NCBI GenBank assembly: GCA_030447315.1
Contig: JAUJPD010000004.1
Coordinates: 55,340 to 119,339, forward strand
Length of the DNA stretch: 64,000 nucleotides
Source: Actinomycetota bacterium
GTDB taxonomy: Bacteria > Actinomycetota > CADDZG01 > WHSQ01
Reading direction: 5' to 3'
The translations under genes were made by a program, and so were the position numbers. The notes below the pieces were generated by a model, which saw only the letters and a program-made list of their open reading frames with translations, had not been told where the DNA came from and searched no databases. Below are positions 1 to 64,000 of the stretch, piece after piece (within the stretch, counting starts at the first letter, position 1; the number at the start of each line of letters is the position of its first letter).

Positions 1-230
1 GCGATCCGTGACGCCTCCGGCCCCTCTAGATCTGCGGTAGAGGCGAAGCCCCAGGCGCCGTCGACGAGGACACGGACGCCATAGCCAATCGAAGTAGCGC
101 GGTCGAGCCCCTCGACGAGCGGGCCGCGGACCGAAAGAGCCTCGGTTTCGATCTCGGCGCCGCGCACGTCGGCGTAACTAGCGCCCCCGTCCATGGCCGC
201 ATCGAGGGCCGCGCGGAGGAGATCTCTCAA
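1..230 (-). CDS. TldD/PmbA-family protein, N-terminal fragment cut by the window edge
   Basis: Reading leftwards from a TTG at 230, an open frame runs off the window edge. Its N-terminus has the pattern of the TldD/PmbA metalloprotease-like family: a short helix, then 'SYADVR', 'ETEALSVRGP', 'GYGVRVLVDGAWGFAST'. Family members act on peptides, for example in modified-peptide maturation, but nothing here shows the substrate. The TTG overlaps the stop of the upstream IlvG-like gene as TTGA, which suggests translational coupling. An in-frame ATG at 194 is the alternative start, but it would remove the family's N-terminal helix. The metal-binding C-terminal half is outside the window, so activity cannot be judged. 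Confidence 0.75.
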   Translation of the reverse strand, partial: MRDLLRAALDAAMDGGASYADVRGAEIETEALSVRGPLVEGLDRATSIGYGVRVLVDGAWGFASTADLEGPEASRI

Positions 231-1894
231 GCGAGGTTCGAGGAACGCGGGTACGCGACCTCGGGGTCGGTCAGGACGTTCACGACCGTCGGCTCGCCCG
301 ACTCGAAAGCTCGCTTCAGGGCGGGAGCGATGGCATCCGGCTCGGTCACGAGCTCGCCCCGCCCCCCGAACGCCTCCATCATCAGGTCGTAACGGATGCC
401 GGGACGAAGGTCCGCCGCCACGTCGTAGCCATAGAGTCCTCGCATCGGGTGCTTCTCCAAACCCCAGATCCCGTTGTTGCCGACGATGCACACGACCGGA
501 AGCTTGTGGCGAACGAAGGACTCGAGCTCGGTTCCCGCGAACCCGATCGCGCCGTCCCCGTACAACAATGCGATCTGCCGGTCCGGATGCGCGAGGCGCG
601 CCGCCATCGCATATCCCGGGCCGACCCCGAGACAGCCGAAGGGTCCCGGGTCGAGCCAGCAGCCGGGCTCGTAGGAGGGAACCTCTCGCCCTGCATAGGA
701 CACGAAGTCACCACCGTCGCCGATCACGATCGCATCGCGCTCCAACAGGGGAACCAGCTCACCGTAGATGCGCATGGGGTGGATCGGGTTCGAGTCCGAT
801 AGCAACTCGGCCTGAGCCGGCGCTCGTTTCTGCTCCTCGGTCTCCGACAGGGCTTCGATCCAGGCCTTGGTGTCCGCGGGGCCGTCGATGGCGTCGGCCA
901 GTGCCGCGAACGTGCCCGCCAAAGGAGCTCCCATCGAGGCCGCGAGCTCGACGTGGCGAGCGACCAGGTCGGGATGCGAGTCGAGGTGCACGAGGTTGGC
1001 GAGACCTTGACCAAAACCCAGCCGGAAGTCCAGCGGCGTCCCCGCCACGATCACCAGGTCGGCTTCTTTCAAGCCGCGGGAGCGGGCGCGCGAGAAAGCG
1101 AGCCTGTGATCGGCCGGCACGCACCCGCGCCCCTGGCCGTTGGCGAACACGGGGACCTCGGCGGCCTCGACCAAGCTGCGCAACGGCCCCTCGGCCCGGT
1201 CCATGAAGACGTTCGATCCGGCGATCAAGATCGGGCGCTCGGCCCTACGGATGAGTTCCGCGATCTTCTCGATCGCGATGTGATCGATGGCGGGTGCCTC
1301 GGCAAGATCGGGGGCCTCGAAGCCGAGTCCCGCCTGGTTGAACACGACGTCTAGAGGGAAGTCGAGGAACCGGGGGCCGCGCGGCGCGGTCACCGCATCG
1401 AGCACGGTGGCCACGATGTCGCTTCCCACCATGGAGGTGTCGGTCACGGTACGGGCGGGCGCAACGGGATCGACGAAGGGAACGTGGTCCATCTCCTGCA
1501 GCGATCCCTGCCCCCATCTGAACGCCGGCGCCCGGCCTCCGAGAACCACCACGGGAGCGCGGTTGGCACCGGCCTGTGCGAGCGGGCTGATGACGTTGGT
1601 CACTCCCGGACCGGCGGTCACGGCCGCGACACCGACCGTGCGGGTGAGCCTGGCCCAGCCCTCGGCCCCGAACGCCGCGTTGGCCTCGTGGCGCGTGTCG
1701 ACGAGCCGGATCCCTTCTTGGTGACAGCCATCGAGGAAGGGAAAGATGTGCCCTCCACTCAGCGTGAAGACGTGCGAGACCCCCAGCGCCTTCAGGGCCT
1801 TAGCGGCGATCAGGCCCCCATGACCCTGACCCTCGAGAGCAGCCCCGGCGCGGCGCAGCTCGGCAACCTCCGGGACCCACCCACGCTCGACCAT
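227..1894 (-). CDS. ilvG: Acetolactate synthase-like thiamine diphosphate enzyme, IlvG type
   Basis: A 555-residue ThDP-dependent enzyme of the acetolactate synthase fold. The N-terminal pyrimidine-binding domain has 'TLSGGH' and the catalytic glutamate in 'DTRHEANAAFG' (about residue 70). A middle domain follows. The C-terminal diphosphate domain has the 'GDGAIGF...NNGIWGLEKHP' motif near residues 445-480. The ending 'NVLTDP.VAYPR.SNLA' closely resembles what I recall of mycobacterial IlvG. IlvG proteins are annotated as acetolactate synthase large subunits, but no small regulatory subunit is adjacent, so the true 2-oxoacid substrate is uncertain. The first 25 or so residues look longer than in relatives, so the real start may be internal. 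The stop overlaps the TldD-like start. Confidence 0.85.
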   Translation of the reverse strand: MVERGWVPEVAELRRAGAALEGQGHGGLIAAKALKALGVSHVFTLSGGHIFPFLDGCHQEGIRLVDTRHEANAAFGAEGWARLTRTVGVAAVTAGPGVTNVISPLAQAGANRAPVVVLGGRAPAFRWGQGSLQEMDHVPFVDPVAPARTVTDTSMVGSDIVATVLDAVTAPRGPRFLDFPLDVVFNQAGLGFEAPDLAEAPAIDHIAIEKIAELIRRAERPILIAGSNVFMDRAEGPLRSLVEAAEVPVFANGQGRGCVPADHRLAFSRARSRGLKEADLVIVAGTPLDFRLGFGQGLANLVHLDSHPDLVARHVELAASMGAPLAGTFAALADAIDGPADTKAWIEALSETEEQKRAPAQAELLSDSNPIHPMRIYGELVPLLERDAIVIGDGGDFVSYAGREVPSYEPGCWLDPGPFGCLGVGPGYAMAARLAHPDRQIALLYGDGAIGFAGTELESFVRHKLPVVCIVGNNGIWGLEKHPMRGLYGYDVAADLRPGIRYDLMMEAFGGRGELVTEPDAIAPALKRAFESGEPTVVNVLTDPEVAYPRSSNLA

Positions 1895-2049
1895 CGCCGG
1901 AGCCTACCGACTCGAGGTGGCCCGCCCACGCCTACTGTGGGTTCATCCCAGAACGGGGAGGCCTGCAGCAGGCGAGATCGAGCTGGAGGAGGCAGAGAGA
2001 GCCTCCGGAAACTTGGCCTTCACACTCCCGAGCGAGGACGGACGGGCCC

Positions 2050-2112
2050 GGAGGGAGCCTCCGCAGGAACTGCTCGCTTCAGCGAGCCGTTCCGAGGACC
2101 GCGACCGGAGGG
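2050..2112 (+). repeat. Dispersed hairpin repeat, copy 1
   Basis: Intergenic palindrome between the IlvG-like gene and the small gene at 2132. The inner stem is positions 66-78 against 81-93 (offset from 2000), 13 bp with one mismatch and a TC loop. It is centred on CTCGCT-TC-AGCGAG. An outer CCTCCG/CGGAGG arm flanks the stem, with the sequence GAGGACCGCGACCGGAG downstream. The same layout recurs at about 33.90 kb (+) and 51.25 kb (-). The rest of the 1895-2131 gap holds only a smaller GC hairpin near 1985-2015. Confidence 0.8.
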
Positions 2113-2131
2113 TCCGGCCATCCGAGCGAGG

Positions 2132-2434
2132 TTATTCGCCGTCGCTGACCCAGCGGGTGCCGCCGGTGTCTCCGCTGGCGGCCGTCTCGCTGGAGGAACG
2201 CCTGATCACGTGGTCGTCATCGGGCTCGAGGTCGTAGGCCTCGGCGGTGCGCGCGGACTCTTCCAACATCCTGCGGGCGGTGCGGCGAGCGGCCTCGAGC
2301 GACCCGTCGGTGGCCCGACCGTTGTCGTCGGTCTCCCGCAGAAGCTTCTGAGCGAGACTCTCGACGCGCTCGTCCAGTCCCGGATCGCTCTTGGCGTCGG
2401 CGACGTAGTATTCCGGCTCGGCGTTGTCGGCCAT
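2132..2434 (-). CDS. Small acidic hypothetical protein
   Basis: A 100-residue, highly charged and polar protein with no membrane segment, signal peptide or cysteine. It begins 'MADNAEPEYYVADAKSD', has a helical middle rich in R, E and A, and ends in a disordered S/G/T/D-rich tail. I recognise no family. It lies 18 bp downstream of korB on the same strand, so it is probably co-transcribed with korAB. A hairpin repeat follows its stop. The position suggests an accessory to the oxidoreductase operon, but that is inference from location only. Confidence 0.55.
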   Translation of the reverse strand: MADNAEPEYYVADAKSDPGLDERVESLAQKLLRETDDNGRATDGSLEAARRTARRMLEESARTAEAYDLEPDDDHVIRRSSSETAASGDTGGTRWVSDGE

Positions 2435-2452
2435 CGCTCCAGAGTCTCCCGT

Positions 2453-3514
2453 CTAGTCCACTGACCAGGTGTCGCCTGACCCGAGCAAGCGGGAGAGGTC
2501 GCCGGGGCCCTGCTGTTCGGCCGCCACCCGTAACTGCTGCTCCATTCCATCTCCGTAGACGGGACGCTGCACGTCCCGGAAGACACCGATGGGCGTCGGT
2601 TCGCTCGGGCCGGATGCGATGCGAGAGAGGGCGAAGGCGAGGCTGGGATCGTCGCGATGCTCGTCGTGAACGAGCAGATCGCCCTCTCCGACCTCGGCCA
2701 CGTCCACAACCTCGGCGCGGCCCTCACTCGTCATGCGAACCCCTTTCTCGTTGCCGGCGCCGAACCTGATCGGCTTGCCGTGCTCGAGGTAGATGCGGTT
2801 CTGAGAACGTCCCTCTTTGCCGGTAAGAGCTACGAAGGCGCCGTCATTGAAGATGTTGCAGTTCTGGTAGATCTCGATGAAGGCCGACCCGCGGTGCTCG
2901 GCCGCCCTCTGGATGATCTGCGGCAGATGCTTGCGCTCGACGTCCAGGGTGCGCGCGACGAAAGTGGCCTCGGCCCCCAGCGCGAGGGCCACCGGGTTGA
3001 AGGGATGCTCCAAGGAGCCGAAGGGGGTCGACTTCGTCACCTTGCCCTTCTCCGACGTGGGCGAGTACTGGCCCTTGGTCAGCCCGTAGATCTGGTTGTT
3101 GAAGAGCAGGATCTTGAGGTTGACGTTGCGCCGCAACGCGTGGATGAAGTGGTTGCCGCCGATGGACAACCCGTCGCCGTCGCCGGTGACCACCCACACC
3201 TGCAGGTCCGGCCGCGCGGTCGCGACGCCGGTCGCGATCGCAGGGGCTCGTCCATGGATGCCGTGGATCCCATAGGTGTTCATGTAGTACGGGAAGCGAC
3301 TGGAGCAGCCGATGCCCGACACCCACACCATCTTCTCGGGAGGGACCCCGAGCGACGGCATGGCGCTTTGGACGGCGGCGAGGATCGCGTAGTCGCCACA
3401 TCCCGGACACCACCGAACCTCTTGGTCGGAGACGAAGTCGTCGCGGGTCAGGGTGCCGACGTTCGAGGCCTCGGTGATGCCGCGCTGGTCGCCGGGATTC
3501 GCGTTGAGCGTCAT
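2453..3514 (-). CDS. korB: 2-oxoacid:ferredoxin oxidoreductase, beta subunit (KorB type)
   Basis: A 353-residue ThDP-binding beta subunit of 2-oxoglutarate (or related 2-oxoacid) ferredoxin oxidoreductase. It shows 'WCPGCGDY' at residues 35-42, 'SGIGCSSRFPYY' near 66-77, and the ThDP/Mg motif 'TGDGDGLSIGGNH' near 110-122 followed by 'NNQIYGLTKGQYSPTS'. With KorA it would oxidatively decarboxylate 2-oxoglutarate to succinyl-CoA and reduce ferredoxin in the cytoplasm. The ATG at 3514 overlaps the korA stop as ATGA, so the two are translationally coupled. The length fits the aerobic actinobacterial KorB group. Substrate assignment follows from this resemblance rather than a diagnostic residue. 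Confidence 0.93.
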   Translation of the reverse strand: MTLNANPGDQRGITEASNVGTLTRDDFVSDQEVRWCPGCGDYAILAAVQSAMPSLGVPPEKMVWVSGIGCSSRFPYYMNTYGIHGIHGRAPAIATGVATARPDLQVWVVTGDGDGLSIGGNHFIHALRRNVNLKILLFNNQIYGLTKGQYSPTSEKGKVTKSTPFGSLEHPFNPVALALGAEATFVARTLDVERKHLPQIIQRAAEHRGSAFIEIYQNCNIFNDGAFVALTGKEGRSQNRIYLEHGKPIRFGAGNEKGVRMTSEGRAEVVDVAEVGEGDLLVHDEHRDDPSLAFALSRIASGPSEPTPIGVFRDVQRPVYGDGMEQQLRVAAEQQGPGDLSRLLGSGDTWSVD

Positions 3515-5367
3515 AGGTGTTTGATCAGCTCCTCTTCTAGGTCGCCCGCCCGGAAAGGCAGGCCCTTCATCTTGTTGATGGGGATCACGTCGATCAGGAA
3601 GTCGGCTCGGATCAACTTCGAGAGCTGTCCCATGTTCATCTCAGGGATCACCACCTTGTCGAAACGCGCCAGCACCTCGCCGGTGTTCTTGGGCATCGGA
3701 TTGAGGTGCTTCAAGTGAGCGCGCGCGATCTTCTTGCCTCGCACCCTCAGCTTTCGCACCGCCGCGCCGATCGCGCCGTAGGTGGAACCCCAACCGAGCA
3801 CGAGGACGGTCGCCCCCTCGTCCGAATCGAACTCGAGGGGATCGATGTCTTCCTCGATCGCCTTGATCTTGGCCTGACGGAGAAGAGTCATCAGCTCGTG
3901 GTTGTCCGGGTCGTAGGAGATGTTGCCGGTGCCGTCCGCCTTCTCGAGGCCGCCGACGCGGTGCTGGAGGCCGGGGGTCCCCGGGATGGCCCACGGACGA
4001 GCGAGGCTCTCGTCGTCTCGCAGGAACGGCCAGAAGTCGTCACCGGCGTTGGGTTGGGAGGCGAAGCGCACCTGGATGTCCGGCAGCTTCGACACCGAAG
4101 GGATGCGCCACGGCTCCGCCCCGTTGGCGAGATAGCCGTCAGACAAGATGATGACCGGCGTCATGTACTTGATCGCCAGCCGCGCGGCCTCGATGGGCGC
4201 CCAGAAGCAAGACGACGGCGTCCACGCCGCCACGATCGGCAGCGGGGCCTCTCCGTGCCGGCCGTACATCGCGTGCAGGAGATCCGACTGCTCGGTCTTC
4301 GTGGGAAGCCCCGTGGATGGTCCACCTCTTTGGATGTCGACGACGAGCAGAGGCAGCTCCATCGACAGAGCGAGACCGAGTGCCTCCGATTTCAGGTCGA
4401 GGCCGGGTCCGGAGGTCGTCGTGACGCCCAGGTGCCCGGAGAAGGAGGCGCCGATGGCCATGCTGATGGCCGCGATCTCGTCTTCGGCCTGCACCGTACG
4501 CACGCCGAAGTTCTTGTGGCGAGAGAGCTCGTGGAGGATGTCCGAGGCCGGGGTGATGGGGTAAGAGCCGAGGAACAACGGCAACTTGGCCTGCACGGCC
4601 GCGGCGATCAGCCCGAACGCCATCGCCTGGTTGCCCGTGATCCGCCGGTATCTACCGGGGGCGAGGGTCGCCGGCTTGACTTCGAAGGCGCTGAGCTCGG
4701 CGGTCTCACCGAAGGCGTGCCCGGCCTTGAGGGCGGCGATGTTGGCTTGGGCGATGGCCGGCTTCTTCGCGAACTTCTTCTCGAGCCATCCGATGGTGGG
4801 CTCGAGTGGCCGTGAGTACATCCACGACACGACCCCCAGAGCCAGCATGTTCTTGGAGCGCTCGGCCTCCTTCTTGTTGACGCCGGTCTCCTTCACGGCT
4901 TCGCCGGTGAGCTTCGTCATCGGGATCTCGTAGACCTGGTAACCGCTCAGCGACCCGTCCTCCAACGGGTTGGTCGCATATCCCGCCTTGTCCAGGTTCC
5001 GTTCCTCGAAGGCATCGCTGTTCACGATCAGGAGACCGCCCTGGGTGAGATCCTTCAGATTCGCTTTCAGCGCGGCCGGGTTCATCGCCACCAGCACACT
5101 CGGCTGATCGCCCGCCGTGAGGATGTTGTGGTCCGAGAAATGAAGTTGGAACGCGGATACGCCCGCCAGGGTCCCCGCCGGTGCTCGGATCTCGGCCGGA
5201 TAGTCCGGCATCGTGGCCAGGTCGTTGCCGAAAAGGGCGCTGGCGCTGGTGAAACGCTCACCGGTGAGCTGCATCCCGTCGCCGGAGTCGCCCGCGAAGC
5301 GGATCACCACCCTGTCGAGCTCTTTCCGCTCGCCCGTAGGCGGAGCGGCTTGCGCGACCATCGACAT
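3511..5367 (-). CDS. korA: 2-oxoacid:ferredoxin oxidoreductase, fused gamma-alpha subunit (KorA type)
   Basis: A 618-residue protein that joins the gamma domain (about residues 20-200, with 'FAGDSGDGMQLTGERF') to the alpha domain (about 230-600, with 'PITPASDILHELS', 'AEDEIAAISMAIGAS' and 'TTTSGPGLDLKSEALG'). This fused arrangement is usual for actinobacterial Kor enzymes. It partners KorB to convert 2-oxoglutarate to succinyl-CoA with ferredoxin as acceptor. The start at 5367 follows an AAGGGATG-like ribosome site. A ferredoxin gene lies about 340 bp upstream on the same strand and is a plausible partner. No frame disturbance is seen. Confidence 0.93.
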   Translation of the reverse strand: MSMVAQAAPPTGERKELDRVVIRFAGDSGDGMQLTGERFTSASALFGNDLATMPDYPAEIRAPAGTLAGVSAFQLHFSDHNILTAGDQPSVLVAMNPAALKANLKDLTQGGLLIVNSDAFEERNLDKAGYATNPLEDGSLSGYQVYEIPMTKLTGEAVKETGVNKKEAERSKNMLALGVVSWMYSRPLEPTIGWLEKKFAKKPAIAQANIAALKAGHAFGETAELSAFEVKPATLAPGRYRRITGNQAMAFGLIAAAVQAKLPLFLGSYPITPASDILHELSRHKNFGVRTVQAEDEIAAISMAIGASFSGHLGVTTTSGPGLDLKSEALGLALSMELPLLVVDIQRGGPSTGLPTKTEQSDLLHAMYGRHGEAPLPIVAAWTPSSCFWAPIEAARLAIKYMTPVIILSDGYLANGAEPWRIPSVSKLPDIQVRFASQPNAGDDFWPFLRDDESLARPWAIPGTPGLQHRVGGLEKADGTGNISYDPDNHELMTLLRQAKIKAIEEDIDPLEFDSDEGATVLVLGWGSTYGAIGAAVRKLRVRGKKIARAHLKHLNPMPKNTGEVLARFDKVVIPEMNMGQLSKLIRADFLIDVIPINKMKGLPFRAGDLEEELIKHL

Positions 5368-5467
5368 CCCTTCTGGCTAGAGAACTCCCGGCGACGGCTC
5401 ATGATAGCGCCGGCCCTGCTGCTTCCGGGACTATCAACGACGCGGCAACGCCTTTGGTTGCTTGGGT

Positions 5468-5695
5468 CTAGACCGGGAAGAGCTTGCTCGCGAGGATGTC
5501 GCCGCTAGCGACGATCTTGGTATCGCCCGAGCGGGTGAGGATCGAGATCGTTTGAGCAGCGGTCGCGTCGACGGCTACCGAAGAGACGACGCCGATCGCC
5601 TCCGTATAGGGGTGGTCGCCGTCGTGGAGCTTGTACCGCAACGAGACCTTTCGTCCGAGATGAGGCTTCCAATCCTCGATCCGAGAGGAAGCCAC
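5468..5695 (-). CDS. Small SH3-like protein next to ferredoxin
   Basis: A 75-residue protein starting at a GTG (5695). The AAGGA ribosome site overlaps the TAA stop of fdxA, which decides the start. A longer frame beginning inside fdxA is less likely. The sequence has 'PHLGRKVSLRYKLHDG', 'TEAIGVVSSV', 'ISILTRSGDTKIVASGDILASKLFPV', a beta-rich pattern. It resembles, from memory, the short SH3-like N-domain that some actinobacterial GNAT acetyltransferases carry before the catalytic domain. Here no acetyltransferase domain follows; the frame simply stops. Function unknown. It is probably co-transcribed with fdxA. Confidence 0.6.
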   Translation of the reverse strand: MASSRIEDWKPHLGRKVSLRYKLHDGDHPYTEAIGVVSSVAVDATAAQTISILTRSGDTKIVASGDILASKLFPV

Positions 5696-5705
5696 GAGCG
5701 GTTCC

Positions 5706-6005
5706 TTACTCGGTTCGCTCTTCGGACGGGGCGTAGGGGCTCTCCATGGCTCCACCCGACGCATCCGGGTGCTCTACGAACCACTGCGCCTGGGTCTGTG
5801 TGAAGTTCGCCCACTCGGAGGGGATGTTGTCGGCGGGGAAGATGGCATCGACCGGGCATGCCGGCAGACAGGCGTCACAGTCCACGCACTCCTCAGGGTG
5901 GATATAGAGCTGCTCTTCGCCCTCGTAGATGCAGTCGACCGGGCACTCGTCGACACAGGCACGGTCTTTCACGCCGATGCACGGCTCAGCGATGACGTAC
6001 GTCAT
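5706..6005 (-). CDS. fdxA: Seven-iron ferredoxin
   Basis: A 99-residue FdxA-type ferredoxin. The N-terminus '[29 protein letters not shown]' (shown in parts: [18 protein letters not shown]) carries the 3Fe-4S pattern, and '[17 protein letters not shown]' the 4Fe-4S pattern. This layout is typical of 7Fe ferredoxins, small cytoplasmic electron carriers. A strong AGGAGG ribosome site precedes the ATG at 6005. The C-terminal 20 residues are less conserved than usual. Its position upstream of korAB on the same strand makes it a likely electron acceptor for that enzyme, an inference from proximity. Confidence 0.93.
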
Positions 6006-6086
6006 CTGGGATCCCTCCTGGTTGTTTTGATGATGTGGGCTGATGATACCCAGCCTGCAGGTTGCAGCCCGACATCGTGACCTTGT

Positions 6087-6509
6087 TCATCCCGCGGGCA
6101 GATTCAGGTAAACGATCACCGCGTCGTCGCACTTGCTGCTCCTGATCTGAAGCGACCCCAGCTCCTTGCCGGTCTTCAGGTAGAGCTCGGCTTCGAAACC
6201 CTCGTTGTCCTCCTGAAGCACGTCTAGCTCGGCGTCGGCAAGGGCCGATTTGTAGAGGCCGAAGGCCTCGTTGACGGAATGGGGCACGTGAAGGGCCGCT
6301 ATGAGACGGCCGTCTTTCACCTCGGTCTGCGCCACCGTCGCCTCGCCTCCGAGGAGCAGCGGCGTGGGCACCTCCCCGGGATCCGCGGCCGGATCGGGGG
6401 TCGGGAATCCGCAGGCGGCGAAGTCGGGAGCCGCCTGCACGGTCGGCTCATCGGAGCCGCAAGCGCCCGCCACGGCCACCGCGACGGCGACCGCGAGCAC
6501 GCGTCTCAA
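6087..6509 (-). CDS. Putative lipoprotein A, paralogue of the protein at 11276-11698
   Basis: A 140-residue predicted lipoprotein. It has a short signal peptide rich in alanine and valine and a lipobox ending 'AGAC' followed by GSDEP. The mature part has two further cysteines and the phrase 'DNEGFEAELYL', which recurs as 'DNEGFEAEIFF' in the lipoprotein at the other end of this operon. The two share a common layout (beta strand, helix with 'A', DNEGFEAE strand, a strand containing Cys, and a final strand), so they are paralogues. The TTG start at 6509 overlaps the SDR stop as TTGA. It is the last gene of the ABC operon. I know no named family. Confidence 0.7.
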   Translation of the reverse strand: MRRVLAVAVAVAVAGACGSDEPTVQAAPDFAACGFPTPDPAADPGEVPTPLLLGGEATVAQTEVKDGRLIAALHVPHSVNEAFGLYKSALADAELDVLQEDNEGFEAELYLKTGKELGSLQIRSSKCDDAVIVYLNLPAG

Positions 6510-7327
6510 GCCTCGGGACCTCGGTCCGCTTCTCGCTCCACGTACCCGAACAACCCGGCGCGGCGTTGGATCCTCGCGGTGGTGTCCGGAGACAACGCGT
6601 GGAAGACATCCACGACGTTGCCGAGACCGCGAGTGACGATGACCTCGGCCCGGTTGTTCTCGATCGCTTCGATCGTCTTGGTGGCAACCTGCGCCGGAGT
6701 CACCGTGCGCGCTATCGCCGGGGGCGGATCGTTGGGATGGCGCCGCGCGAACATGCCTTCGTCAGACACGAATCCCGGACAGACCACGGAGACCTCCACG
6801 CCGTAGGGCCGCATCTCCTCGCGCAGGGACCAGGAGAAGCCGACAACGGCGTGTTTGGAGGACGCATAGACGGTGTTGTACGGATAGGCGGTCCGGCCCG
6901 AAAGAGACGCCATGTTGCACACGTGGCCCCGTCTCCTGGCCACCATGCCAGGAAGCACCAACCGGGTGAGGGTCTCGAGCGCGATGACATTGGTGCCGAT
7001 GATCCACGAGATGTCGTCCGGCTCGTAGCGCTCGAATCGTTCGACCTTCTGCACCCCTGCGTTGTTAACGAGGAGATCCGGCGGCCCCAGCTCCTGTTCC
7101 GTCCGTTCCACCAGTCGTTCGAGATCGCCGCGCTTGGTCACATCGGTTCCTACGGCTATAGCGCGGACGCCCCGGCGTTGCACGCGCGCCACCGTCTCGG
7201 CCAGATCGTCCGTGGAACGAGCGGCCACAGCGAGGTGAACCCCCTTCGCCGCCAGGGCCTCGGCCAGATGCACGCCGATACCTCTCGAGGCACCCGTGAC
7301 GATCCCTATCCTGTTGTGGAGTTTCAC
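6506..7327 (-). CDS. Short-chain dehydrogenase/reductase
   Basis: A 273-residue classical SDR. It has the Rossmann motif 'TGASRGIG' near residues 11-18, 'NNAG' near 88, and the catalytic 'S...YASSKHA' (YxxxK) near 150-165, then 'PGFVSDEG'. Such enzymes use NAD(P)H to oxidise or reduce alcohols and carbonyls in the cytoplasm. The substrate cannot be read from sequence. It lies 22 bp downstream of a sugar-type ABC permease and overlaps the downstream lipoprotein, so it belongs to that operon. A role on the imported sugar or polyol is a reasonable guess only. Confidence 0.88.
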   Translation of the reverse strand: MKLHNRIGIVTGASRGIGVHLAEALAAKGVHLAVAARSTDDLAETVARVQRRGVRAIAVGTDVTKRGDLERLVERTEQELGPPDLLVNNAGVQKVERFERYEPDDISWIIGTNVIALETLTRLVLPGMVARRRGHVCNMASLSGRTAYPYNTVYASSKHAVVGFSWSLREEMRPYGVEVSVVCPGFVSDEGMFARRHPNDPPPAIARTVTPAQVATKTIEAIENNRAEVIVTRGLGNVVDVFHALSPDTTARIQRRAGLFGYVEREADRGPEA

Positions 7328-7349
7328 CCTTCCTCCCGTCTCGCAGGTT

Positions 7350-8189
7350 CTACGGCGTCAGTCTCCAGCGCCTCGCCAACCGGTACTGCACCAGCACGAT
7401 CACCGCCGTGATGATGAACATGGTGAGCGCGATCGTGGACGCGTAGCCGAGCCGGAAGTAACGGAACGCGGTCCTGTAGACGTACAGCGGCAGATAGGTC
7501 GTCGCGTAACGAGGGCCCCCGTCGGTCAGGAGGAAGGCGGGCACGAAGTTCACTTGCAGCGACAGGATCACATCCCTCAAGGTCAGCAATCCCAGCACCG
7601 GTGTCATCAAAGGAAGGGTCAGCCGGGACAACGCGAACCACGGCCCCGCGCCGTCGACCGCCGCGGCCTCGTAGAGGTGAGGCGGGATGCTCCGGCGCAC
7701 TGCGAGAGCAACGACGAAGGCCTCACCGATCTGAAAGACGCTCAAGAGAGCGAGGGATACGCGCGCGCCCCAGGGGTCGACGAGGAGATCGGCGGTCCCG
7801 AAGATCGCCGCGAGGGGGCCGTAGAGCGGGTTGAGCAGCCACAGCCATAACAGCGCGTAGGCAACGTCGGGCACGACCGTCGGCAGGTAGGCCAGTGGCC
7901 GCCCCGCGCTCGCGGTCCGGGAGCGGCGGTTCAGCAACAGCGCGGCCCCCAGCGCCGCCACCATCCGAAGAGGCACCGCGAGCACGATGTAGATGAGCGT
8001 GTTACCGAGCGACCGCCAGAACGCGGTGTCGGCCACCAGACGGGAGACGTTGGCGCTCCCGGTGAAGCGCGGACCCTCCACCCCGGAGAACTCCGTGAAG
8101 GCCAGACCCAGAGCGGCAACCGCCGGAAGCCCGACCAGCGCGGCCAGGCCAACCACGAACGGGAGCGCGAGGAGGCCCGTCTTCTTCAT
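7350..8189 (-). CDS. Sugar-type ABC transporter permease (MalF/UgpA-like)
   Basis: A 279-residue integral membrane protein with about six hydrophobic segments. The cytoplasmic coupling loop 'EAAAVDGAGPWFALSRLTLPLMTPVLG' (key part EAAAVDGAG) is the EAA motif of binding-protein-dependent permeases of the carbohydrate uptake-1 family. It would pair with the permease at 10461 and the ATPase at 8186. The start overlaps the ATPase stop by 4 bases. Like other MalF-type subunits it is the one that normally contacts the N-lobe of the binding protein. The transported sugar is unknown. Confidence 0.9.
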   Translation of the reverse strand: MKKTGLLALPFVVGLAALVGLPAVAALGLAFTEFSGVEGPRFTGSANVSRLVADTAFWRSLGNTLIYIVLAVPLRMVAALGAALLLNRRSRTASAGRPLAYLPTVVPDVAYALLWLWLLNPLYGPLAAIFGTADLLVDPWGARVSLALLSVFQIGEAFVVALAVRRSIPPHLYEAAAVDGAGPWFALSRLTLPLMTPVLGLLTLRDVILSLQVNFVPAFLLTDGGPRYATTYLPLYVYRTAFRYFRLGYASTIALTMFIITAVIVLVQYRLARRWRLTP

Positions 8190-9199
8190 GGAAGGCGCTG
8201 CCCGGAGGAGGCCGAGAAGCGGTGCAGATCATCGTCGCCGAACCCGAGTCCCACGGTTCCGTCCAGGTGTCCGACGCCACGGAGGTCGCGGCGGACCAGA
8301 AGGGTGCAGTCTCCGACACGGACGTGGACGATCACCTCGCCGCCGATAGGTTCCACGGCCGCGATCTCGCCATGCAGCCGGGCGTCGTCCGTCGCAACGA
8401 GATCCACGCGCTCCGGGCGCACCCCGCACAGCTGGTCCCCGTCCCGACCGAGCAGCCGCGACGGAAAGAGGTTCATCGGCGGACTGCCGAGGAAGCCTGC
8501 GACGAACGCGGTGGACGGCCGTTCGTAGAGCTCCATGGGCGGCCCCACCTGCTCGACGCGGCCGGCGCGCAGAACCGCGACGCTGTCACCCATCGTCATC
8601 GCTTCCACCTGATCGTGCGTTACGTAGATCGTCGTGGTGTCCAGAGACCGCTGCAGCGACCGTATCTGGCTTCTCGTCTGGGTCCGCAGCTCCGCATCCA
8701 GATTGGACAAGGGCTCGTCCAACAGGAACGCAGCGGGCCGCCTTACGAGCGCACGAGCTAGAGCGACCCGCTGTCTCTCTCCGCCCGAGAGACGATCGGG
8801 AGAGCGGTCGAGCTGAGCATCCAAGCCCACCATGGACGCAGCTTGTTCGACCTTTGCATCGATCTGATCGCGCGCTACCTTGCGCGCCCGCAGACCGAAG
8901 GCGATGTTGGCTCGAACGCTCAGGTGCGGGTAGAGGGCGTAGTCCTGGAAGACCATCGCGACATCTCGCTCGCCCGGGTCCAATGACGTGACGTCGCGAC
9001 CCGCCACCTCCACGCTGCCCCCGTCGAGCTCCTCGAGGCCGGCCACGCAGCGGAGCAACGTGGTCTTGCCGGACCCCGACGGCCCCACCACCACCGTCAT
9101 GCGACCTTGCGGAACCTCCAGCGAGACACCGTCGAGCACCTTGACCTCGCCGGCGCGGGTCTGGAACCTCTTCGAGACATCGCGCAGACGAAGCGTCAC
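8186..9199 (-). CDS. Sugar ABC transporter ATP-binding protein (MalK/UgpC-like)
   Basis: A 337-residue ATPase. Walker A 'GPSGSGKT' is at residues 39-46, the Q-loop follows in 'MVFQDYALYPHL', the signature is 'LSGGERQRVALARAL', Walker B 'FLLDEPLSNLD', the switch 'YVTHDQ'. A C-terminal regulatory OB-like domain (about 240-337, 'GVRPERVDL') is typical of the MalK/UgpC group. The GTG start at 9199 overlaps the TGA of the binding protein and is preceded by GGAGG. A much longer open frame extends upstream but runs antiparallel in frame through the binding-protein gene and is not coding. It powers import through the two neighbouring permeases. Confidence 0.93.
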   Translation of the reverse strand: MTLRLRDVSKRFQTRAGEVKVLDGVSLEVPQGRMTVVVGPSGSGKTTLLRCVAGLEELDGGSVEVAGRDVTSLDPGERDVAMVFQDYALYPHLSVRANIAFGLRARKVARDQIDAKVEQAASMVGLDAQLDRSPDRLSGGERQRVALARALVRRPAAFLLDEPLSNLDAELRTQTRSQIRSLQRSLDTTTIYVTHDQVEAMTMGDSVAVLRAGRVEQVGPPMELYERPSTAFVAGFLGSPPMNLFPSRLLGRDGDQLCGVRPERVDLVATDDARLHGEIAAVEPIGGEVIVHVRVGDCTLLVRRDLRGVGHLDGTVGLGFGDDDLHRFSASSGQRLP

Positions 9200-10464
9200 C
9201 GCTCCGCCGCCTCCTCGAACAAAGGCTGGGTCTCGGCCTCCAGGGCCGCGATCGCATCGTCGATCGTGTAGCCCTCTTCGTAGAACGCCCGGGTGAGGAT
9301 CTCCTCGGCGAGATCCTCGATCTCCGGCCACGTGGCGATGACCGGTGTACGCCGGATCGCGGGGATCCCTTGCAGGAAGACCTCCGGATGAGCAGGTGAC
9401 TGCGTCGGATCGAGGAACGCGCCGGAGCGCGCCACCTCCCTCAAGGAAGGCACGGTGCGGCCTCCGAGCGCGGCGATCGTCTGGCCCTGGCGCCCGGTGG
9501 CGAACGCGATGAAGCGGGCGGCCTGTGCGGTCCGTTCGGCGTCGCCGCCGGCCGCCAGGCAGTAGGCGTCTGAATGGAGGATGCCGGCCGGTTCCTCGGC
9601 CACGGGGAGGGCCGCCACGTCCCACTCGAGACCCAGCACCTCGCGCAGCACGGGAGTGTCGCGGCGCGAGGACAGGAACATCCCAAGCTTGCCGGTGACG
9701 AAGCGAGTCTCGAGGTCCTGCGCGGTGATCTCTTGCTCCGACGGCACCACCTTGTCGTCGCGCACGAGCGAGACGATGTACTCGAGCGCCTCCCGGGCGG
9801 CGGGATCGTCCAGCGTGAAACGGCTCGGTGTGTCGGGATCGTCGACGATCTCGCCTCCGTTCGACCACACGAAGGGCGCCAACCTGATGATGCTGGGCTC
9901 TATACCCAAGCCGTCGACCTCTCCCTTCGTGAGGGTGCGAGCGGTCTGCCTGAGGTCCTCCCACGTCCAGCCGGGCTGCGGCGGGTCGAGACCGGCCTGG
10001 CGGAACAGCTTCTCGTTGAAGTACACGACCAGCGACGAGATGTTCTGTGGCATGCACTGCAACCGGCCGTCGAAGGTGAAGGCCTCGAGGGGCTGCGGGA
10101 AATACGCATCCAGTTCGACGCCGTTCGTCTCCAGGAAGCCCTCGTACGGCTCGATCGCGCCCCGCACCACGAACTGCGCGTACTCCCGATAGTTGATCAA
10201 GAAGATCTCGGGTGCATCTCCGCCGGCGAAGGAGGTGGTCAGCTTCGCCAGGTGCTCGTCTTTCTCGGGCACCTCGACCAGATCGATCTCGAACCCGTCA
10301 GGCGAGCGCCGGAAGGCTTCGACGATCGCGCCGTAGACCTTGGTCTCCTCGGGCTCGCCCGCGACCTGAAGGCGCAGCGGGCCCTCGGTTGGGGACGCAC
10401 CGGTGCCGCTGCAGGCCGCGGCCCCTACCAACGCGAGGGCGGCGAGACAGCGCGCGGCCCTCAT
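9196..10464 (-). CDS. Extracellular sugar-binding lipoprotein of ABC importer
   Basis: A 422-residue family 1 solute-binding protein. The N-terminus is a lipoprotein signal with lipobox 'GAAAC' near residue 18. The mature part has the features of MalE/UgpB-like proteins: 'PEIFLINYREYAQFV', 'NEKLFRQAGLDPP.PGWTWED', and a late 'GR.GQTIAALGGRTVPS'. It would be anchored outside the membrane and deliver a sugar, oligosaccharide or polyol to the permease pair. The ATG at 10464 overlaps the stop of the upstream permease and the stop overlaps the ATPase start, so translation of the whole set is coupled. Ligand unknown. Confidence 0.92.
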   Translation of the reverse strand: MRAARCLAALALVGAAACSGTGASPTEGPLRLQVAGEPEETKVYGAIVEAFRRSPDGFEIDLVEVPEKDEHLAKLTTSFAGGDAPEIFLINYREYAQFVVRGAIEPYEGFLETNGVELDAYFPQPLEAFTFDGRLQCMPQNISSLVVYFNEKLFRQAGLDPPQPGWTWEDLRQTARTLTKGEVDGLGIEPSIIRLAPFVWSNGGEIVDDPDTPSRFTLDDPAAREALEYIVSLVRDDKVVPSEQEITAQDLETRFVTGKLGMFLSSRRDTPVLREVLGLEWDVAALPVAEEPAGILHSDAYCLAAGGDAERTAQAARFIAFATGRQGQTIAALGGRTVPSLREVARSGAFLDPTQSPAHPEVFLQGIPAIRRTPVIATWPEIEDLAEEILTRAFYEEGYTIDDAIAALEAETQPLFEEAAER

Positions 10465-11279
10465 CGCACCCCCAGCGTCTTCACGAAGAAAGACCGTTGC
10501 GCGGCGAGGAAAGCGATCACCGGTGGAGCCGTGACCATCACCGAGGCGGCCAACAAGATCGGGTGATTGGTGGGCTCGAGGGTCTGCAGAGCGCGCAGGC
10601 CCACAGACACCGTCTGCTTGTCGCCCGACGTCAGGTAGAGCAGAGGGTCGATGAAGTTGGCCCAGTGCCATCCGAAGGCCAGGACGGCTACCGCCAGGGC
10701 GACGGGAGCCGACAGCGGCCACGCGACCTTGCGCCAGATGCCGAAAGGCGACAGGTTCTCGAGCCTGGCGGCCTCGAAGAGCGTGCTGGGGAGGCGCGAG
10801 TAGGACAGTGCGAACAACAGCACGTAGAAGGGCGTCGTCGCCATCAGGGCAGGAGCGATCAGTGGCCACAAGGTGTCGACCAGGCCCAGCCACTTGAACA
10901 GGACGAAGCGCGGAACCCACAGGGCGCTCAGCGGGATCATCAATGCGACGACACTCAGCGCGATTAGGCGACGCCGGGCGCGTGGGCTTGCCACCGCGAT
11001 CGCGAAGCCCGCCCACGACGCCACCAGCACCGTGACGGGAACCGCTATCGCCACGACGATCAATGAGTTCGTCAGGTAGGTCCCCAAGGGGACGAACGCG
11101 AATACGTTTCTGTAGTTGGACCAGGTGAATCCCTGGGGAACGAGCTCGAACCCATCCGGCGGCGGAAGACCGGGCGCCCGCAGCGATCCGAGCACCATGA
11201 ACAGCAGTGGAGTGACGAACACCGTCGCCAGAGCCACGATCAGGAACCCGCGCAGGGACCGCCGAGCAGAAGATCTCAT
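10461..11279 (-). CDS. Sugar-type ABC transporter permease (MalG/UgpE-like)
   Basis: A 272-residue membrane protein starting at the ATG at 11279, which overlaps the stop of the upstream lipoprotein as ATGA. The N-terminal half has 'FVTPLLFMVLGSLR', as in MalG-type permeases, then 'YLTNSLIVVAIAVP'. The EAA loop is degenerate ('FEAARLENLSPFGIWRKVAWPLSAP'; key part FEAARLENLS), with Glu-Asn in place of the usual Asp-Gly. That deviation is visible but does not by itself imply loss of function. It forms the channel together with the permease at 7350. Confidence 0.9.
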   Translation of the reverse strand: MRSSARRSLRGFLIVALATVFVTPLLFMVLGSLRAPGLPPPDGFELVPQGFTWSNYRNVFAFVPLGTYLTNSLIVVAIAVPVTVLVASWAGFAIAVASPRARRRLIALSVVALMIPLSALWVPRFVLFKWLGLVDTLWPLIAPALMATTPFYVLLFALSYSRLPSTLFEAARLENLSPFGIWRKVAWPLSAPVALAVAVLAFGWHWANFIDPLLYLTSGDKQTVSVGLRALQTLEPTNHPILLAASVMVTAPPVIAFLAAQRSFFVKTLGVR

Positions 11280-11698
11280 GACAGCCTCCGGTAGCGTTGC
11301 GCCTCGTAGAGCAGCTTGATCGTGACCTGGTCTTGGCAGGGACCTTCCCGCAGACGGTAGGTGCCCGTCGTGGCCCCGTCTCCTTCGAAGAATATTTCCG
11401 CCTCGAAGCCTTCGTTGTCCCCACTCAAGATGACGTAGCCCGCCTCCACGGTGGCGCGAGCGAGAACGGGATACAGCTCCACGATGGAGGTCTCGGTCAC
11501 GGCGCGAGCGCCGAGGAAGCCTCCCTCTACCTCGATCTGGTCCACGACCCCCCACTCGTCGAGAGGGATGTCGCGCGGCAAGAGAGAGAGATCTTCCACC
11601 GGCTCGGGTAGTGCGCAGACCCGGGGAGCCGAGGCCCCCGAGCCGCCGCAGGCGGCCAGGGGGCCGAGCAGGGCGGCGACCAAGGCGACTCGCCTCAC
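11276..11698 (-). CDS. Putative lipoprotein B, first gene of the ABC operon
   Basis: A 140-residue predicted lipoprotein with a signal peptide and lipobox 'LAAC' followed by GGSGAS. It contains 'SGDNEGFEAEIFFEG' and a late Cys in 'REGPCQDQ', and is a paralogue of the protein at 6087-6509 of exactly the same length. Being first in the operon and overlapping the permease start, it is made in step with the importer. Both paralogues would sit on the outer face of the membrane beside the binding protein. The role (accessory ligand binding, sensing or assembly) cannot be deduced from sequence. Confidence 0.72.
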   Translation of the reverse strand: MRRVALVAALLGPLAACGGSGASAPRVCALPEPVEDLSLLPRDIPLDEWGVVDQIEVEGGFLGARAVTETSIVELYPVLARATVEAGYVILSGDNEGFEAEIFFEGDGATTGTYRLREGPCQDQVTIKLLYEAQRYRRLS

Positions 11699-11752
11699 GG
11701 ATCTCCTGTCTCGTCGGATGGAAGGGCTCCAGGTAAGCTAAATGCTGGGGAG

Positions 11753-12999
11753 GTGGTAGTGGCGATGGGTGATGGACGGGCATCTCGACGCGCCCCGGCG
11801 CGCGTGGCGGCGGCCTCCCTCGCGGTCTGTCTGGTGGCCGCGCTCGCGCCCCCTGCCGGCGCCGTTCCCGGAGTGACCCGGCGCCGCATCAAGATCGGCG
11901 TTCACGCATCCTTGACCGGCGCCGCGCCGCTGCCGGCGAGCTCGGCCGAAGAAGGCACGCGTCTGTTGTGGGAGTGGCTCGAGGCGGTCGACCGGCCGAT
12001 CAACCGCCGCCACGTCGACGTGGTCATCAAGAACGACAACTACAACCCCTCCCAGGCCGTGGCCGTCTGTAAGGAGATGGTCGAACAAGACGGCGTGTTC
12101 CTGTTGAGCAGCCTGGTCTCGGGCTCTTACGGCGGAGACCAGAGCATGAGCTGCGCGCGCTACGCGGCAAGCGTGGGCGTTCCTTACGTGACGATCGGCG
12201 CCTACAAGCTCGGCGTGGACAAGTTGCGCAACTACTTCTCGGTCACCCAGCCGATGGAGGAGCAAGCTCCTCGGCTGGCCGATCACCTGGTCTCGGACCT
12301 GGGGGCGAGACGCGAGAAGAACGGCATCGTTCGGGTCAACACGCCTTCGTACGAGAGGGTGCACGACCGCTTCGTGGCCGCCATGACGAAGAGGAAGGCT
12401 CCGGTCACCTACGACCGGGCCGTCCCCAAGGCGGCCGGCACCACCGAGGCCCAGCTCGTGGTGCAAGAGATGAAAGCGGCGGGGGTCGAGAACGTCACGA
12501 TGCTGGTGTCTCCGATCTTCTTCCTGCAGGTCCTGCAGGCGGCCAAGACCCAGGATTACTCGCCGCTATGGAACGGCGTGGGTCTCACGATGACGGTCAG
12601 CGACGAGATCGTCCGCTTCGGTTGTCGCAACGGGACGATCGACGGAGCCCGGTTCCTGTCGTTCCTTCCCGCCTTCGGAGACCGCAACGCCTTCGATCGC
12701 GTCCACGACCGCGCCATGGAGAGGGTCTATCCGAACGCGGGCGGCGGCGACGCGGTGACGTGGCTGGGGTGGGCGACCTCCAAGGCCCTGAAGGACATGC
12801 TGGAGCTGCCCGGGCGACGCCTGACTCGCGCCGCTTCATCCGCCTCGCGCAGAGCGGCAAGAGGATGCGCACCGGCATCTTGCCGCCGGTCCGCTTCACC
12901 AAGGCCGACCACTTCGCCGGCGCCTCCACCCATGTCTTGAAAGCACGCTGTTCGGATCAGCGGTGGCACACGGCGCGGAGGTTCGTGAAGGACTTCTAG
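11753..12999 (+). CDS. Type 1 periplasmic binding protein (LivJ-like), frame break near 12815
   Basis: About 415 residues. After a signal peptide ending near 'PPAGA' comes 'RRRIKIGVHASLTGAAPLP', the start of the branched-chain amino-acid/urea type binding-protein fold, then 'VVIKNDNYNPSQAVAVCKEMVEQDGVF'-like features (key part NDNYNPSQA). Such proteins capture small ligands outside the cell. No LivHMGF genes are adjacent. At about 12812 a GGG run appears to lack one G. The protein continues in the next frame as 'ATPDSRRFIRLAQSG' to 'RRFVKDF' and a stop at 12999. GTG at 11753 follows GGGGAGG, but the ATG at 11765 is equally possible. The end overlaps lipA convergently. Confidence 0.78.
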
Positions 13000-13991
13000 C
13001 GAAGGGCGAGCCGTTTGGCCGCAGCTTCGTATTGCTTGCCCGCGTGATAGCTCGACCGCACGAGGGGGCCGGACTCGACCCAGGCGAATCCCAGCTCCTC
13101 TTCACCGTAGGTCTTGTAGCGCCGGAACTCGTCCGGATGCACCCAGCGGTCGACCGGCAGGTGCCAGGAGACGGTGGGCTGCAGGTATTGGCCGATCGTG
13201 ACGATGTCGCACCCGGTCGCGCGAAGGTCCCGAAGCGCCTCGTAGACCTCTTGTTCGGTCTCGCCCATCCCCACGATGAGGTTGGATTTCGTCACCTGAT
13301 CCGGTCGCAGCTCCTTGGCCCACACGAGCAGATCGAGGCTGGCTCGGTAACCGAAGCCGGGCCGGATCGAGGAATGGAGCCGTACCACGGTCTCCAGATT
13401 GTGAGCGAGGACGTCGGGGCGAGCTTGGATGACGCGCTCCAGCGAGCGGCGCGGCTCCTCCTTACGGCCTTTGAAGTCCGGGATCAGCACCTCGATCCCG
13501 CAAGCGGGCATCTCTCGCCGCACGGCTTCGATCGTGGCGGCCCAATGCGCCGACGCGGCATCGTCTCGGTCGTCTCTCGCGACACCGGTGATGACGGCGA
13601 ACCTCAGGCCCATGAGCCTGACCGCCTCGGCCACCTTGTTCGGCTCGTCGACGTCCAGTGCCTGGGGCTTGGCCGTCATGACGTCGCAGAAGCCGCATCG
13701 CCTGGTGCAGAGGTCCCCGCACAGGAGGAAGGTCGCTTCGCGCGCTTCCCAACACTCATAGATATTGGGGCAGGCGGCTTGTTCGCAAACGGTCGCGAGG
13801 CCACGATCGCGCATGATGTTGCGAAGCTCGGTGAAGTTATCTCCCTGCTGAACCCGCACCTTGAGCCACTCGGGCTTGCGGGTGGGGCGGCCGCCGGCTT
13901 CGCCGGGGGCCGCGTGCATGGGAACCCCCCGCCGCAGGTCCCTGTCGATCTCGGCGCGCGTCTTGATCGTCGGCTGCAGGACCTGTGCCAT
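12996..13991 (-). CDS. lipA: Lipoyl synthase
   Basis: A 331-residue radical SAM enzyme that inserts two sulfurs into protein-bound octanoyl groups. The auxiliary cluster motif 'CEQAACPNIYEC' is at Cys69, 74 and 80. The radical-SAM CxxxCxxC motif is 'CTRRCGFC' at Cys95, 99 and 102. The late 'RSSYHA' serine motif is also present. All residues for function are visible. It is the last gene of the 2-oxoacid dehydrogenase operon, 70 bp after E1beta, and would complete lipoylation of the E2 encoded upstream. Confidence 0.96.
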   Translation of the reverse strand: MAQVLQPTIKTRAEIDRDLRRGVPMHAAPGEAGGRPTRKPEWLKVRVQQGDNFTELRNIMRDRGLATVCEQAACPNIYECWEAREATFLLCGDLCTRRCGFCDVMTAKPQALDVDEPNKVAEAVRLMGLRFAVITGVARDDRDDAASAHWAATIEAVRREMPACGIEVLIPDFKGRKEEPRRSLERVIQARPDVLAHNLETVVRLHSSIRPGFGYRASLDLLVWAKELRPDQVTKSNLIVGMGETEQEVYEALRDLRATGCDIVTIGQYLQPTVSWHLPVDRWVHPDEFRRYKTYGEEELGFAWVESGPLVRSSYHAGKQYEAAAKRLALR

Positions 13992-14062
13992 CAGGCCGAC
14001 CGACCGTTCTGACGTCCTAGAGCCATCGCCGGCGGTGGCTCAGTTAGCAGAGAAGGGGGCAT

Positions 14063-15067
14063 CTAGTAGTCCGCTAGCTTGCGCATCTCTTGCTCTAGCG
14101 TGTCCACGTTGGGCATGAACCAGTGCTCGAGGGTCGGCGCGTAGGGCATGGCCGGAACGTGGGGGCCGGCGATCCGCTTGATGGGGGCATCCAGCTCGAA
14201 CATGGCGTGCTCGGCTATCTGAGCAGCCACCTCGGCCCCCACTCCGAGGAACTTGTTGTCCTCGTACACGATCATCGCCTTGCTCGTTCGGGCCACCGAT
14301 TCGAGCACGGTCTCGGTGTCCAGCGGAAAGATGCTTCGTAGATCGATGACCTCGACCTCGATGCCGTCGCCGGCCAACCTCTCGGCGGCCTCGAGGCAGA
14401 AGTGGTGCATCAGACCGTATGAGACGACCGTCAGATCGCGGCCCGGCCGGCGGATCTCCGCCTTGCCGAACGGCACTGTGTAGCGCTCATCGGGCACCTC
14501 GCCTTTGACGAGGCGATAGGTCTTCTTGTGCTCGAGGTAGATCACCGGATCGGGATCTTCGAGGGCCTGGATCAGCATCCCCTTGGCGTCGTACGGGGTC
14601 GATGGCACCACAACCTTCAGTCCGGGAACGTGGGCGTACAGAGCCTCTACCGACTGCGAGTGATACAGCGCGCCATGAACGCCACCTCCGTACGGCGCGC
14701 GGATCACCATCGGGACGGTGAAGTCGCCGTTGGAGCGGTACCGGATACGAGCTGCTTCTTGGGTGATCTGGTTGAAGGCCGGGAAGCTGAAGTCCGCGAA
14801 CTGCATCTCCGCCACCGGGATCATCCCGTCGATCGCGAGGCCGATACCGACGCCGGCGATCAAGGCCTCGTCGAGCGGCGTGTCGATGACCCGGTCCTCG
14901 CCGAACTCGTCCAGGAAGCCCATCGTCACCCGGAAGACGCCGCCGCGGGCGCCGACGTCTTCGCCCAGGACGATCACACGATCGTCCCGTTTCATCTCTT
15001 CGAACAGCGTGTCGTGGATCGCTTGGACCATGTTCTTCTCGGTCGTGGGGCCGTTTGTCTCGGGCAT
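14063..15067 (-). CDS. 2-oxoacid dehydrogenase E1 component, beta subunit
   Basis: A 334-residue transketolase-fold beta subunit with 'VLGEDVGARGGVF', 'DTPLDEALIAGVGIGLA' and 'AEMQFADF', and the C-terminal domain phrase 'DLRSIFPLDTETV' followed by 'YEDNKFLGVGAE'. It forms the alpha2beta2 E1 with the neighbouring alpha subunit and decarboxylates a 2-oxoacid using ThDP, passing the acyl group to lipoyl-E2. The pattern is nearer to branched-chain 2-oxoacid (2-oxoisovalerate) enzymes than to classical pyruvate dehydrogenase, but I would not fix the substrate. It starts 2 bp after the alpha gene. Confidence 0.92.
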   Translation of the reverse strand: MPETNGPTTEKNMVQAIHDTLFEEMKRDDRVIVLGEDVGARGGVFRVTMGFLDEFGEDRVIDTPLDEALIAGVGIGLAIDGMIPVAEMQFADFSFPAFNQITQEAARIRYRSNGDFTVPMVIRAPYGGGVHGALYHSQSVEALYAHVPGLKVVVPSTPYDAKGMLIQALEDPDPVIYLEHKKTYRLVKGEVPDERYTVPFGKAEIRRPGRDLTVVSYGLMHHFCLEAAERLAGDGIEVEVIDLRSIFPLDTETVLESVARTSKAMIVYEDNKFLGVGAEVAAQIAEHAMFELDAPIKRIAGPHVPAMPYAPTLEHWFMPNVDTLEQEMRKLADY

Positions 15068-15069
15068 CG

Positions 15070-16080
15070 TTATCTCACCTCCACACGCTCGGCGTAGACG
15101 TTGTCGTAGGCCGTGGTCGGGTCCGGGAAGTCGGCCTCCTCGGCCTGCGCCGCCTGCTCGTCGACGGTGGTCTTCGTCTCGTCACGCATCTCTTGGATCC
15201 GAGCGTCGTCGATCATCTCGACCGATCTCAGGTATGCCTCGAAGCGAGGGATCGGATCCTTGGCCTTCCACTCCTCGACCTCTTCCTTCTTGCGATAGGT
15301 CCGATCGTCGTCATCGGAGGTGTGTGAATAGTGCCGGTAGGTCAAGAGCTCGACCAGGGAAGCACCCTCACCGGCACGCGCACGGTCGACCGCTTCTTTC
15401 GTCAGCTTGTAGGCCTCCAGGACGTCGTTACCGTCTCCGACCGCCCCCGGCATGCCGTAGCCCTGAGCCCGGCCGTGCACGGAGCCGGCGACCTGCTTGC
15501 TCACGTGAACGCTGATCGCGTACTGGTTGTTCTCCACGACCAACACCAACGGAAGCTTGTGTATCCCGGCGAAGTTCATCGCGCCGTGCCAGTCGCCCTC
15601 GGATGTGCCGCCCTCGCCGCACCAGGTGCCCACGACCGCGTCGCTGCGCTTGAGCTTCTTGGACAGCGCGATCCCGGCCGCATGCAGGCACTGGGTCGCG
15701 ATCGGAGACGAGCCCGTGATGATGTTGCGGTCCTTCGCGCCCCAGTGCGCGGGCATCTGCCGTCCCCCCGAAGAAGGATCGTCCTTCTTGCCGAAGAGAC
15801 CCAAGAAGACGTCCTTGGGGGTGAAGCCGGCCACCAGAGCAAGAGCCAGGTCCCGGTAGTAAGGGCAGAAGACGTCTTTACCCCGCTCGAACGCCCACGC
15901 CGAACCCACCTGCGCCGCCTCGTGACCGGACACGGGTACAACGAACGGCGCCTTGCCCTGGCGGTTGAGACCCCACTGGCGCTCGTCGCAGTAACGAGCA
16001 GTGAGCATGAAGCGGTACATCTCGATCAGGTCCTCTTCTTTGAGGCCCAACTCGGTGTGTCTGTCTGTGCCCTTTGCCAT
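15070..16080 (-). CDS. 2-oxoacid dehydrogenase E1 component, alpha subunit
   Basis: A 336-residue ThDP-binding alpha subunit. 'PYYRDLALALVAGF' is the conserved loop, 'GDWHGAMNFAGIHKLPLVLVVENNQYAIS' (key parts GDWHGAMN, ENNQYAIS) the ThDP/Mg site, and 'YRHYSHTSDDDDRTYR' the phosphorylation-loop equivalent, which looks like the branched-chain type. With the beta subunit it catalyses the first step of the complex. It is preceded by 37 bp after lipB and a GGAG-type ribosome site. No frame problem is seen, unlike E2 and E3 in the same operon. Confidence 0.92.
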   Translation of the reverse strand: MAKGTDRHTELGLKEEDLIEMYRFMLTARYCDERQWGLNRQGKAPFVVPVSGHEAAQVGSAWAFERGKDVFCPYYRDLALALVAGFTPKDVFLGLFGKKDDPSSGGRQMPAHWGAKDRNIITGSSPIATQCLHAAGIALSKKLKRSDAVVGTWCGEGGTSEGDWHGAMNFAGIHKLPLVLVVENNQYAISVHVSKQVAGSVHGRAQGYGMPGAVGDGNDVLEAYKLTKEAVDRARAGEGASLVELLTYRHYSHTSDDDDRTYRKKEEVEEWKAKDPIPRFEAYLRSVEMIDDARIQEMRDETKTTVDEQAAQAEEADFPDPTTAYDNVYAERVEVR

Positions 16081-16117
16081 TTCAGGTTCTCCTCCTCGAG
16101 ACGCCTGTCTCTTCTTC

Positions 16118-16837
16118 TTAGTTGGTGGACAAGACTCCGCCGACGGACGGGCCCGGTGCGACCAAGGATGCCGGTGGAGCCCATACGAGCTCGCGCTGAA
16201 ACACGCGCGCCACGTGCTTCGCCGCCAGGGACGCCACGGCTTCCACGCCGTGCTCGACGCCGGTCTCGTTGGCGACCGAGGTCACCCAGCGGTCCTGGAT
16301 CCCGCACGGAACGATGCCTCGGAACATCGACAGGTCGGTGGTGACGTTGAACGCGAACCCATGCATGGTGATACCTCGGGTGATCTTGACGCCGATCGCG
16401 CCGATCTTGTTCTGCCCGACCCATACGCCGGTGTGTTCGGGATCGCGAGCGGCCTCAACCCCAAGGTCTGCGGCCATCGCTATCACTACGTCTTCGAGGT
16501 TGCGGAGGTAACTCAACACGTCGTAACGCTCGCCCAACTTCATTATCGGGTAGCCCACCAGCTGACCGGGGCCGTGATAGGTGGCGCGGCCCCCGCGGTC
16601 GACGTTGTAGAGGCCGATCCCCCGCCCCGCCATCTCGGCTTCGCCGTACACGAGATCGGATCCATCGGCGCGCCGGCCCAACGTGTAGGTGTCAGGGTGC
16701 TCGAGCAGCATCAAGGCGTCCCCGCGCTCGCCGTCCAGGACCGAGAGATAGAGCTCCTTCTGCCACGCCCACGCGGCCGGGTAGTCGACCCGGCCCAGCC
16801 ACGAGGCCGTAACAGAAGGATCTGCCGTAGAGATCAT
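16118..16837 (-). CDS. lipB: Octanoyl transferase
   Basis: A 239-residue LipB that moves octanoyl groups from acyl-carrier protein to lipoyl domains. 'RGGRATYHGPGQLVGYP' (residues 81-97), the catalytic lysine in 'IGAIGVKI' (Lys151) and the catalytic cysteine in 'GIVPCGIQDR' (Cys178) are all present. The ATG at 16837 shares its A with the TGA of E2 (TGATG). This gives a start much shorter than the open frame, which otherwise continues backwards through E2 in another frame. Together with lipA it makes the operon self-sufficient for lipoylation. Confidence 0.95.
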   Translation of the reverse strand: MISTADPSVTASWLGRVDYPAAWAWQKELYLSVLDGERGDALMLLEHPDTYTLGRRADGSDLVYGEAEMAGRGIGLYNVDRGGRATYHGPGQLVGYPIMKLGERYDVLSYLRNLEDVVIAMAADLGVEAARDPEHTGVWVGQNKIGAIGVKITRGITMHGFAFNVTTDLSMFRGIVPCGIQDRWVTSVANETGVEHGVEAVASLAAKHVARVFQRELVWAPPASLVAPGPSVGGVLSTN

Positions 16838-18338
16838 CACTCGAACTGAGAGAGGTCGGAGGTGAAGTCGGTGGTCTCGATGCGCTCGCGGAGACGAGCC
16901 AGGAACTTCGCTGCTTCTGCACCGTCGATCGTGCGATGGTCCCACGACATCGACAAGAACCCCATGCTGCGGACCGCGATCGCGTCCTCGTCCGTCACGA
17001 CGACCCGCTTCTGGATCGCTTCGAATCCGAGGATCCCCGTTTGGCCTCTGGGGATGATCGGGACCGAGATGATCGAGCCGAAGGGCCGGGGTTGGTGATC
17101 GTGAACGTCCCGCCGGCGAGGTCATCCGGAGACAGCTTCTTGGTCCGAGCGCGTGGCGACGTCGTTCACCGCACGAGCCAACCCGACCAGGTTCTTCTCG
17201 TCGGCGCCCTTGATGACGGGGACGATGAGTCCCCCTCCCTCCAAAGCCACAGCGATCCCGAGATTGACGTAATGCTTGACGAGGTTCGCCTGGTTGCCCT
17301 CGTCGAAGGACGAGTTCACCTCCGGCATCTCCATCAAGGTGTCGCACACGACCTTGCACAAGAACGGCATGTAGGTGAGCGAGAAGCCCTCGCGCTTCTT
17401 GAAGTTGTCTTTCACCCTCGCCCGCAGCGACGCGACGTGGGACCAGTCCGCCTCCACCGCGTTCCATGCACGGGCGCTCTCGAGCGAGGCAGCAACCATG
17501 TGCTCGGCCGTGCGCCGCCGGATGTTCGTCCATGGGACGAGCTCCTCGCGCTCCCCCGCACCCGCGCCGCGGCGGCCGGGGCAGGCGCCTGCTCGGGCTG
17601 TCTCTGGGGCTCGGGGGCCGGGGCCGGCTCGGCGGAAGAAGCAGAGCGCGGCCGGCCGCGCCTTTCTTTCCTCGACGGATCTAAGAACGTCTTGCTTGCG
17701 GATGCGCCCCCCGGTACCGGTCCCTCGAGCTCGGCGAGGTCGATACCGTGTTCGTCGGCGAGGCGACGCACGAGGGGCGAGATGATGCCTCTCTTGGAGA
17801 TGTCCCCCGGCCTGCCGCTCGCAGCCGGAGCCGACGCGCCGGCGTGAGCCGGTTCCTCGGTGGGGACATCGGGGGCCTGGGAGCGGCCGTTGGAGCCGGA
17901 GGCGACCTTCTGGTCCGCGCTCGGGGCTTCCGTCTCGCTGCCCTCAGAGGCCTGTGAGTCGAGCTGTTGCAGGGGAAGCGTCGGCGTCCTGCTCGCCCTG
18001 GGACTCGGCCTGTGGGCTCGGCGGGGGCGGGGCCTGGTCCTCTCCGGCGTCGGGGGTCCTCGCCGGTCCTCCGGGGCCTCGTCCGTCGTCGCCGCCGCGC
18101 TGCCCTCGCCGATGATCGCCAGCGCGGTCCCCACCTTCACGGTGTCACCTTCTTGCACGAGGATCTTCTGCAGCGTCCCCGAGGCAGACGAAGGCACCTC
18201 GGAGTCGACCTTGTCCGTCGAGATCTCTACCAGGAGGTCGTCCGCGGCGACCTGGTCGCCCTCTTGCTTGAGCCACTTCGTGATCGTGCCTTCTACGACG
18301 GTCTCGCCGAGCTGCGGCATCTTGATCTCGGTTCCCAT
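16837..18338 (-). CDS. 2-oxoacid dehydrogenase E2 (lipoyl acyltransferase), several frame breaks
   Basis: The N-terminus (18338) is a lipoyl domain, '[16 protein letters not shown]', with the lipoylated lysine in '[13 protein letters not shown]'. An E3-binding domain follows ('[21 protein letters not shown]'; then in a shifted frame '[13 protein letters not shown]'). A Pro/Ala linker comes next, then the catalytic domain in other frames: '[13 protein letters not shown]', '[13 protein letters not shown]', '[18 protein letters not shown]', '[12 protein letters not shown]' and the active-site '[17 protein letters not shown]'. At least five shifts are needed, near 17725, 17680, 17550, 17145 and 17085, several in short G or C runs. 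Every expected domain is present, so sequencing error is more likely than decay. It transfers acyl groups from E1 to CoA. Confidence 0.85.
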
Positions 18339-18485
18339 GCGACAGGACCCCTTGTGCGACGAACCTGGGTGTGTGTAAGGAAGGCGTCCAGAGTACCCGC
18401 CCCCGACTGCGTGACCGGCTAGGAGCCGACGCCGGTTGAGCGGGGCCTCGGCACCCGCACTACACGACGTTCCGTGATGCCGGTG

Positions 18486-19907
18486 CTAGCCGTGGAGCGG
18501 TTTGCCGGCCAGCTCTAGGAACGTTTCGCCGATGGCTTCCGACAGCGTCGGGTGAGGATGCATGAGTTCCGGCCAACTCCGAGGGATACGCCTCCCACGA
18601 GGTGACCAGTTGCGCCTCGGTGATCAGGTCCGAGGCCCGTGGTCCGACGATATGGACGCCGACGACCGCGCCGTCTTTCTCCGCAACCGTCTTCACGAAA
18701 CCCTGACCGCCCCCGAGCATGAGGGCCCGGGCGTTGGCGGCGAACGGATAACGCTTGGCGACCACGTCCATGCCCAGATCCTTCGCCTTCTGCTCGGTGA
18801 GCCCTACGGCTGCAACCTCGGGTTGGCAATAGATCACGTGAGGGATGTTGCGATAGTCCACCGGCGTCGGATCCTGACCGGCGATGCGCTCCGCCACCTT
18901 CTGACCCTCCGCGAAGGCAGTGTGGGCGAGCTGCGGATGCGGCGTGTCTGAATCGGTGACATGAACGGCGTCGCCGATCGCGAACACGCCTTCGACGCTG
19001 GTGCGGAACGACGAGTCCACGGTGATGTAGCCGCGGTCGATCTGGACGCCGAGCTCCTCGAGACCTATGCCGTCGGTGCGGGCCGCCCGTCCGATCGCGA
19101 CGAACATGCGCTCCGCGGACAACTGCTCGGTCTTGCCGTCTCTCTCTATCCGGACGTCGACTCCGGAATCGGTCGTCTCTGCACCGGCAACCGTTACCCC
19201 TAAGTGGAACTTGATGCCTCTACGTTGCAGCAACTTGAGAAGGGCTTCGGAGATGTCGTCATCTTCGAGCGGGGCGATCTTCGGCAACATCTCCACGACC
19301 TCCACCTCGGCCCCCAGCGATCGATAGACGCTGGCGAACTCGAGTCCGATGTAGTTGCCGCCGACGATCACGACCGACGAGGGGATGTCGGTGGCGCTCA
19401 AGGCGTGGTTCGAGTTGTGAACCCTGTCGCCGTCGGCAGGGATGAACGGAAGATCGCGCGGATACGAGCCGTGGCGACCACGATCGCCTTGGTGGCGGTG
19501 AGTGCTCTTTCTCCGTCGCTGGTGGCGACGGTCACGGTGCGGGCATCGGTGAGCCGCCCCTCGCCCTCGACCAATTCGACCTTGGCTCGTTTGACCAATC
19601 CCGACAGCCCCTTGTACATGCGGCCGACCACAGATTCCTTGAAGTCGAGCACCTTGCCCCAGTCGACCTGGGGTTCTTGCGCGATGATCCCGAACTCTCC
19701 GGCCGACTTGATCTCGTCCACGAGGTCGGCTGCGTGAAGCAGAGCTTTGGTGGGGATACAACCGCGGTGGAGGCAGGTGCCGCCGACCTTGTCTCTTTCG
19801 ACCATGGCGACCGACAGACCGAGCTTGACCGCGCGGAAGGCGGCCGAATATCCCCCGTTCCCGCCGCCCAGGATGACGAGATCGAAGCTGTCCGAGCCGT
19901 CCGCCAC
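18486..19907 (-). CDS. lpdA: Dihydrolipoamide dehydrogenase (E3), two frame breaks
   Basis: A flavoprotein disulfide reductase of about 473 residues that reoxidises dihydrolipoyl-E2 with NAD+. GTG at 19907 follows AGGAGG, and the protein starts 'DSFDLVILGGGNGGYSAAFR' (FAD site). The redox-active disulfide is in 'GGTCLHRGCIPTKALL'. NAD-binding 'VVIVGGNYIGLEFA', 'FAIGDA' and the dimerisation-domain 'HPHPTLSEAIGE' follow. The frame shifts near 19465 (one G missing in 'VVATGSYPRDLP') and near 18582 (one G extra), after which the protein ends '...ELAGKPLHG' at 18486. Both breaks look like sequencing slips. First gene of the 2-oxoacid dehydrogenase operon. Confidence 0.9.
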
Positions 19908-19989
19908 GACGAACCTCCTATGGATAGGCGCGAGAAGCGAAGCTGGTGGGCCCGCTTTGGGAGCAGGTCTCGAAGATACACTCGCCCAC

Positions 19990-20256
19990 ATGAAGGGCGA
20001 CCGGGTCGAGGTTGTCGTCGACGTCGGCGGCGGCGGAACCAAGACCTACGACATCGTGGCCTCCAGAGCAGGTCGTCGCGTCGAGATATCGAACGCCCGC
20101 GGCACCATCGAGGTCTCTGAGGTCACTCGCACCGGCGTGGCCGTTCGCAGCGGCCGGTTCATGGCCGCGCGGGTGGTGGCCGTGATCGAACATCCCGCCG
20201 AAGACGAACGCGCCGACCGACCCAAGAGGCCCGGCAACCAGCCATCGCTCCTCTAG
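19990..20256 (+). CDS. Small hypothetical protein divergent from lpdA
   Basis: An 88-residue basic protein beginning 'MKGDRVEVVVDVGGGGTKTYDIVASRAG' (parts: VVVDVGGGGTKTYD), with a beta-rich middle 'RRVEISNARGTIEVSEVTRTGVAVRSGRF' (key part EVSEVTRTG) and a polar tail. The ATG is 82 bp from the divergent lpdA start. No signal peptide or membrane segment. The strand pattern suggests a small beta-barrel or SH3-like fold, but I know no function. Codon use agrees with the neighbours, so I think it is real. Confidence 0.6.
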   Translation: MKGDRVEVVVDVGGGGTKTYDIVASRAGRRVEISNARGTIEVSEVTRTGVAVRSGRFMAARVVAVIEHPAEDERADRPKRPGNQPSLL

Positions 20257-20268
20257 GAGCTTCGGCAC

Positions 20269-20523
20269 TCACGCGGGAGGTGCAGGGGCTCCGCAGTGCT
20301 TGCAGTAAGGAGCGTTGGCAGATATGACACCGGCACAACCGGCGCAGACGGCGGGAGCGGTCACGCCCGCCGAGGAACGGTTGACCGCGGCGATGGCGAG
20401 CGCTCCCACGAGCGCGATCAAGATCAGGATCGCGACGCTGGTCGGATCGAAGCCCTGATCGATCCCGAGGGCCAGCGCCAGGGCGAGCCCAACGGCAACC
20501 ACAGCGATCGTTGCAGCCCTCAA
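20269..20523 (-). CDS. Small membrane protein with C-terminal zinc ribbon
   Basis: An 84-residue protein starting at a TTG (20523) that overlaps the stop of the upstream hydrolase as TTGA. It has two hydrophobic helices ('ATIAVVAVGLALALALG' and 'SVAILILIALVGALAIAAV') and ends with a zinc-ribbon pattern 'CAGCAGVISANAPYCKHCG' (CxxC...CxxC). Such proteins are common but uncharacterised. The ribbon would face the cytoplasm if both helices cross the membrane as a hairpin. The start is supported only by the overlap; there is no better upstream codon. Confidence 0.65.
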   Translation of the reverse strand: MRAATIAVVAVGLALALALGIDQGFDPTSVAILILIALVGALAIAAVNRSSAGVTAPAVCAGCAGVISANAPYCKHCGAPAPPA

Positions 20524-21266
20524 CCCAGCGTCCTGTTCAGCCAGTCGTTGAGGACCTCGCGTGCACGTGGCTCCTTGCGAAGGATGTGCTGGGCTCCTTC
20601 CAGGATGACCAGCTCGGCCTGTTGCGCCCGCGCCGCGATGCGGTGCGCGTGATCCACGGGAACCACATCGTCGGCCGTTCCATGCACGATGAGCGTGGGG
20701 ATCGTCACGTCCGCGATGGACTCTTCCGTAGTGATGGTCTCGAACTCGGCGGCCCACGAGGTCGGGTCTTCGAGAACATCCGGAGCAAGAGCCATGCCTG
20801 CTTCCTCGGTGATCCGTTTGACCCCGGCCGACCCGTCGAGGGCAAAGAAGAGCCACTCGGCCGGAGCCCCCATGAGAGCGAGAGCATCTACTGCGGCGCC
20901 GCGGCGGACCACCTCCGCCGACACACAGCCTCCCGCAGATGAGCCGACCAGGACCAGGGGGAGATCCTCGGCCCCCTCGAGCCTGCGGATCGATGCGACG
21001 ACCGCAAGAGCGTCGCGCACCCAGCCCTCGATCGAGAAGAAGCCCGGCGATGTCCGCACCGCCCGCAGGTCCGCCCACACCGCGGTCCAGCCGTTGGTGG
21101 CGAGGTCCTCGGCCCAGCCCGGATAGCCGGTGTCTCCCGGCTCGGGGGGCGAGACCGACGGGATCCCGTGCAACAGGACGACGACCCCCCGCGAGCCCTC
21201 GCCCGCTAGATAGGAACAAGCCAGGTCGATGCCATCACAAGAGACCGCCAGGTCCTCCCGCTGCAA
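20520..21266 (-). CDS. Alpha/beta-fold hydrolase
   Basis: A 248-residue serine hydrolase. It has 'VVLLHGIPS' (oxyanion region), the nucleophile elbow 'LVGSSAGG' near residue 108, the acid in 'IVHGTADDVVP' and the histidine in 'EGAQHIL', so the triad is complete. The likely start is a TTG at 21266 behind GAGGAG. Family members hydrolyse esters or similar bonds; the substrate is unknown. The downstream zinc-ribbon membrane protein overlaps it and is probably co-expressed. Confidence 0.85.
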   Translation of the reverse strand: MQREDLAVSCDGIDLACSYLAGEGSRGVVVLLHGIPSVSPPEPGDTGYPGWAEDLATNGWTAVWADLRAVRTSPGFFSIEGWVRDALAVVASIRRLEGAEDLPLVLVGSSAGGCVSAEVVRRGAAVDALALMGAPAEWLFFALDGSAGVKRITEEAGMALAPDVLEDPTSWAAEFETITTEESIADVTIPTLIVHGTADDVVPVDHAHRIAARAQQAELVILEGAQHILRKEPRAREVLNDWLNRTLG

Positions 21267-21389
21267 CTTTCGCTCCTCTTCGCCGCTAACAACTGGGCAG
21301 CTGTGACTTTTCTCTGCGGCAGCAGGCTAAATCCTCATCTCTTCCCCTAGAGTTCGAGTTGCCATCACCGCCATCCGAGGGGAGACAAC

Positions 21390-21986
21390 ATGAAGGCGTT
21401 CTCTTTCCGGCCTGCCATCGAGCTACGAGGCCGCAAGTTCAAGGGACTCCGTGGTTTCGCAGGCAAGCCGTTCCACCCACCGTTGACCGATATACCCGTC
21501 GGGGCTTACACGATCGCGCCGGTGCTCAGCGTCGCGGCTTTCCTCTTCCAAGACGCATCGTGGACCGACAAGGTATGGAGCGCCGCGGGCTACACGATGC
21601 TGGTCGGGGCGGTCGCTTCGGTCGCCACCTCCATCACCGGGTTCGCGGACTGGTTGAACACCAAGAAGGGCACTCAGATCCGGCGGCTGGCGAACGCGCA
21701 CATGTGGACGATGCTGGCGCTGACCGGGGTCGTGCTGGTTGCGCTGGCGGTGCGCTTCCTGGGGGACCGCAACGATTCACCCGACGCGGTGGTGCTGCTG
21801 CTCGACCTCGTGATCGTGGCGCTGGTGACCTTCGGGGGAACGATCGGAGGCACGATGACCTATGACTTCGGCTTCAACGTCGAGACCTCCACCGACAACC
21901 ACGTCTATCACGTGAGCGAGCACGACATCGTCCATCCACATGACGAACCTCCACCCGAGACCAAGAGCCAGATGACGGGGGGCTGA
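21390..21986 (+). CDS. DUF2231-type membrane protein
   Basis: A 198-residue protein with four hydrophobic segments and the 'KPFHPPLTDIPVGAYTIAP' N-terminal motif (HPxLTDxPxG) that marks DUF2231 membrane proteins. It continues with 'ATSITGFADW', also usual for the family. The C-terminal 40 residues are hydrophilic and rich in His and Asp ('HVYHVSEHDIVHPHDEPPPE'), which could bind metal, although that is only a guess. A GGGGAGA ribosome site precedes the ATG. Function of the family is unknown; members often lie near redox genes. Confidence 0.8.
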   Translation: MKAFSFRPAIELRGRKFKGLRGFAGKPFHPPLTDIPVGAYTIAPVLSVAAFLFQDASWTDKVWSAAGYTMLVGAVASVATSITGFADWLNTKKGTQIRRLANAHMWTMLALTGVVLVALAVRFLGDRNDSPDAVVLLLDLVIVALVTFGGTIGGTMTYDFGFNVETSTDNHVYHVSEHDIVHPHDEPPPETKSQMTGG

Positions 21987-22163
21987 CCCCGGGCTGGCAC
22001 CGCCACCACCGAGCCCCGTGCGGCTGTTAGCCGGCGGCATCCCCAGACGGCCAACGGCCCTGGAAGGCCCACATCGGAGCCACCGAACCGTTCCACCTGT
22101 GGCTGACCCTCCCCTCAAGCGATACCGGATCAAGAGATGCGACCTCATCGGCGAGTCGCTTCA

Positions 22164-22187
22164 CGCAGGGCGCACACGCGCCCTGCG
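22164..22187. terminator. Perfect 10-bp GC hairpin after the DUF2231 gene
   Basis: CGCAGGGCGC and its exact complement flank an ACAC loop. It lies about 180 bp after the DUF2231 stop and 25 bp before the promoter at 22212. No T run follows, so it would be a non-canonical terminator or boundary. The rest of the 21987-22210 gap shows no convincing gene. Confidence 0.4.
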
Positions 22188-22211
22188 ACCATTTCCGCCT
22201 CCACCTCGGTA

Positions 22212-22240
22212 TTGACATAGACTCATCCCATGTTTAATCT
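22212..22240 (+). promoter_or_regulatory. Near-consensus sigma-70 promoter
   Basis: TTGACA at 22212-22217, a 17-base spacer, and TAATCT at 22235-22240. This is unusually close to consensus in such a GC-rich window. The local sequence is AT-rich. It would drive the membrane protein that starts at 22284. The -10 lies inside the DtxR-like palindrome at 22233-22248. Confidence 0.65.
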
Positions 22241-22248
22241 CACCTAAA
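22233..22248. promoter_or_regulatory. DtxR-type operator-like palindrome, site 1
   Basis: TTTAATCTCACCTAAA covers the -10 box of the preceding promoter. It matches TTTAGTCTCGGCTAAT, the site at the promoter of the DtxR-type gene (28427-28442, opposite strand), at 12 of 16 positions. Both have the TTTA...TAA(A/T) outer arms seen in DtxR/IdeR/MntR-family boxes. Binding by the regulator encoded at 27744 is inferred. Confidence 0.45.
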
Positions 22249-22283
22249 ATTATTATTTCGAGAGATGGCTGAGGTGATTTTGG

Positions 22284-23408
22284 ATGACTAATAGTGGCGG
22301 CCAGGCGGGTTGGGGTGACCATCTGGTCCTAGCGGTTTTCGCCGTTATCACGGTAGGGGGCTGTTCCTGGACGGCTGGGCGCACTTGAATCTGGATACCA
22401 AGCTGGTTCCCTTCTTGGAGCCGTGGCACACGATGATGTACGCCGGGTTCCTCGGGCTCGGCATCTCGATCCTGACGTGTAACCAGCGACCTTTCAGATT
22501 TCGGTTCCTCTCGGCTCCCACAGGGATATGGGTTAGCGGTGGCAGGTATGGCCATCGCGGGTCTTGGCGTTGTGGGCGATGCCCTATGGCACGTGGTGTT
22601 CGGCGTCGAGACCGGGCTTGCTCGAGTACTCAGCACTTTTCACGTACTGCCGTTCGCTGGGACGGTTCTGGTGCTGACGACTCCGCTTCGGGCGACGTGG
22701 CTGGATAGCAGCATCGGGCGCGAGGTTTCGTTCAGCAGGCTGCTGCCGGCGCTTCTTTTCCCTATCGTTCACGACGGCGTTCGTTGCCTACTACCTGCAG
22801 TATCTATCTCCGTTCGTCAGTTGGTCGGAAGCAAACCTCGTGCAGGAATTCCCTGCGACGCTGTCGGGCGGGAACGAGGTGCTGCTCATGACTCGCGTTG
22901 GCGGAATCCTCCTAACCACTCTCTTGCTGCTCGCTCCCCTCTTGGTCCTTATGCGTCGGTGGATCCCGCCGCAGGGAAGCGCAACCATGCTGTTCACCGT
23001 CGTCGCCACTCTGATGAGCGCTCTGAACGGTTTCGCTCTGGGCGGTCTGGTCATCGCTGCCGGCCTCGGAGGCTTGCTCGCCGATCTGCTCTTGTGGCGC
23101 ATCGAAGACCTTCCCGGGAAGCGGTTCGCTTGCTTTGTGCAGTTGTTCCGCTGGGGACGTGGAGCGCCTACTTCTGGCTGTTGGCTACGTTGTACGGGGC
23201 GGTCTGGCCCTTGGAGCTGTGGATGGGCACAGTCGTCACGGCCAGCCTGATGGGGCTCGCTCTGAGCTGGCTGATGTTCCCGACCTCTCCGGCCGTCGTC
23301 ATCACCCTGTCTTCCTCGCCGTCCCCCCGGCTGATCGCCCCGAGGCCCGTTGGGCCTGTGATCTACGAGCCGCCGGTGGAACACGCAGACCCGCGCACTC
23401 GCACGTGA
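22284..23408 (+). CDS. Polytopic membrane protein, at least four frame breaks
   Basis: Starts at an ATG 7 bp after GAGGTG. Piecing frames together gives about 370 residues: 'HLVLAVFAVITVGG', 'LFLDGWAHLNLDTK', 'FLEPWHTMMYAGFLGLG', 'AGMAIAGLGVVGDALWHVVFG', 'TAFVAYYLQYLSPFV', 'GGILLTTLLLLAPLLVL', 'AYFWLLATLYGAVWPLELWMG', ending near 23408. There are about eight to ten hydrophobic segments. The conserved-looking histidines (DGWAH, PWH, DALWH) lie near membrane edges, which may hint at metal or haem binding. Breaks fall near 22362 (G run), 22510, 22755 and 23145. It is either a decaying gene or error-damaged. I cannot name the family. Confidence 0.6.
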
Positions 23409-23502
23409 TCAACGCACCTCCCTGAGGAGTGAAGGCCGCCGTGGTCGAAATGATTCAAAGCACGTCGCATAGATCCCGATCGCATAGGAGGTAAGAAGAG
23501 AG

Positions 23503-23962
23503 ATGTTGAAGACCTTTAGCAAGGCCCTGTTAGCGTCAGCGACAGTTGCATCCGTCCAACCGGTGGTGCCATCGCTCAAGGACACTCCTTCCTCGACGGA
23601 GCCAGGATTTCAGCTGGAATCGGTGCGGGTGCAGGATTCGAAGGTGGTCGATGTCACGTTCAACAACCCCTTTCTTCAACGATGACCGATACCGCCCTTC
23701 GGGTTTTCCACGCCCCGCATTTCGACCATGACACCCCGCACTCCCATGAGGCTTCGAGCGTGGTGTTGATCAACGAAGGGAAGACAGCGCAGTGACCCTG
23801 GACCGAGCACTGCACTCTGAGGATCCACCTTGTGACAACGACCTCGAGCCGCGCTGTTCCGACGACAAGCTTGACTTCGTTATCACCGACGCCACCGATA
23901 TCTACGGCCACCGCATCTCAGACGACGACTGGAGAGTTTGGGCCGTGGGATCAAAAGACTGA
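23503..23962 (+). pseudogene. Small secreted protein broken into three overlapping frames
   Basis: A strong AGGAGGT site precedes the ATG at 23503. The first frame (60 residues) starts with a signal-like segment 'MLKTFSKALLASATVASV' and ends at 23685. A second frame 23682-23795 ('ALRVFHAPHFDHDTPHSHEAS') and a third 23792-23962 ('DDKLDFVITDATDIYGHRIS') follow with 4-base overlaps. Together they read like one secreted protein of about 150 residues with a His/Asp-rich middle, disrupted by two single-base shifts. Three separate mini-genes are possible but less likely. No family recognised. Composition is less GC-rich than the surroundings. Confidence 0.45.
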
Positions 23963-24089
23963 CCCGGCCGAGGTAGGGGGTCCCGCGATCACCCAAGAGT
24001 TGAAGCAAGCCTTAACGCCTGAGACTGGCGGAGGCTGCTCACTCCGCTTCAACCTGAGCCTCGTAGACGTCACGGATCTGCTTAATCAG

Positions 24090-24595
24090 CTCGGTCGACC
24101 ACCACTTCGCTTCGTGTTCTCCAAGGTGACGTGGTGGCGGTCGACAGAGCGATCCGTCTGGCGGGCGCTGCAGCTTCCGGCGGTCCTCGACAGTGGCGCT
24201 CTCTACGAACGGCGATCCGGCGGCGAGTCGAGAGACCGAGGGGGCCGATCCCTCCAGCGGAGCCTTCGTCCAGTCCCTTCGAGGGCCCGTTCGCTCGGAG
24301 GCCGCCAACCTGCTCATCCCATTGGTCCGCTTCCTTCCTGCCCGATGACGCACGGGTGAGGGGCCGGCAACCACGGCGGAGCTCGCTCCCGAGGGTCTCG
24401 TCTACCGCTACCTGAGTGCATGGCGGGTGCCGGCGACGAGGCGACTTCGTGATCTGCAGCTCATCGGCTTGGTCGGAAACCTCGCCATGGCGGGTGAGGT
24501 CGGAACAAGCGCGTGGGTTGTTCGAGAAACTCATCGGCTACACCAACGACGTAGGGCTGCTGGCGGAGGAGATCGATCCGGTCGGTGAGCTTTAG
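24090..24595 (+). pseudogene. Decayed C-terminal fragment of a GH15 glucoamylase-like gene
   Basis: Short stretches in several frames follow in the order of a glycoside hydrolase family 15 catalytic domain: 'RFVFSKVTWW' (24102), 'VAVDRAIRLA' (24134), 'GAFVQSLRGPV', 'EAANLLIPLVRFLP', 'DDARVRG', 'GLVYRY', 'LVGNLAMAGEV', 'EQARGLFEKLIGYTNDVGLLAEEIDP'-like text (key part NDVGLLAEEID). GH15 enzymes release glucose or trehalose from glucans. Only the last ~170 residues remain, the N-terminal two thirds are missing and the frame changes many times, so this is a real pseudogene. It ends at a TAG overlapping the convergent cupredoxin stop. Confidence 0.75.
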
Positions 24596-25392
24596 CTGCG
24601 GCCCCGTCCGGCCACGACGATCTCACCGCACATCCCGATGCACTCGCCGTTGACGAGCTCCGAATGAGAGCTCACGTCGCACCGATAGCTATACGTGCCG
24701 GGCTTCGTGAACCTCTTTTCGAACTTACCCTCCGTCGCCACGTGGCCGACGGTGCTCCAACGGCCCGCATAAGCGGTGACGTGGTGAGTCGTGGTCGTTG
24801 GGTTTTCCCAGCGCACCGTCTGGCCAGGCTCGATCTCCACCGATGTGGGCTCCCATCGCCACAGCAGCGCGGGGCCTCCCCCGGCGGTGACGGTCGAGGC
24901 GCTTTCCTGCACGACCTTCGCCGCTGGGAGCTGCTCGGAGAGAGCGAAGTCGTACGAGACCTCTAGCTCGGGTTGTCCGAGCCAGTTGCAGGCCGCCATC
25001 TGGACGCGGGATCCCGCCAACAGCCGAATCGACAGGTTCTCTTTGGCCTCGTTTCCGCGGATCGCCTGGTCCCGCTCGGACTGCGCCAGCTTCCGCCCCT
25101 CCGGGTCCAACACGTAGATGTCCCAGTCGCCGGTAAACCCAGCGGCCGATAGCCGAAGCTGGCCTGCAGCGGGCGCGTCGAAAGGCTCGGTGTCGTAGTT
25201 GAGCCCCTCGACGCCACCGAGGCAACTGCCCTTACCCAGGTAGTAGATGTCCGGATCGACCAGGGGCAGCGGAAGAGCGCGGGCGGAAAAGGTCCCCTTC
25301 ACGCGCTGCCGCGACGCCGGCGCGGCGACCAAAGGCGCGGCGGGAGCAAGGAGCGACGCCAGAAGCAGGATGAGGACGGGGATCTTGCGCAT
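24592..25392 (-). CDS. Secreted cupredoxin-domain protein
   Basis: A 266-residue protein with a signal peptide (MRKIPVLILLLASLLAP), a middle domain (about 45-155) resembling pre-peptidase C-terminal beta sandwiches ('DWDIYVLDPEG'), and a C-terminal plastocyanin-like domain. Copper-ligand candidates are His203/204 in 'TTHHVTAY', Cys238 and His243 in 'YRCDVSSHSEL', and Met254 in 'GECIGMCGE'. The loop before the methionine is longer than usual and holds two extra cysteines (251 and 255). I chose the start at 25392 for the signal peptide; a longer frame reaches 25461. It is likely an extracytoplasmic copper or electron-transfer protein at the end of the metal operon. Confidence 0.82.
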   Translation of the reverse strand: MRKIPVLILLLASLLAPAAPLVAAPASRQRVKGTFSARALPLPLVDPDIYYLGKGSCLGGVEGLNYDTEPFDAPAAGQLRLSAAGFTGDWDIYVLDPEGRKLAQSERDQAIRGNEAKENLSIRLLAGSRVQMAACNWLGQPELEVSYDFALSEQLPAAKVVQESASTVTAGGGPALLWRWEPTSVEIEPGQTVRWENPTTTTHHVTAYAGRWSTVGHVATEGKFEKRFTKPGTYSYRCDVSSHSELVNGECIGMCGEIVVAGRGRS

Positions 25393-25509
25393 CTGACTGG
25401 TGGTTCGCCCCCTGCGAGCGAACTCCTCCCGATCCGAGGTTAGCGCGAGCGAGCCGACCACAAAGGGGTTAGTGGTCGGCTCGCCCGCAGCATGATCGAT
25501 CGCTCGAGG

Positions 25510-26712
25510 TCAGGCGGTGAACAGCCCGGTGACGTACATGATCCCCAGCCCCACCATGAATCCGACCGCGCCCAAGCCCGAGGCCAGTCCCGTGTTCTTG
25601 CTCATGCCCTTCGAGATCTGCCAGATGACCTGGCCGATGGCTCCCGCGGCCACACCGAAGGCGACCGCGGCCCATGCCGGTGAGAAGGCGAAGCCCCCCA
25701 CCAAGGCGCCCGCGATCGTCGGTGCTCCGGCAACCGCCCCCAGCCCCACGAAATGCCACAGCGAGGGGCGCTTGGCGTTTCCGCCGAGAGGCGAAACGAT
25801 CGCGAGCCCCTCGGTGGTGTTGTGGAGCGCAAAGCCCAGAACCAACCCGGTGCCCAGCGCCACCTCACCTGCCGCCAGGGCGGCGCCCACCGCCAGGCCT
25901 TCGCCGAGGTTGTGGAGCCCGATGCCGGCCGCGATCAGATAAGCCAGAGCGAGACCGCGCACGCCGGCCCCGGTGGAGGTTGCGCCACCGGCGTCGGACT
26001 TGCGTTTGTCGAGGGAGCTCCCCAGGACCGTCAACCCAAGCACGACCCCGAGGACACCCACTCCGAAGAGAGCAAGTCCGTCGAGGGAGGCCGCGGTCTC
26101 CCCGGCTAGCTCCACACCCTCAGCCACCGTGTCGATCAACAAGAAGGCCAGCAGGCCCACGGTGAGAGCAAGGAAGAAACCGATCCAGCGCGCCGAGGCC
26201 CTCTTGAGCATGGGGAAGAACAGAAGCCCGATGGCGACCGGGATCACGCCGATGTAGACGCCCAGAAGGCCGTACACAACGAAGGTGTTGGCGTCGGGCT
26301 CCGGCGTGAGAGACGCCACCTCGATCTCGTGCTCCACCAGTCCCCCGGTCGAGGTGATCAGCGCGATCCCGATCGGGAGACCCTCCTCCCACGGATAGGG
26401 GATCCGAACCGTGGCGCTTTCGAGCCGTCCCACTGTGGAGTCGGTGATGGCGAAGTCGTTGTAGGCCTCGTTCACCAGGACCTGAGCGATCGTGACGGGA
26501 TCGGGACCGTCGTTCCTGAGGCTGAGGACGATCTCGTCCTCGTTCAACACCGTCCGTTCCACTGCCATCGCCTCGACCGGCGGAACCTCTCGCAGCGAGC
26601 CGATCGGGTTCAGAGCCAAGAAGACGATGACGAGCAGCGCGATCGCGGCCAGAGGTATCCCTGCGGCCACCCACGTCGGCAGCCGGTTCGCGGTGGTGGT
26701 TGCGGTCACCAT
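25510..26712 (-). CDS. ZIP-family metal transporter with an N-terminal extracytoplasmic domain
   Basis: A 400-residue protein. One N-terminal membrane helix (about 15-35) is followed by a beta-rich external segment (about 45-140), then eight or so helices. The ZIP metal-site helices are visible: 'GIGLHNLGEGLAVG' (HNxxEG) and 'GFALHNTTEGLAI' (HNxxEG). ZIP proteins import divalent metals such as zinc, iron or manganese. The start at 26712 follows directly on the multicopper oxidase stop. The extra external domain is not typical of short bacterial ZIPs. Substrate unknown; the DtxR-type regulator upstream suggests iron or manganese. Confidence 0.88.
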   Translation of the reverse strand: MVTATTTANRLPTWVAAGIPLAAIALLVIVFLALNPIGSLREVPPVEAMAVERTVLNEDEIVLSLRNDGPDPVTIAQVLVNEAYNDFAITDSTVGRLESATVRIPYPWEEGLPIGIALITSTGGLVEHEIEVASLTPEPDANTFVVYGLLGVYIGVIPVAIGLLFFPMLKRASARWIGFFLALTVGLLAFLLIDTVAEGVELAGETAASLDGLALFGVGVLGVVLGLTVLGSSLDKRKSDAGGATSTGAGVRGLALAYLIAAGIGLHNLGEGLAVGAALAAGEVALGTGLVLGFALHNTTEGLAIVSPLGGNAKRPSLWHFVGLGAVAGAPTIAGALVGGFAFSPAWAAVAFGVAAGAIGQVIWQISKGMSKNTGLASGLGAVGFMVGLGIMYVTGLFTA

Positions 26713-27756
26713 CTAGCTCACCTCGAACGAGCTGACCCAGCCCAGGTCGACGAACTCGGTGAAGTGGGCATGGAAGATGAAGTTGCCCGGGAACTTGTAG
26801 CTGAACTCGAGCATGTGACGCTCCGCTTGTCCCATCGAGATGATGTCGGTGAACTCGTCCGGCACCAGCTTGGTCCCGGTGCGATAAAGGTTGAAGAAGT
26901 TCGCGTGCAGGTGCAGCGAGTTGATCGGGTCGAACTCGGTCACGTTGATCAGGTGGACCCGCTGGAGCTGGTTGCGCTCGATCTGGATCGGCTCGTTCAG
27001 GTAGCCGAACGCGATCGTGTTTATCGCGTAGACCTCGTTGCCACCGTCGAAGTTGGTGTCGAAGGCGTTCATGATCATGACCATCTCGTTCGCCTCGGGC
27101 CGTCCCTTCTTCGGGTCGACGATGAACGCGCCGTAGAGGCCCCGGTGGATGTGTTGGATCAGCGGTAGCGAATGGCAGTGGTAGAGGTGCGTGCCGAACG
27201 GCTCCGCGATGAAGTCATAGGTGAAGGTCTCGCCCGGGGCGGCCTCGCCTGCTCCCGGGATCCCGTCCATCTCAGATGGATGTATCCCGTGGAAGTGCAT
27301 CGTGTGAGGGTGAGCGCTTCCGTTGGTGAACCTGACCCGGACACGGTCCCCTTCGGTGACCCTCATGCTCGGCCCCGGAACCCGGCCGTTATAGGTCCAC
27401 GCCGGGAAGAAAACTCCCGGAGCGACCTCGATCTCTTTGTCCACCGCCACGATCTCGAACTCGCGCACCGTGCGACCGGAGGCGTCTGTGGACACCACGC
27501 CGGTGTCGAACTCGGTTAGCAGCTCTTGTGGCGTGAAACCGTTGCGGGCGTGATCCACGCGTCCGACCGCGCCGTGGCCGTGACCGCGCGTGGGCGCACC
27601 CGTGGTCGAATGCTGCGCGTCGTGCCCGTTGGAGCTCTCCTGCGCCACGAGAAGCTCTTTGCCTCCGAGGACCGCAGCTCCTCCTAGTGCGCCGGCCGCG
27701 CCCGCCCGCCTCAGAAAGCTTCTCCTGTCTATGCTTCTCCTGTCTATGCCACCCAT
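26713..27756 (-). CDS. Two-domain multicopper oxidase, Tat-exported
   Basis: A 347-residue protein with a twin-arginine signal ('DRRSFLRRAGAAG'). Copper ligands: 'HPHTMHFHGIH' (His149-159), 'HLYHCHSLPLIQHIH' (His193, Cys194, His195), 'SLHLHANF' (His282, His284) and 'IFHAHFTEF' (His329, His331). The type 1 cysteine is only in domain 1; domain 2 has Ala where a His-Cys-His motif would be. That fits two-domain enzymes related to nitrite reductases and small laccases, which work as trimers. Likely role: extracytoplasmic oxidation of metal ions or phenolics. The start overlaps the regulator's stop by 13 bp, and the ZIP gene follows at once. Confidence 0.85.
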   Translation of the reverse strand: MGGIDRRSIDRRSFLRRAGAAGALGGAAVLGGKELLVAQESSNGHDAQHSTTGAPTRGHGHGAVGRVDHARNGFTPQELLTEFDTGVVSTDASGRTVREFEIVAVDKEIEVAPGVFFPAWTYNGRVPGPSMRVTEGDRVRVRFTNGSAHPHTMHFHGIHPSEMDGIPGAGEAAPGETFTYDFIAEPFGTHLYHCHSLPLIQHIHRGLYGAFIVDPKKGRPEANEMVMIMNAFDTNFDGGNEVYAINTIAFGYLNEPIQIERNQLQRVHLINVTEFDPINSLHLHANFFNLYRTGTKLVPDEFTDIISMGQAERHMLEFSYKFPGNFIFHAHFTEFVDLGWVSSFEVS

Positions 27757-28418
27757 ACGACCTCCGATATCTCCTTGGACAACGCGTTCACGTGCTCTTC
27801 ATCTCCCTCGATGGACACGAACAGCGGCCCTCCCACCGGACCGCGCCCCACGACCTGCAGCCGGCTGCCCGGCCTGATCCCCAACCGCGCGAGGTAGCGC
27901 AGAGCCTCGCCCTGGGCATCGGAGACACGATCCACCGCTACCGATTCGCCCTCGCTCGCCTCCCACAGGAGCCGCGCCGACAGCGGCGGCATCGAGCCGT
28001 CCTTGGCCGGGATCGGGTGACCGTGAGGATCCACGGTCGGATTGCCCAGGCGGGCCGCGATCCTGTCCTCGAGCTCTTCGGACAAGACGTGCTCGAGGAC
28101 CTCGGCCTCGGCATGCACCTCATCCCACGGAACCCCCAGGGCCTCGGCCAGGTAGGTCTCGAGCAGGCGGTGGTGGCGGATCACCTCGAGGGCGATCTTC
28201 CGGCCGGGCTCGGTCAGAACCGCACCGTGATAGCTGGCGTGGTCGACCAGGCCCAGCGACGCGAGCTTCTTGAGCATGTTCGTCGTGGATGCCGGGCTCA
28301 CCCCCAGACGGAGCGAAAGCGACTGCGTGGACACGGGGCGGCTGTCGTCGCCCGCCTCCACCGGCAGCATGTAGATCGCCTTCAGGTAGTCCTGGACGGC
28401 CGGGCTGTGACGTGGCAT
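27744..28418 (-). CDS. DtxR/MntR-family metal-dependent regulator
   Basis: A 224-residue regulator. The N-terminal winged helix has 'AVQDYLKAIYML' and 'SLRLGVSPASTTNMLKKLASLGLV' (key part VSPASTTNMLKKL). A dimerisation and metal-binding part follows with 'HHRLLETYLAEALG' and 'HAEAEVLEHVLSEELEDRI', and a C-terminal SH3-like FeoA domain ('LRYLARLGIRPGSRLQV'). It should repress target genes when iron or manganese is bound. The ATG lies 6 bases beyond a TAATAT box, so the mRNA may be leaderless, and a palindrome at its promoter points to autoregulation. It heads the oxidase-ZIP-cupredoxin group. Confidence 0.92.
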   Translation of the reverse strand: MPRHSPAVQDYLKAIYMLPVEAGDDSRPVSTQSLSLRLGVSPASTTNMLKKLASLGLVDHASYHGAVLTEPGRKIALEVIRHHRLLETYLAEALGVPWDEVHAEAEVLEHVLSEELEDRIAARLGNPTVDPHGHPIPAKDGSMPPLSARLLWEASEGESVAVDRVSDAQGEALRYLARLGIRPGSRLQVVGRGPVGGPLFVSIEGDEEHVNALSKEISEVVWVA

Positions 28419-28424
28419 ATCCCT

Positions 28425-28452
28425 ATATTAGCCGAGACTAAAACTACGTCAA
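28425..28452 (-). promoter_or_regulatory. Promoter and DtxR-type operator of the metal operon, probably leaderless
   Basis: On the minus strand: TTGACG (28452-28447), a 16-base spacer, TAATAT (28430-28425), six bases, then the ATG at 28418. Transcription would start at or beside the start codon. The palindrome-like TTTAGTCTCGGCTAAT (28442-28427) fills the spacer and -10, an ideal place for repression. The -35 overlaps the stop codon of the upstream DUF983 gene. Confidence 0.6.
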
Positions 28453-28808
28453 CCCTTGCTCGCCCGGTGGGTGTAGAGGTCCAGCGCGACCCACAGGGTC
28501 TTGGAGTAGGGGAAGAAGAGGAACGGCAGGATCCCGTTGGTGAGGAGCCCCGCGGCGAGCAGGAACTGCCAGTCGATGTCGGGCCATGTGGTTATCAAGC
28601 CCCCCACGAACAACAACGCGAAGATCGCTTCGACGAAGGCGGTGTTGAGGACGATCGCCATCACCCAGTAACCCTCTTCCCGTGCGAACAGCAGGCCGCA
28701 CCGGGGGCAGCTCTCACGTGTGTTGAACCAGGAGGTCCATATGTCGCGCTCGCCGCAGCGAGGGCACCTTCGGCCCAGAGCGCGGGCGACCAACGTCTTT
28801 ACGGACAT
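28449..28808 (-). CDS. DUF983 zinc-ribbon membrane protein
   Basis: A 119-residue protein. The N-terminus has a zinc ribbon, 'RRCPRCGERDIW' and 'ESCPRCGLLF', followed by two membrane helices ('GYWVMAIVLNTAFVEAIFALLFVGG' and 'FLLAAGLLTNGILPFLFFPY', given here as landmarks). The arrangement marks DUF983, a family of unknown function often found near cytochrome oxidase genes. It is divergent from the CDF gene with only 38 bp between starts, and ends 30 bp before the regulator gene on the same strand. Confidence 0.85.
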   Translation of the reverse strand: MSVKTLVARALGRRCPRCGERDIWTSWFNTRESCPRCGLLFAREEGYWVMAIVLNTAFVEAIFALLFVGGLITTWPDIDWQFLLAAGLLTNGILPFLFFPYSKTLWVALDLYTHRASKG

Positions 28809-28846
28809 CCGAAACCTCCTGGCAACCTGGGACTACGCTCTGAGAG

Positions 28847-30232
28847 GTGAAGCCGAGCCCGACCCGAGCCGCCGAGCGCGCGGCTCGCGCCGCCTTGTTC
28901 ATCACCGCCACCCTTGCCGCCGCGAAGATAGCGGTTTGGCTCGCGACCGCGAGCCTGGCGGTGCTATCCCAGGCGTTGGACTCCCTGCTGGACATGGTGG
29001 CACTGGCGTTGGTCTACCTGGCCGTGCGGATCGCGTCTCGCCCCGCGGATCAAAGTCATCACTATGGTCACGGGAAGGCAGAGAACCTGGCGGCGTTCGC
29101 GCAAACGATCTTCTTGGGCATCATCGTTGCCGGGGTCGCGATCGAAGCCATCCGGCGTCTCGGCTCTGAAGCGTCCGCGGTCGAAACCCCCGCGTACGCC
29201 TTCGCGTTGCTGGCGCTGTCGGGGATCACGGACGCCATTCGGGCGGTCGTGCTGACGCGGGCCGCCCGCCGGGAACGCTCCGAAGCTCTTGGGGCGGGAG
29301 CGCTCAATATCGCCACCGACGTCGGAACCGTGATCGTCGTCCTGGTGAGCTTGGCCCTCACCAGAATGGGGGTCGAGCGCGCCGACCCCTTCGGCGGTCT
29401 CGTGATCGCTGTCGCGGTGGCGGTGGCCGCATACCGCCTCGGCCGGCGCTCGGTCGACGTCTTGATGGACCGCGCTCCGGACCTTCCGGCGAAAGCCATC
29501 GGAGAGGCGGCCGCTCGCGCCGGCGGAGTGACAGAGACACGTCGCGTGCGGGTACGCGGCACATCGGACCATTTGTTCGCGGACATCACCGTCGCCGCGG
29601 GCCGCACGGCTTCCTTGGAACGAGCACACGACATCGCAGAAGCGGTGGAGCAAGAGATCCGCGCGGTGGCTCCCGGCACCGACGTCGTCGTGCACGTCGA
29701 GCCGGTGTCGGAGACGTCTGAGCTCATCGAGCGGGCGCAGGCGGCGGCGAGCAGGGTGGACGGCGTCCGCGAGGTCCACAACGTGTTGGTCCACGCCTTC
29801 CAGGAAGACGGGCACAGAAGACTGCACGTCACGCTGCACGCCAAGGTCTTCAACGACACCTCTCTAGGCGACGCTCACGCTCTCTCGGACGCGGTGGAAG
29901 ATTCAGTCGTTCGCGAGCTGGGCCCCGGCGTACGCGTGGACACCCACATCGAGCCCCTGAAGAAGACGGCGGCGGGGCGAGACGTGACGGCCGACCAGGC
30001 AGAGCTTTGTGCGGCGGTGGAAAAGGCCGCTCTGGAAGAGACGGACGTCGTTGATTGTCATGAGGTGCTCATCACCTCCAGCGATGAGGGCTTGGTGGTG
30101 GTCGCGCACGTGACCGGGCGCGGCGATCTTCCACTGAGCCGCCTGCACGAGGCCTCTGACCGCATCGAGAAGCGCATCCACGAGGAGCGTTCCGACGTCG
30201 CCGCGGTGGTTCTCCACTTCGAGCCCGCCTGA
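28847..30232 (+). CDS. Cation diffusion facilitator with three tandem C-terminal domains
   Basis: A 461-residue metal/proton antiporter. Six membrane helices lie in residues 10-200, with 'HHYGHGKAENLA' at 71-82. Site A reads Asp45-xxx-Asp49 in helix 2 and Asn154-xxx-Asp158 in helix 5; zinc exporters usually have His in helix 5, so manganese or iron is more likely. The usual cytoplasmic ferredoxin-like domain (about 228-287) is followed by two more of the same pattern (about 305-370 and 398-460), each ending in 'H.EP'. Typical CDFs are about 300 residues. GTG start behind GAGAGG. It probably exports excess metal from the cytoplasm. Confidence 0.88.
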   Translation: MKPSPTRAAERAARAALFITATLAAAKIAVWLATASLAVLSQALDSLLDMVALALVYLAVRIASRPADQSHHYGHGKAENLAAFAQTIFLGIIVAGVAIEAIRRLGSEASAVETPAYAFALLALSGITDAIRAVVLTRAARRERSEALGAGALNIATDVGTVIVVLVSLALTRMGVERADPFGGLVIAVAVAVAAYRLGRRSVDVLMDRAPDLPAKAIGEAAARAGGVTETRRVRVRGTSDHLFADITVAAGRTASLERAHDIAEAVEQEIRAVAPGTDVVVHVEPVSETSELIERAQAAASRVDGVREVHNVLVHAFQEDGHRRLHVTLHAKVFNDTSLGDAHALSDAVEDSVVRELGPGVRVDTHIEPLKKTAAGRDVTADQAELCAAVEKAALEETDVVDCHEVLITSSDEGLVVVAHVTGRGDLPLSRLHEASDRIEKRIHEERSDVAAVVLHFEPA

Positions 30233-30306
30233 ACCCGAGGCATTCGCAGCGCCTTCGGCACCCTCACGATCCAGGCGTGAAGATCCTGGCGTACCGATGA
30301 AGATGC

Positions 30307-31818
30307 CTAGCCGACATCTACCTCTACGGAGTGGTAGCCGCTAGATCCGGCGGGATGGGGAGGCGTCTCTTCGGCGCTCTGAACGGCACCTTCACCGTCG
30401 ATCGCTCGACAGAGCACGGTCGCGCTGCCGGCTTCCTGCGGCGTCCAGCGGAACGCCCACAGCCGCCACGAGTTGTCGCTGATGGGTTCCTTCACCTCGG
30501 CGGGTTCCCAGGTGCCACCTCCATCGGTCGACACCTCGACGGCCGAGACCCCTCGGTCGCCGGCCCACGCCACACCCGCTATCCAGGTCTCGGCCCCCAC
30601 CTTCGCCCCTCCGTCATCACCGGCTACGTCGATGCGCGACTGGGTCTTGACGATGGCGCGATCGGACCACCCACGGTCCATCCAGTAGCCCTGGTAGTCG
30701 ATCGTCACCAACTCGATCGACTGCAACCACTTCACGTTCTTCATGCCGTAGATGGCGGGGACACGCACGCGGCACGGGAACCCGTGCTCACGGCTCAATG
30801 GTTCGCCGTTCTGAGCAAACGTCAGCAGGACCGCCGGATCGCGAGCTACCTCTAAGGGGATCGAGTCCTTGTAGCCGTCGGCCCCCGTGAAGACGACATC
30901 GACCACGCCCTCGTTCGGACCGGCCTGCTCCACCACGTCGCGCAGTCGCACCCCGCGCCATGCGGAGTGACCAACCAAGGGCCCCCCGACCTCGTTCGAG
31001 ATGCAACTGAGCACGGAGTAGTGCTCGACGACTTCGAACTCGCTCTGCAAGGACGAGAAGTCAAGCTCGAAGGGCTTCGCTACCTCTCCCATGATCGGGA
31101 GGGACCACGAGTCCGCCTCCACCGTGGGCTGCACGAGGTTGATATCGATGACGTAGTGGGCCTCCGGCGTGGTGATCTCCTCCGTCAACCCGGCGATCTC
31201 CGGGAATGGGGGCCGGGCCGGCACCCGCGCAGGCACCAGCGCGTCCGCGATGGCGACATTCCGATCGGGACCTCCCAATCTGCGGACGAACCAGCCGATC
31301 ACTCCTCCACCCACCGCGATGGCCATCACTCCACCCGTGCCCAACTTCAGAACCCGGCGCCGCCCCAGGTCGGTCGTCTCGTGGCTATCGTCGGAGGCTG
31401 CCAGAGCCTTCGCCGCGACCCCGTAGATCGCCACGGCCACCACCAGAGTCAGCGCCATAGGAACGGGCGAGATCTCCTCCGACGGCTCGACCGCGGCCGC
31501 GAGGCCCGAGAGAACGGCAAGCACCGCCCCGGCAACAAAAGGCCTCGGTCTTTCCGGCGCTGCCGTTCGCACGAGAGCTTCGGCCCCCGCGGCCACCGCC
31601 CCGGCCAGCGCGCCTAGGGTCGCAAGCCGAAGAGCCCAGTGGCCCAGAAGCTCGATGAAGAAGGTGGCCACGTCTCCGGGCGTCTCGCGGACCAGGGCGC
31701 CTGCCAGTGACGTCGGTGGGAACACCACCGCGTTGCTGATCCCGGCCACCACCCAGAGAAAGGCCAATGCGATGACGGCCGCGAGAGCCCCCACACGGCG
31801 CGTCCGGCCTCTTTCCAC
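30307..31818 (-). CDS. Membrane-anchored molybdopterin oxidoreductase (sulfite oxidase family)
   Basis: A 503-residue protein with four N-terminal membrane helices (about 10-140), another hydrophobic segment after 'DLGRRRVLKLG', then an extracytoplasmic molybdopterin domain. The molybdenum-ligating cysteine is in 'VLSCISNEVGG', followed by 'WRGVRLRDVVEQAG', 'SREHGFPCRVRVPAIYGMKNVKW' (key part YGMKNVKW) and a C-terminal Ig-like dimerisation domain with 'VSTDGGGTW'. Enzymes of this type act on sulfite, sulfoxides or related substrates. Twin arginines near residue 155 precede the last helix. No haem partner is adjacent. Confidence 0.88.
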   Translation of the reverse strand: MERGRTRRVGALAAVIALAFLWVVAGISNAVVFPPTSLAGALVRETPGDVATFFIELLGHWALRLATLGALAGAVAAGAEALVRTAAPERPRPFVAGAVLAVLSGLAAAVEPSEEISPVPMALTLVVAVAIYGVAAKALAASDDSHETTDLGRRRVLKLGTGGVMAIAVGGGVIGWFVRRLGGPDRNVAIADALVPARVPARPPFPEIAGLTEEITTPEAHYVIDINLVQPTVEADSWSLPIMGEVAKPFELDFSSLQSEFEVVEHYSVLSCISNEVGGPLVGHSAWRGVRLRDVVEQAGPNEGVVDVVFTGADGYKDSIPLEVARDPAVLLTFAQNGEPLSREHGFPCRVRVPAIYGMKNVKWLQSIELVTIDYQGYWMDRGWSDRAIVKTQSRIDVAGDDGGAKVGAETWIAGVAWAGDRGVSAVEVSTDGGGTWEPAEVKEPISDNSWRLWAFRWTPQEAGSATVLCRAIDGEGAVQSAEETPPHPAGSSGYHSVEVDVG

Positions 31819-31897
31819 TGGGCTCCTTCAGGCGCTTAGAAGAGAATGACCCCCATCATGCGCCGTGCGGGACCTTAAGAAAAAGCCGACGCGGTGA

Positions 31898-32296
31898 TCA
31901 GACGTTGCAGTCGTTCGCCTCGAGGCTCTTGAGCAAGGGAAGAAGCTCGTTGAACTCCTCCTTGCTGAGGTGCGCGTCCGCCCACTCTGGCTTGTTGGTG
32001 ACCACCGAAGAGAACGCCACGATGCAGAGATGCCGCTGTATCCCGCGCAAGACCCGGGCGGCCTCTTCACCATTCATGCGAGGCATGGAGTAGTCCAGGA
32101 TCACGTAGTCGGGATGATGCTGCATGGCCAGCGAGAGGGCTTCGACCCCGTCTTCCGCCTCGGCCACGATGTCGAACTCGGGGTCCGACGAGAACATCAC
32201 TTTGAGTAGCGAGCGGACCCCTTCTTCATCGTCCACCACCAAGATCTTCTTGGGACGTGTTTCAGGATCGCCGACGCCCGCGCCGCTGTCAGCCAT
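31898..32296 (-). CDS. Single-domain response regulator
   Basis: A 132-residue receiver domain with no output domain. Acidic pocket Asp22-Asp23, phospho-acceptor Asp68 in 'VILDYSMPRMNG', Ser96/97 in 'AFSS' and Lys112 in 'LSKEEF' are all present, so it should be phosphorylated. No histidine kinase lies nearby. It could act as a phosphate relay or an interaction switch. The ATG is six bases after a weak TAACGT box. The gene is flanked by unrelated housekeeping genes on the same strand. Confidence 0.9.
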   Translation of the reverse strand: MADSGAGVGDPETRPKKILVVDDEEGVRSLLKVMFSSDPEFDIVAEAEDGVEALSLAMQHHPDYVILDYSMPRMNGEEAARVLRGIQRHLCIVAFSSVVTNKPEWADAHLSKEEFNELLPLLKSLEANDCNV

Positions 32297-32334
32297 GCCG
32301 GAACGTTACCTTGCCTTGTTGGCACTTCGCGCCG

Positions 32335-32934
32335 CTACCAGCCTCGGTCTTTCCACTCCTGGAGCTGAGGCTTCTCCGCTCCGATGCTGGTGTCGTTCCC
32401 ATGACCCGGATAGACCACGGTCTCGTCCGGAAGAACGAAGAGCTTGTTCTCGATCCCGGCGATGATCTGACGGAAGGCGGCGGCATCTCCCCAGGTGTTT
32501 CCCGGCCCCCCCGGAAAGAGGGTGTCTCCGGAGATCAGGTGCCCTTCGGTGTAGAGGCAGACCCCCCCGGGGGTGTGACCGGGCGTGAACAAGACCCGGA
32601 CCGAACGATTCCCGAAGGACAGTTGATCTCCGTCCGCTAGAGGACGGTCGATCGCGACCGGATAATCCTCTGCCGGATGGGCGTAAACCGGCACCCCCAA
32701 CTTCTCTTTCAGCTCGGGTAACGCCTGCACATGATCCATGTGACCGTGGGTCTGGACGATGCCCACGATGCTCGCCCCCTCCGCCCGATCCAGGATCGTC
32801 CCGGCTTCGAAGGAACCGTCGACCAGCAAGGCCTGGTGGGTCTCTGGACACTCCAGCACGTAGACGTTGTTCTCCATGTTGCCGACCTGGATCTTGCGGA
32901 TGATCAGGTCGTCGCCTTCGTAGTGATGAGCCAT
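32335..32934 (-). CDS. Metallo-beta-lactamase fold hydrolase (glyoxalase II-like)
   Basis: A 199-residue MBL-fold protein with the metal motif 'THGHMDH' near residue 62, 'FTPGHTPGG' near 115, 'SGDTLF' near 136 and 'YPGHG' near 178. All ligands for a binuclear site are there. Such proteins hydrolyse thioesters such as lactoylglutathione or mycothiol conjugates. The start at 32934 has GGGAGGAG upstream; the longer open frame beyond it reads through the neighbouring ygfZ-like gene in another frame. Eleven bp separate it from that gene, so they are probably co-transcribed. Confidence 0.9.
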   Translation of the reverse strand: MAHHYEGDDLIIRKIQVGNMENNVYVLECPETHQALLVDGSFEAGTILDRAEGASIVGIVQTHGHMDHVQALPELKEKLGVPVYAHPAEDYPVAIDRPLADGDQLSFGNRSVRVLFTPGHTPGGVCLYTEGHLISGDTLFPGGPGNTWGDAAAFRQIIAGIENKLFVLPDETVVYPGHGNDTSIGAEKPQLQEWKDRGW

Positions 32935-32945
32935 CGATCTCCTCC

Positions 32946-33785
32946 CTATGAAGCGACGGTGGCGGGAACCCCGCCTGCGTCGACGCGCGCACCGGCTTGG
33001 AGCGTGTACCGGACCAGTGCAAGGGCTTTGTCCGCCGCCGCGCTCGTAACGTTTCCCACCTTCAGATCCTCGGCTCGCACCTCGGCCCCCGGCTCGAGTG
33101 GAGAAGATGACTCCAGAACCGCCAGTCGCCGATTCACCTTGCCGCGGAAGTGGATCTTCGCCATCGCCTCCTGTCCGAGGTAGCAGCCCTTGTCGTAACG
33201 AACCGCGGTGGAATCCACGCCTGCCTCTTGCGGGAAGGTCTTGTCGTCCATCTCGCGCCCCCAGCGGGGAACACCGTGAGAGATCCGAAGTGCCTCGAGC
33301 TCGTCCTCCGAAGTGGTTTCGGCACCCGACCCGCTCAAGAGGTCGAGGATGCCTGCCACGCCCCCACGCTCGACCCACACGTATCCGGCGTCGACCCCGA
33401 GCGACGACGTTGGGTGCGCGGCGACGATCGAGCCGGACGAGGCGACCAGGTCCTGCCATCGGTCACCCACAACGAGCACGAGGCCGAGCTCGTCGGTGAC
33501 ATCGGAGATCCCTACTCGGGTCGCGAACACGTAGCGCTCTAGCTCTGCAGGCAGCGTACGCAACAGCTCCGGCTCGAAGTGCATCAAGATCGAGTCGTCG
33601 GTGGCGATCGTCTCCATGAAGGCCCGCATCCGCCCGTGAACCGTTATCAGCGCGGCATCCCGGGCTTCACCCGGCGCGGCGTCCTCGAAGGCCTGGGTCA
33701 GGACCTGGTGCAGGAACCAAGCTCGCTGCTCACCGGTGAATCGAAGCTTCCCCCGCTCCGAGCGATCGGCGAACAAGATGGTCAT
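32946..33785 (-). CDS. ygfZ: YgfZ/GcvT-like folate-binding protein
   Basis: A 279-residue protein of the YgfZ family, which uses tetrahydrofolate in repair or maturation of iron-sulfur proteins. The diagnostic motif is 'RYDKGCYLGQEAMAKIHFRG' near 219-238, with the conserved cysteine. I take the ATG at 33785 ('MTILFADRSERG') as start, because the additional 40 codons upstream lie in repeat and intergenic sequence. It is transcribed away from the acyl-CoA dehydrogenase at 33990 and followed by the MBL hydrolase. Confidence 0.9.
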   Translation of the reverse strand: MTILFADRSERGKLRFTGEQRAWFLHQVLTQAFEDAAPGEARDAALITVHGRMRAFMETIATDDSILMHFEPELLRTLPAELERYVFATRVGISDVTDELGLVLVVGDRWQDLVASSGSIVAAHPTSSLGVDAGYVWVERGGVAGILDLLSGSGAETTSEDELEALRISHGVPRWGREMDDKTFPQEAGVDSTAVRYDKGCYLGQEAMAKIHFRGKVNRRLAVLESSSPLEPGAEVRAEDLKVGNVTSAAADKALALVRYTLQAGARVDAGGVPATVAS

Positions 33786-33885
33786 CCGCCCAGGGTCAAG
33801 CGGGGCACCGCGGGGCACCGCTCCGGCGCCGTCGGCTCGCCCGGCTCCGCTCGATGCGCAACGAGCGGAGGCGAGACGTGTTCGA

Positions 33886-33950
33886 TCCCGGAGGAGCCTC
33901 CGCAGCAACTACTCGCTTCAGCGAGTAGTTGTGAGGACCGCGACGGAGGG
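33886..33950 (+). repeat. Dispersed hairpin repeat, copy 2
   Basis: Between the divergent ygfZ-like and acyl-CoA dehydrogenase genes. The inner stem is 33906-33917 against 33920-33931, 12 perfect base pairs with a TC loop, and the outer CCTCCG/CGGAGG arm is kept. Relative to copies 1 and 3 the stem bases just outside CTCGCT differ on both sides in a pairing-preserving way. The remaining 33786-33885 sequence is GC-rich without a clear gene. Confidence 0.8.
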
Positions 33951-33989
33951 GTCGGGCCGGCTCGCCGGAGCGGGCATTAGCCTTCGGCC

Positions 33990-35129
33990 GTGGACTTCAG
34001 GCTGTCGGACGATCTTCAACAGTTCCAGGCCGCCGCGCGCGAGTTCGCTCAGCGCGAGTTGGGGCCGAGGGTAGAAGAGGCCGAACGGACCGAGAGAACG
34101 CCTCTGGATCTCTTCAAGGCGGCGGGCGAGGCCGGCTTCCTCGGGATCCGTTATCCCGAGGAACTCGGAGGTTCGGGTGCGAGCTGTTTGGCCGAGGTCA
34201 TCTTGCGAGAGGAGATGGGGGCGGTCTGCTCCGGTCTGGCCGCCGCTCTGTCGGTGTCGTCGCACCTCGGGACCTATCCGATCCACGCCTTCGGCACCGA
34301 GGAGCAGAAGAAGACGTATCTGGTCCCCGTCCTGAAGGGCGAGAAGGTCAGCGCCTTCGGGTTGACGGAGCCCAATGCCGGCTCGGACGTCCGCGGGATC
34401 CAAACCAAGGCCGTCGCTCGCGACGGGGGCTGGGTCTTGAACGGGACCAAGACCTTCATCACCAACGCGCCGATCGCGGACTACGTCATCGTCGTTGCCT
34501 ACACGGACCCCACGGCGGGGATCGAGGGGATGGCGCTGTTCGTCGTCGAGACCTCTGCTCCGGGCGTGGGCATCAACCGCATCAAGAAGATGGGCAACCT
34601 GTCGTCGGAGATCGCCGAGGTGGTCTTGCAAGACGTCTTCGTCGCCGACGAGGCCTGTTTGGGCGGAGATCGGGGCGCGTTCAAGCGCGTCATGACCACC
34701 TTGAACATCGGGCGGGTCGTGGTGTCGGGAGGCGCTCTAGGTGTGGCGCGCGCGGCGCTCGATTCGGCGGTCGAGTACGCGAAGGATCGCACCGCGTTCG
34801 GCAACGCGATCGGCAGTTACCAGGGTGTGGCCTTTCCGCTGGCCCGGTCGCATGCGCAGATCGACTCGGCCCGCCTCGCCGTGTACCGAGCAGCCACGCT
34901 GTTCGACGAGGGCCACAACCCGGTTCAAGAGACCTCGGTCGCCAAATACCTGGCGGGTGAAGCGGCCATCGATGTCACCGACAGAGCGATGCGCGTTTTC
35001 GGCGGCTATGGCTACATGCGCGAGTACCCGATCGAACGGCACTACCGGGACGCCCGCTACTTCGCCATCGTCGAGGGAACGCAGGAGATACATCTGCGAG
35101 TCATCTCGCGCCAACTAGGTCTCGGCTAG
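33990..35129 (+). CDS. Acyl-CoA dehydrogenase
   Basis: A 379-residue flavoenzyme with the usual three domains. 'FGLTEPNAGSDV' and 'WVLNGTKTFITNA' mark the FAD and substrate strand, 'RTAFGNAIGSYQGV' the C-terminal helix bundle, and 'MRVFGGYGYMREYP.ERHYRDARYFAIVEGTQEI' (key part VEGTQEI) includes the catalytic glutamate. It oxidises an acyl-CoA at C2-C3 and passes electrons to ETF. GTG start at 33990. Divergent from ygfZ and convergent with the SCP2-hydrolase gene, its stop lying 2 bp from that gene's stop. Chain-length preference cannot be read. Confidence 0.92.
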   Translation: MDFRLSDDLQQFQAAAREFAQRELGPRVEEAERTERTPLDLFKAAGEAGFLGIRYPEELGGSGASCLAEVILREEMGAVCSGLAAALSVSSHLGTYPIHAFGTEEQKKTYLVPVLKGEKVSAFGLTEPNAGSDVRGIQTKAVARDGGWVLNGTKTFITNAPIADYVIVVAYTDPTAGIEGMALFVVETSAPGVGINRIKKMGNLSSEIAEVVLQDVFVADEACLGGDRGAFKRVMTTLNIGRVVVSGGALGVARAALDSAVEYAKDRTAFGNAIGSYQGVAFPLARSHAQIDSARLAVYRAATLFDEGHNPVQETSVAKYLAGEAAIDVTDRAMRVFGGYGYMREYPIERHYRDARYFAIVEGTQEIHLRVISRQLGLG

Positions 35130-35131
35130 CT

Positions 35132-36373
35132 TCAACCCGAAGCAGCCCTGATACCGGAGACGCCGGTTGCCGTCGCCCGTCCGAAGAACCCCGTCATCGC
35201 CTCGACCGTTCGTGTGGGGAACTCGATCTGGGGGACGTGCCCGCAGTCGGCCCATACCTCGACCTCGGCCCGGGGCAGGGTGCGGCTGATCCGGCGAGCG
35301 AAATGGTGCGAGATCAGCACGTCCCGGCGGCCGTAGATATAGAGCGCGGGCGTCTGCATGCGAGCCAGGCGGGTCCAGAAACCGGTGTCACCCAACGGCT
35401 CGTCCAGATAGATGTTGCGTAGCGACCGGAAGAACGCGATCCGTGCCCACGGGCTCTTCCATACCGTCAAGAAGTCATCGACCGCGGCCTCGTACCAGGA
35501 GTGGTGCAGCCGTCCGGGCTGAGCGAAGAGTTGTTTCAGCCCACCCATCACGTAGGAGCGCGGGAGCCGGCTCGCCGCGACGCTCAACTCGGGACGAAGG
35601 AGACGAACGAGCTGGAGGGCCGGGCGTCTCGAGTAAGCCGTCGCCGGGCACAGGCAGACGACGCCTTGGACACGTTCCGGGCGTTGCATCGCCATCTCCA
35701 TCGCGATGCGCCCGCCCATGGAGTTTCCCGCGAGCAAGGTCCTGGAGCAGCCGACCTCATCGAGGAATCCGAACATGCGCTCCGCGAACCAGGCTGCGCT
35801 GTAGCGGGCGTTCGGCTTCGACGACGCGCCGAATCCCGGAAGGTCGACAACGATCACGCGGTGAGTCCGCGCAAGCTCCGGGACGATCGTGAGCCACGAG
35901 GCCTTGGTCGCTCCGAGACCGTGCAGCAACAGCAGAGGGGACGCATCCGGCTCGCCCGCAACCAGCGACGAGATCTGACACCTGCCCAGGGGCACCCGGC
36001 TGAGGGAATACCGCAGACCGCCGTTGTGGGCTCGCCGGAACGAAGGTTCGAAGTGGAGAGATCTGTCGATGCTCCCCCGGATGACCAAGCGTCTGTCCGC
36101 GAAGGCCTCGATGCCGGACAGTCGCCCCTGGTCCATCGCCGTCCAGGTGGTCGCGTCCGTGCAGATCTCGACGTCCGGCTTCCCCCAGCCTGCGGGTTCG
36201 ATGTGGCAAGCGTCTGGCGACACGACCACGTCGCAACACTCGTCTCCGATGTCGAGGCGATAACGAGCGGCGATGGCCGAGCCCAGGAAGCGACCGGGAA
36301 GAGCTTCGATCGATCTGCGAACGCCGTTGCTCACCGGTTCAGGATAGGTGTGCTCGGCCTCATTCGCCCGCAT
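35132..36373 (-). CDS. Fusion of an SCP2 sterol-carrier-like domain and an alpha/beta hydrolase
   Basis: A 413-residue protein. Residues about 15-115 look like an SCP2 domain ('YRLDIGDECCDVVV', 'DVEICTDATTWTAMDQGRLSGIEAFADRRLVIRG'; key part SGIEAFADRRLVIRG). Residues about 135-405 are an alpha/beta hydrolase with 'LLLLHGLGATKASW', nucleophile 'LAGNSMGGRIAM', acid in 'YIYGRRDVLI' and base in 'ADCGHVPQIE'. The triad is complete. A lipid-binding domain fused to a hydrolase suggests a lipid or sterol-derived ester or C-C substrate. It is 17 bp downstream of two acyl-CoA dehydrogenases, likely one operon. GTG at 36331 is an alternative start. Confidence 0.85.
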   Translation of the reverse strand: MRANEAEHTYPEPVSNGVRRSIEALPGRFLGSAIAARYRLDIGDECCDVVVSPDACHIEPAGWGKPDVEICTDATTWTAMDQGRLSGIEAFADRRLVIRGSIDRSLHFEPSFRRAHNGGLRYSLSRVPLGRCQISSLVAGEPDASPLLLLHGLGATKASWLTIVPELARTHRVIVVDLPGFGASSKPNARYSAAWFAERMFGFLDEVGCSRTLLAGNSMGGRIAMEMAMQRPERVQGVVCLCPATAYSRRPALQLVRLLRPELSVAASRLPRSYVMGGLKQLFAQPGRLHHSWYEAAVDDFLTVWKSPWARIAFFRSLRNIYLDEPLGDTGFWTRLARMQTPALYIYGRRDVLISHHFARRISRTLPRAEVEVWADCGHVPQIEFPTRTVEAMTGFFGRATATGVSGIRAASG

Positions 36374-36390
36374 CTCAGCCGCCGATCGGC

Positions 36391-37485
36391 TCAGCCGAGG
36401 ATGCTCGTCGCGATCTGTCTCCGATGCTCTGCACCGAAGCCCTCGAAGGCATCGATCCACTGCGCTCGCTTGTAGAGACGATGAAGGATGTGCTCCCACG
36501 TGAACCCGATGCCTCCGTGCACCTGGATCGAGCGCTCGCATGCAGAGACGGCAGCTTCGGCGGCTGCAGATTTGGCGGCTGCAACGGCGACCGGCGCGCG
36601 CTCGTCGTTCTCGGCCACACACCACGCCGCCCAGTACGCGAGCGAGCGCGCCAGCTCGGTCTCCATGTAGGTATCCGCGACCTGGTGCGACACTGCCTGG
36701 TAGGCGCCGATCGGCTTGTCGAACTGCTTGCGCTCTTTCACGAATCCCATGGCGAGGTCGAGAGCGCTCTGGGCCACGCCCACGGCCTCCAGCGCCAGGG
36801 CCGCTAGGGCTCGAAGACGTATCCGCTCCAGAACGTTCGGCGTCTGCGCGGCCTCTACCGCGAGGGTGGCGGGCGCCTCGTCGAACCTGATGGTGCCGAG
36901 TCTCCTGGTGGCATCCATGGTCGAGACGGACTCGACGTGAACGCCGGCGAGGTCGGCGACGAAAAGTGCCGTTCCTTCCGCGGTCCCTGCAGCGACCACG
37001 GCCATGTCGGCCGAGGCGGCATCCACCACCAGGGCCTTGTCACCGGAGATGCTCCGATCGCCGTTCGAGCCGGTGGCTTTGGTCGTCACGCTCTCGAGGT
37101 CATCCAGACGCTGGGGCCCCGTCGGCTCGGCCCACGCGAACGTGGCGGTCTTGTCTCCCGAGATGACGCTCTCGATGGCATCGGTTCCCGCGAGGGCAGG
37201 CAGCGCCAGGCCGACCGTGGCGAGAAAGGGGCCGGGATAGAGCGAGCGACCGAGCTCTTCGAAGAGGACGGCTTCCTCGATGAACCCGAAGCCGGCGCCA
37301 CCCTGCTCCTCCGGTACCGACAGCCCGATCCAGCCGAGCTCCGCCATCTCACGCCATGACGAGGCATCCCATCCCGCGTCCGATCCGGCGAGCTCCGCGA
37401 CCCGCTCCGACGGAAACCGCGCCGACAAGAAGCCACGCGCCGAGTCCCCCAACATCTGCTGCTCCTCGGAGAAAGCGAAATCCAT
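36391..37485 (-). CDS. Acyl-CoA dehydrogenase, probable non-catalytic partner subunit
   Basis: A 364-residue protein of the acyl-CoA dehydrogenase fold ('MDFAFSEEQQMLGDSARGFL', 'GWIGLSVPEEQGGAGFG', 'GIGFTWEHILHRLYKRA'). It is shorter than the adjacent homologue, and the 'WAEPTG' loop is divergent. At the end, where the catalytic glutamate motif is expected, it reads 'AFEGFGAEHRRQ'. In actinobacteria, adjacent pairs like this often form mixed alpha2beta2 enzymes used in sterol side-chain oxidation. Sixteen bp separate it from the partner at 37502. The pairing is inferred. Confidence 0.87.
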   Translation of the reverse strand: MDFAFSEEQQMLGDSARGFLSARFPSERVAELAGSDAGWDASSWREMAELGWIGLSVPEEQGGAGFGFIEEAVLFEELGRSLYPGPFLATVGLALPALAGTDAIESVISGDKTATFAWAEPTGPQRLDDLESVTTKATGSNGDRSISGDKALVVDAASADMAVVAAGTAEGTALFVADLAGVHVESVSTMDATRRLGTIRFDEAPATLAVEAAQTPNVLERIRLRALAALALEAVGVAQSALDLAMGFVKERKQFDKPIGAYQAVSHQVADTYMETELARSLAYWAAWCVAENDERAPVAVAAAKSAAAEAAVSACERSIQVHGGIGFTWEHILHRLYKRAQWIDAFEGFGAEHRRQIATSILG

Positions 37486-37501
37486 CAGCGGCCCCCTTGG
37501 C

Positions 37502-38683
37502 TCATCGCGACCTCGGCAGACCGAGGACCCGTTCCGAGATGATGTTGCGCAGGACCTCCGACGTGCCGGCCTCGATCGTGTTGCCGCGGCTTCTCAGCTG
37601 CTGGTACTGCCAGAAACCTCCCCACACCCCTTCATCGCCGTCGAGCTGCGCGGCGGGGCCGAGGATCTCGAGGGCGAGCTTCGTCAATCGCTGATTGGAC
37701 TCGGACCAGTGAAGCTTGGCGATCGATCCCTCGGGGCCGGGGATCCCGGTCTTGACCAGCGAAGTGAGGGCCCGGTAGTTGGTGAACTTCAAAGCCTGTA
37801 GCTCGACCCACTGACGCGCGATCCGATCCCGAAGCAACGGATCGTCCGCCGCGGTGGATCCGTTGCTCCTGGTCTCCTTCGCCAGCGCGATCACCTTGCG
37901 CATCAAGACCTCCAGACGAGCGGTCAAGGCGAAGCCCAGGGTGCCGCGCTCGTGGAGCAGCGTGGTCATGGCGACCTTCCAACCCTCGTTCTCGTTGCCG
38001 AGGATGTTCTTACGAGGCACCCGGACATCCGAGAAAAAGATCTCGTTGAACTCCGGATCCCCCGTGATCTGCCTCAGGGGCCGCACGTCGACGCCCGGAG
38101 CGTGCATATCGGCAAGGAGATAGGTGATCCCCGCGTGTTTCGGCGCCTGCGGGTCCGTCCGGACCAGAAGGATGCAGTAGTCGGCGATGTGGGCGAACGA
38201 AGACCAGACCTTCTGGCCGTTGATGACGTAGTCCTCGCCGTCGACCTCGGCCCTCGTGCGCAGGGACGCCAGGTCGGAACCAGACCCGGGTTCCGAGAAC
38301 CCCTGACACCACACCTCTTCGCCCGACAGGATCTTGCCGAGGTGAGCGGTCTTCTGCTCATCGCTCCCGTGGGCGATGATCGTCGGGCCGGCCATCCCGA
38401 GGCCGATCACCCCGATGTGCTCGGGCGTCTCCGCTCGGGCGCTTTCTTCCAAGAAGATCGCCTGGTGCGTATAAGGGGCCCCGGCGCCGCCGAACTCCTT
38501 CGGCCACGTGAGCCCGGCGTAGCCGGCGTCGTAGAGCCGTTTGGACCACTCGCGCGAGATCTCTTCCTCGGTGCGGCCGCGCGCGGGGCCTTTGTCCTTC
38601 CAGCCATCCGGAAGGTTGGCCTGGAACCACGAACGGAGCTCCGAACGGAACGCGGCCTCTTCGGGAGTGTCTCTGAAGTCCAT
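37502..38683 (-). CDS. Acyl-CoA dehydrogenase, probable catalytic partner subunit
   Basis: A 393-residue acyl-CoA dehydrogenase with 'WCQGFSEPGSGSDLASL', 'YVINGQKVWSSFAHIADYCILLVRTD' (key part INGQKVWSSFAH), and a C-terminal 'QQLRSRGNTIEAGTSEVLRNIISERVLGLPR' in which IEAGTSEVLRNII carries the usual end motif. The RGNTIE.GTSEV pattern is typical of the long subunit of actinobacterial FadE pairs active on sterol or other bulky CoA esters. First gene of the three-gene operon continuing with 37485 and 36373. It lies back to back with the Mce operon, 155 bp apart. Confidence 0.9.
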   Translation of the reverse strand: MDFRDTPEEAAFRSELRSWFQANLPDGWKDKGPARGRTEEEISREWSKRLYDAGYAGLTWPKEFGGAGAPYTHQAIFLEESARAETPEHIGVIGLGMAGPTIIAHGSDEQKTAHLGKILSGEEVWCQGFSEPGSGSDLASLRTRAEVDGEDYVINGQKVWSSFAHIADYCILLVRTDPQAPKHAGITYLLADMHAPGVDVRPLRQITGDPEFNEIFFSDVRVPRKNILGNENEGWKVAMTTLLHERGTLGFALTARLEVLMRKVIALAKETRSNGSTAADDPLLRDRIARQWVELQALKFTNYRALTSLVKTGIPGPEGSIAKLHWSESNQRLTKLALEILGPAAQLDGDEGVWGGFWQYQQLRSRGNTIEAGTSEVLRNIISERVLGLPRSR

Positions 38684-38837
38684 CCGGCGGCACTATAGCT
38701 GCGGGCCCGAACCGCTGTCAGCAGGAAGAAGGGCCTTCCCGGTGAACCTGTAGCCCCAGCCAGAGGAGTAGCCTTTCCCGTCACAGACCTCGGTCCGGGG
38801 GTGAGGTCTCGTCCAACTGACCGTGGGTGGGGGATGG

Positions 38838-39800
38838 ATGCCTGAAGTAGAGATCAGCATCAAAGGTCTGACCAAGTCCTTTGGTCCTCAGACCGTCCTC
38901 GAGGACATCACCTGCGATATCCCCCAAGGCAAGATCACGCTGATGCTCGGCCCTTCCGGGACCGGCAAGAGCGTATTCCTCAAGCACCTGGTCGGACTCT
39001 TGAAGCCCGACCGCGGCGAGATCTGGATCGACGGCAAGAACGTGCCGGCCCTGAACGAGAAGGAGCTCTACGAGGTCAGGCGCAAGTTCGGCGTCCTGTT
39101 CCAAGACGGTGCGCTGTTCGGCTCCATGAACATCTACGACAACGTCGCCTTCCCGCTGCGCCAGCACACCAAGAAGAAGGAGAGCGAGGTCCGCTCCATC
39201 GTGGAGGAGAAGCTCTCGATGGTGGGCCTCACCGGGGCGGAGAAGAAGCTGCCCGGAGAGATCTCGGGCGGGATGAAGAAGAGGGCCGGGCTCGCCCGGG
39301 CCTTGGTCCTGGACCCTCAGATCGTCCTCTTCGACGAACCAGACTCCGGGCTCGATCCCGTGCGAACGGCGTTCTTGAACGTGCTGACGATGGACCTGAA
39401 CAAGCAACTGGGAGCCACTTTCATCGTCGTCACCCACGACATCGCGACCGCGAAGCAGGTGGCGGACTACATCGGGATGCTCTATCGCCGCAACCTGGTG
39501 AAGTTCGGCCCCGCCCGGGAGATGTTCACGTCGGACATCCCGGTCGTCCGTCAGTTCCTCGCCGGTGACACCGAAGGACCCATCGGGATGTCGGAAGAGA
39601 AGGACTCGACCAAGAGCGCGGAGGCGACCCGCAGTCCGTCGGAGACCGCTCAGAGCACCAGCGGGTTGACTGCCCAAGAGACCGACGAGATGGAGCGCGA
39701 CGCCGGCGCTCCCGACGAAAACGAGACCCGGGACGACGAGAGGGAAGACCCTTCCTTCGCGGCCCAGGCCGGTCCCGGCCCCAGAAGGAAGACCTTGTGA
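38838..39800 (+). CDS. Mce transporter ATPase (MceG/MlaF-like) with a long acidic tail
   Basis: A 320-residue ABC ATPase. Walker A 'GPSGTGKS' at residues 38-45, 'FGVLFQDGALFGSM' Q-loop, signature 'EISGGMKKRAGLARAL', Walker B 'IVLFDEPDSGLDPVRT', 'VVTHD'. This pattern is that of MlaF/MceG ATPases that energise lipid import through YrbE permeases and Mce proteins. The last ~75 residues (about 245-320) are Ser/Thr/Glu/Asp-rich and look disordered, longer than the tail of most relatives. ATG at 38838 follows GGGGGATGG. The stop overlaps the next GTG, so it is coupled to the permeases. Confidence 0.92.
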   Translation: MPEVEISIKGLTKSFGPQTVLEDITCDIPQGKITLMLGPSGTGKSVFLKHLVGLLKPDRGEIWIDGKNVPALNEKELYEVRRKFGVLFQDGALFGSMNIYDNVAFPLRQHTKKKESEVRSIVEEKLSMVGLTGAEKKLPGEISGGMKKRAGLARALVLDPQIVLFDEPDSGLDPVRTAFLNVLTMDLNKQLGATFIVVTHDIATAKQVADYIGMLYRRNLVKFGPAREMFTSDIPVVRQFLAGDTEGPIGMSEEKDSTKSAEATRSPSETAQSTSGLTAQETDEMERDAGAPDENETRDDEREDPSFAAQAGPGPRRKTL

Positions 39801-40571
39801 TCAAAGCCGGACGAACCATGGTCGTAGAGACCGGCAACATGTTCGCGATCACGCTGGAGGCTTTCCGGCTCATGCCGCAGCGCCCGGTCCCGTGGCGCGA
39901 CTTCATCCGCCAGTCGTGGTTCATCGCGAGCGTCTCGATGTTCCCCGCGGTTCTGGTCTCCATCGCGCGTTCGGCGCCACGATCGCTCTCCAGGTCGGAA
40001 ACGTCGCCCGTCAACTGGGGGCCGAATCGCAGACCGGCGCCGCCATGGTCCTGGCCGTCGTGCGCGAGGCCGCTCCTATCGTGGCCGCTCTGTTGATCTC
40101 GGGGGCCGGAGGCTCGGCGATGTGCGCCGACATCGGCAGCCGCAAGATCCGCGACGAGATCTCTGCCATGGAGGTCCTCGCGGTCAACCCGATCAAGACC
40201 TTGGTGGTCCCGCGCATCTGGGCGGCCATCTTCGTAGCGATGCTGCTCGACGGATTCGTATCGGTCGCCGGCATCGCCGGTGGTTACTTCTTCAACGTCG
40301 TGATCCAAGGAGGCACGCCGGGTGCGTATCTCGCGCCGTTCTCCTTATTGGCCCAAACCGCGGATCTCATCGTGGCGATCGGAAAGGCCGGCATCTTCGG
40401 CCTGATAGCGGCGATGGTCGCCTGCTACTTCGGCTTCTACGCGAAGGGGGGCCCAAGGGCGTGGGCGACGCCGTGAACCGGGCGGTGGTCGTCACCTTCA
40501 TGCTCATCTTCTTCGTCAACTTCGTCCTCACCGCCCTGTATTTCGCCATCGTCCCCCAGAAGTTCGGCTGA
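39797..40571 (+). CDS. YrbE/MlaE-like Mce permease A, two frame breaks
   Basis: About 258 residues when frames are joined. Starts with GTG at 39797 (GTGA overlap) and reads 'ETGNMFAITLEAFRL', 'RDFIRQSWFIASVSMFPAVLVSIA'; then in the next frame 'FGATIALQVGNVARQLG', 'AAMVLAVVREAAPIVAALLISGAGGSAMCADIGSRKIRDEI' (key part CADIGSRKIRDEISAMEVL, the MlaE cytoplasmic loop); then after a second shift 'GVGDAVNRAVVVTFMLIFFVNFVLTALYF'. Breaks are near 39968 (one C missing) and 40450 (one G missing from a G run). All MlaE features are present, so I regard it as an intact permease with sequence errors. Confidence 0.88.
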
Positions 40572-41421
40572 TGGCGCAGGCAGCCCTTCGGAGGAACTTC
40601 GGAGCACCTGGTCGCTTCGTTACGCGCGGGGTCGACTCGCTGGCCAATCTCGGCGAGCAGCTCAGCTTCATGGCTAAGTCGCTCGTCGACGTGGTCCCTG
40701 CGGTGCGCCACGGCGGTGAGGTGGCGCGGCTCATCTCGGAGATCACACTCGGTTCGGGCGCCTTGATCGTGGGGGCCGGCACCGCGGGCGTCATCTTCTT
40801 CATGGCCTTCTTCACCGGCACCCAGGTGGGCCTGGAGGGGTTCAAGGGTCTGCAACTGATCGGAGCCGAGGCCTTTACCGGGTTCGTCTCCGCCTTCGCC
40901 AACACGCGAGAGATCACGCCTCTGATCGCCGGAGTCACCCTGGCCGCGCAGGTCGGAGCGGGTTTCGCACAGCAGAGCTGGGGCGATGAGGGTCAACGAG
41001 GAGATCGACGCGCTCGAGACGATGGCGGTGCGTCCCGTGCCTTATCTCATCTCCACCCGCGCCATCGCCGCTCTGGTAGCGATCACGCCGCTGTATCTGA
41101 TCTCGCTGTTCGCCTCGTACATCGCCACCGAATTGGTGGTCACCAAGCTTCTTGGACTGTCGGGGGAACCTACGCCCACTACTTCTCGTTGTTCCTTCCT
41201 CCGATCGACGTCTTCTACTCGCTCATCAAAGCCGTCGTCTTCGCTATCGCGGTCGCTTTGATCCACTGCTACTACGGGTTCAACGCGACGGGGGCCCCGC
41301 CGGAGTCGGCATCGCCGTCGGCAAGGCGATCAGGGCATCCATCGTCGTCGTGAACCTTCTGAATCTCATGATGTCGGCGTTCATGTGGGGAGTCACCGAC
41401 ACCGTCCGTATCGCCGGCTAG
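40571..41421 (+). CDS. YrbE/MlaE-like Mce permease B, three frame breaks
   Basis: About 284 residues when frames are joined. The ATG shares a base with the stop of permease A (TGATG). 'AKSLVDVVPAVRHGGEVARLI', 'GALIVGAGTAGVIFFMAFF', then after a shift near 40975 'MRVNEEIDALETMAVRPVPYLISTR' (the MlaE loop), after one near 41157 'GTYAHYFSLFLPPIDVFYSLIKAVVFAIAVALIHCYYGF' (key part FYSLIKAVVFAIAVA), and after one near 41297 'GVGIAVGKAIRASIVVVNLLNLM', ending 'TVRIAG'. Each shift restores the expected protein. It forms the channel with permease A and receives lipid from the Mce hexamer. Confidence 0.88.
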
Positions 41422-41433
41422 GCCTGTCGGAGG

Positions 41434-42567
41434 TTGAGCATCAAGAAACTGCGCCACGTGCTTGTAGGAGTTGTCGCCCTCGCGGTGGGGCTGGGCCTGG
41501 TCGCGCTCACCGGCATGGTCCTCACCGGGGCGATCAAAGGCGACGTCGTGGCGGCGACCGCGGAGTTCGACACCTGTGGTCAGGGGATCCGCGAGGGCGG
41601 CGACGTCAAGCTGCGCGGGGTCCTGGTCGGCAGGATCTCTGCGATCGACCTCGACGCGGGGGCGTGCCGGATCACCCTGGACCTGTTTCCCGAAGGCGTG
41701 GATCAGATCCCCGAGAACGTGGGGGCCGAGATCCGGGCCAAGACGGTCTTCGGCGAGAAGTGGGTCGAGTTGGTGTTCCCCGATGTCCCCGCCGACGCGC
41801 GCATCGCGTCGGGCGACAACATCCCCAAGAACAGGACGCTCGACCCGCTCGAGGTCGAAACCATCTTGAACGTGGCGCTGCCGCTCCTCGACGCGATCGA
41901 CCCGGAGAACCTGGCGGGGGCGCTGGAGGCGCTGGCGGGGGGATTCGTAGGTCACGAAGATGCCGCGATCAAGGGGATCAAGGAGGGCATCGCCGCGCTG
42001 AAACCCCTCAACGAGAACGAAGGGTCTCTCAAGTCGGGGATCGACCAACTCGCCGGGTCCTCTGCCGTCCTGGCGGACGTCGACGACGAGCTTCTGACGG
42101 CTCTCGACAACCTGGATGACCTGAACCGCTTCACCATCGCGAACGAAGCTCTGATCGAAGAGAACTTCGAGAAAGCTCCGGTCTTGCTAGACGAGCTGTC
42201 CGGCCTCTTCGACAGTCACTTCGGCGACTTCACCCGGATCGTGGACCGGGGCGCAACGGTCATCGGGGTCCTCGCGGCCCGGAACGACGACCTCGACAAG
42301 CTTTTGAACGTCCTTCCGAAGTTCAACTCGCGCTGGATCAGGAACCTCAACCACGTGTGCCGCTACCGGCAAGCGACCGACGAACCCGGAAAGAGCGTCG
42401 GCGATCGGGTTCCGGGCCGCTGCTGGAGGGTCCACAACGTCATCAGCACCAGCCGAGGCGCTTACGACGAAGAAGATCCTCCGAGATCCGAGCGGCTGTC
42501 CCCGGCCCCCTCGCGCGAAGACGGCCTCGGGGGCATGCTGTTCGCTCCCGCCGGAGGACGGCCATGA
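41434..42567 (+). CDS. Mce protein 1 (MceA position)
   Basis: About 377 residues. One N-terminal membrane helix ('HVLVGVVALAVGLGLVALTGMVLTG'; key part ALAVGLGLVAL), the Mce/MlaD beta domain ('IREGGDVKLRGVLVGRISAI', 'AEIRAKTVFGEKWVEL') near residues 40-130, then a long helical part and a polar C-terminus with two cysteines. MCE proteins form hexameric tubes that carry lipids from the cell surface to the permease. The start is unclear: GGAGG directly abuts the TTG at 41434, and GTG at 41458 may be the real start. The end overlaps the next gene as ATGA. Confidence 0.88.
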   Translation: MSIKKLRHVLVGVVALAVGLGLVALTGMVLTGAIKGDVVAATAEFDTCGQGIREGGDVKLRGVLVGRISAIDLDAGACRITLDLFPEGVDQIPENVGAEIRAKTVFGEKWVELVFPDVPADARIASGDNIPKNRTLDPLEVETILNVALPLLDAIDPENLAGALEALAGGFVGHEDAAIKGIKEGIAALKPLNENEGSLKSGIDQLAGSSAVLADVDDELLTALDNLDDLNRFTIANEALIEENFEKAPVLLDELSGLFDSHFGDFTRIVDRGATVIGVLAARNDDLDKLLNVLPKFNSRWIRNLNHVCRYRQATDEPGKSVGDRVPGRCWRVHNVISTSRGAYDEEDPPRSERLSPAPSREDGLGGMLFAPAGGRP

Positions 42568-43562
42568 GAGCTACCGGGCTCAAGCTGGGCGCGTTCACCC
42601 TCGTGACGATCGTCATCACCTTCTGGCTCGCATCGGTGATCGGGAAGCTGTCGCCTTTCTCCGACACCTATCAGGTGAGCGCTCGCTTCACCGACGCCAC
42701 CGGGATCTTGAACGGGGACCCGGTCAAGATCGCGGGCGTCGAGGTCGGAAAGGTGATCGGATTCGAGGTCGAGCGAGGTGAGGCGATCGTCCAGATGGAG
42801 ATCGAGGAAGCAGTCGACCTTCCCTCCAACGTGTTGGTCGAGATCAAGTTCCTGAACCTGCTCGGACAGCGCGTGGTCAACCTCCTCGAACCCGACGAGC
42901 CCTCCGACGAGAAGCTGGCCGACGGCGGAGAGATCGACATCACCAACACACGACCGGCGCTTGACCTCTCCGTGGTCTTCAACAACCTGAGACCGCTGAT
43001 CCAGTCGACCAATCCCGAGGAGATCAACACCGTCTCTCGCGCCATCCTGAAGGTCTTCAAGGGCCGCGAAGGAGACCTCGCCGGGATCCTCGGCAACGTG
43101 GGCGAGCTGACCGAGACGCTAGCGGGGCGCGATCAACGTCTCGCGCGCCTGGTCGAGGACCTCGACGGCGTCACCGCGATCCTGAACGACCAGAAGAGCA
43201 ACATCAGCGACAGCCTCGACGAGTTCACCCGCTTCATGGAGACGCTGGCGGACCTGACGCCCCAGCTCGAGCGAACGGTCGACAACCTGACGACGGCCTC
43301 GGGCAAATTCGGAAACCTGATCGAGCGCAACCGGGCCAATATCGAACGGGATCTCTCCGACCTCGCGATCCTCCTGGACATCGTCAACGACAACCTCGGC
43401 CCCCTGGATCGGATCGCGAAGAACCTTAAAGAGCTTCTGTTGTCGACGGCGAGATCGCACCACTATGGCCGTTGGTACAACCTCTACGTGGTGAACTTCT
43501 GCCCGGAGACGGGCAGCCTCACCGGCCAACCCTTGCCTGAAGAGATCGGGTGCGCCCGGTGA
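42564..43562 (+). CDS. Mce protein 2 (MceB position)
   Basis: A 332-residue Mce protein starting at the ATG at 42564. It has one membrane helix ('LKLGAFTLVTIVITFWLASVIG'), the MCE beta domain ('SARFTDATGILNGDPVKIAGVEVGKV', key part LNGDPVKIAGVEVG; 'EIKFLNLLGQRVVNLLEP'), a long alpha-helical region with heptad-like leucines (about 150-290) and a C-terminal 'NFCPETGS'. The upstream open frame is longer but lies within the previous gene. It should be one of six different subunits of the lipid shuttle. GTGA overlap with the following gene. Confidence 0.92.
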   Translation: MRATGLKLGAFTLVTIVITFWLASVIGKLSPFSDTYQVSARFTDATGILNGDPVKIAGVEVGKVIGFEVERGEAIVQMEIEEAVDLPSNVLVEIKFLNLLGQRVVNLLEPDEPSDEKLADGGEIDITNTRPALDLSVVFNNLRPLIQSTNPEEINTVSRAILKVFKGREGDLAGILGNVGELTETLAGRDQRLARLVEDLDGVTAILNDQKSNISDSLDEFTRFMETLADLTPQLERTVDNLTTASGKFGNLIERNRANIERDLSDLAILLDIVNDNLGPLDRIAKNLKELLLSTARSHHYGRWYNLYVVNFCPETGSLTGQPLPEEIGCAR

Positions 43563-44542
43563 GCGTCAAGAACTTCCGCGAGCGATCCCCCGCCATCGTC
43601 GGCATCATCTCGATCATCGCGATCGCCGGTGCTACCACCTTCGCGTTCTTCATCGACCGCATCCCACAGCTGAAGCAGGCCTACGAGGTCAAGGCCGAGT
43701 TCAAAGACGCCGCGGGCGTCACGGCCGAGAACCAGGTGAGGGTGGCGGGGATCAAAGTGGGCACCGTCTCCGAGGTCGAGCTTCGCGACGATCACGTCCT
43801 CATCACGATGGAGATCGAGAACGGAACCGAGATCCCGGATGACGCCTTCGCCGAGATCAAGCTCGCCACCTTGTTGGGGACGAAGTTCATCGACCTCGAG
43901 GCCAAGGGGGTCGGAGAGCCGTATCTGGAGGATGGCGACGTGATCCCCGTCGACAGGACCTCGGTTCCTTACGAGATCTATCAGGCGTCGAACCAGGGAA
44001 CGGGCGTTCTGGAGGATCTGGACGGGCCGGCTCTGAACGCGGCTCTGAAGGAGCTCACCAAGCTGATCGATGTATCCGAAGAAGAGGTAGGAGCCGCTCT
44101 GGCCGGGCTCAACGAGCTGGGGGCCGGGCTCAACGAAAAGGACGAGGAGCTCCGGTCACTGCTCAGCGGCTCGAAGGAGCTGACCGCTCTGCTGGCGGAC
44201 GAGGGCGACGAGCTGGTCCGCTTGATCGACGCCTCCAACGACGTCCTGGGCTCGCTGGCCCGCAAGCGAGAGGACCTTCAAACGCTCCTTTCCGTGACGC
44301 GCGAGATGGCGGGCACGGTCACCGCGGTGCTAAGAGAGAACCGCAGCAACCTCGACGGCATCCTCGATGACCTCCACGGCGCCCTGGTCGTGTTGGAACG
44401 AAACGTCGAGCATCTAGACGTGGCCTTCGCCTACGCCGGACCGTCGACCCGTTACTTCGCGTCGATCTTCACGCAGGGGCGATGGGGCGACATCTATACG
44501 TGCGCGTTCATCCTGACGCAGACCTGTGAGAACGACGAATGA
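43559..44542 (+). CDS. Mce protein 3 (MceC position)
   Basis: A 327-residue Mce protein. GTG at 43559 overlaps the stop of the preceding gene; a GTG nine bases earlier is also possible. 'RSPAIVGIISIIAIAGATTFAFF' is the membrane anchor, 'EFKDAAGVTAENQVRVAGIKVGTVSEV' (key part VRVAGIKVGTVSEV) and 'EIKLATLLGTKFIDLEAKG' the MCE domain, followed by a coiled-coil-like helical region rich in L, E and D. It ends with a Cys-containing tail. The stop overlaps the next ATG. Confidence 0.92.
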   Translation: MSVKNFRERSPAIVGIISIIAIAGATTFAFFIDRIPQLKQAYEVKAEFKDAAGVTAENQVRVAGIKVGTVSEVELRDDHVLITMEIENGTEIPDDAFAEIKLATLLGTKFIDLEAKGVGEPYLEDGDVIPVDRTSVPYEIYQASNQGTGVLEDLDGPALNAALKELTKLIDVSEEEVGAALAGLNELGAGLNEKDEELRSLLSGSKELTALLADEGDELVRLIDASNDVLGSLARKREDLQTLLSVTREMAGTVTAVLRENRSNLDGILDDLHGALVVLERNVEHLDVAFAYAGPSTRYFASIFTQGRWGDIYTCAFILTQTCENDE

Positions 44543-46014
44543 GAGACATGTCCCGCTTCATCAAGCCGATGGCCTATGCGATCGCCGCCCTGCTCGTGAC
44601 CGGAGGCGGGTACCTCGGCTACCGCTCGTTCGAGAAAGAGACGGGCACCTATCAGGTGACGGCGTACTTCACCAAGGCGATCGGTCTGTTCCCCAACTCC
44701 GACGTCGACATCCTCGGCGTCCCCGTAGGGACGATCGACTCGGTGGAGCCGGTGGGCAGCAAGGTCAAAGTCGTCATGAGCATCGAAGAGGAGTACAAGG
44801 TGCCGGCGGGTGCGACGGCTCAGATCGTGCCGATCTCGGTGATCTCCGACCGCTACGTTCAGCTGTCCCCGGTATATCAAGGCGGCGAAGCTCTGGCCGA
44901 TGGGGCCGAGATCCCGCTGGAGAACACCTACATCCCCGCCGAGCTCGACGATGTCTTCAAGCAGCTGAAGAAGCTGCTGGACGCGATCGAACCCGGCAAG
45001 TCCGGGGAACCCGGCGTGCTCGGCGACCTCATCGTGCAACTCGACCAGACGTTGCAGGACCGCGAGCAGGATCTCAAGGGCACGCTGATCAACGGCTCCA
45101 AGCTGACGGCGACGCTCGCCGACGCTCAAGGTGACATCTCCGGCCTTCTCACCAATCTGGACGACCTCTTCGGCCGCCTCGCAACGCGCGCCAACTCTCT
45201 GGGCACCCTGAACCGCAACTTCGCTCTGGTGATGGCCGCTCTGAATGAAAGCCGCAACGATCTCGAGGGGACCCTCGTGAACCTGGGCGACCTCACCGGT
45301 GAGGTCGCCAGCCTCGTCAAGCAACACGGCGACAGGCTGGGTGGCGATCTGGAGCTCGCCGCGAGGATCGTAAAGACGATCCTCGACAACCGGGCTTCGG
45401 TCGAGGAGTCACTGGTATGGCTGCCGATCCTGGGACGCGGGATCGACCAGGCCTACAACCCCATGGTCGACTCGATCGACGTTCGCGACAACGCCAACGC
45501 GAAGCTGCAGTGCAAGATCTTGCGGCCGCTGCCCCCCGGACCCGTCAAGGACGCTCTGACCGAGCTCTGCAGGGCCGAGACGGGAGAACCGGGCGGGGGC
45601 GGCGGCGAGCCGCGTGCGAGCCGGGCTGTCTCCGAAGGCGCTAGGCCCGTCACGATCTTGAAGAAGCTCGACTGTGACGAGGGCGTCCGCAAGGTGACCA
45701 AGCAGCTACGGCGCCTCGAGGACGCGGGGCTGCCGACGGAGCTGTCCCAAGAGCTGCTGAAGCCACTGAAGAAGAAGATCCGCCAGCTGAAGAAGCGCTG
45801 TGACGATCTGGGCGAGGCGATCGATGACCCCGATGTCCTCGAACAGCTCGAGGACATCGGTTCGATCCCCGAGATCGAGCCTCCGATCGACAACGACGCC
45901 CTGACGGGCAGCGCGGCATCGTCTCCCGTCCCGCCCTCCGAGACGCCGTCTGCGTGGCAGAACCTCAGCTCGTGGATCGGCGGCTTCCTCGGGTACGTGG
46001 GAGTCGGACGATGA
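44539..46014 (+). CDS. Mce protein 4 (MceD position), extended C-terminus
   Basis: A 491-residue Mce protein. It has one membrane helix near residues 8-28, the MCE domain ('YFTKAIGLFPNSDVDILGVPVGTIDSV', key part VDILGVPVGTI; 'AQIVPISVISDRYVQLSP'), a helical region to about 330, and then some 160 extra residues. Those include a Gly-rich stretch, a Lys-rich helix 'LLKPLKKKIRQLKKRCDDLG' and a final hydrophobic 'LSSWIGGFLGYVGVG'. Long C-termini occur in this position in mycobacterial operons too. ATGA overlaps on both sides. Confidence 0.92.
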   Translation: MRDMSRFIKPMAYAIAALLVTGGGYLGYRSFEKETGTYQVTAYFTKAIGLFPNSDVDILGVPVGTIDSVEPVGSKVKVVMSIEEEYKVPAGATAQIVPISVISDRYVQLSPVYQGGEALADGAEIPLENTYIPAELDDVFKQLKKLLDAIEPGKSGEPGVLGDLIVQLDQTLQDREQDLKGTLINGSKLTATLADAQGDISGLLTNLDDLFGRLATRANSLGTLNRNFALVMAALNESRNDLEGTLVNLGDLTGEVASLVKQHGDRLGGDLELAARIVKTILDNRASVEESLVWLPILGRGIDQAYNPMVDSIDVRDNANAKLQCKILRPLPPGPVKDALTELCRAETGEPGGGGGEPRASRAVSEGARPVTILKKLDCDEGVRKVTKQLRRLEDAGLPTELSQELLKPLKKKIRQLKKRCDDLGEAIDDPDVLEQLEDIGSIPEIEPPIDNDALTGSAASSPVPPSETPSAWQNLSSWIGGFLGYVGVGR

Positions 46015-47099
46015 TCCGCCGCCTCGCCTTGCTCGCCGCCGTCATGATGCTGACCTCGTCGTGTGCGGCGATCGGTTTCGCGAGCGCGTGTGAAGGCACC
46101 GAGATCATCGCCACGTTCGAGGAGGTCGGGGACCTCGTCGAGAACGCGGACGTGCAGTCCTCCGATGTAGAGGTCGGGACGGTGCAGAAGATCGAGCTGG
46201 ACGGCTGGAACGCGCGGGTCTCGATGTGCGTGGACGAAGAGGAGAAGATCCCCGAAGACGCCAAGCTCGTGGTTCGAACGACGTCTCTGTTGGGCGAGAA
46301 GTTCGTGGACGTGCAAGCTCTTAGCTCCGGTCCTCCTTTCCTGGAAGACGGAGCCATAGTGGGGATCGACCAAACCGGAAAAGCAACAGAGCTCGAAGAG
46401 GTGTTCGCCAAGCTGGCCGGAGTCCTGGGAACGGGCAACCTCGAGCAGCTCAACCGCTTCACGTCCGCTCAGGCGAAGATCCTTGGGGAGAACGCCGGGG
46501 AACTGCGTGAGGTGCTGTCGAGACTGAGACAGTTCACGGACGTTTTGGCGGGCCGCAAAGACCAGATCGCCGCCTCCGTCGACTCGTTGGATTCGGTGGC
46601 ACAGACGATCCTGGGGGACTCGTCGGTCCTCGAGCAATTCCTGGCCTCGTTCGCGGACTCGTCTGCGGTCCTCAACCGCCAGAGCAAGGGTCTGGAGCGG
46701 CTCCTTATCGCGCTGGATGACTTCACCAGCATCAGCGTGCGCTTGCTCGACCAGACCGAGGAGGGGCTCGACGACCAGTTCAGAGACCTGCGCCCCGTCT
46801 TGGGCACCGCGGTCGAAAACAGCGCCAACATCAGAAAGACGCTGCAGACGCTGGCTACCTTCACCGAGATCTTCCCCGAGACATCCCCGGGGGACTACAC
46901 GCAGCTCGACATCTGTCAGGCCATGCCCGGCTTCAGGGGAACCGGCACCACCTGTCCGCAGTCCGACCAGAACGATGACCCGACGGCCGCCCGCGCCTCC
47001 GGCGGCTCAACGAACAGTCGCTCACAGCAACCCGGTGACGGTTTTCCCGTCAGCGGGATCGAGCTCATCCTCCGTCAACCGTTGAGGGCAAGCTCGTGA
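46011..47099 (+). CDS. Mce protein 5 (MceE position), predicted lipoprotein
   Basis: A 362-residue Mce protein whose N-terminus is a lipoprotein signal ('RRLALLAAVMMLTSSCAA', lipobox LTSSC), as for LprK-like MceE proteins. The MCE domain ('TFEEVGDLVENADVQSSDVEVGTV'; 'VVRTTSLLGEKFVDVQAL') and a helical region follow, with 'DICQAMPGFRGTGTTCPQ' near the end. Its final residues 'LRQPLRASS' and the stop lie in the first unit of a 56-bp tandem duplication. ATG at 46011 overlaps the previous stop. Confidence 0.92.
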   Translation: MIRRLALLAAVMMLTSSCAAIGFASACEGTEIIATFEEVGDLVENADVQSSDVEVGTVQKIELDGWNARVSMCVDEEEKIPEDAKLVVRTTSLLGEKFVDVQALSSGPPFLEDGAIVGIDQTGKATELEEVFAKLAGVLGTGNLEQLNRFTSAQAKILGENAGELREVLSRLRQFTDVLAGRKDQIAASVDSLDSVAQTILGDSSVLEQFLASFADSSAVLNRQSKGLERLLIALDDFTSISVRLLDQTEEGLDDQFRDLRPVLGTAVENSANIRKTLQTLATFTEIFPETSPGDYTQLDICQAMPGFRGTGTTCPQSDQNDDPTAARASGGSTNSRSQQPGDGFPVSGIELILRQPLRASS

Positions 47100-47157
47100 T
47101 CCGCTACGTCGCCATCGAGTTCGCCTTCCGCCAACCGTTGAGGGCAAGCTCGTGATC
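47071..47157. repeat. Tandem 56-bp duplication at the mceE-mceF junction
   Basis: A segment of about 31 bases (one mismatch) starting TCCG(T/C)CAACCGTTGAGG occurs at 47071-47101 and 47127-47157, 56 bp apart. Both units end in CTCGTGATC, containing a TGA stop overlapped by a GTG start. The unit length is not a multiple of three, yet both stop/start overlaps are preserved. Confidence 0.9.
47096..47155 (+). CDS. 19-codon micro-ORF created by the duplication
   Basis: GTG at 47096 overlaps the mceE stop; its own TGA at 47153 overlaps the GTG of mceF. It would encode 19 residues ending 'FRQPLRASS', the same last nine as mceE apart from the first residue. It is probably a by-product of the duplication that lets ribosomes pass from mceE to mceF by two successive couplings. 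Whether the peptide is stable or useful is unknown. Confidence 0.4.
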   Translation: MIRYVAIEFAFRQPLRASS

Positions 47158-48364
47158 GGCTGGAGGATCAAGGTGAACCTCGTTGCCTTCCTGGTGATCT
47201 CGCTGGGACTCGTGTACGCGATGGCCACGCAGGTGCTGTCGGTCCTGCAGCCGAGGTATTCCGTGTATGCCATCTTGCCGGACGCCGGCGGCGTCTTCAC
47301 CAACCAGGAAGTGACCTACCGCGGCGTCACGGTGGGCCAGGTGGGCGAGATGAAGGTCGTTCCGCAGGGTGTCAGCATCGAGCTCTCGATCGAGAAGGAA
47401 TACGACCAGATCCCCAAGGAAGACGTGGAAGCTCGCGCCATGTTCAAGAGCGCGGTGGGCGAGCAGTTCGTCGATCTTCTGCCGGCATCGGATGGAGCGC
47501 CGTACCTGGCGGATGGCGACAAGATCCCCAAGGAACAGAACTCGATCCCGGTCAGCACCCAGGAGCTACTCACCACCCTCGAGGCCGTTCTGCGAGGTGT
47601 GCCTCCCGAAGCCCTGAAGGGGGCGGTGGATTCACTCGGCGCAGGCCTGACGGGGCATGGTCCCGAGATCGCGACCATCCTCGAGTCGATGGCCGAGCTG
47701 GCCGAGCTGTTCGCCGACAAGGCTCCGGAGGTCCAGGGCATCCTCGACAACGGGACGAAGGTCGGAAAGGCGTTCGTTGCATCGAGTGACGACTTCGAGC
47801 AGGCGATCCGCAACCTGGTCGAGGTGAGCGAAGAGCTGTCTCAGGACCGGCCCGATCTCCAGCGTCTACCGGAGAACACCAACCTCACTTCAGAGGAGGT
47901 CGTTGCACTCCTGCGGGATCACGACGCCAGCATCGACCGGTTCCTGCCCCGCTTCGCCGAGCTGAATGAGTTGCAAGCAGAACACTCGGAGGATCTGACG
48001 CAGTTGTTCATCCATCTCCCCGACGGCCTCAACAAGATCGTTCGCTCGTTCGAAGCCGAGACCGGGCTGATCAGGTTCGGCATCATCGACGACTTCGATG
48101 CCGGCGCGCAGTTACGGGACCGACCGGCGCCGGCCGACCGACCGATCGCCGAAGCTCCCGCCGAAGTCGGCGCGCTGTGAGAGCATCACGTCTAGCTCTC
48201 GCTCGGCCCCGGCCACGGCCGGCGGCGAGAGTGGAGGCGATAGCGGCCGCGCTGGTTCGGCGGAGAGGCCGGGTGATGTTCTCTCGGGAGCGTCTGATCC
48301 TCTCGCGCTTCCCGACCGGATGTCGGACTGGTCCTGGTCCCTGCTGCTGCTGAACGGCGTCTAA
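47152..48364 (+). CDS. Mce protein 6 (MceF position), one frame break
   Basis: About 404 residues. 'KVNLVAFLVISLGLVYAMATQVL' is the membrane anchor, 'LPDAGGVFTNQEVTYRGVTVGQV' (key part EVTYRGVTVGQV) and 'MFKSAVGEQFVDLLPASDG' the MCE domain, then the helical region to 'GLIRFGIIDDFDAG'. The present frame stops at 48180, but near 48108 a one-base shift yields '(C)SYGTDRRRPTDRSPKLPPKSARC', the Cys-bounded tail expected at the end of Mce proteins, running to a TAA at 48364. I therefore extend the gene there. GTG start at 47152 lies in the second duplication unit. Confidence 0.87.
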
Positions 48365-48429
48365 GGCACGACGAGAACCCGGCCCGAGCACTCTCGTATA
48401 CCCCCGAGGGTTCTTTCAGGCCCTCCGCC

Positions 48430-48441
48430 TAGACTGTCGCC
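48430..48441 (+). promoter_or_regulatory. Possible -10 box for a leaderless transcript
   Basis: TAGACT at 48430-48435 is followed by six bases and then the GTG at 48442, so transcription could start at the codon. No good -35 is visible. It would give the Mce-associated gene its own transcript. Confidence 0.3.
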
Positions 48442-49032
48442 GTGGTTCAAACCCCCGAGACCGTCTCGCCTGTAACCCCCCACGAGCCCTCCCCGCAGGG
48501 CGCGAAGGACCGGCGCTTCCTGGTCCCCGCCCTCGCCGCCGCTCTGGTGGTATCACTCGCGCTGGCCGGCACCTTCGTCTTCCTGTGGCTGCAGGCGATG
48601 GACACCTCTCCGGATGAAGTGGGCGGCTATCTCTCCGACCAGAAACCCGACGTGGCGACGGTCGCGAGCGAGGTGGCCACCCTGTTGTTGAACTACGACT
48701 CGACCAACATCGATCAGCGGCGGAGCGAGATCGTTCCCCTCACGGTCGGCAGGTTCAGACAGCAGTACGAGGAGTTGTTGTCTCAGGGGCTCGGAGCCGC
48801 TCTGGAGAACACCGCGGCCTCTTCTCGCGGAGAGATCGTTCAAGGGCCCGATGTCAGCTTCGCTTCCGCATCCGAGGCCGTCGCCATCCTCGCGACCAAC
48901 CAGACCACCCAGTCGAACGAGAACCCCGCGGGAAGAACATTCGAGTATGTGTTGCGCCTGACCCTGATCGATACACCCGATGGAGGTTGGAAGGTGAACC
49001 TCTTCGAGGTCTTGAGCACGAGAGAGAGCTGA
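48442..49032 (+). CDS. Mce-associated membrane protein
   Basis: A 196-residue protein: a polar N-terminus, one membrane helix ('FLVPALAAALVVSLALAGTFVFLWLQA', near residues 25-50), then a domain of about 130 residues with the layout of Mas proteins (Mce-associated, NTF2/VirB8-like), including 'EIVPLTVGRFRQQYEELL' and a final 'GGWKVNLFEV'. Mas proteins are thought to stabilise Mce complexes. It follows mceF by 77 bp, and its stop overlaps the TerC start (TGATG). Confidence 0.82.
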   Translation: MVQTPETVSPVTPHEPSPQGAKDRRFLVPALAAALVVSLALAGTFVFLWLQAMDTSPDEVGGYLSDQKPDVATVASEVATLLLNYDSTNIDQRRSEIVPLTVGRFRQQYEELLSQGLGAALENTAASSRGEIVQGPDVSFASASEAVAILATNQTTQSNENPAGRTFEYVLRLTLIDTPDGGWKVNLFEVLSTRES

Positions 49033-49823
49033 TGGAATTCCTTACCGATCCCGATATCTACATCGGCTTCTTTACCCTTCTGGCGCTGGAGATCGTGCTC
49101 GGCGTCGACAACGTGGTCTTCATCTCGATCCTGGCCGGAAAGCTGCCCGAAGGACAACAGGCGAAAGCCCGCCAGATAGGGCTGTCGTTGGCGCTTATCA
49201 CGCGGATCCTGCTGCTGCTCACCTTGTCCTTCTTGATCGGGTTGACCGCCCCGCTGTTCAGCGCGCTAGGCCACGAGATCTCCGGTCGGGACCTGATCCT
49301 GATCGTCGGTGGACTCTTCTTGCTGGGCAAGAGCACCTATGAGATCCACGACAAGCTCGAAGGCGAGGATGGACACGCGATCGCCAAAGCCGGTCCTTCA
49401 TTCGTGGCGGTGATCGTCCAGATCCTGCTTCTCGACGTGGTGTTTTCGCTGGATTCTGTGATCACCGCGGTCGGCATGGTCGACGAGCTCGGTGTGATGG
49501 TCGCGGCGGTGATCGTTGCCATTGGGGTGATGCTCTTGTCGGCCGGGTCGATCAGCAACTTCGTCAATGGCCATCCGACCGTGAAGATGCTGGCCCTCAG
49601 CTTCCTTCTGTTGATCGGGCTCACTCTTCTACTGGACGGCTTGGGCCAGCACATCCCTAAGGGCTACATCTACTTCGCCATGGGATTCTCTCTGCTGGTC
49701 GAGGTGCTCAACTTACGGGTGAGGACGAAGAAGGGACATTCGGCGCCGTCGAAGAGCCTCAACGACCGCTACGACAGCCAGGCGTCCAAGCAGAAGGCGA
49801 CGGCTCAGGCGCCGAAGGTCTGA
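49032..49823 (+). CDS. TerC-family membrane protein
   Basis: A 263-residue polytopic protein with seven or eight helices. Conserved acidic membrane motifs are 'LEIVLGVDNVVFI' near the start and 'LLDVVFSLDSVITAVGM' in the second half, the marks of the TerC/Alx family, which is linked to metal (manganese) export and tellurite resistance. ATG at 49032 shares its A with the previous stop. The C-terminus is a hydrophilic Ser/Lys-rich tail. The last 19 bp overlap the convergent LLM gene. Confidence 0.92.
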   Translation: MEFLTDPDIYIGFFTLLALEIVLGVDNVVFISILAGKLPEGQQAKARQIGLSLALITRILLLLTLSFLIGLTAPLFSALGHEISGRDLILIVGGLFLLGKSTYEIHDKLEGEDGHAIAKAGPSFVAVIVQILLLDVVFSLDSVITAVGMVDELGVMVAAVIVAIGVMLLSAGSISNFVNGHPTVKMLALSFLLLIGLTLLLDGLGQHIPKGYIYFAMGFSLLVEVLNLRVRTKKGHSAPSKSLNDRYDSQASKQKATAQAPKV

Positions 49824-50809
49824 AGGATCGCCTGTCCGATCTCGATCAAACGCTCGAAGCGGGGGCCGTACCAAGGCGGTGACAGCAACAACCGGTCGCA
49901 CAGACCATCCCACTGTTTGATCCTGTCGCGCACCTCATCGGCGGTACCGGCGGCCGCGATCGCATCACAGAGATCGTCGTCGATCAACTCGATCATCCGT
50001 TCTTTGTCCTTGGCCGCGAAGGCATCCCGAAGGCTCGGAACGATCGCCGCGCGGCCGTGCATCTCCAGGATCGGGCTGTAGGTCCGCGTTGTGGCGTAGA
50101 AGGCGATCTGCAGCTTGACCTCGCGTCTCGCTACTTCGGCGTCGTCGTGGATCGAGATCATCGGCGCCCCGGTGAGGTTGCAATCGGATACCCGACGCCC
50201 GGCCCTCTCCGCGCCTGTCGCGATGGCCGGCTTTACGACCTCCGCCAGATACCGCGGTGACGCCAACGGGTGGCCGAGCAGCCCATCGGCGACCTCTCCG
50301 CAGATGCGGGACATGACCTTGCCGACCGCCGCGAAATAGATCGGAACGTCTCGCCGGTCGGGCTGGGGACGACCGTGGAAGGTCGGCATCGTGACGTTGT
50401 AGAAGCGGCCCTCGAACGTGACATCCTCGCCGCGATTCGCCGCCCACACCGTGCGCATGACCTGCGCGTACTCCTTGAGCTTCGGCCCCGGATGTTCGAA
50501 CGTCACCGAGAACCGTTGCTCATTGACCCGTTTGACCTGCGAGCCGAGTCCGCAGATGAAGCGTCCGCCGGACAGCTCGTCGAGGTCCCACGCGGTCATC
50601 GCCGCGATCGTCGGCGAGCGCGGAAAGGCGAGCGCGATGGCGGTGCCGACCTTGACCTTGGAGGTCTGCTGGACGGCAGCGGCCGCAGAGATGAAGGCGG
50701 TGTTGGTGGTCTCCGCGGCCCAGCAGGACTCGAAGCCGGCGTCCTCGATCATCTTCGCCATGGGCCCGATCATGGCCATGGAACCCCCTACGCCGATCCC
50801 GTAATCCAC
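49805..50809 (-). CDS. LLM-class (F420-type) oxidoreductase
   Basis: A 334-residue TIM-barrel protein of the luciferase-like monooxygenase superfamily: 'EDAGFESCWAAETTNTAFISAAAA', 'VKVGTAIALAFPRSPTIAAMTAWDLDELSGGRFICGLGSQV' (key parts GTAIALAFPRSP, LDELSGGRFICGLGSQ), typical of coenzyme F420-dependent members. The GTG at 50809 has AAGGAG six bases upstream; the open frame beyond it is not coding. The substrate is unknown. It is divergent from the pterin dehydratase gene and convergent with terC. Confidence 0.88.
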   Translation of the reverse strand: MDYGIGVGGSMAMIGPMAKMIEDAGFESCWAAETTNTAFISAAAAVQQTSKVKVGTAIALAFPRSPTIAAMTAWDLDELSGGRFICGLGSQVKRVNEQRFSVTFEHPGPKLKEYAQVMRTVWAANRGEDVTFEGRFYNVTMPTFHGRPQPDRRDVPIYFAAVGKVMSRICGEVADGLLGHPLASPRYLAEVVKPAIATGAERAGRRVSDCNLTGAPMISIHDDAEVARREVKLQIAFYATTRTYSPILEMHGRAAIVPSLRDAFAAKDKERMIELIDDDLCDAIAAAGTADEVRDRIKQWDGLCDRLLLSPPWYGPRFERLIEIGQAILQTFGA

Positions 50810-50930
50810 CTCGCACTCCTTCGATCCCGCTTCTCCGGCGAGCGGACTATATTCGGCGTCGCGGCGGGGTATGGTGCGCCGCGACGGGGTCGTGAGAGCG
50901 TTTTCCAGCCAAGCAGGAGGAACCGAACAA

Positions 50931-51215
50931 GTGCCGGATCTGTTGGACGAAGAAGAGATCGAACAGCGGCTCGACGAGCTGGGAGACTGGGAGCGCGAGG
51001 GGGATGAGATCTCCAAGGTCTTCGAATGGGAGGACTTCGGCCGCGCCATCAAGTTCGTCAACGACGTCGCCAAGCTCGCCGATCGCTACGACCATCACCC
51101 CGACATCGACATCCGCTGGAACAAGGTGACTCTGGTGCTGTCCACCCATTCGGAAGGCGGCCTCACGTCGATCGACTTCGACATGGCCAACGACATCGAA
51201 CAAACGCTCACTTAG
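50931..51215 (+). CDS. Pterin-4a-carbinolamine dehydratase
   Basis: A 94-residue protein. GTG at 50931 follows AGGAGG by eight bases and gives the usual length. The motif 'YDHHPDIDIRWNKVTLVLSTH' region (key part DHHPDIDIRWNKV) is the active site of PCD/PhhB proteins, which dehydrate 4a-hydroxytetrahydropterin, and 'GLTSIDFDMA' ends the family core. No aromatic amino-acid hydroxylase lies nearby, so it may serve another pterin such as the molybdenum cofactor, as proposed for many bacterial homologues. The hairpin repeat starts 25 bp after its stop. Confidence 0.93.
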   Translation: MPDLLDEEEIEQRLDELGDWEREGDEISKVFEWEDFGRAIKFVNDVAKLADRYDHHPDIDIRWNKVTLVLSTHSEGGLTSIDFDMANDIEQTLT

Positions 51216-51239
51216 CTTTTCGCTTGGCCCCGCTTCCCT

Positions 51240-51375
51240 CCGGTCGGCGGGGCACTCCGGTCGCGGTCCTCGGAACCACTCGCTGAAGCGAGTGGTTCCT
51301 GCGGAGGCTCCCTCCGACCCCACCCATCCTCGGGCCGCTCCAGAAGCCAACGAAGAGCTGCGTTCGCTCGGGTGG
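51240..51375 (-). repeat. Dispersed hairpin repeat copy 3 with an adjoining 75-bp arm
   Basis: On the minus strand this has the same order as copies 1 and 2. The stem is 51272-51284 against 51287-51299, 13 perfect base pairs with a two-base loop. Next to it, 51300-51375 forms an arm that recurs in the same orientation at 52665-52739, sharing the block CCGACCCCACCCATCCTCGG and GCTCCAGAAGCCA. The remaining stretch to 51433 shows nothing else. Confidence 0.8.
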
Positions 51376-51433
51376 ATGAACTGCTGTCCATTCGATGGAA
51401 CGGTTCTTGCACGATGAGGGGGTCCAGACGTCA

Positions 51434-52113
51434 TCATTCGAGGGCACGATCGATCTCGAGTTCAGTCATCTCCAGGATCCGAAAGGGTCGACCGTCAATT
51501 CTCGCCTCCGACCTCAAGATGATCCCCACCTCGGCGTCGATGTTGAAGCGATATTCGTCGGCTCCACTTCCTATGCCATGCAGATGGGAATGGACGTCGC
51601 TCCCCTCATCGTCATATGGGGTCCGCTCGTCGTCGCCGATCTGACTCGGAGCGATCCTCGGCCCGCGACATCCTCCCCGAACTGGGATGCTTCGAAGAGT
51701 AGGGCGGCAAGGACCTCTGCCGGGCGAAAGAGAATCGCGCCCGGACCTAACCCATGTCCGTGATTCTCTCGTCCATCATTTGTACGGGCCCCACTTGTAG
51801 GCGACCAATCCCACCACCAGTTGCCCTTGACCACGACGTCCACTCGATCGTCACCCACGTCAAACTCGGCGCGATAGTCGCCAGGCTGCCTGGCCGAAAG
51901 CTTCCACGTCTCTTCCTGCTCCCCAGGCAATTCCCCTTCGGTGCCTGGACCGCGGAGTGCGACGGCCCCCCTCGGAATCGTCCGCCTGAACGCTTCGGTA
52001 AGCAGCGCGGGAGCACGCCATTCGGTTCCTTGAGCAGCGGCGGTGTTCCATCGACCATGCGATGTATGCATCAACTCCAAAAGATGACCGAGCTTGCTCA
52101 ATGGGACCTCCAC
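51434..52113 (-). CDS. LolA/RseB-like hypothetical protein 1, one frame break
   Basis: About 226 residues when frames are joined. It has 'RAEFDVGDDRVDVVVKG', 'WWWDWSPTSGARTNDG', 'GHGLGPGAILFRPAEVL', then after a shift near 51670 'GSGADEYRFNIDAEVGIILRSEAR' (key parts GADEYRFNIDAE, GIILRSEAR) and an end at 51434. The layout is the half-barrel of LolA/LppX-like lipid-binding folds, found in an unnamed actinobacterial family. No signal peptide, so it may be cytoplasmic. It is a paralogue of the adjacent protein, whose end it overlaps by 16 bp. Role unknown. Confidence 0.65.
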
Positions 52114-52646
52114 CTGCGAACGCCGGAGGGCTCGTGGAAGAGTTCGGCGGCGAAATCCTCGTCATACGTGACGTGGTGGACCTCGACATGTGGAGTTCGC
52201 AACACAATGCCCCTGTCCAGATCGATAGCCACCTCAAAGGGCTCACGAAAGCCCCACCAACGTGAGCGCTCTACTTCAGGTCTTGGCATGGCAGTGAGGA
52301 CAACGCCTGGACACCCGGCGATCTTTTCTTCACGGATCACACCGAGCACAACATCACTGAGTAGCCCCCTGGAGTGGAGAACTTCAACCCCCGGCCCCAA
52401 TCCGATTCCCGTTTCCCCATCACGGTTTGTGATGCCTTTCCCGTTCGGTTCAAGTGACCACCAGCGGAAACCGTTCACCACGATGAGTGAACTGCCTTTC
52501 CCCCGGTTCAACTCAGCCCGAACGCGGCGTGGACCGGCCCACCAAAGGCGCCAGCCTCCGCGCCTGGACGATCCTTCAGCTTGCAGGCGCGTAAAAGTAG
52601 TGGCGTTGTTGTGGATTGCCTCGAGGACTTGGCCCAGCACAACCAT
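52098..52646 (-). CDS. LolA/RseB-like hypothetical protein 2
   Basis: A 182-residue paralogue of the protein downstream. Matching parts are 'RRVRAELNRGKGSSLIVVNG', 'RWWSLEPNGKGITNRDG', 'GIGLGPGVEVLHSRGLLSDVVL' and, late, 'FEVAIDLDRGIVLRTPHVEV'. It starts 'MVVLGQVLEAIHNN' without a signal peptide. Upstream lies the second copy of the 75-bp repeat, so the two genes sit between direct repeats. Composition looks less GC-rich than the adjacent core genes, which hints at acquisition. Function unknown. Confidence 0.65.
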   Translation of the reverse strand: MVVLGQVLEAIHNNATTFTRLQAEGSSRRGGWRLWWAGPRRVRAELNRGKGSSLIVVNGFRWWSLEPNGKGITNRDGETGIGLGPGVEVLHSRGLLSDVVLGVIREEKIAGCPGVVLTAMPRPEVERSRWWGFREPFEVAIDLDRGIVLRTPHVEVHHVTYDEDFAAELFHEPSGVRRWRSH

Positions 52647-52664
52647 GGATTACATCGTAGGGGC

Positions 52665-52739
52665 CCGCGGATGCTTCCTCCGACCCCACCCATCCTCGGT
52701 CGGCTCCAGAAGCCAGGAAGACTGGCGTTCCTCGGGTGG
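52665..52739 (-). repeat. Second copy of the 75-bp arm, without the hairpin
   Basis: Matches 51300-51375 along most of its length with a few substitutions and two single-base gaps, in the same orientation. It lies directly after the methyltransferase stop. The hairpin part seen at 51272-51299 is absent; GGGGCCCGCGG takes its place. Confidence 0.8.
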
Positions 52740-52746
52740 CAGAGCC

Positions 52747-53556
52747 CTACCTCTTGGTGCCTATGACTATCAGGTAGTCGCCGTCGTAAACGACGCGGGG
52801 CGGCTCTATGGAGATGTCTCGGTAGACATCTTGGATCTCCCGCGAGAGCTCCTCGAACCGCTCGGCAGGAAGCACCGCCTTCGCCGCGGCGATCGGAGGC
52901 GCCGCCTCCGTGAGGAAGGACAGTTGATGGGCGGCATCGTCGAAGTCCCATCGCACAGCACCTGAGGAGAACGTCACCTCAGCGGCGTGAGGCGCGAACC
53001 GCTGCTCGGCCGTGGCTCGCTCCCCCCACTCGGTGGGGTCGGGTACGCCCTGGGGGGCACCCGGCATGTACTTGCCCATGAGATTGGTGATGAGGTCCAT
53101 CGGTCCTCCGGGAACCCAGTTCGTCATGACCACGCGGCCGCCACGTCTCACCACCCGGAACATCTCGGCCGCGGCCTGCTCGGGCCGGGGCGCGAACATC
53201 GCTCCGAACGAGGAGGTCACGATGTCGAACCGCCCGTCTTCGAAGGGCAGGTCCTCGACGTCCGCCTCGCCCCAGTCGATGTCGAGCCCCTCCGCTTGCG
53301 TTCGAGCGCGACCGAGCTCGACCATCCGAGGAGAGAGGTCGGTCGCAACGACGTGAGCACCTCTCCGGGCAGCTTCGACGGCGATGTTCCCGGTACCGGC
53401 GGCCACGTCGAGAAGCTTGTCTCCAGCTGAGATGCGAGCGGCTTCGGCCGTCGCCATGGCCTCGTCTCTAAAGACCTCTGCGATACGGGCGTAGTCGCCC
53501 ATCCCCCACAGGGCGCGATGTCGCTCTTTGAGCTGCGTGATGGCGTCCGCGTCCAT
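52747..53556 (-). CDS. SAM-dependent class I methyltransferase
   Basis: A 269-residue methyltransferase with SAM motif I 'LLDVAAGTGNIAVEAARRGA' near residue 47-66, the acidic residue in 'VVATDLS', motif 'GEADVEDLPFEDGRFDIVTSSFG' (key part EDLPFEDGRFDIV) and 'EMFRVVRRGGRVVMTNW', as in UbiE-like enzymes. The target is unknown. ATG at 53556. It ends 8 bp before the repeat at 52739. Upstream on the same strand, after 96 bp, lies ispH. Confidence 0.9.
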   Translation of the reverse strand: MDADAITQLKERHRALWGMGDYARIAEVFRDEAMATAEAARISAGDKLLDVAAGTGNIAVEAARRGAHVVATDLSPRMVELGRARTQAEGLDIDWGEADVEDLPFEDGRFDIVTSSFGAMFAPRPEQAAAEMFRVVRRGGRVVMTNWVPGGPMDLITNLMGKYMPGAPQGVPDPTEWGERATAEQRFAPHAAEVTFSSGAVRWDFDDAAHQLSFLTEAAPPIAAAKAVLPAERFEELSREIQDVYRDISIEPPRVVYDGDYLIVIGTKR

Positions 53557-53652
53557 GGTCGGCTTCCCTCCTGGATCTCGGACCGGCGGTGCGCGGCCGG
53601 GACCGAAAGGATGCACCCACCGGGTCAGGCTCGTCCAGTGGCCGGACGTGGG

Positions 53653-54603
53653 TCAGGGGGTGGCCTCTAACTGTTGCTGTTCGCGAAGCCAGGGTGGCAG
53701 TGAGAAGGTGATGTCTTCCGTGGTCACCTCGCGTGTTTCCACCGCGGCGTACCCGAACGAAGCCAGCTTCTTCAAGAGGCGGTCGACCAAGACTTCCGGG
53801 GCGCTCGCTCCCGAGCTGACTCCTACGCTCTCGACGCCTTCGAGCCAGGCCGGGTCGAGGTGGGTCTCGTCGGGGACCAGATAGGCGGGGGTGCCCATGT
53901 CGCGGGCGACCTCCACCAATCGATTGGAGTTGCTGGAGTTGAAGGCGCCCACGATCAGAACGAGGTCGGCATCCGGCGCGATCGCCTTGACCGCGACCTG
54001 GCGGTTCTGGGTCGCGTAACAGATGTCGTCGGAGCGAGGTCCGGCGAGATCGGTGAACCGCTCCCGCAGGGCCTCCACGACGGTGAGGGTGTCGTCGACC
54101 GATAGCGTCGTTTGGGTGAGATAGGAGATCGGCTCGTTCGGGTCTAGGTCGAGGTCGTCGATCTGCTCGACGCCTTCGACGACCACCGTGCGGTCGGGGG
54201 CCTGGCCCGCCGTTCCCTCGATCTCCTCGTGGCCTTCGTGTCCGACCAGCACGATCTTGCGGCCCGCCCGGGCGAACCGCTTCGCCTCGAGGTGCACCTT
54301 GGTGACCAGCGGACAGGTGGCGTCGATGACCTGGAGGTTCCGGGCCTCTGCGCTGCGCCGGACCTCGGGGGAGACGCCGTGGGCCGAGAAGACACACACG
54401 GAGCCCTCGGGGATCTCGGTCTCCTGATCGACGAAGATGGCCCCGGCCTTCTCCAGCTCTTCGACCACGTGTCGGTTGTGGACGATCTCCTTGCGCACGT
54501 AGACGGGGGGGCCCACGGTGGCAAGCGCTCGCTCGACTATCTGCACGGCTCGATCGACGCCGGCGCAGTAGCCACGCGGAGCGGCCAGGATGACTTTCTT
54601 CAT
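53653..54603 (-). CDS. ispH: 4-hydroxy-3-methylbut-2-enyl diphosphate reductase
   Basis: A 316-residue IspH, the last enzyme of the methylerythritol phosphate isoprenoid pathway, making IPP and DMAPP. The [4Fe-4S] cysteines are in '[11 protein letters not shown]' (Cys13), '[11 protein letters not shown]' and '[10 protein letters not shown]'. '[10 protein letters not shown]', '[11 protein letters not shown]' and '[11 protein letters not shown]' are also present. The ATG at 54603 gives the standard N-terminus; an open frame continues upstream but has no family match. Confidence 0.97.
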
Positions 54604-54643
54604 GCCTCCATCGTAGGGGGCCCGCGGGGCTACGCCGGAGGCC

Positions 54644-55393
54644 TCACTTCTTCGCGAGGGGCCGGCGAGCGCCAGGTTTGGCCGTGACCCGGTACAGATC
54701 GCCCAGGCCCGCCTCTTGGGACGAAGGGCACAAGGGCTCGATCGGACAGTCACCGCAGCGTGGTTTCTTGGCGTCGCAGGTCTGGCGGCCGTGCTCGATG
54801 AACAGCTCGGTCACCTTGCGCCAGTCCTTCCTGGGAACCAGCTCCATCAAGCGGCGCTCGATCTTCTCTGCCTCCTTGCTGTTCACGTCGACGAAGGCGA
54901 GTCGCACAGCAACGCGACCGACATGGGTGTCGACGGCGATCCCGGCGTCCGGGTCCTTGCGCGTCGCCTCCGGGTAGCAATTCGCCTGGACGATGTTGGC
55001 GGTCTTGCGCGCCACGCCCGGCAGGGTGATCAGCTCGGCCATCGTCTGAGGCACCCGGCCGCCGTAGTCGTCCAGGAGCCTTTGGCTCATCCCGCGCAGG
55101 GCGCGGGTCTTCTGACGGAAGAACCCCGTCGACTGGATGTCTTTCTGCAGCTCCTCCTCGGGAACCCCGAGGAAGTCCCGGGGGCCGCGGTACTTGCGGA
55201 AGAGCTCCTTCGTCACCAGGTTCACGCGGGCGTCGGTGGACTGCGCCGACAGGATCGTGGCGACCACGCACTCGAACGCGTTCGAGAAGTGCAGCGCGAC
55301 CTGCGCCTCGGGGTAAGCCCTCTTCAACCGCCGCATGACGGGCGCGACCCGCTCCTCAGCGGGGGCTCTCCGGTCTACCGACGGCCTGGCCAC
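54644..55393 (-). CDS. nth: Endonuclease III (DNA glycosylase/AP lyase)
   Basis: A 249-residue base-excision repair enzyme for oxidised pyrimidines. The helix-hairpin-helix '[14 protein letters not shown]' contains the catalytic lysine, the catalytic aspartate is in '[12 protein letters not shown]', and the C-terminal [4Fe-4S] cysteines follow Cx6Cx2Cx5C in '[17 protein letters not shown]'. All are intact. It is divergent from the TetR gene, with 71 bp between the starts, and 40 bp upstream of ispH on the same strand. Confidence 0.96.
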
Positions 55394-55420
55394 GGCGGGA
55401 GATTAGTGGCTGGGCGGCGG

Positions 55421-55445
55421 TATAGTCTTACCAAACGACCGTTTG
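55421..55445 (+). promoter_or_regulatory. TATAGT box and TetR-type operator before the paa regulator
   Basis: TATAGT at 55421-55426 is followed by the perfect 14-bp palindrome CAAACG-AC-CGTTTG at 55432-55445, which would cover the transcription start. A GAAGGAG ribosome site and the ATG at 55465 follow. The position suits autorepression by the TetR protein. No clear -35 is seen. Confidence 0.55.
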
Positions 55446-55464
55446 TTCGTAGAAGGAGCTCCCC

Positions 55465-56061
55465 ATGGCCGTGGCCGAGAAGATCCGTACGCCCCGCCGG
55501 GCGGAGCTGGTGGCGGTGGCGGCCCGACTCTTCTCCGAGCGCGGCTACCACGGAACCTCGATGCACGATCTGGGCAGCGAGCTCGGGATCCAGCGGGGCT
55601 CTCTGTACGCCCACATCGGATCGAAGGAAGAGTTGCTGCTGGACGTCGTCGACGATGGGGCGGACCGGTTCCTGGACCGCGCCGAGCGCGCTCTGTCCGC
55701 GGGGGGCAGCGCAGCCGAGCGATTGCGAGCCCTCCTGATCGGCCATGTCGAGACCGCGACGCAACATCTCGAGGCCTCGACCGTCTTCCTCAACGAGTGG
55801 CGCTATCTCTCTCCGGAGCTGCGCGACCACATCCAGGCCAAGCGCGACCGCTACGAGCACATGGTGCGAGCCGTTATCGAGGCAGGCGTCGCGTCGGGCG
55901 AGTTCCGGGCCGACGCCGACATCCGCTTCGCGGCTACCCTCGTCCTGTCGGCGGGTAACTGGACCTACACCTGGTACCGCCCGGGCGGTGACCTCACACC
56001 CACGGAGATCGGCGAACGTTTCGCAGAGTTGGTGACGAAGGGACTGGAGGCAGGTAAGTGA
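55465..56061 (+). CDS. TetR-family regulator of the paa genes
   Basis: A 198-residue TetR protein with the helix-turn-helix at about 12-58 ('AARLFSERGYHGTSMHDLGSELGIQRGSLYAHIGSKEELL'; key part GIQRGSLYAHIGSKEELL) and a C-terminal ligand domain with 'VFLNEWRYLSPELRDHI'. It sits first in the paa operon, its stop overlapping paaA as GTGA. By position it may be a functional counterpart of PaaR, which responds to phenylacetyl-CoA; the ligand here is inferred. The palindrome upstream of the gene is its likely site. Confidence 0.87.
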   Translation: MAVAEKIRTPRRAELVAVAARLFSERGYHGTSMHDLGSELGIQRGSLYAHIGSKEELLLDVVDDGADRFLDRAERALSAGGSAAERLRALLIGHVETATQHLEASTVFLNEWRYLSPELRDHIQAKRDRYEHMVRAVIEAGVASGEFRADADIRFAATLVLSAGNWTYTWYRPGGDLTPTEIGERFAELVTKGLEAGK

Positions 56062-56981
56062 CCTACGAAGAGAAACTGGCGCGCTTCAACGCGCACATCG
56101 AGGCGGGCGGGAAGGTCGAGACGGAGGACTGGATGCCAGACGACTTCCGCAACGGCGTTCTCAAGTTCATCGAGATGCACGCGAACTCCGAGATCATGGG
56201 GGCCATTCCCGAGCGCGAGCAGGTCCCTCGGGCCCCCTCGCTCAAGCGCAAGATGTCGCTGACCGCCAAGGTTCAGGATGAGGTCGGCCACGCGCAGTTG
56301 CTGTACCGGGTCGCAGAGGACCTTGGCAAGAGCCGCGAGGCCATGTTCTCCGATCTCGTCAACGGAAAGTCCAAGTTTCACAACGTCTTCCACTACCCCA
56401 CCAAGCACTGGGGCGATGTAGCGATCATCGGATGGTTGATCGACGGCGCCGCCCTGGTGACGCAGGCCGCTCTCTTGGATTCCTCCTACGCTCCCTACAC
56501 GCGCGTCCTCAAACGCATCTGCTCGGAGGAGCAACTCCACCTGCGCCACGGCGAGGACATCTCGCTGGAGCTGGCGTCGGGCACCGAGTCGCAGCGGGCC
56601 ATGTTCCAGGACGCGCTGACCCGCTGGTGGCTTCCGATCATCCACTTCTTCGGCCCGAAGACGAACGTCGAGAAGGATCTGTTGTTGCGCTGGAAGGTCA
56701 AGACGCGCACCAACGAGGACCTGCGTCAGGAGTTCTTGGACCGTTACGTCCCCAAGGTGCTCGAGCTGGGCTTCGAGTTCCCGGCCCCCGTTCCGTTCCA
56801 CGACGAAGAGTCGGGACACTGGCTGATCCGCGACGAGGACATCGACTGGGCTCCCCTGGACGCCATCAAACGCAATCAGGGGCCGGAGACCCAGCGGCGC
56901 CTCAACCTCCGCAAGACCGTCTACGACACGCATCGCTGGGTCCGCGACGCGCTCGCAGGTCCGGCCATCCACGCCGCGTGA
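56058..56981 (+). CDS. paaA: Phenylacetyl-CoA epoxidase catalytic subunit PaaA
   Basis: A 307-residue diiron oxygenase subunit that epoxidises the ring of phenylacetyl-CoA. Ferritin-like iron ligands are seen in 'AKVQDEVGHAQLLY' (DExxH) and 'ICSEEQLHLRHGE' (EExxH). 'MHANSEIMGAIPEREQVPRAPSLKRKM' (key part EIMGAIPE) is a family landmark. GTG start at 56058 overlaps the regulator stop. It forms a complex with PaaC and is bridged by PaaB. Confidence 0.95.
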   Translation: MTYEEKLARFNAHIEAGGKVETEDWMPDDFRNGVLKFIEMHANSEIMGAIPEREQVPRAPSLKRKMSLTAKVQDEVGHAQLLYRVAEDLGKSREAMFSDLVNGKSKFHNVFHYPTKHWGDVAIIGWLIDGAALVTQAALLDSSYAPYTRVLKRICSEEQLHLRHGEDISLELASGTESQRAMFQDALTRWWLPIIHFFGPKTNVEKDLLLRWKVKTRTNEDLRQEFLDRYVPKVLELGFEFPAPVPFHDEESGHWLIRDEDIDWAPLDAIKRNQGPETQRRLNLRKTVYDTHRWVRDALAGPAIHAA

Positions 56982-56994
56982 GGCGGAGGCGCTA

Positions 56995-57291
56995 GTGGAG
57001 ACGTGGGAGGTGTTCCGGCGTCACGGACATCGTGAGCCCTTCGAACACTGCGGAACGGTGACGGCGTCAGACCACGAGATGGCGTTGCTGACCGCGAAGG
57101 AGTGCTTCCTTAGGCGGCGAGAGGGCGAGCACCTGTGGGTGGTGCGCAGGAGTGACATCCACTCGTTCCAAGACGAGACTCTCCTCGAGATCGCGGCGGA
57201 CAAGTCCTACCGGTTCAACAGCGGCTACAGAGACGTGGTCGCGAAACGAGAGCGGGCTCGGGCGCGGGCGAAAGAGCTGGCGACTCCATGA
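56995..57291 (+). CDS. paaB: Phenylacetyl-CoA epoxidase subunit PaaB
   Basis: A 98-residue PaaB, the small subunit that links the PaaAC units. It shows 'WEVFRRHGHREPFEHCGTVTASDHEMALLTAKECFLRR' (key parts WEVFRR, HCGTVTA, AKECFLRR) and 'LWVVRRSDI', as in the family. GTG start at 56995, 13 bp after paaA. Its stop overlaps paaC as ATGA. Confidence 0.93.
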   Translation: METWEVFRRHGHREPFEHCGTVTASDHEMALLTAKECFLRRREGEHLWVVRRSDIHSFQDETLLEIAADKSYRFNSGYRDVVAKRERARARAKELATP

Positions 57292-58124
57292 ACCAGGTGC
57301 TTGCTTCAGTGCTGACGGCCCTCGGTGACGACGAGTTGATCCTGGGCCACCGCCACTCCGAGTGGACCGGCTTCGCTCCGCACATGGAAGAAGACGTGGC
57401 GTTCTCTTCGATCGCCCAAGACGAGATCGGACATGCCGCCGCTTACTACTCTCTGGCTGCCGTTGAGACAGATGACGACGTCGACCGGATCGCTTTGGGC
57501 AGAGAGAAGAGCGAGTACCGCAATGCCATCCTGTGCGAGCGCGACAACGGCGACTGGGCTTTCACCCTGGTGCGACACTGGTTGTACGACCACGCCGATG
57601 CCATCCGTCTCGAGGCACTGGAGAGCTCCTCGCACGAGGGTTTGGCTGCGCTCGTCACCAAGATCCGCAGGGAAGAGCGATATCACTTGCTCCATGCGGA
57701 TACCTGGTTGAAGCGCGTTACACAAGGCCCGGCGGAGGGGCGTAAACGGGTGGCAGACGCGATGACCCGCGCGTATCCCGAAGCCGTCGCCGTCTTCGAG
57801 CCGTTCGAGGAAGAAGAAGCGGCGCTGGCCCAGGGGTGGATTCCGGTGTCGTCGTCGGAGCTGGCCGCCCGTTTCATCGCCGAGACGTCACAGCAGCTAG
57901 ATGCGCTGGGACTTCCCACGCGATCCGCCGGCCGCTCGGGAGAGGGGGCCGAGTTCGTGGCCTCGTCTTCGGGTGACCTGATCGCGGGGGACGCGGTAGA
58001 CGACGGCAACCCGCCTGCGGAGGATGGGTTCGGTGGCCGCCGCGGACGGCGGACGGCGGAGTTCGACGCGTTGTGGCAAGACATGACATCGATGTACCGG
58101 ACGGATCCGGGAGCGCGCTGGTGA
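57288..58124 (+). CDS. paaC: Phenylacetyl-CoA epoxidase structural subunit PaaC
   Basis: A 278-residue ferritin-like subunit that pairs with PaaA. 'LGDDELILGHRHSEWTGFAPHMEEDVAFSSIAQDEIGHAAAYY' (key parts LGHRHSEW, AQDEIGHA) and 'KIRREERYHLLHADTWL' are typical. About 35 extra residues near 225-260 (Ser/Gly/Ala/Asp-rich) separate it from the conserved end 'LWQDMTSMYRTDPGARW', longer than I expect for the family. The stop overlaps paaD as GTGA. Confidence 0.93.
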   Translation: MNQVLASVLTALGDDELILGHRHSEWTGFAPHMEEDVAFSSIAQDEIGHAAAYYSLAAVETDDDVDRIALGREKSEYRNAILCERDNGDWAFTLVRHWLYDHADAIRLEALESSSHEGLAALVTKIRREERYHLLHADTWLKRVTQGPAEGRKRVADAMTRAYPEAVAVFEPFEEEEAALAQGWIPVSSSELAARFIAETSQQLDALGLPTRSAGRSGEGAEFVASSSGDLIAGDAVDDGNPPAEDGFGGRRGRRTAEFDALWQDMTSMYRTDPGARW

Positions 58125-58621
58125 CGACACTCGGCACGGTGGAGGACGCGGTGTGGGCTGCCTTGCGCGAGGTGGCGGATCCCGAGATACCCGCCGTCTC
58201 CGTCGTAGACATGGGGATGATCAAGAGCGTCGAGATCGACGGTGACGCCACGGTGGTCACCGTCTTGCCGACCTTCACCGGCTGTCCCGCCATCGCGGTG
58301 ATCGAGTCCGACGTGCGCGCCGCCGTGATGAAGGTCGCCGGCGTCAACGATGTTCGGGTCGAGACCACCTTCAGTCCCCCCTGGACGACCGAGCGCATCA
58401 CGCAAGAGGGCCGCCGGAAGCTGAAGGAGTTCGGTCTGGCGCCTCCGACCGGCGAGGGAGCGGTTCTGATCCAGTCGATCGGTCTACCTGTGGTCTCGAT
58501 ATGCCCGTTCTGCAGCAGCAAGAACACTCATAACGAGAACCCGTTCGGTCCGACACCATGCCGCGCCCTCTATTACTGCAACGACTGCCGCAACCCCTTC
58601 GAACAGTTCAAGGCGATCTAG
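58121..58621 (+). CDS. paaD: Phenylacetyl-CoA epoxidase assembly protein PaaD
   Basis: A 166-residue PaaD. The N-terminal MIP18/SufT-like domain has 'REVADPEIPAVSVVDMGMI' and 'TFTGCPAI'. The C-terminal zinc ribbon has 'CPFCSSKNTHNENPFGPTPCRALYYCNDCRNPFEQFKAI' (key parts CPFC, CRALYYC, CRNPFEQFK). It is needed for maturation of the epoxidase. GTG at 58121 overlaps the paaC stop. No paaE reductase follows: the next gene is on the other strand. Confidence 0.94.
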   Translation: MTTLGTVEDAVWAALREVADPEIPAVSVVDMGMIKSVEIDGDATVVTVLPTFTGCPAIAVIESDVRAAVMKVAGVNDVRVETTFSPPWTTERITQEGRRKLKEFGLAPPTGEGAVLIQSIGLPVVSICPFCSSKNTHNENPFGPTPCRALYYCNDCRNPFEQFKAI

Positions 58622-58650
58622 CCGGGAGCGCAGGGGGCCTAGGTGGCGGC

Positions 58651-61600
58651 TCAGGAGATACGCCCCGCCGCCACGCGTTCGCGTTGGCCGGCGGTGTTGT
58701 GCAACGAGTCGCTCTGACCAAGGGTTCTCAAGAAGGCGTCGACGATCTCGGGGTCGAACTGCCGTCCGGCGGACTCCTTCAATCGGCGGCAGGCCTCCTT
58801 GACCGGTAATGCCTTGCGATAAGGCCGGTCTGTCGTCATGGCGTCGAAAGCGTCTACCACCAGGATGATGCGCGATTCGACCGGGATGGCAGGCCCCTTG
58901 ATCGCGTCCGGGTAACCGCTGCCGTCGAAGTGCTCGTGACAGTGCCGAACGATAGGCCGCACGTCGGCCAAACGATCGATGGGCTCGAGGATGCGCTCAC
59001 CCAGCTCGGGGTGGGTCTTGATCACTTTCCACTCGTTGGCGTCGAGAGGACCCGGCTTCGCCAAGATCTTTGACGGGATGCCGATCTTGCCGATGTCGTG
59101 GAACAGGGCGCCGAGCTCGAGGCGCTTCAACTCGCTTCCCTCAATGCCGAGCTCGGAACCGACGTCGAGGGCCATATCGGTGATAGAGCGAGCATGGTTG
59201 GAGGTGTACTCATCCTTGGCCTCCAAAGCATTGGCCAGAGCCTCTACGGTTTCGAAGAAGGTGCGTTCGAGACTCTCGAAGCTGACCGCGTTGGTTATCG
59301 CCAGCTTCGCCTGGTGAGCGACACCGGCAAGCAAGCGGATCTTTCGATCTGAGAACTGATAATCCCCCAGTGCAGGGGCAACGGTAACTATGCACCCGAG
59401 ACGACCGTCGAGCTTCAGAGGCGCTACCGCGAACAAGGTGTTCTTCGCGACGTCGGAGGCGCCCGGGATATGCGCCACGTCGCTAGGTCGCAACACGAAC
59501 GGCTCGTCGCGAGCAAGGAATCGCTCCGACATCTCACGATCGATCCTCAGCTCGGCCATACGGCCGCGTTCTGGTTCGACGTAGCCCCATTGCGCCTCCG
59601 GAACGACGTCCCCGGTCTCTACCTCCTGCAACCAGACCGAGGTCTGGGGAGAGCCCAAGATGCGGGCCGACAACTCCACGACCTTCGAAAGAACCTCGTC
59701 CAAGCCTTCTGCGATGGCCAGCTCGCGGCTGAACTCGAGCAGCGAGTTGGAAAGATCTGCGCTCTCTTTCTGCTCCTTGTAGAGGACCGCCTTCTGCATG
59801 GCTACGGACGCCTGATAGAGAGTCCTGCAAGGAGGCGCAGCTTGTCGTCGGTGAAGAAGTCCTCGTGGCCGTTGTAGCGCACCGTGATCCAACCGCATAC
59901 CCCGTGGCCCGAGTGCAGCGGTGCGATCGCGTTGGTTCTCAGCTCCACTCCTGCGGGCGGGTCGAAGAACTCTCGTTGCGCCTCGGCCGAGAGAGTGAAC
60001 GCGCGTTCGAGCCGGTGATGAGACGCTCGGCCCTCTCCTGGGAGACCTGGTACCGGATGATGGGCTCCGACGCCGTTTCTCCCACGTAGCCGGTATGCGC
60101 CGCGCAGGTGAAATCTCCGGTCCGCTGGTCCTGCAACCACAGTGACGCTTGGGCCGTGTCCAGCAACTGTGAAGCCATACGCACCGTCTCGTTGCCGATC
60201 GAATGGAACGAGGCAGCCTTGGACATCAGATCCGAGAAAAGAAGTAACGCTTTGGCGTTCTCGGCTTCCCGTCGCTGAGCTTCGTAGAGGCGAGCGTTCT
60301 CGAGGGCGACAGAAGCGTTGCCCGACAGAACCTCGAGCAACCGAACATCGTCTTCGTCGAACTGGCTCAACCCCAGCTTGGAGATCAGCACAACACCGAT
60401 CACTCGTGATCCGTAGTTAAGGGGCACCGCGACGATCGATTCCTCGATCTCGTCCGTTCCCGGCACCGTGATCGCGTAATCACATTCGAGCGCATTGGGG
60501 ATCAACAGCGATCGAGCGGTCTCGGCCGCATGTCCGGTGATCCCCTCGCCTACCCTGGTGGTCAGGACCTCCGGCGTGTCACCGGCGTAGGCGCCGACCT
60601 CGCCCCGGAAGGCGACGGGAACCAGCAGGTCGTCCTCGCGAAGATAGACGCGGCAACTGTGATAGTCGATCAACGTGCGCAGCTCATTGGCGATCGTCAT
60701 GCCGATCTGGCGCACGTCGTTGAGGCGGTTCAGCTTGCCCGAAAAGCTCTGGAGCATCTTCAGGTGCGCGATGGACCGCACATCCTGCCGAACGGCGCCG
60801 GTATCGATACATTGCGTGGCCTCGTCGTTGAACAGAACGATGCGGTTCTTGCCCCGAGACTTGGCGCTCAACATCGCGGCGTCGGCGCAAGCAACGAGCT
60901 CGCGGGGGTTCATTGCATGCTCGGGGCCCTGTGCGATGCCGATCGAGAGCGTCACATCTTCGACGGGCTCGAAGTCGAAGCCCCGAACCCTCGTGGCAAG
61001 CCTGCTCGCCAGCCCAAGCGCGTCACCGGCATCACAGGAGGGAAGGATGATGGCGAACTCCTCGCCGCCGATCCTGCAGGGTAGGTCGGAGCCACGGACC
61101 GTCTCTCGCATCAGTTCACCTAGGGCGAGGAGAACCTGGTCCCCTACGGAGTGACCGTGGACGTCGTTGATCTTCTTGAAGTCGTCGATGTCCAACATGA
61201 GCAAGCCGATGGAGTCACGTGATCTGCTGGCGCGCGTGAGCTCAGAGCGAAGCCGCTCGTGGAAGTAGCGATGGTTATAGAGGCCGGTGAGGCTGTCGGT
61301 GACCGCCTGCTGCTCGAGCACGCCACGGATCTGGGCGCTGTCCAGAGCTAGAGCCGCGGCCTCTCCGAACCGCTGAGCGAGCTCGAACTCTTCCTGAGAG
61401 AACGTCGCGTCGTCGCCGATCCGGTAGAGATTGAGACAACCCTTCACCCGGTTGCGGGCGAGAAGAGGGATCACGATGATCGATTCCGGATCTAGTGGGG
61501 TCCCGGGGACGACAAGGACCCGATCGTCGAGGTGAGCCTCGTTGGCGAGCACCGGGCTCCGATGCTGCGCCGCCCATCCCGTCAGTCCCCGTCCGAAGTG

Positions 61601-61867
61601 AGCGCGGCTCTTGAGGATCTCGTCCGCCCACTCGTCACGAGCAAAGACCGGCGTCAACGACTGCTGAGCCTCGTCCGCGGCATAGATGGTGAGGGTGTCG
61701 TAGGGAACGAAGTCATTCAGGGTGTCGGCGATGCGGTCGAGCAGGGAGTCAACGTCCTGGTCGGCCAACACGTGGCTATACAGATCCGCCAAACGCTTGT
61801 ACGACTCGAGTTGCCCCTCGGCCCCCACGACGCCGTCGGGGCCGATCAATGGATCCACGATCGGCAC
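58651..61867 (-). CDS. GAF-GGDEF-GAF-GAF-HD-GYP cyclic-di-GMP protein, two frame breaks
   Basis: One gene of about 1070 codons once two one-base gaps are corrected, near 60012 ('ERLITG/LERAFTLSAEAQREFF') and 59822 ('LLAGLS/YQASVAMQKAVL'). Order: GAF (about 20-180), GGDEF (190-340) with 'GLYNHRYFHERL', active site GGEEF at 267-271 and inhibitory RxxD site at 258-261; two or three GAF-like domains (about 370-860); and a C-terminal HD-GYP domain with 'LFHDIGKIGIPSKIL' and 'HCHEHFDGSGYPD'. Both c-di-GMP synthesis and degradation motifs are intact. The GTG start at 61867 follows GGAGGG. No membrane segment, so it senses cytoplasmic signals. Confidence 0.85.
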
Positions 61868-62032
61868 TAGCCCTCCATATAGCTGCCCGTTTTCCCTGCT
61901 CCTGTGGGTAATCGGCCTGCTGAGGGTCAGCCTTTAAGGCCCCCCTAGCGCACGACGGTTGGACCTATGAACGTTTGAGGTCAGGGTGGAGAGGCCAGGG
62001 AGGCAGGTGCAGGAAGATCCGGAGGGGCGCTG

Positions 62033-62431
62033 CTAGAACTGCCCGTAAGAACGATCTACCTGGAACTCGTAGATAAGCCGCCGCTCGGCGACCATGGCCT
62101 CCCGGTACTCCTGGAGATCATCCGGCTCCCCCGCCAGCACCCGGTACAGCGCCAGGTTGTCGTCCACGGCCTCGGCGCCGTCGAGGATCCGCACGGTGGT
62201 CTCGAGCCCCATCCAGCTGTAGGGGTTGTCGTTGTCGAGGACCATCAGCGTGCAGCGGGGGTCTCGTCTGAGGTGCTTCGTGCGGACCCGGTCCTGCGTT
62301 CCGGAGCTCCACAGCTTGCCATCGACCAACCCCGCCGAGATCCGTGTCACGTGAGGGCGGCCGTCTCTCTTCAACGTGACCATGACGGCGGAATGGTGAC
62401 TCTCCAGGAACTCCCGGACCTTGTCGTCCAT
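62033..62431 (-). CDS. Split-barrel flavin/F420-type oxidoreductase (pyridoxamine oxidase-like)
   Basis: A 132-residue protein of the PPOX-like split-barrel family: 'SAVMVTLKRDGRPHVTRISAGLVDGKLW' (key part VTLKRDGRPHVTRIS), 'TKHLRRDPRCTLMVLD' and a final 'RRLIYEFQVDR'. Actinobacterial members of this size mostly bind F420 or FMN. I prefer the ATG at 62431, which has GAGGAG nine bases upstream, over the one at 62485. It follows the aldehyde dehydrogenase on the same strand. Gap 61868-62032 holds no gene; a riboswitch was looked for and not found. Confidence 0.82.
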   Translation of the reverse strand: MDDKVREFLESHHSAVMVTLKRDGRPHVTRISAGLVDGKLWSSGTQDRVRTKHLRRDPRCTLMVLDNDNPYSWMGLETTVRILDGAEAVDDNLALYRVLAGEPDDLQEYREAMVAERRLIYEFQVDRSYGQF

Positions 62432-62498
62432 TGTCTCGGTCTCCTCGTTGCTAGCGGCCACCAGCTCGACGGCGGTGGCATCCACGGAAACGGCCCGG

Positions 62499-63977
62499 CT
62501 ATCTCAGGTTCACCCAGACCGACTTCGTCTGGGTGTAGGTCTCCAGCGAGTGCCTCCCGAGCTCGCGGCCGAAGCCCGATTGCTTGTAGCCCCCGAACGA
62601 GACACTGGGGTCGACGTTGCCGGCCGTATTCACCCACACGGTGCCCGCCTTGATCCCGCGAGCGACCTTGTGCGCCTTGCTGACGTCGCTGGTCCAAACG
62701 GCAGCGGCCAACCCATAGATGGTGTCATTGGCCACCGCGATCGCTTCATCGACGTCGGCAACCTCGATGACCGCGGCCACCGGACCGAAGATCTCTTCCT
62801 GCGCGATGCGCATGTCGTTGCGGACCCCGGTGAAGACCGTCGGCTGCACGAAGTATCCATCTCCCAACTCGCTGGCTCGCTCGCCGCCGACAGCCACCTC
62901 GGCCCCCTCGGATCGGCCGATCTCGATGTAGCCGGTGACCCGCTCCATCTGCTCCTGTGAGATCACGGGCCCCATCTGGGTCTCTTCCTCGAGCGGGTTC
63001 CCCAGTTTCATCGAGGCGGTGGCGTCCAGCAAGGCCGAGACGAAGTCGTCGTGCACGGACTTCTCCACCAGGATCCGGGTCCCCGCGGTGCAGACCTGCC
63101 CCGAGTTCAAAAAGACGCCGTGCATCGAGCCGCGGGTGGCTCGCTTCATGTTGGCGTCGGAGAAGACGATGTTCGGAGACTTGCCGCCCAGCTCGAGCGT
63201 CACCCGCTTGAGGTTTCCCTCCGAGGCGTGAAGAACCTTGCGCCCCACCTCGGTCGAACCGGTGAAGGCGATCTTGTCGACGTCCGGATGCTGAGCCAAC
63301 GCCTGCCCCGCCTCTTGGCCGAAGCCCGTAACGACGTTCACGACGCCTTCGGGCACCCCGGCCTCCAGACACAGCTCGCCCAGGCGGATGGCCGTCAGAG
63401 GCGTCTGCTCCGCGGGCTTGAGAACGATCGTGTTCCCGAAGGCGAGGGCCGGAGCGACCTTCCACGCCGCCATGATCATCGGGAAGTTCCACGGAATGAT
63501 CCCGCCGCAGACACCGATCGGCTCTCGCAGCGAATAGACGAACATGTTGTCGTCGGTGGGCGTGGTCTCGCCGAACACCTTCGTCGGCCATCCCGAGTAG
63601 TAGCGGAAGACCTCGCCGACGGCCCACATCTCACCCGATGCGATCGATACCGGCTTGCCCGAATCGATGGATTCCAGTTGAGCGAGCTCGGAGATGTTGC
63701 GCTTGACCAGCTCGCCGAGCTTATAGAGGACCTCGGTTCGTTTCCCCGGCCGGAGTCCGGCCCAGCGACGCTCCTCGTGCGCCTGCCGCGCCGCGCCCAC
63801 GGCGACATCGATATCGGCGACGCCACCACGTGGCACCTCGCACAGGACTCTTCCCGTCGCGGGATCGATGACGTCGAACATGTCGCGCGAGACCGCGTCG
63901 ACACTCTTGCCGCCTATCACCATCTTCGGCGACTCGATGAACTTGGTCACCTCTGGAAGAAGTTCCGCCTGGGGCAT
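62499..63977 (-). CDS. NAD(P)+-dependent aldehyde dehydrogenase
   Basis: A 492-residue aldehyde dehydrogenase. 'GGIIPWNFPMIMAAWKVAPALAFGNTIVLKPAEQTPL' (key parts IPWNFP, VLKPAEQTP) binds the cofactor, 'FTGSTEVGRKV' is the Rossmann turn, the general-base glutamate is in 'TLELGGKSPN', the nucleophile in 'NSGQVCTAGTR', and 'EEIFGPV' and 'GYKQSGFGRELG' are present. It resembles betaine- or general substrate aldehyde dehydrogenases. The ATG at 63977 has GAGGAGG upstream. Its link to the paa genes 4 kb away is uncertain. Confidence 0.93.
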   Translation of the reverse strand: MPQAELLPEVTKFIESPKMVIGGKSVDAVSRDMFDVIDPATGRVLCEVPRGGVADIDVAVGAARQAHEERRWAGLRPGKRTEVLYKLGELVKRNISELAQLESIDSGKPVSIASGEMWAVGEVFRYYSGWPTKVFGETTPTDDNMFVYSLREPIGVCGGIIPWNFPMIMAAWKVAPALAFGNTIVLKPAEQTPLTAIRLGELCLEAGVPEGVVNVVTGFGQEAGQALAQHPDVDKIAFTGSTEVGRKVLHASEGNLKRVTLELGGKSPNIVFSDANMKRATRGSMHGVFLNSGQVCTAGTRILVEKSVHDDFVSALLDATASMKLGNPLEEETQMGPVISQEQMERVTGYIEIGRSEGAEVAVGGERASELGDGYFVQPTVFTGVRNDMRIAQEEIFGPVAAVIEVADVDEAIAVANDTIYGLAAAVWTSDVSKAHKVARGIKAGTVWVNTAGNVDPSVSFGGYKQSGFGRELGRHSLETYTQTKSVWVNLR

Positions 63978-64000
63978 GTCTGCTCGGCCTCCTCTACGAC

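Follow-up and report, generated by a model that had tools for sequence, protein, structure and literature searches.

A tandem duplication of the coupling junction between mceE and mceF has probably made, in the lineage studied here, a ribosome relay that keeps mceF translationally coupled. The junction lies in a 64,000-nucleotide stretch of DNA (the window) from the actinobacterial genome of an uncultured host, assembled as 2.46 Mb in 22 contigs with 92% completeness. It is best read as a real, lineage-specific and self-made relay at a coupled junction, ordinary tandem duplication being its origin. The two genes occupy the fifth and sixth mce positions (TIGR00996; phmmer assignments) in a lipid-import operon of the form yrbE-mceA..F, where the yrbE genes are followed by six successive MCE genes, the arrangement by which an actinobacterial mce operon is recognized. 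The ATG of mceE, the product of which ends in IELILRQPLRASS, overlaps the mceD stop as ATGA, and an ATGA or GTGA overlap is present at all the remaining mceA-F junctions of this operon, which makes coupling the rule there. The yrbE/mceA junction (41353-41434) has no 4-nt overlap; its gap is about 80 nt, and a TTG start was called. The features of the mceE/mceF junction are collected in Table 1.

Table 1. Genes, repeat copies, predicted hairpins and candidate starts at the mceE/mceF junction (positions in the window).
Feature	Position	Strand	Description
mceE	46011..47099	+	MCE family protein; TIGR00996 2e-51
Repeat copy 1	47058..47105	+	mceE end, Shine-Dalgarno-like GAGG at 47084-47087, GTGA stop/start overlap
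Copy 1 hairpin	47060..47096	+	Predicted at -14.6 kcal/mol (z -2.7), with GAGGG and the start codon's first base paired
Relay micro-ORF	47096..47155	+	19 codons, GTG start, TGA stop; VIRYVAIEFAFRQPLRASS
Repeat copy 2	47114..47161	+	Micro-ORF end, GAGG at 47140-47143, GTGA stop/start overlap with mceF
Copy 2 hairpin	47116..47152	+	Predicted at -17.9 kcal/mol (z -3.5), covering the Shine-Dalgarno of mceF
mceF	47152..48180	+	MCE family protein; TIGR00996 2.5e-49
Internal in-frame GTG	47173..47175	+	Candidate relay-independent mceF start, GGAGG a few nt upstream

The mceE/mceF junction is spanned by a 48-nt direct repeat, the copies of which are identical at 42/48 positions (88%) and lie at a start-to-start offset of 56. 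This confirms the claim of the initial annotation that the end of mceE and the start of mceF are found in two copies 56 bp apart. Its further statement that the same sequence had been copied is accurate for an exact core of 26 nt (47076-47101 = 47132-47157), which contains the last mceE codons, GAGG and the GTGATC stop/start, but the copy as a whole is inexact: the repeat is recognisable over 48 of the unit's 56 nt, and the remaining 8 (47050-47057 versus 47106-47113) match at 3/8. The 20-mer TTGAGGGCAAGCTCGTGATC occurs twice in the window against 0.00 occurrences expected in shuffles, and thus the repeat is far above chance. The six differences between the copies are spread unevenly: five precede the exact core of 26 nt, within the first 18 nt, and one follows it (Fisher p ~0.008 for the first 18 nt versus the core), as could result from conversion between the copies, from recombination of diverged alleles, or from constraint on the 3' part. 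Beyond the two copies in the window, the 2.46-Mb assembly contained no third copy of the 26-mer at up to 3 mismatches, and a blast for further repeat copies in the genome returned no other match of note; the repeat is therefore not an interspersed element. No Rfam family matched within 46900-47400. The interior of mceF holds two short direct repeats of its own (47340-47362/47454-47476 and 47403-47421/47517-47535), both spaced 114 nt, which is 38 codons.

The single-copy state of the junction was found in the sole available congener, G001 (JADDQX010000047.1), the mceF of which is 78% identical to that of the window. There, mceE ends in LEYILRQPLRSTS and overlaps mceF directly as GTGA, and the mceF start is homologous to the GTG at 47152, that is, to the start in copy 2. 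Two adjacent homologous copies here and a single one in G001 fit a local tandem duplication, and, given the single copy in G001, the duplication most likely arose in the lineage of the window after its split from G001. As one congener was compared, loss of a copy in G001 may be an alternative to gain here. A first scan of genome contigs for relatives by MceF peptide patterns found none, and an alignment search gave distant relatives and G001 only. Comparison of the junction in relatives, which the initial annotation had proposed, thus yielded a single copy with a direct GTGA overlap in G001 and mostly direct NTGA overlaps at the E/F junctions of the relatives inspected.

The micro-ORF, which our survey of junctions described below also picked up independently, shares 4 nt with the end of mceE (stop at 47097-47099) and 4 nt with the beginning of mceF (start at 47152), so that GTGA at 47096-47099 and at 47152-47155 forms -4 stop/start overlaps at both of its ends. 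Its length, start, stop and overlaps are as the initial annotation had them, but the explanation has to be turned around. The exact micro-ORF had been presented as surprising for a spacing of 56, which three does not divide; it arises because 56 is 2 modulo 3. A tandem copy of any NTGA junction with a unit length of 2 modulo 3 yields an exact micro-ORF, since with that length the old start is in frame with the stop of the copied tail. Both frames are open by descent, and the chance of the relay geometry is therefore about one third; the exactness is a one-in-three geometric outcome of duplicating an NTGA junction.

These features suggest how coupling would have survived. The copied unit would comprise the last mceE codons, the Shine-Dalgarno-like GAGG and the GTGA stop/start overlap. 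With a unit of 2 modulo 3 and the one-base frame shift made by the overlap, the former mceF start would open the 19-codon ORF, which would cross the second copy of the mceE tail and stop exactly on the new mceF start. Ribosomes finishing mceE would restart on the micro-ORF, and those translating the micro-ORF would melt the second junction and then restart on mceF, the coupling of mceF being kept in two steps across 52 nt. Reporter experiments in Haloferax and E. coli found almost no reinitiation once the gap reached about 20 nt and 38 nt, respectively (PMC10666635). The mceF start is now 52 nt past the mceE stop, and a gap of this size without a relay should therefore uncouple mceF. The -4 (NTGA) overlap, the commonest gene spacing in prokaryotes (PMC10666635), is the same at both micro-ORF ends as in ordinary termination-reinitiation, from which the window differs in having two couplings in series, via the 19-codon ORF, and not one. 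The idea put forward in the initial annotation, that coupling persists through a relay, fits this distance dependence of reinitiation (PMC10666635), the relay ORFs at other mce junctions, and the MIRU elements (PMC12548453). We take the peptide for a probable by-product and think that the duplication was probably tolerated, not favoured by selection as a means of tuning.

It is rather unlikely, but still deserves some weight, that the duplication is real while its micro-ORF matters little, mceF starting independently at GTG 47152 or 47173. Judged from its strong Shine-Dalgarno, GTG 47173 could start mceF without a relay: its pairing is calculated at -9.3 kcal/mol, versus -5.8 for GTG 47152. 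Moreover, the relay frame had a 1-in-3 chance to begin with, and the duplication is limited to one genome. However, GTG 47173 reads GTC in G001, whereas the start at 47152 is conserved, and mce junctions as a class are strongly enriched in the relay frame.

The predicted hairpins would make each start depend on translation from upstream, and one might suppose, in line with the tuning suggested by the initial annotation, that two serial hairpins occluding the Shine-Dalgarno, together with two rounds of reinitiation, reduce the output of MceF relative to MceE and were retained for this effect. We consider this improbable. In each copy, the Shine-Dalgarno is predicted to lie within a fold, and the substitutions between the copies mostly preserve pairing. 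Support for the hairpins is weak, as the single junction of G001 folds unremarkably (z -0.5). Compensatory evolution looked plausible to the eye but was rejected, because random substitutions left an equally good hairpin in 2-32% of simulations, which is not significant. A dispersed 80-bp relay element of another genus has far stronger Shine-Dalgarno-occluding hairpins (z -3.7 to -6.4). Those of the window are not conserved, being present in one genome only. Unequal output would also be disfavoured if the Mce subunits assemble in a fixed proportion.

It is very improbable that the repeat is an artefact of the metagenome bin, in which tandem fusion of two strain-specific forms of the junction would have produced it, even though the assembly has 22 contigs at 92% completeness and the copies differ as strain alleles might. 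Such a false join requires reads with the bridge 47102-47116, which is absent from the single-copy allele and from the congener. Identical copies would be expected of a simple assembly repeat, and the differences at 6/48 positions make an assembly duplication, which the initial annotation had wished to exclude, unlikely. A frameshift error, in which an in-frame 57-bp copy would have lost one base and mceE would have a longer tail, was rejected as well, as the 26 nt through the stop/start are identical in both copies; the match of the mceE tail before the stop to G001 also contradicts it.

Insertion of a MIRU-like interspersed element at the mceE/mceF junction would give the same relay geometry with a unit of 2 modulo 3, and such elements occupy mce junctions elsewhere (L106), but it has next to no probability and is refuted for this genome as assembled, with no further genome copy (up to 3 mismatches; blast) and a unit homologous to the mceE tail itself.

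Setting insertion aside in favour of local duplication, the relay of the window is a variant of a known MIRU-style trick, built from the host's own junction. By description, MIRUs are relay inserts (PMC12548453), and their published unit lengths are 77 and 53 bp (PMC4213456), both of which, like the 56 of the window, are 2 modulo 3. Compared on this descriptive basis, the MIRU and the unit of the window are both short, lie between co-directed genes, and contain an ORF that a -4 (NTGA) overlap couples to the adjacent gene; in the window, there is such an overlap at either end of the ORF, with the stop of mceE and with the start of mceF. In contrast to MIRU, which is interspersed at several genome loci, the unit of the window is a local copy of the host mceE tail, is not dispersed, exists in two copies, and bears no sign of mobility.

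A mobile counterpart was found in the genus g161 (genomes G390 and G219), where an interspersed 80-bp relay element contains a 27-codon ORF (MSERQR...VRR) with ATGA at both ends. One copy lies between mceA and mceB (L106:6042-6124 in G390), further copies are present in G390, and a tandem array of three occurs in the sister genome (L152:1502-1741 in G219). This element looks like a MIRU-type one. It shares with the window a relay ORF with NTGA overlaps at both ends, in one copy also at an mce junction, but it is interspersed, has a strong hairpin over the Shine-Dalgarno, and has no noted sequence similarity to the repeat of the window. At the same mceE/mceF junction in another lineage (G046, L058), a relay ORF of only 5 codons (MRRGR) is crossed by a 9-nt exact repeat with a spacing of 14, again 2 modulo 3. 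This is possibly an independent junction duplication, the repeat being short enough to leave it uncertain. Also in G046, a 40-codon TTG ORF after the mceD stop, at mceD/mceE, resembles the mceD C-terminus in another frame, and mceD may be frameshifted there.

We surveyed relay ORFs of at least 4 codons at mce/yrbE junctions in two sets of loci: the first of 34 loci, including the window, with 216 junctions, and the second of 60 loci with 376 junctions, gathered later and scored by the identical rule. Among NTGA-ended non-overlapping junctions, a relay ORF was present in 7/18 in the first set (1.0-1.3 expected) and in 15/30 in the second (0.5-3.1 expected), with start codons ambiguous in some cases and the doubtful mceD/mceE "relay" of G046 included. 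Where both ends were NTGA and non-overlapping, the start-to-start spacings fell 28/4/1 into frames 2/1/0, so that 28/33 were 2 modulo 3 (loci L057-L088 and L089-L148), and 27 of the 28 frame-2 spacings had an open relay frame. A p of 1.5e-9 against one third was discarded as too generous, frame 0 being removed by the construction of the scheme; the fair comparison is that of frame 2 with frame 1, which gave 28 versus 4 (p ~1e-5), and 13 versus 1 for spacings of at least 38 nt; some homologous junctions, among them the short-gap yrbE2/mceA junction of 11 nt in the full count, enter these figures repeatedly. Reference junctions without an NTGA end were distributed 25/16/14 over frames 2/1/0, a slight lean to frame 2 that weakens the contrast somewhat. 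Outside mce, the focal genome had no excess of relay ORFs by codon-usage gene calls, but NTGA-ended gapped pairs were too few there.

It is tempting to conclude from these counts that selection maintains bridging micro-ORFs as a general feature of actinobacterial mce operons. When an insertion, a duplication or a mobile unit comes between coupled genes, the surviving units would be those of 2 modulo 3 with an open frame, and the junction in the window would be a young case soon after duplication; the proposal is tentative, and we lean slightly against it. The survey suggests that coupling between Mce subunits may be selected strongly enough to filter insertions by frame. The junction in the window is an example of what seems to be a frame rule of mce operons, a unit of 2 modulo 3 and an open relay frame, which also fits the 77 and 53 bp of MIRU, the 80-bp element, and the spacing of 14 in G046. 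To duplicate an NTGA junction by such a unit would be a simple route to a new small ORF inside an operon with coupling unbroken. The rule is testable across genomes and usable for finding unannotated relay ORFs. One further possible relay of five codons (MRWQR) was seen between two genes on the minus strand of L043, near base 11083 of that strand, depending on the choice of start.
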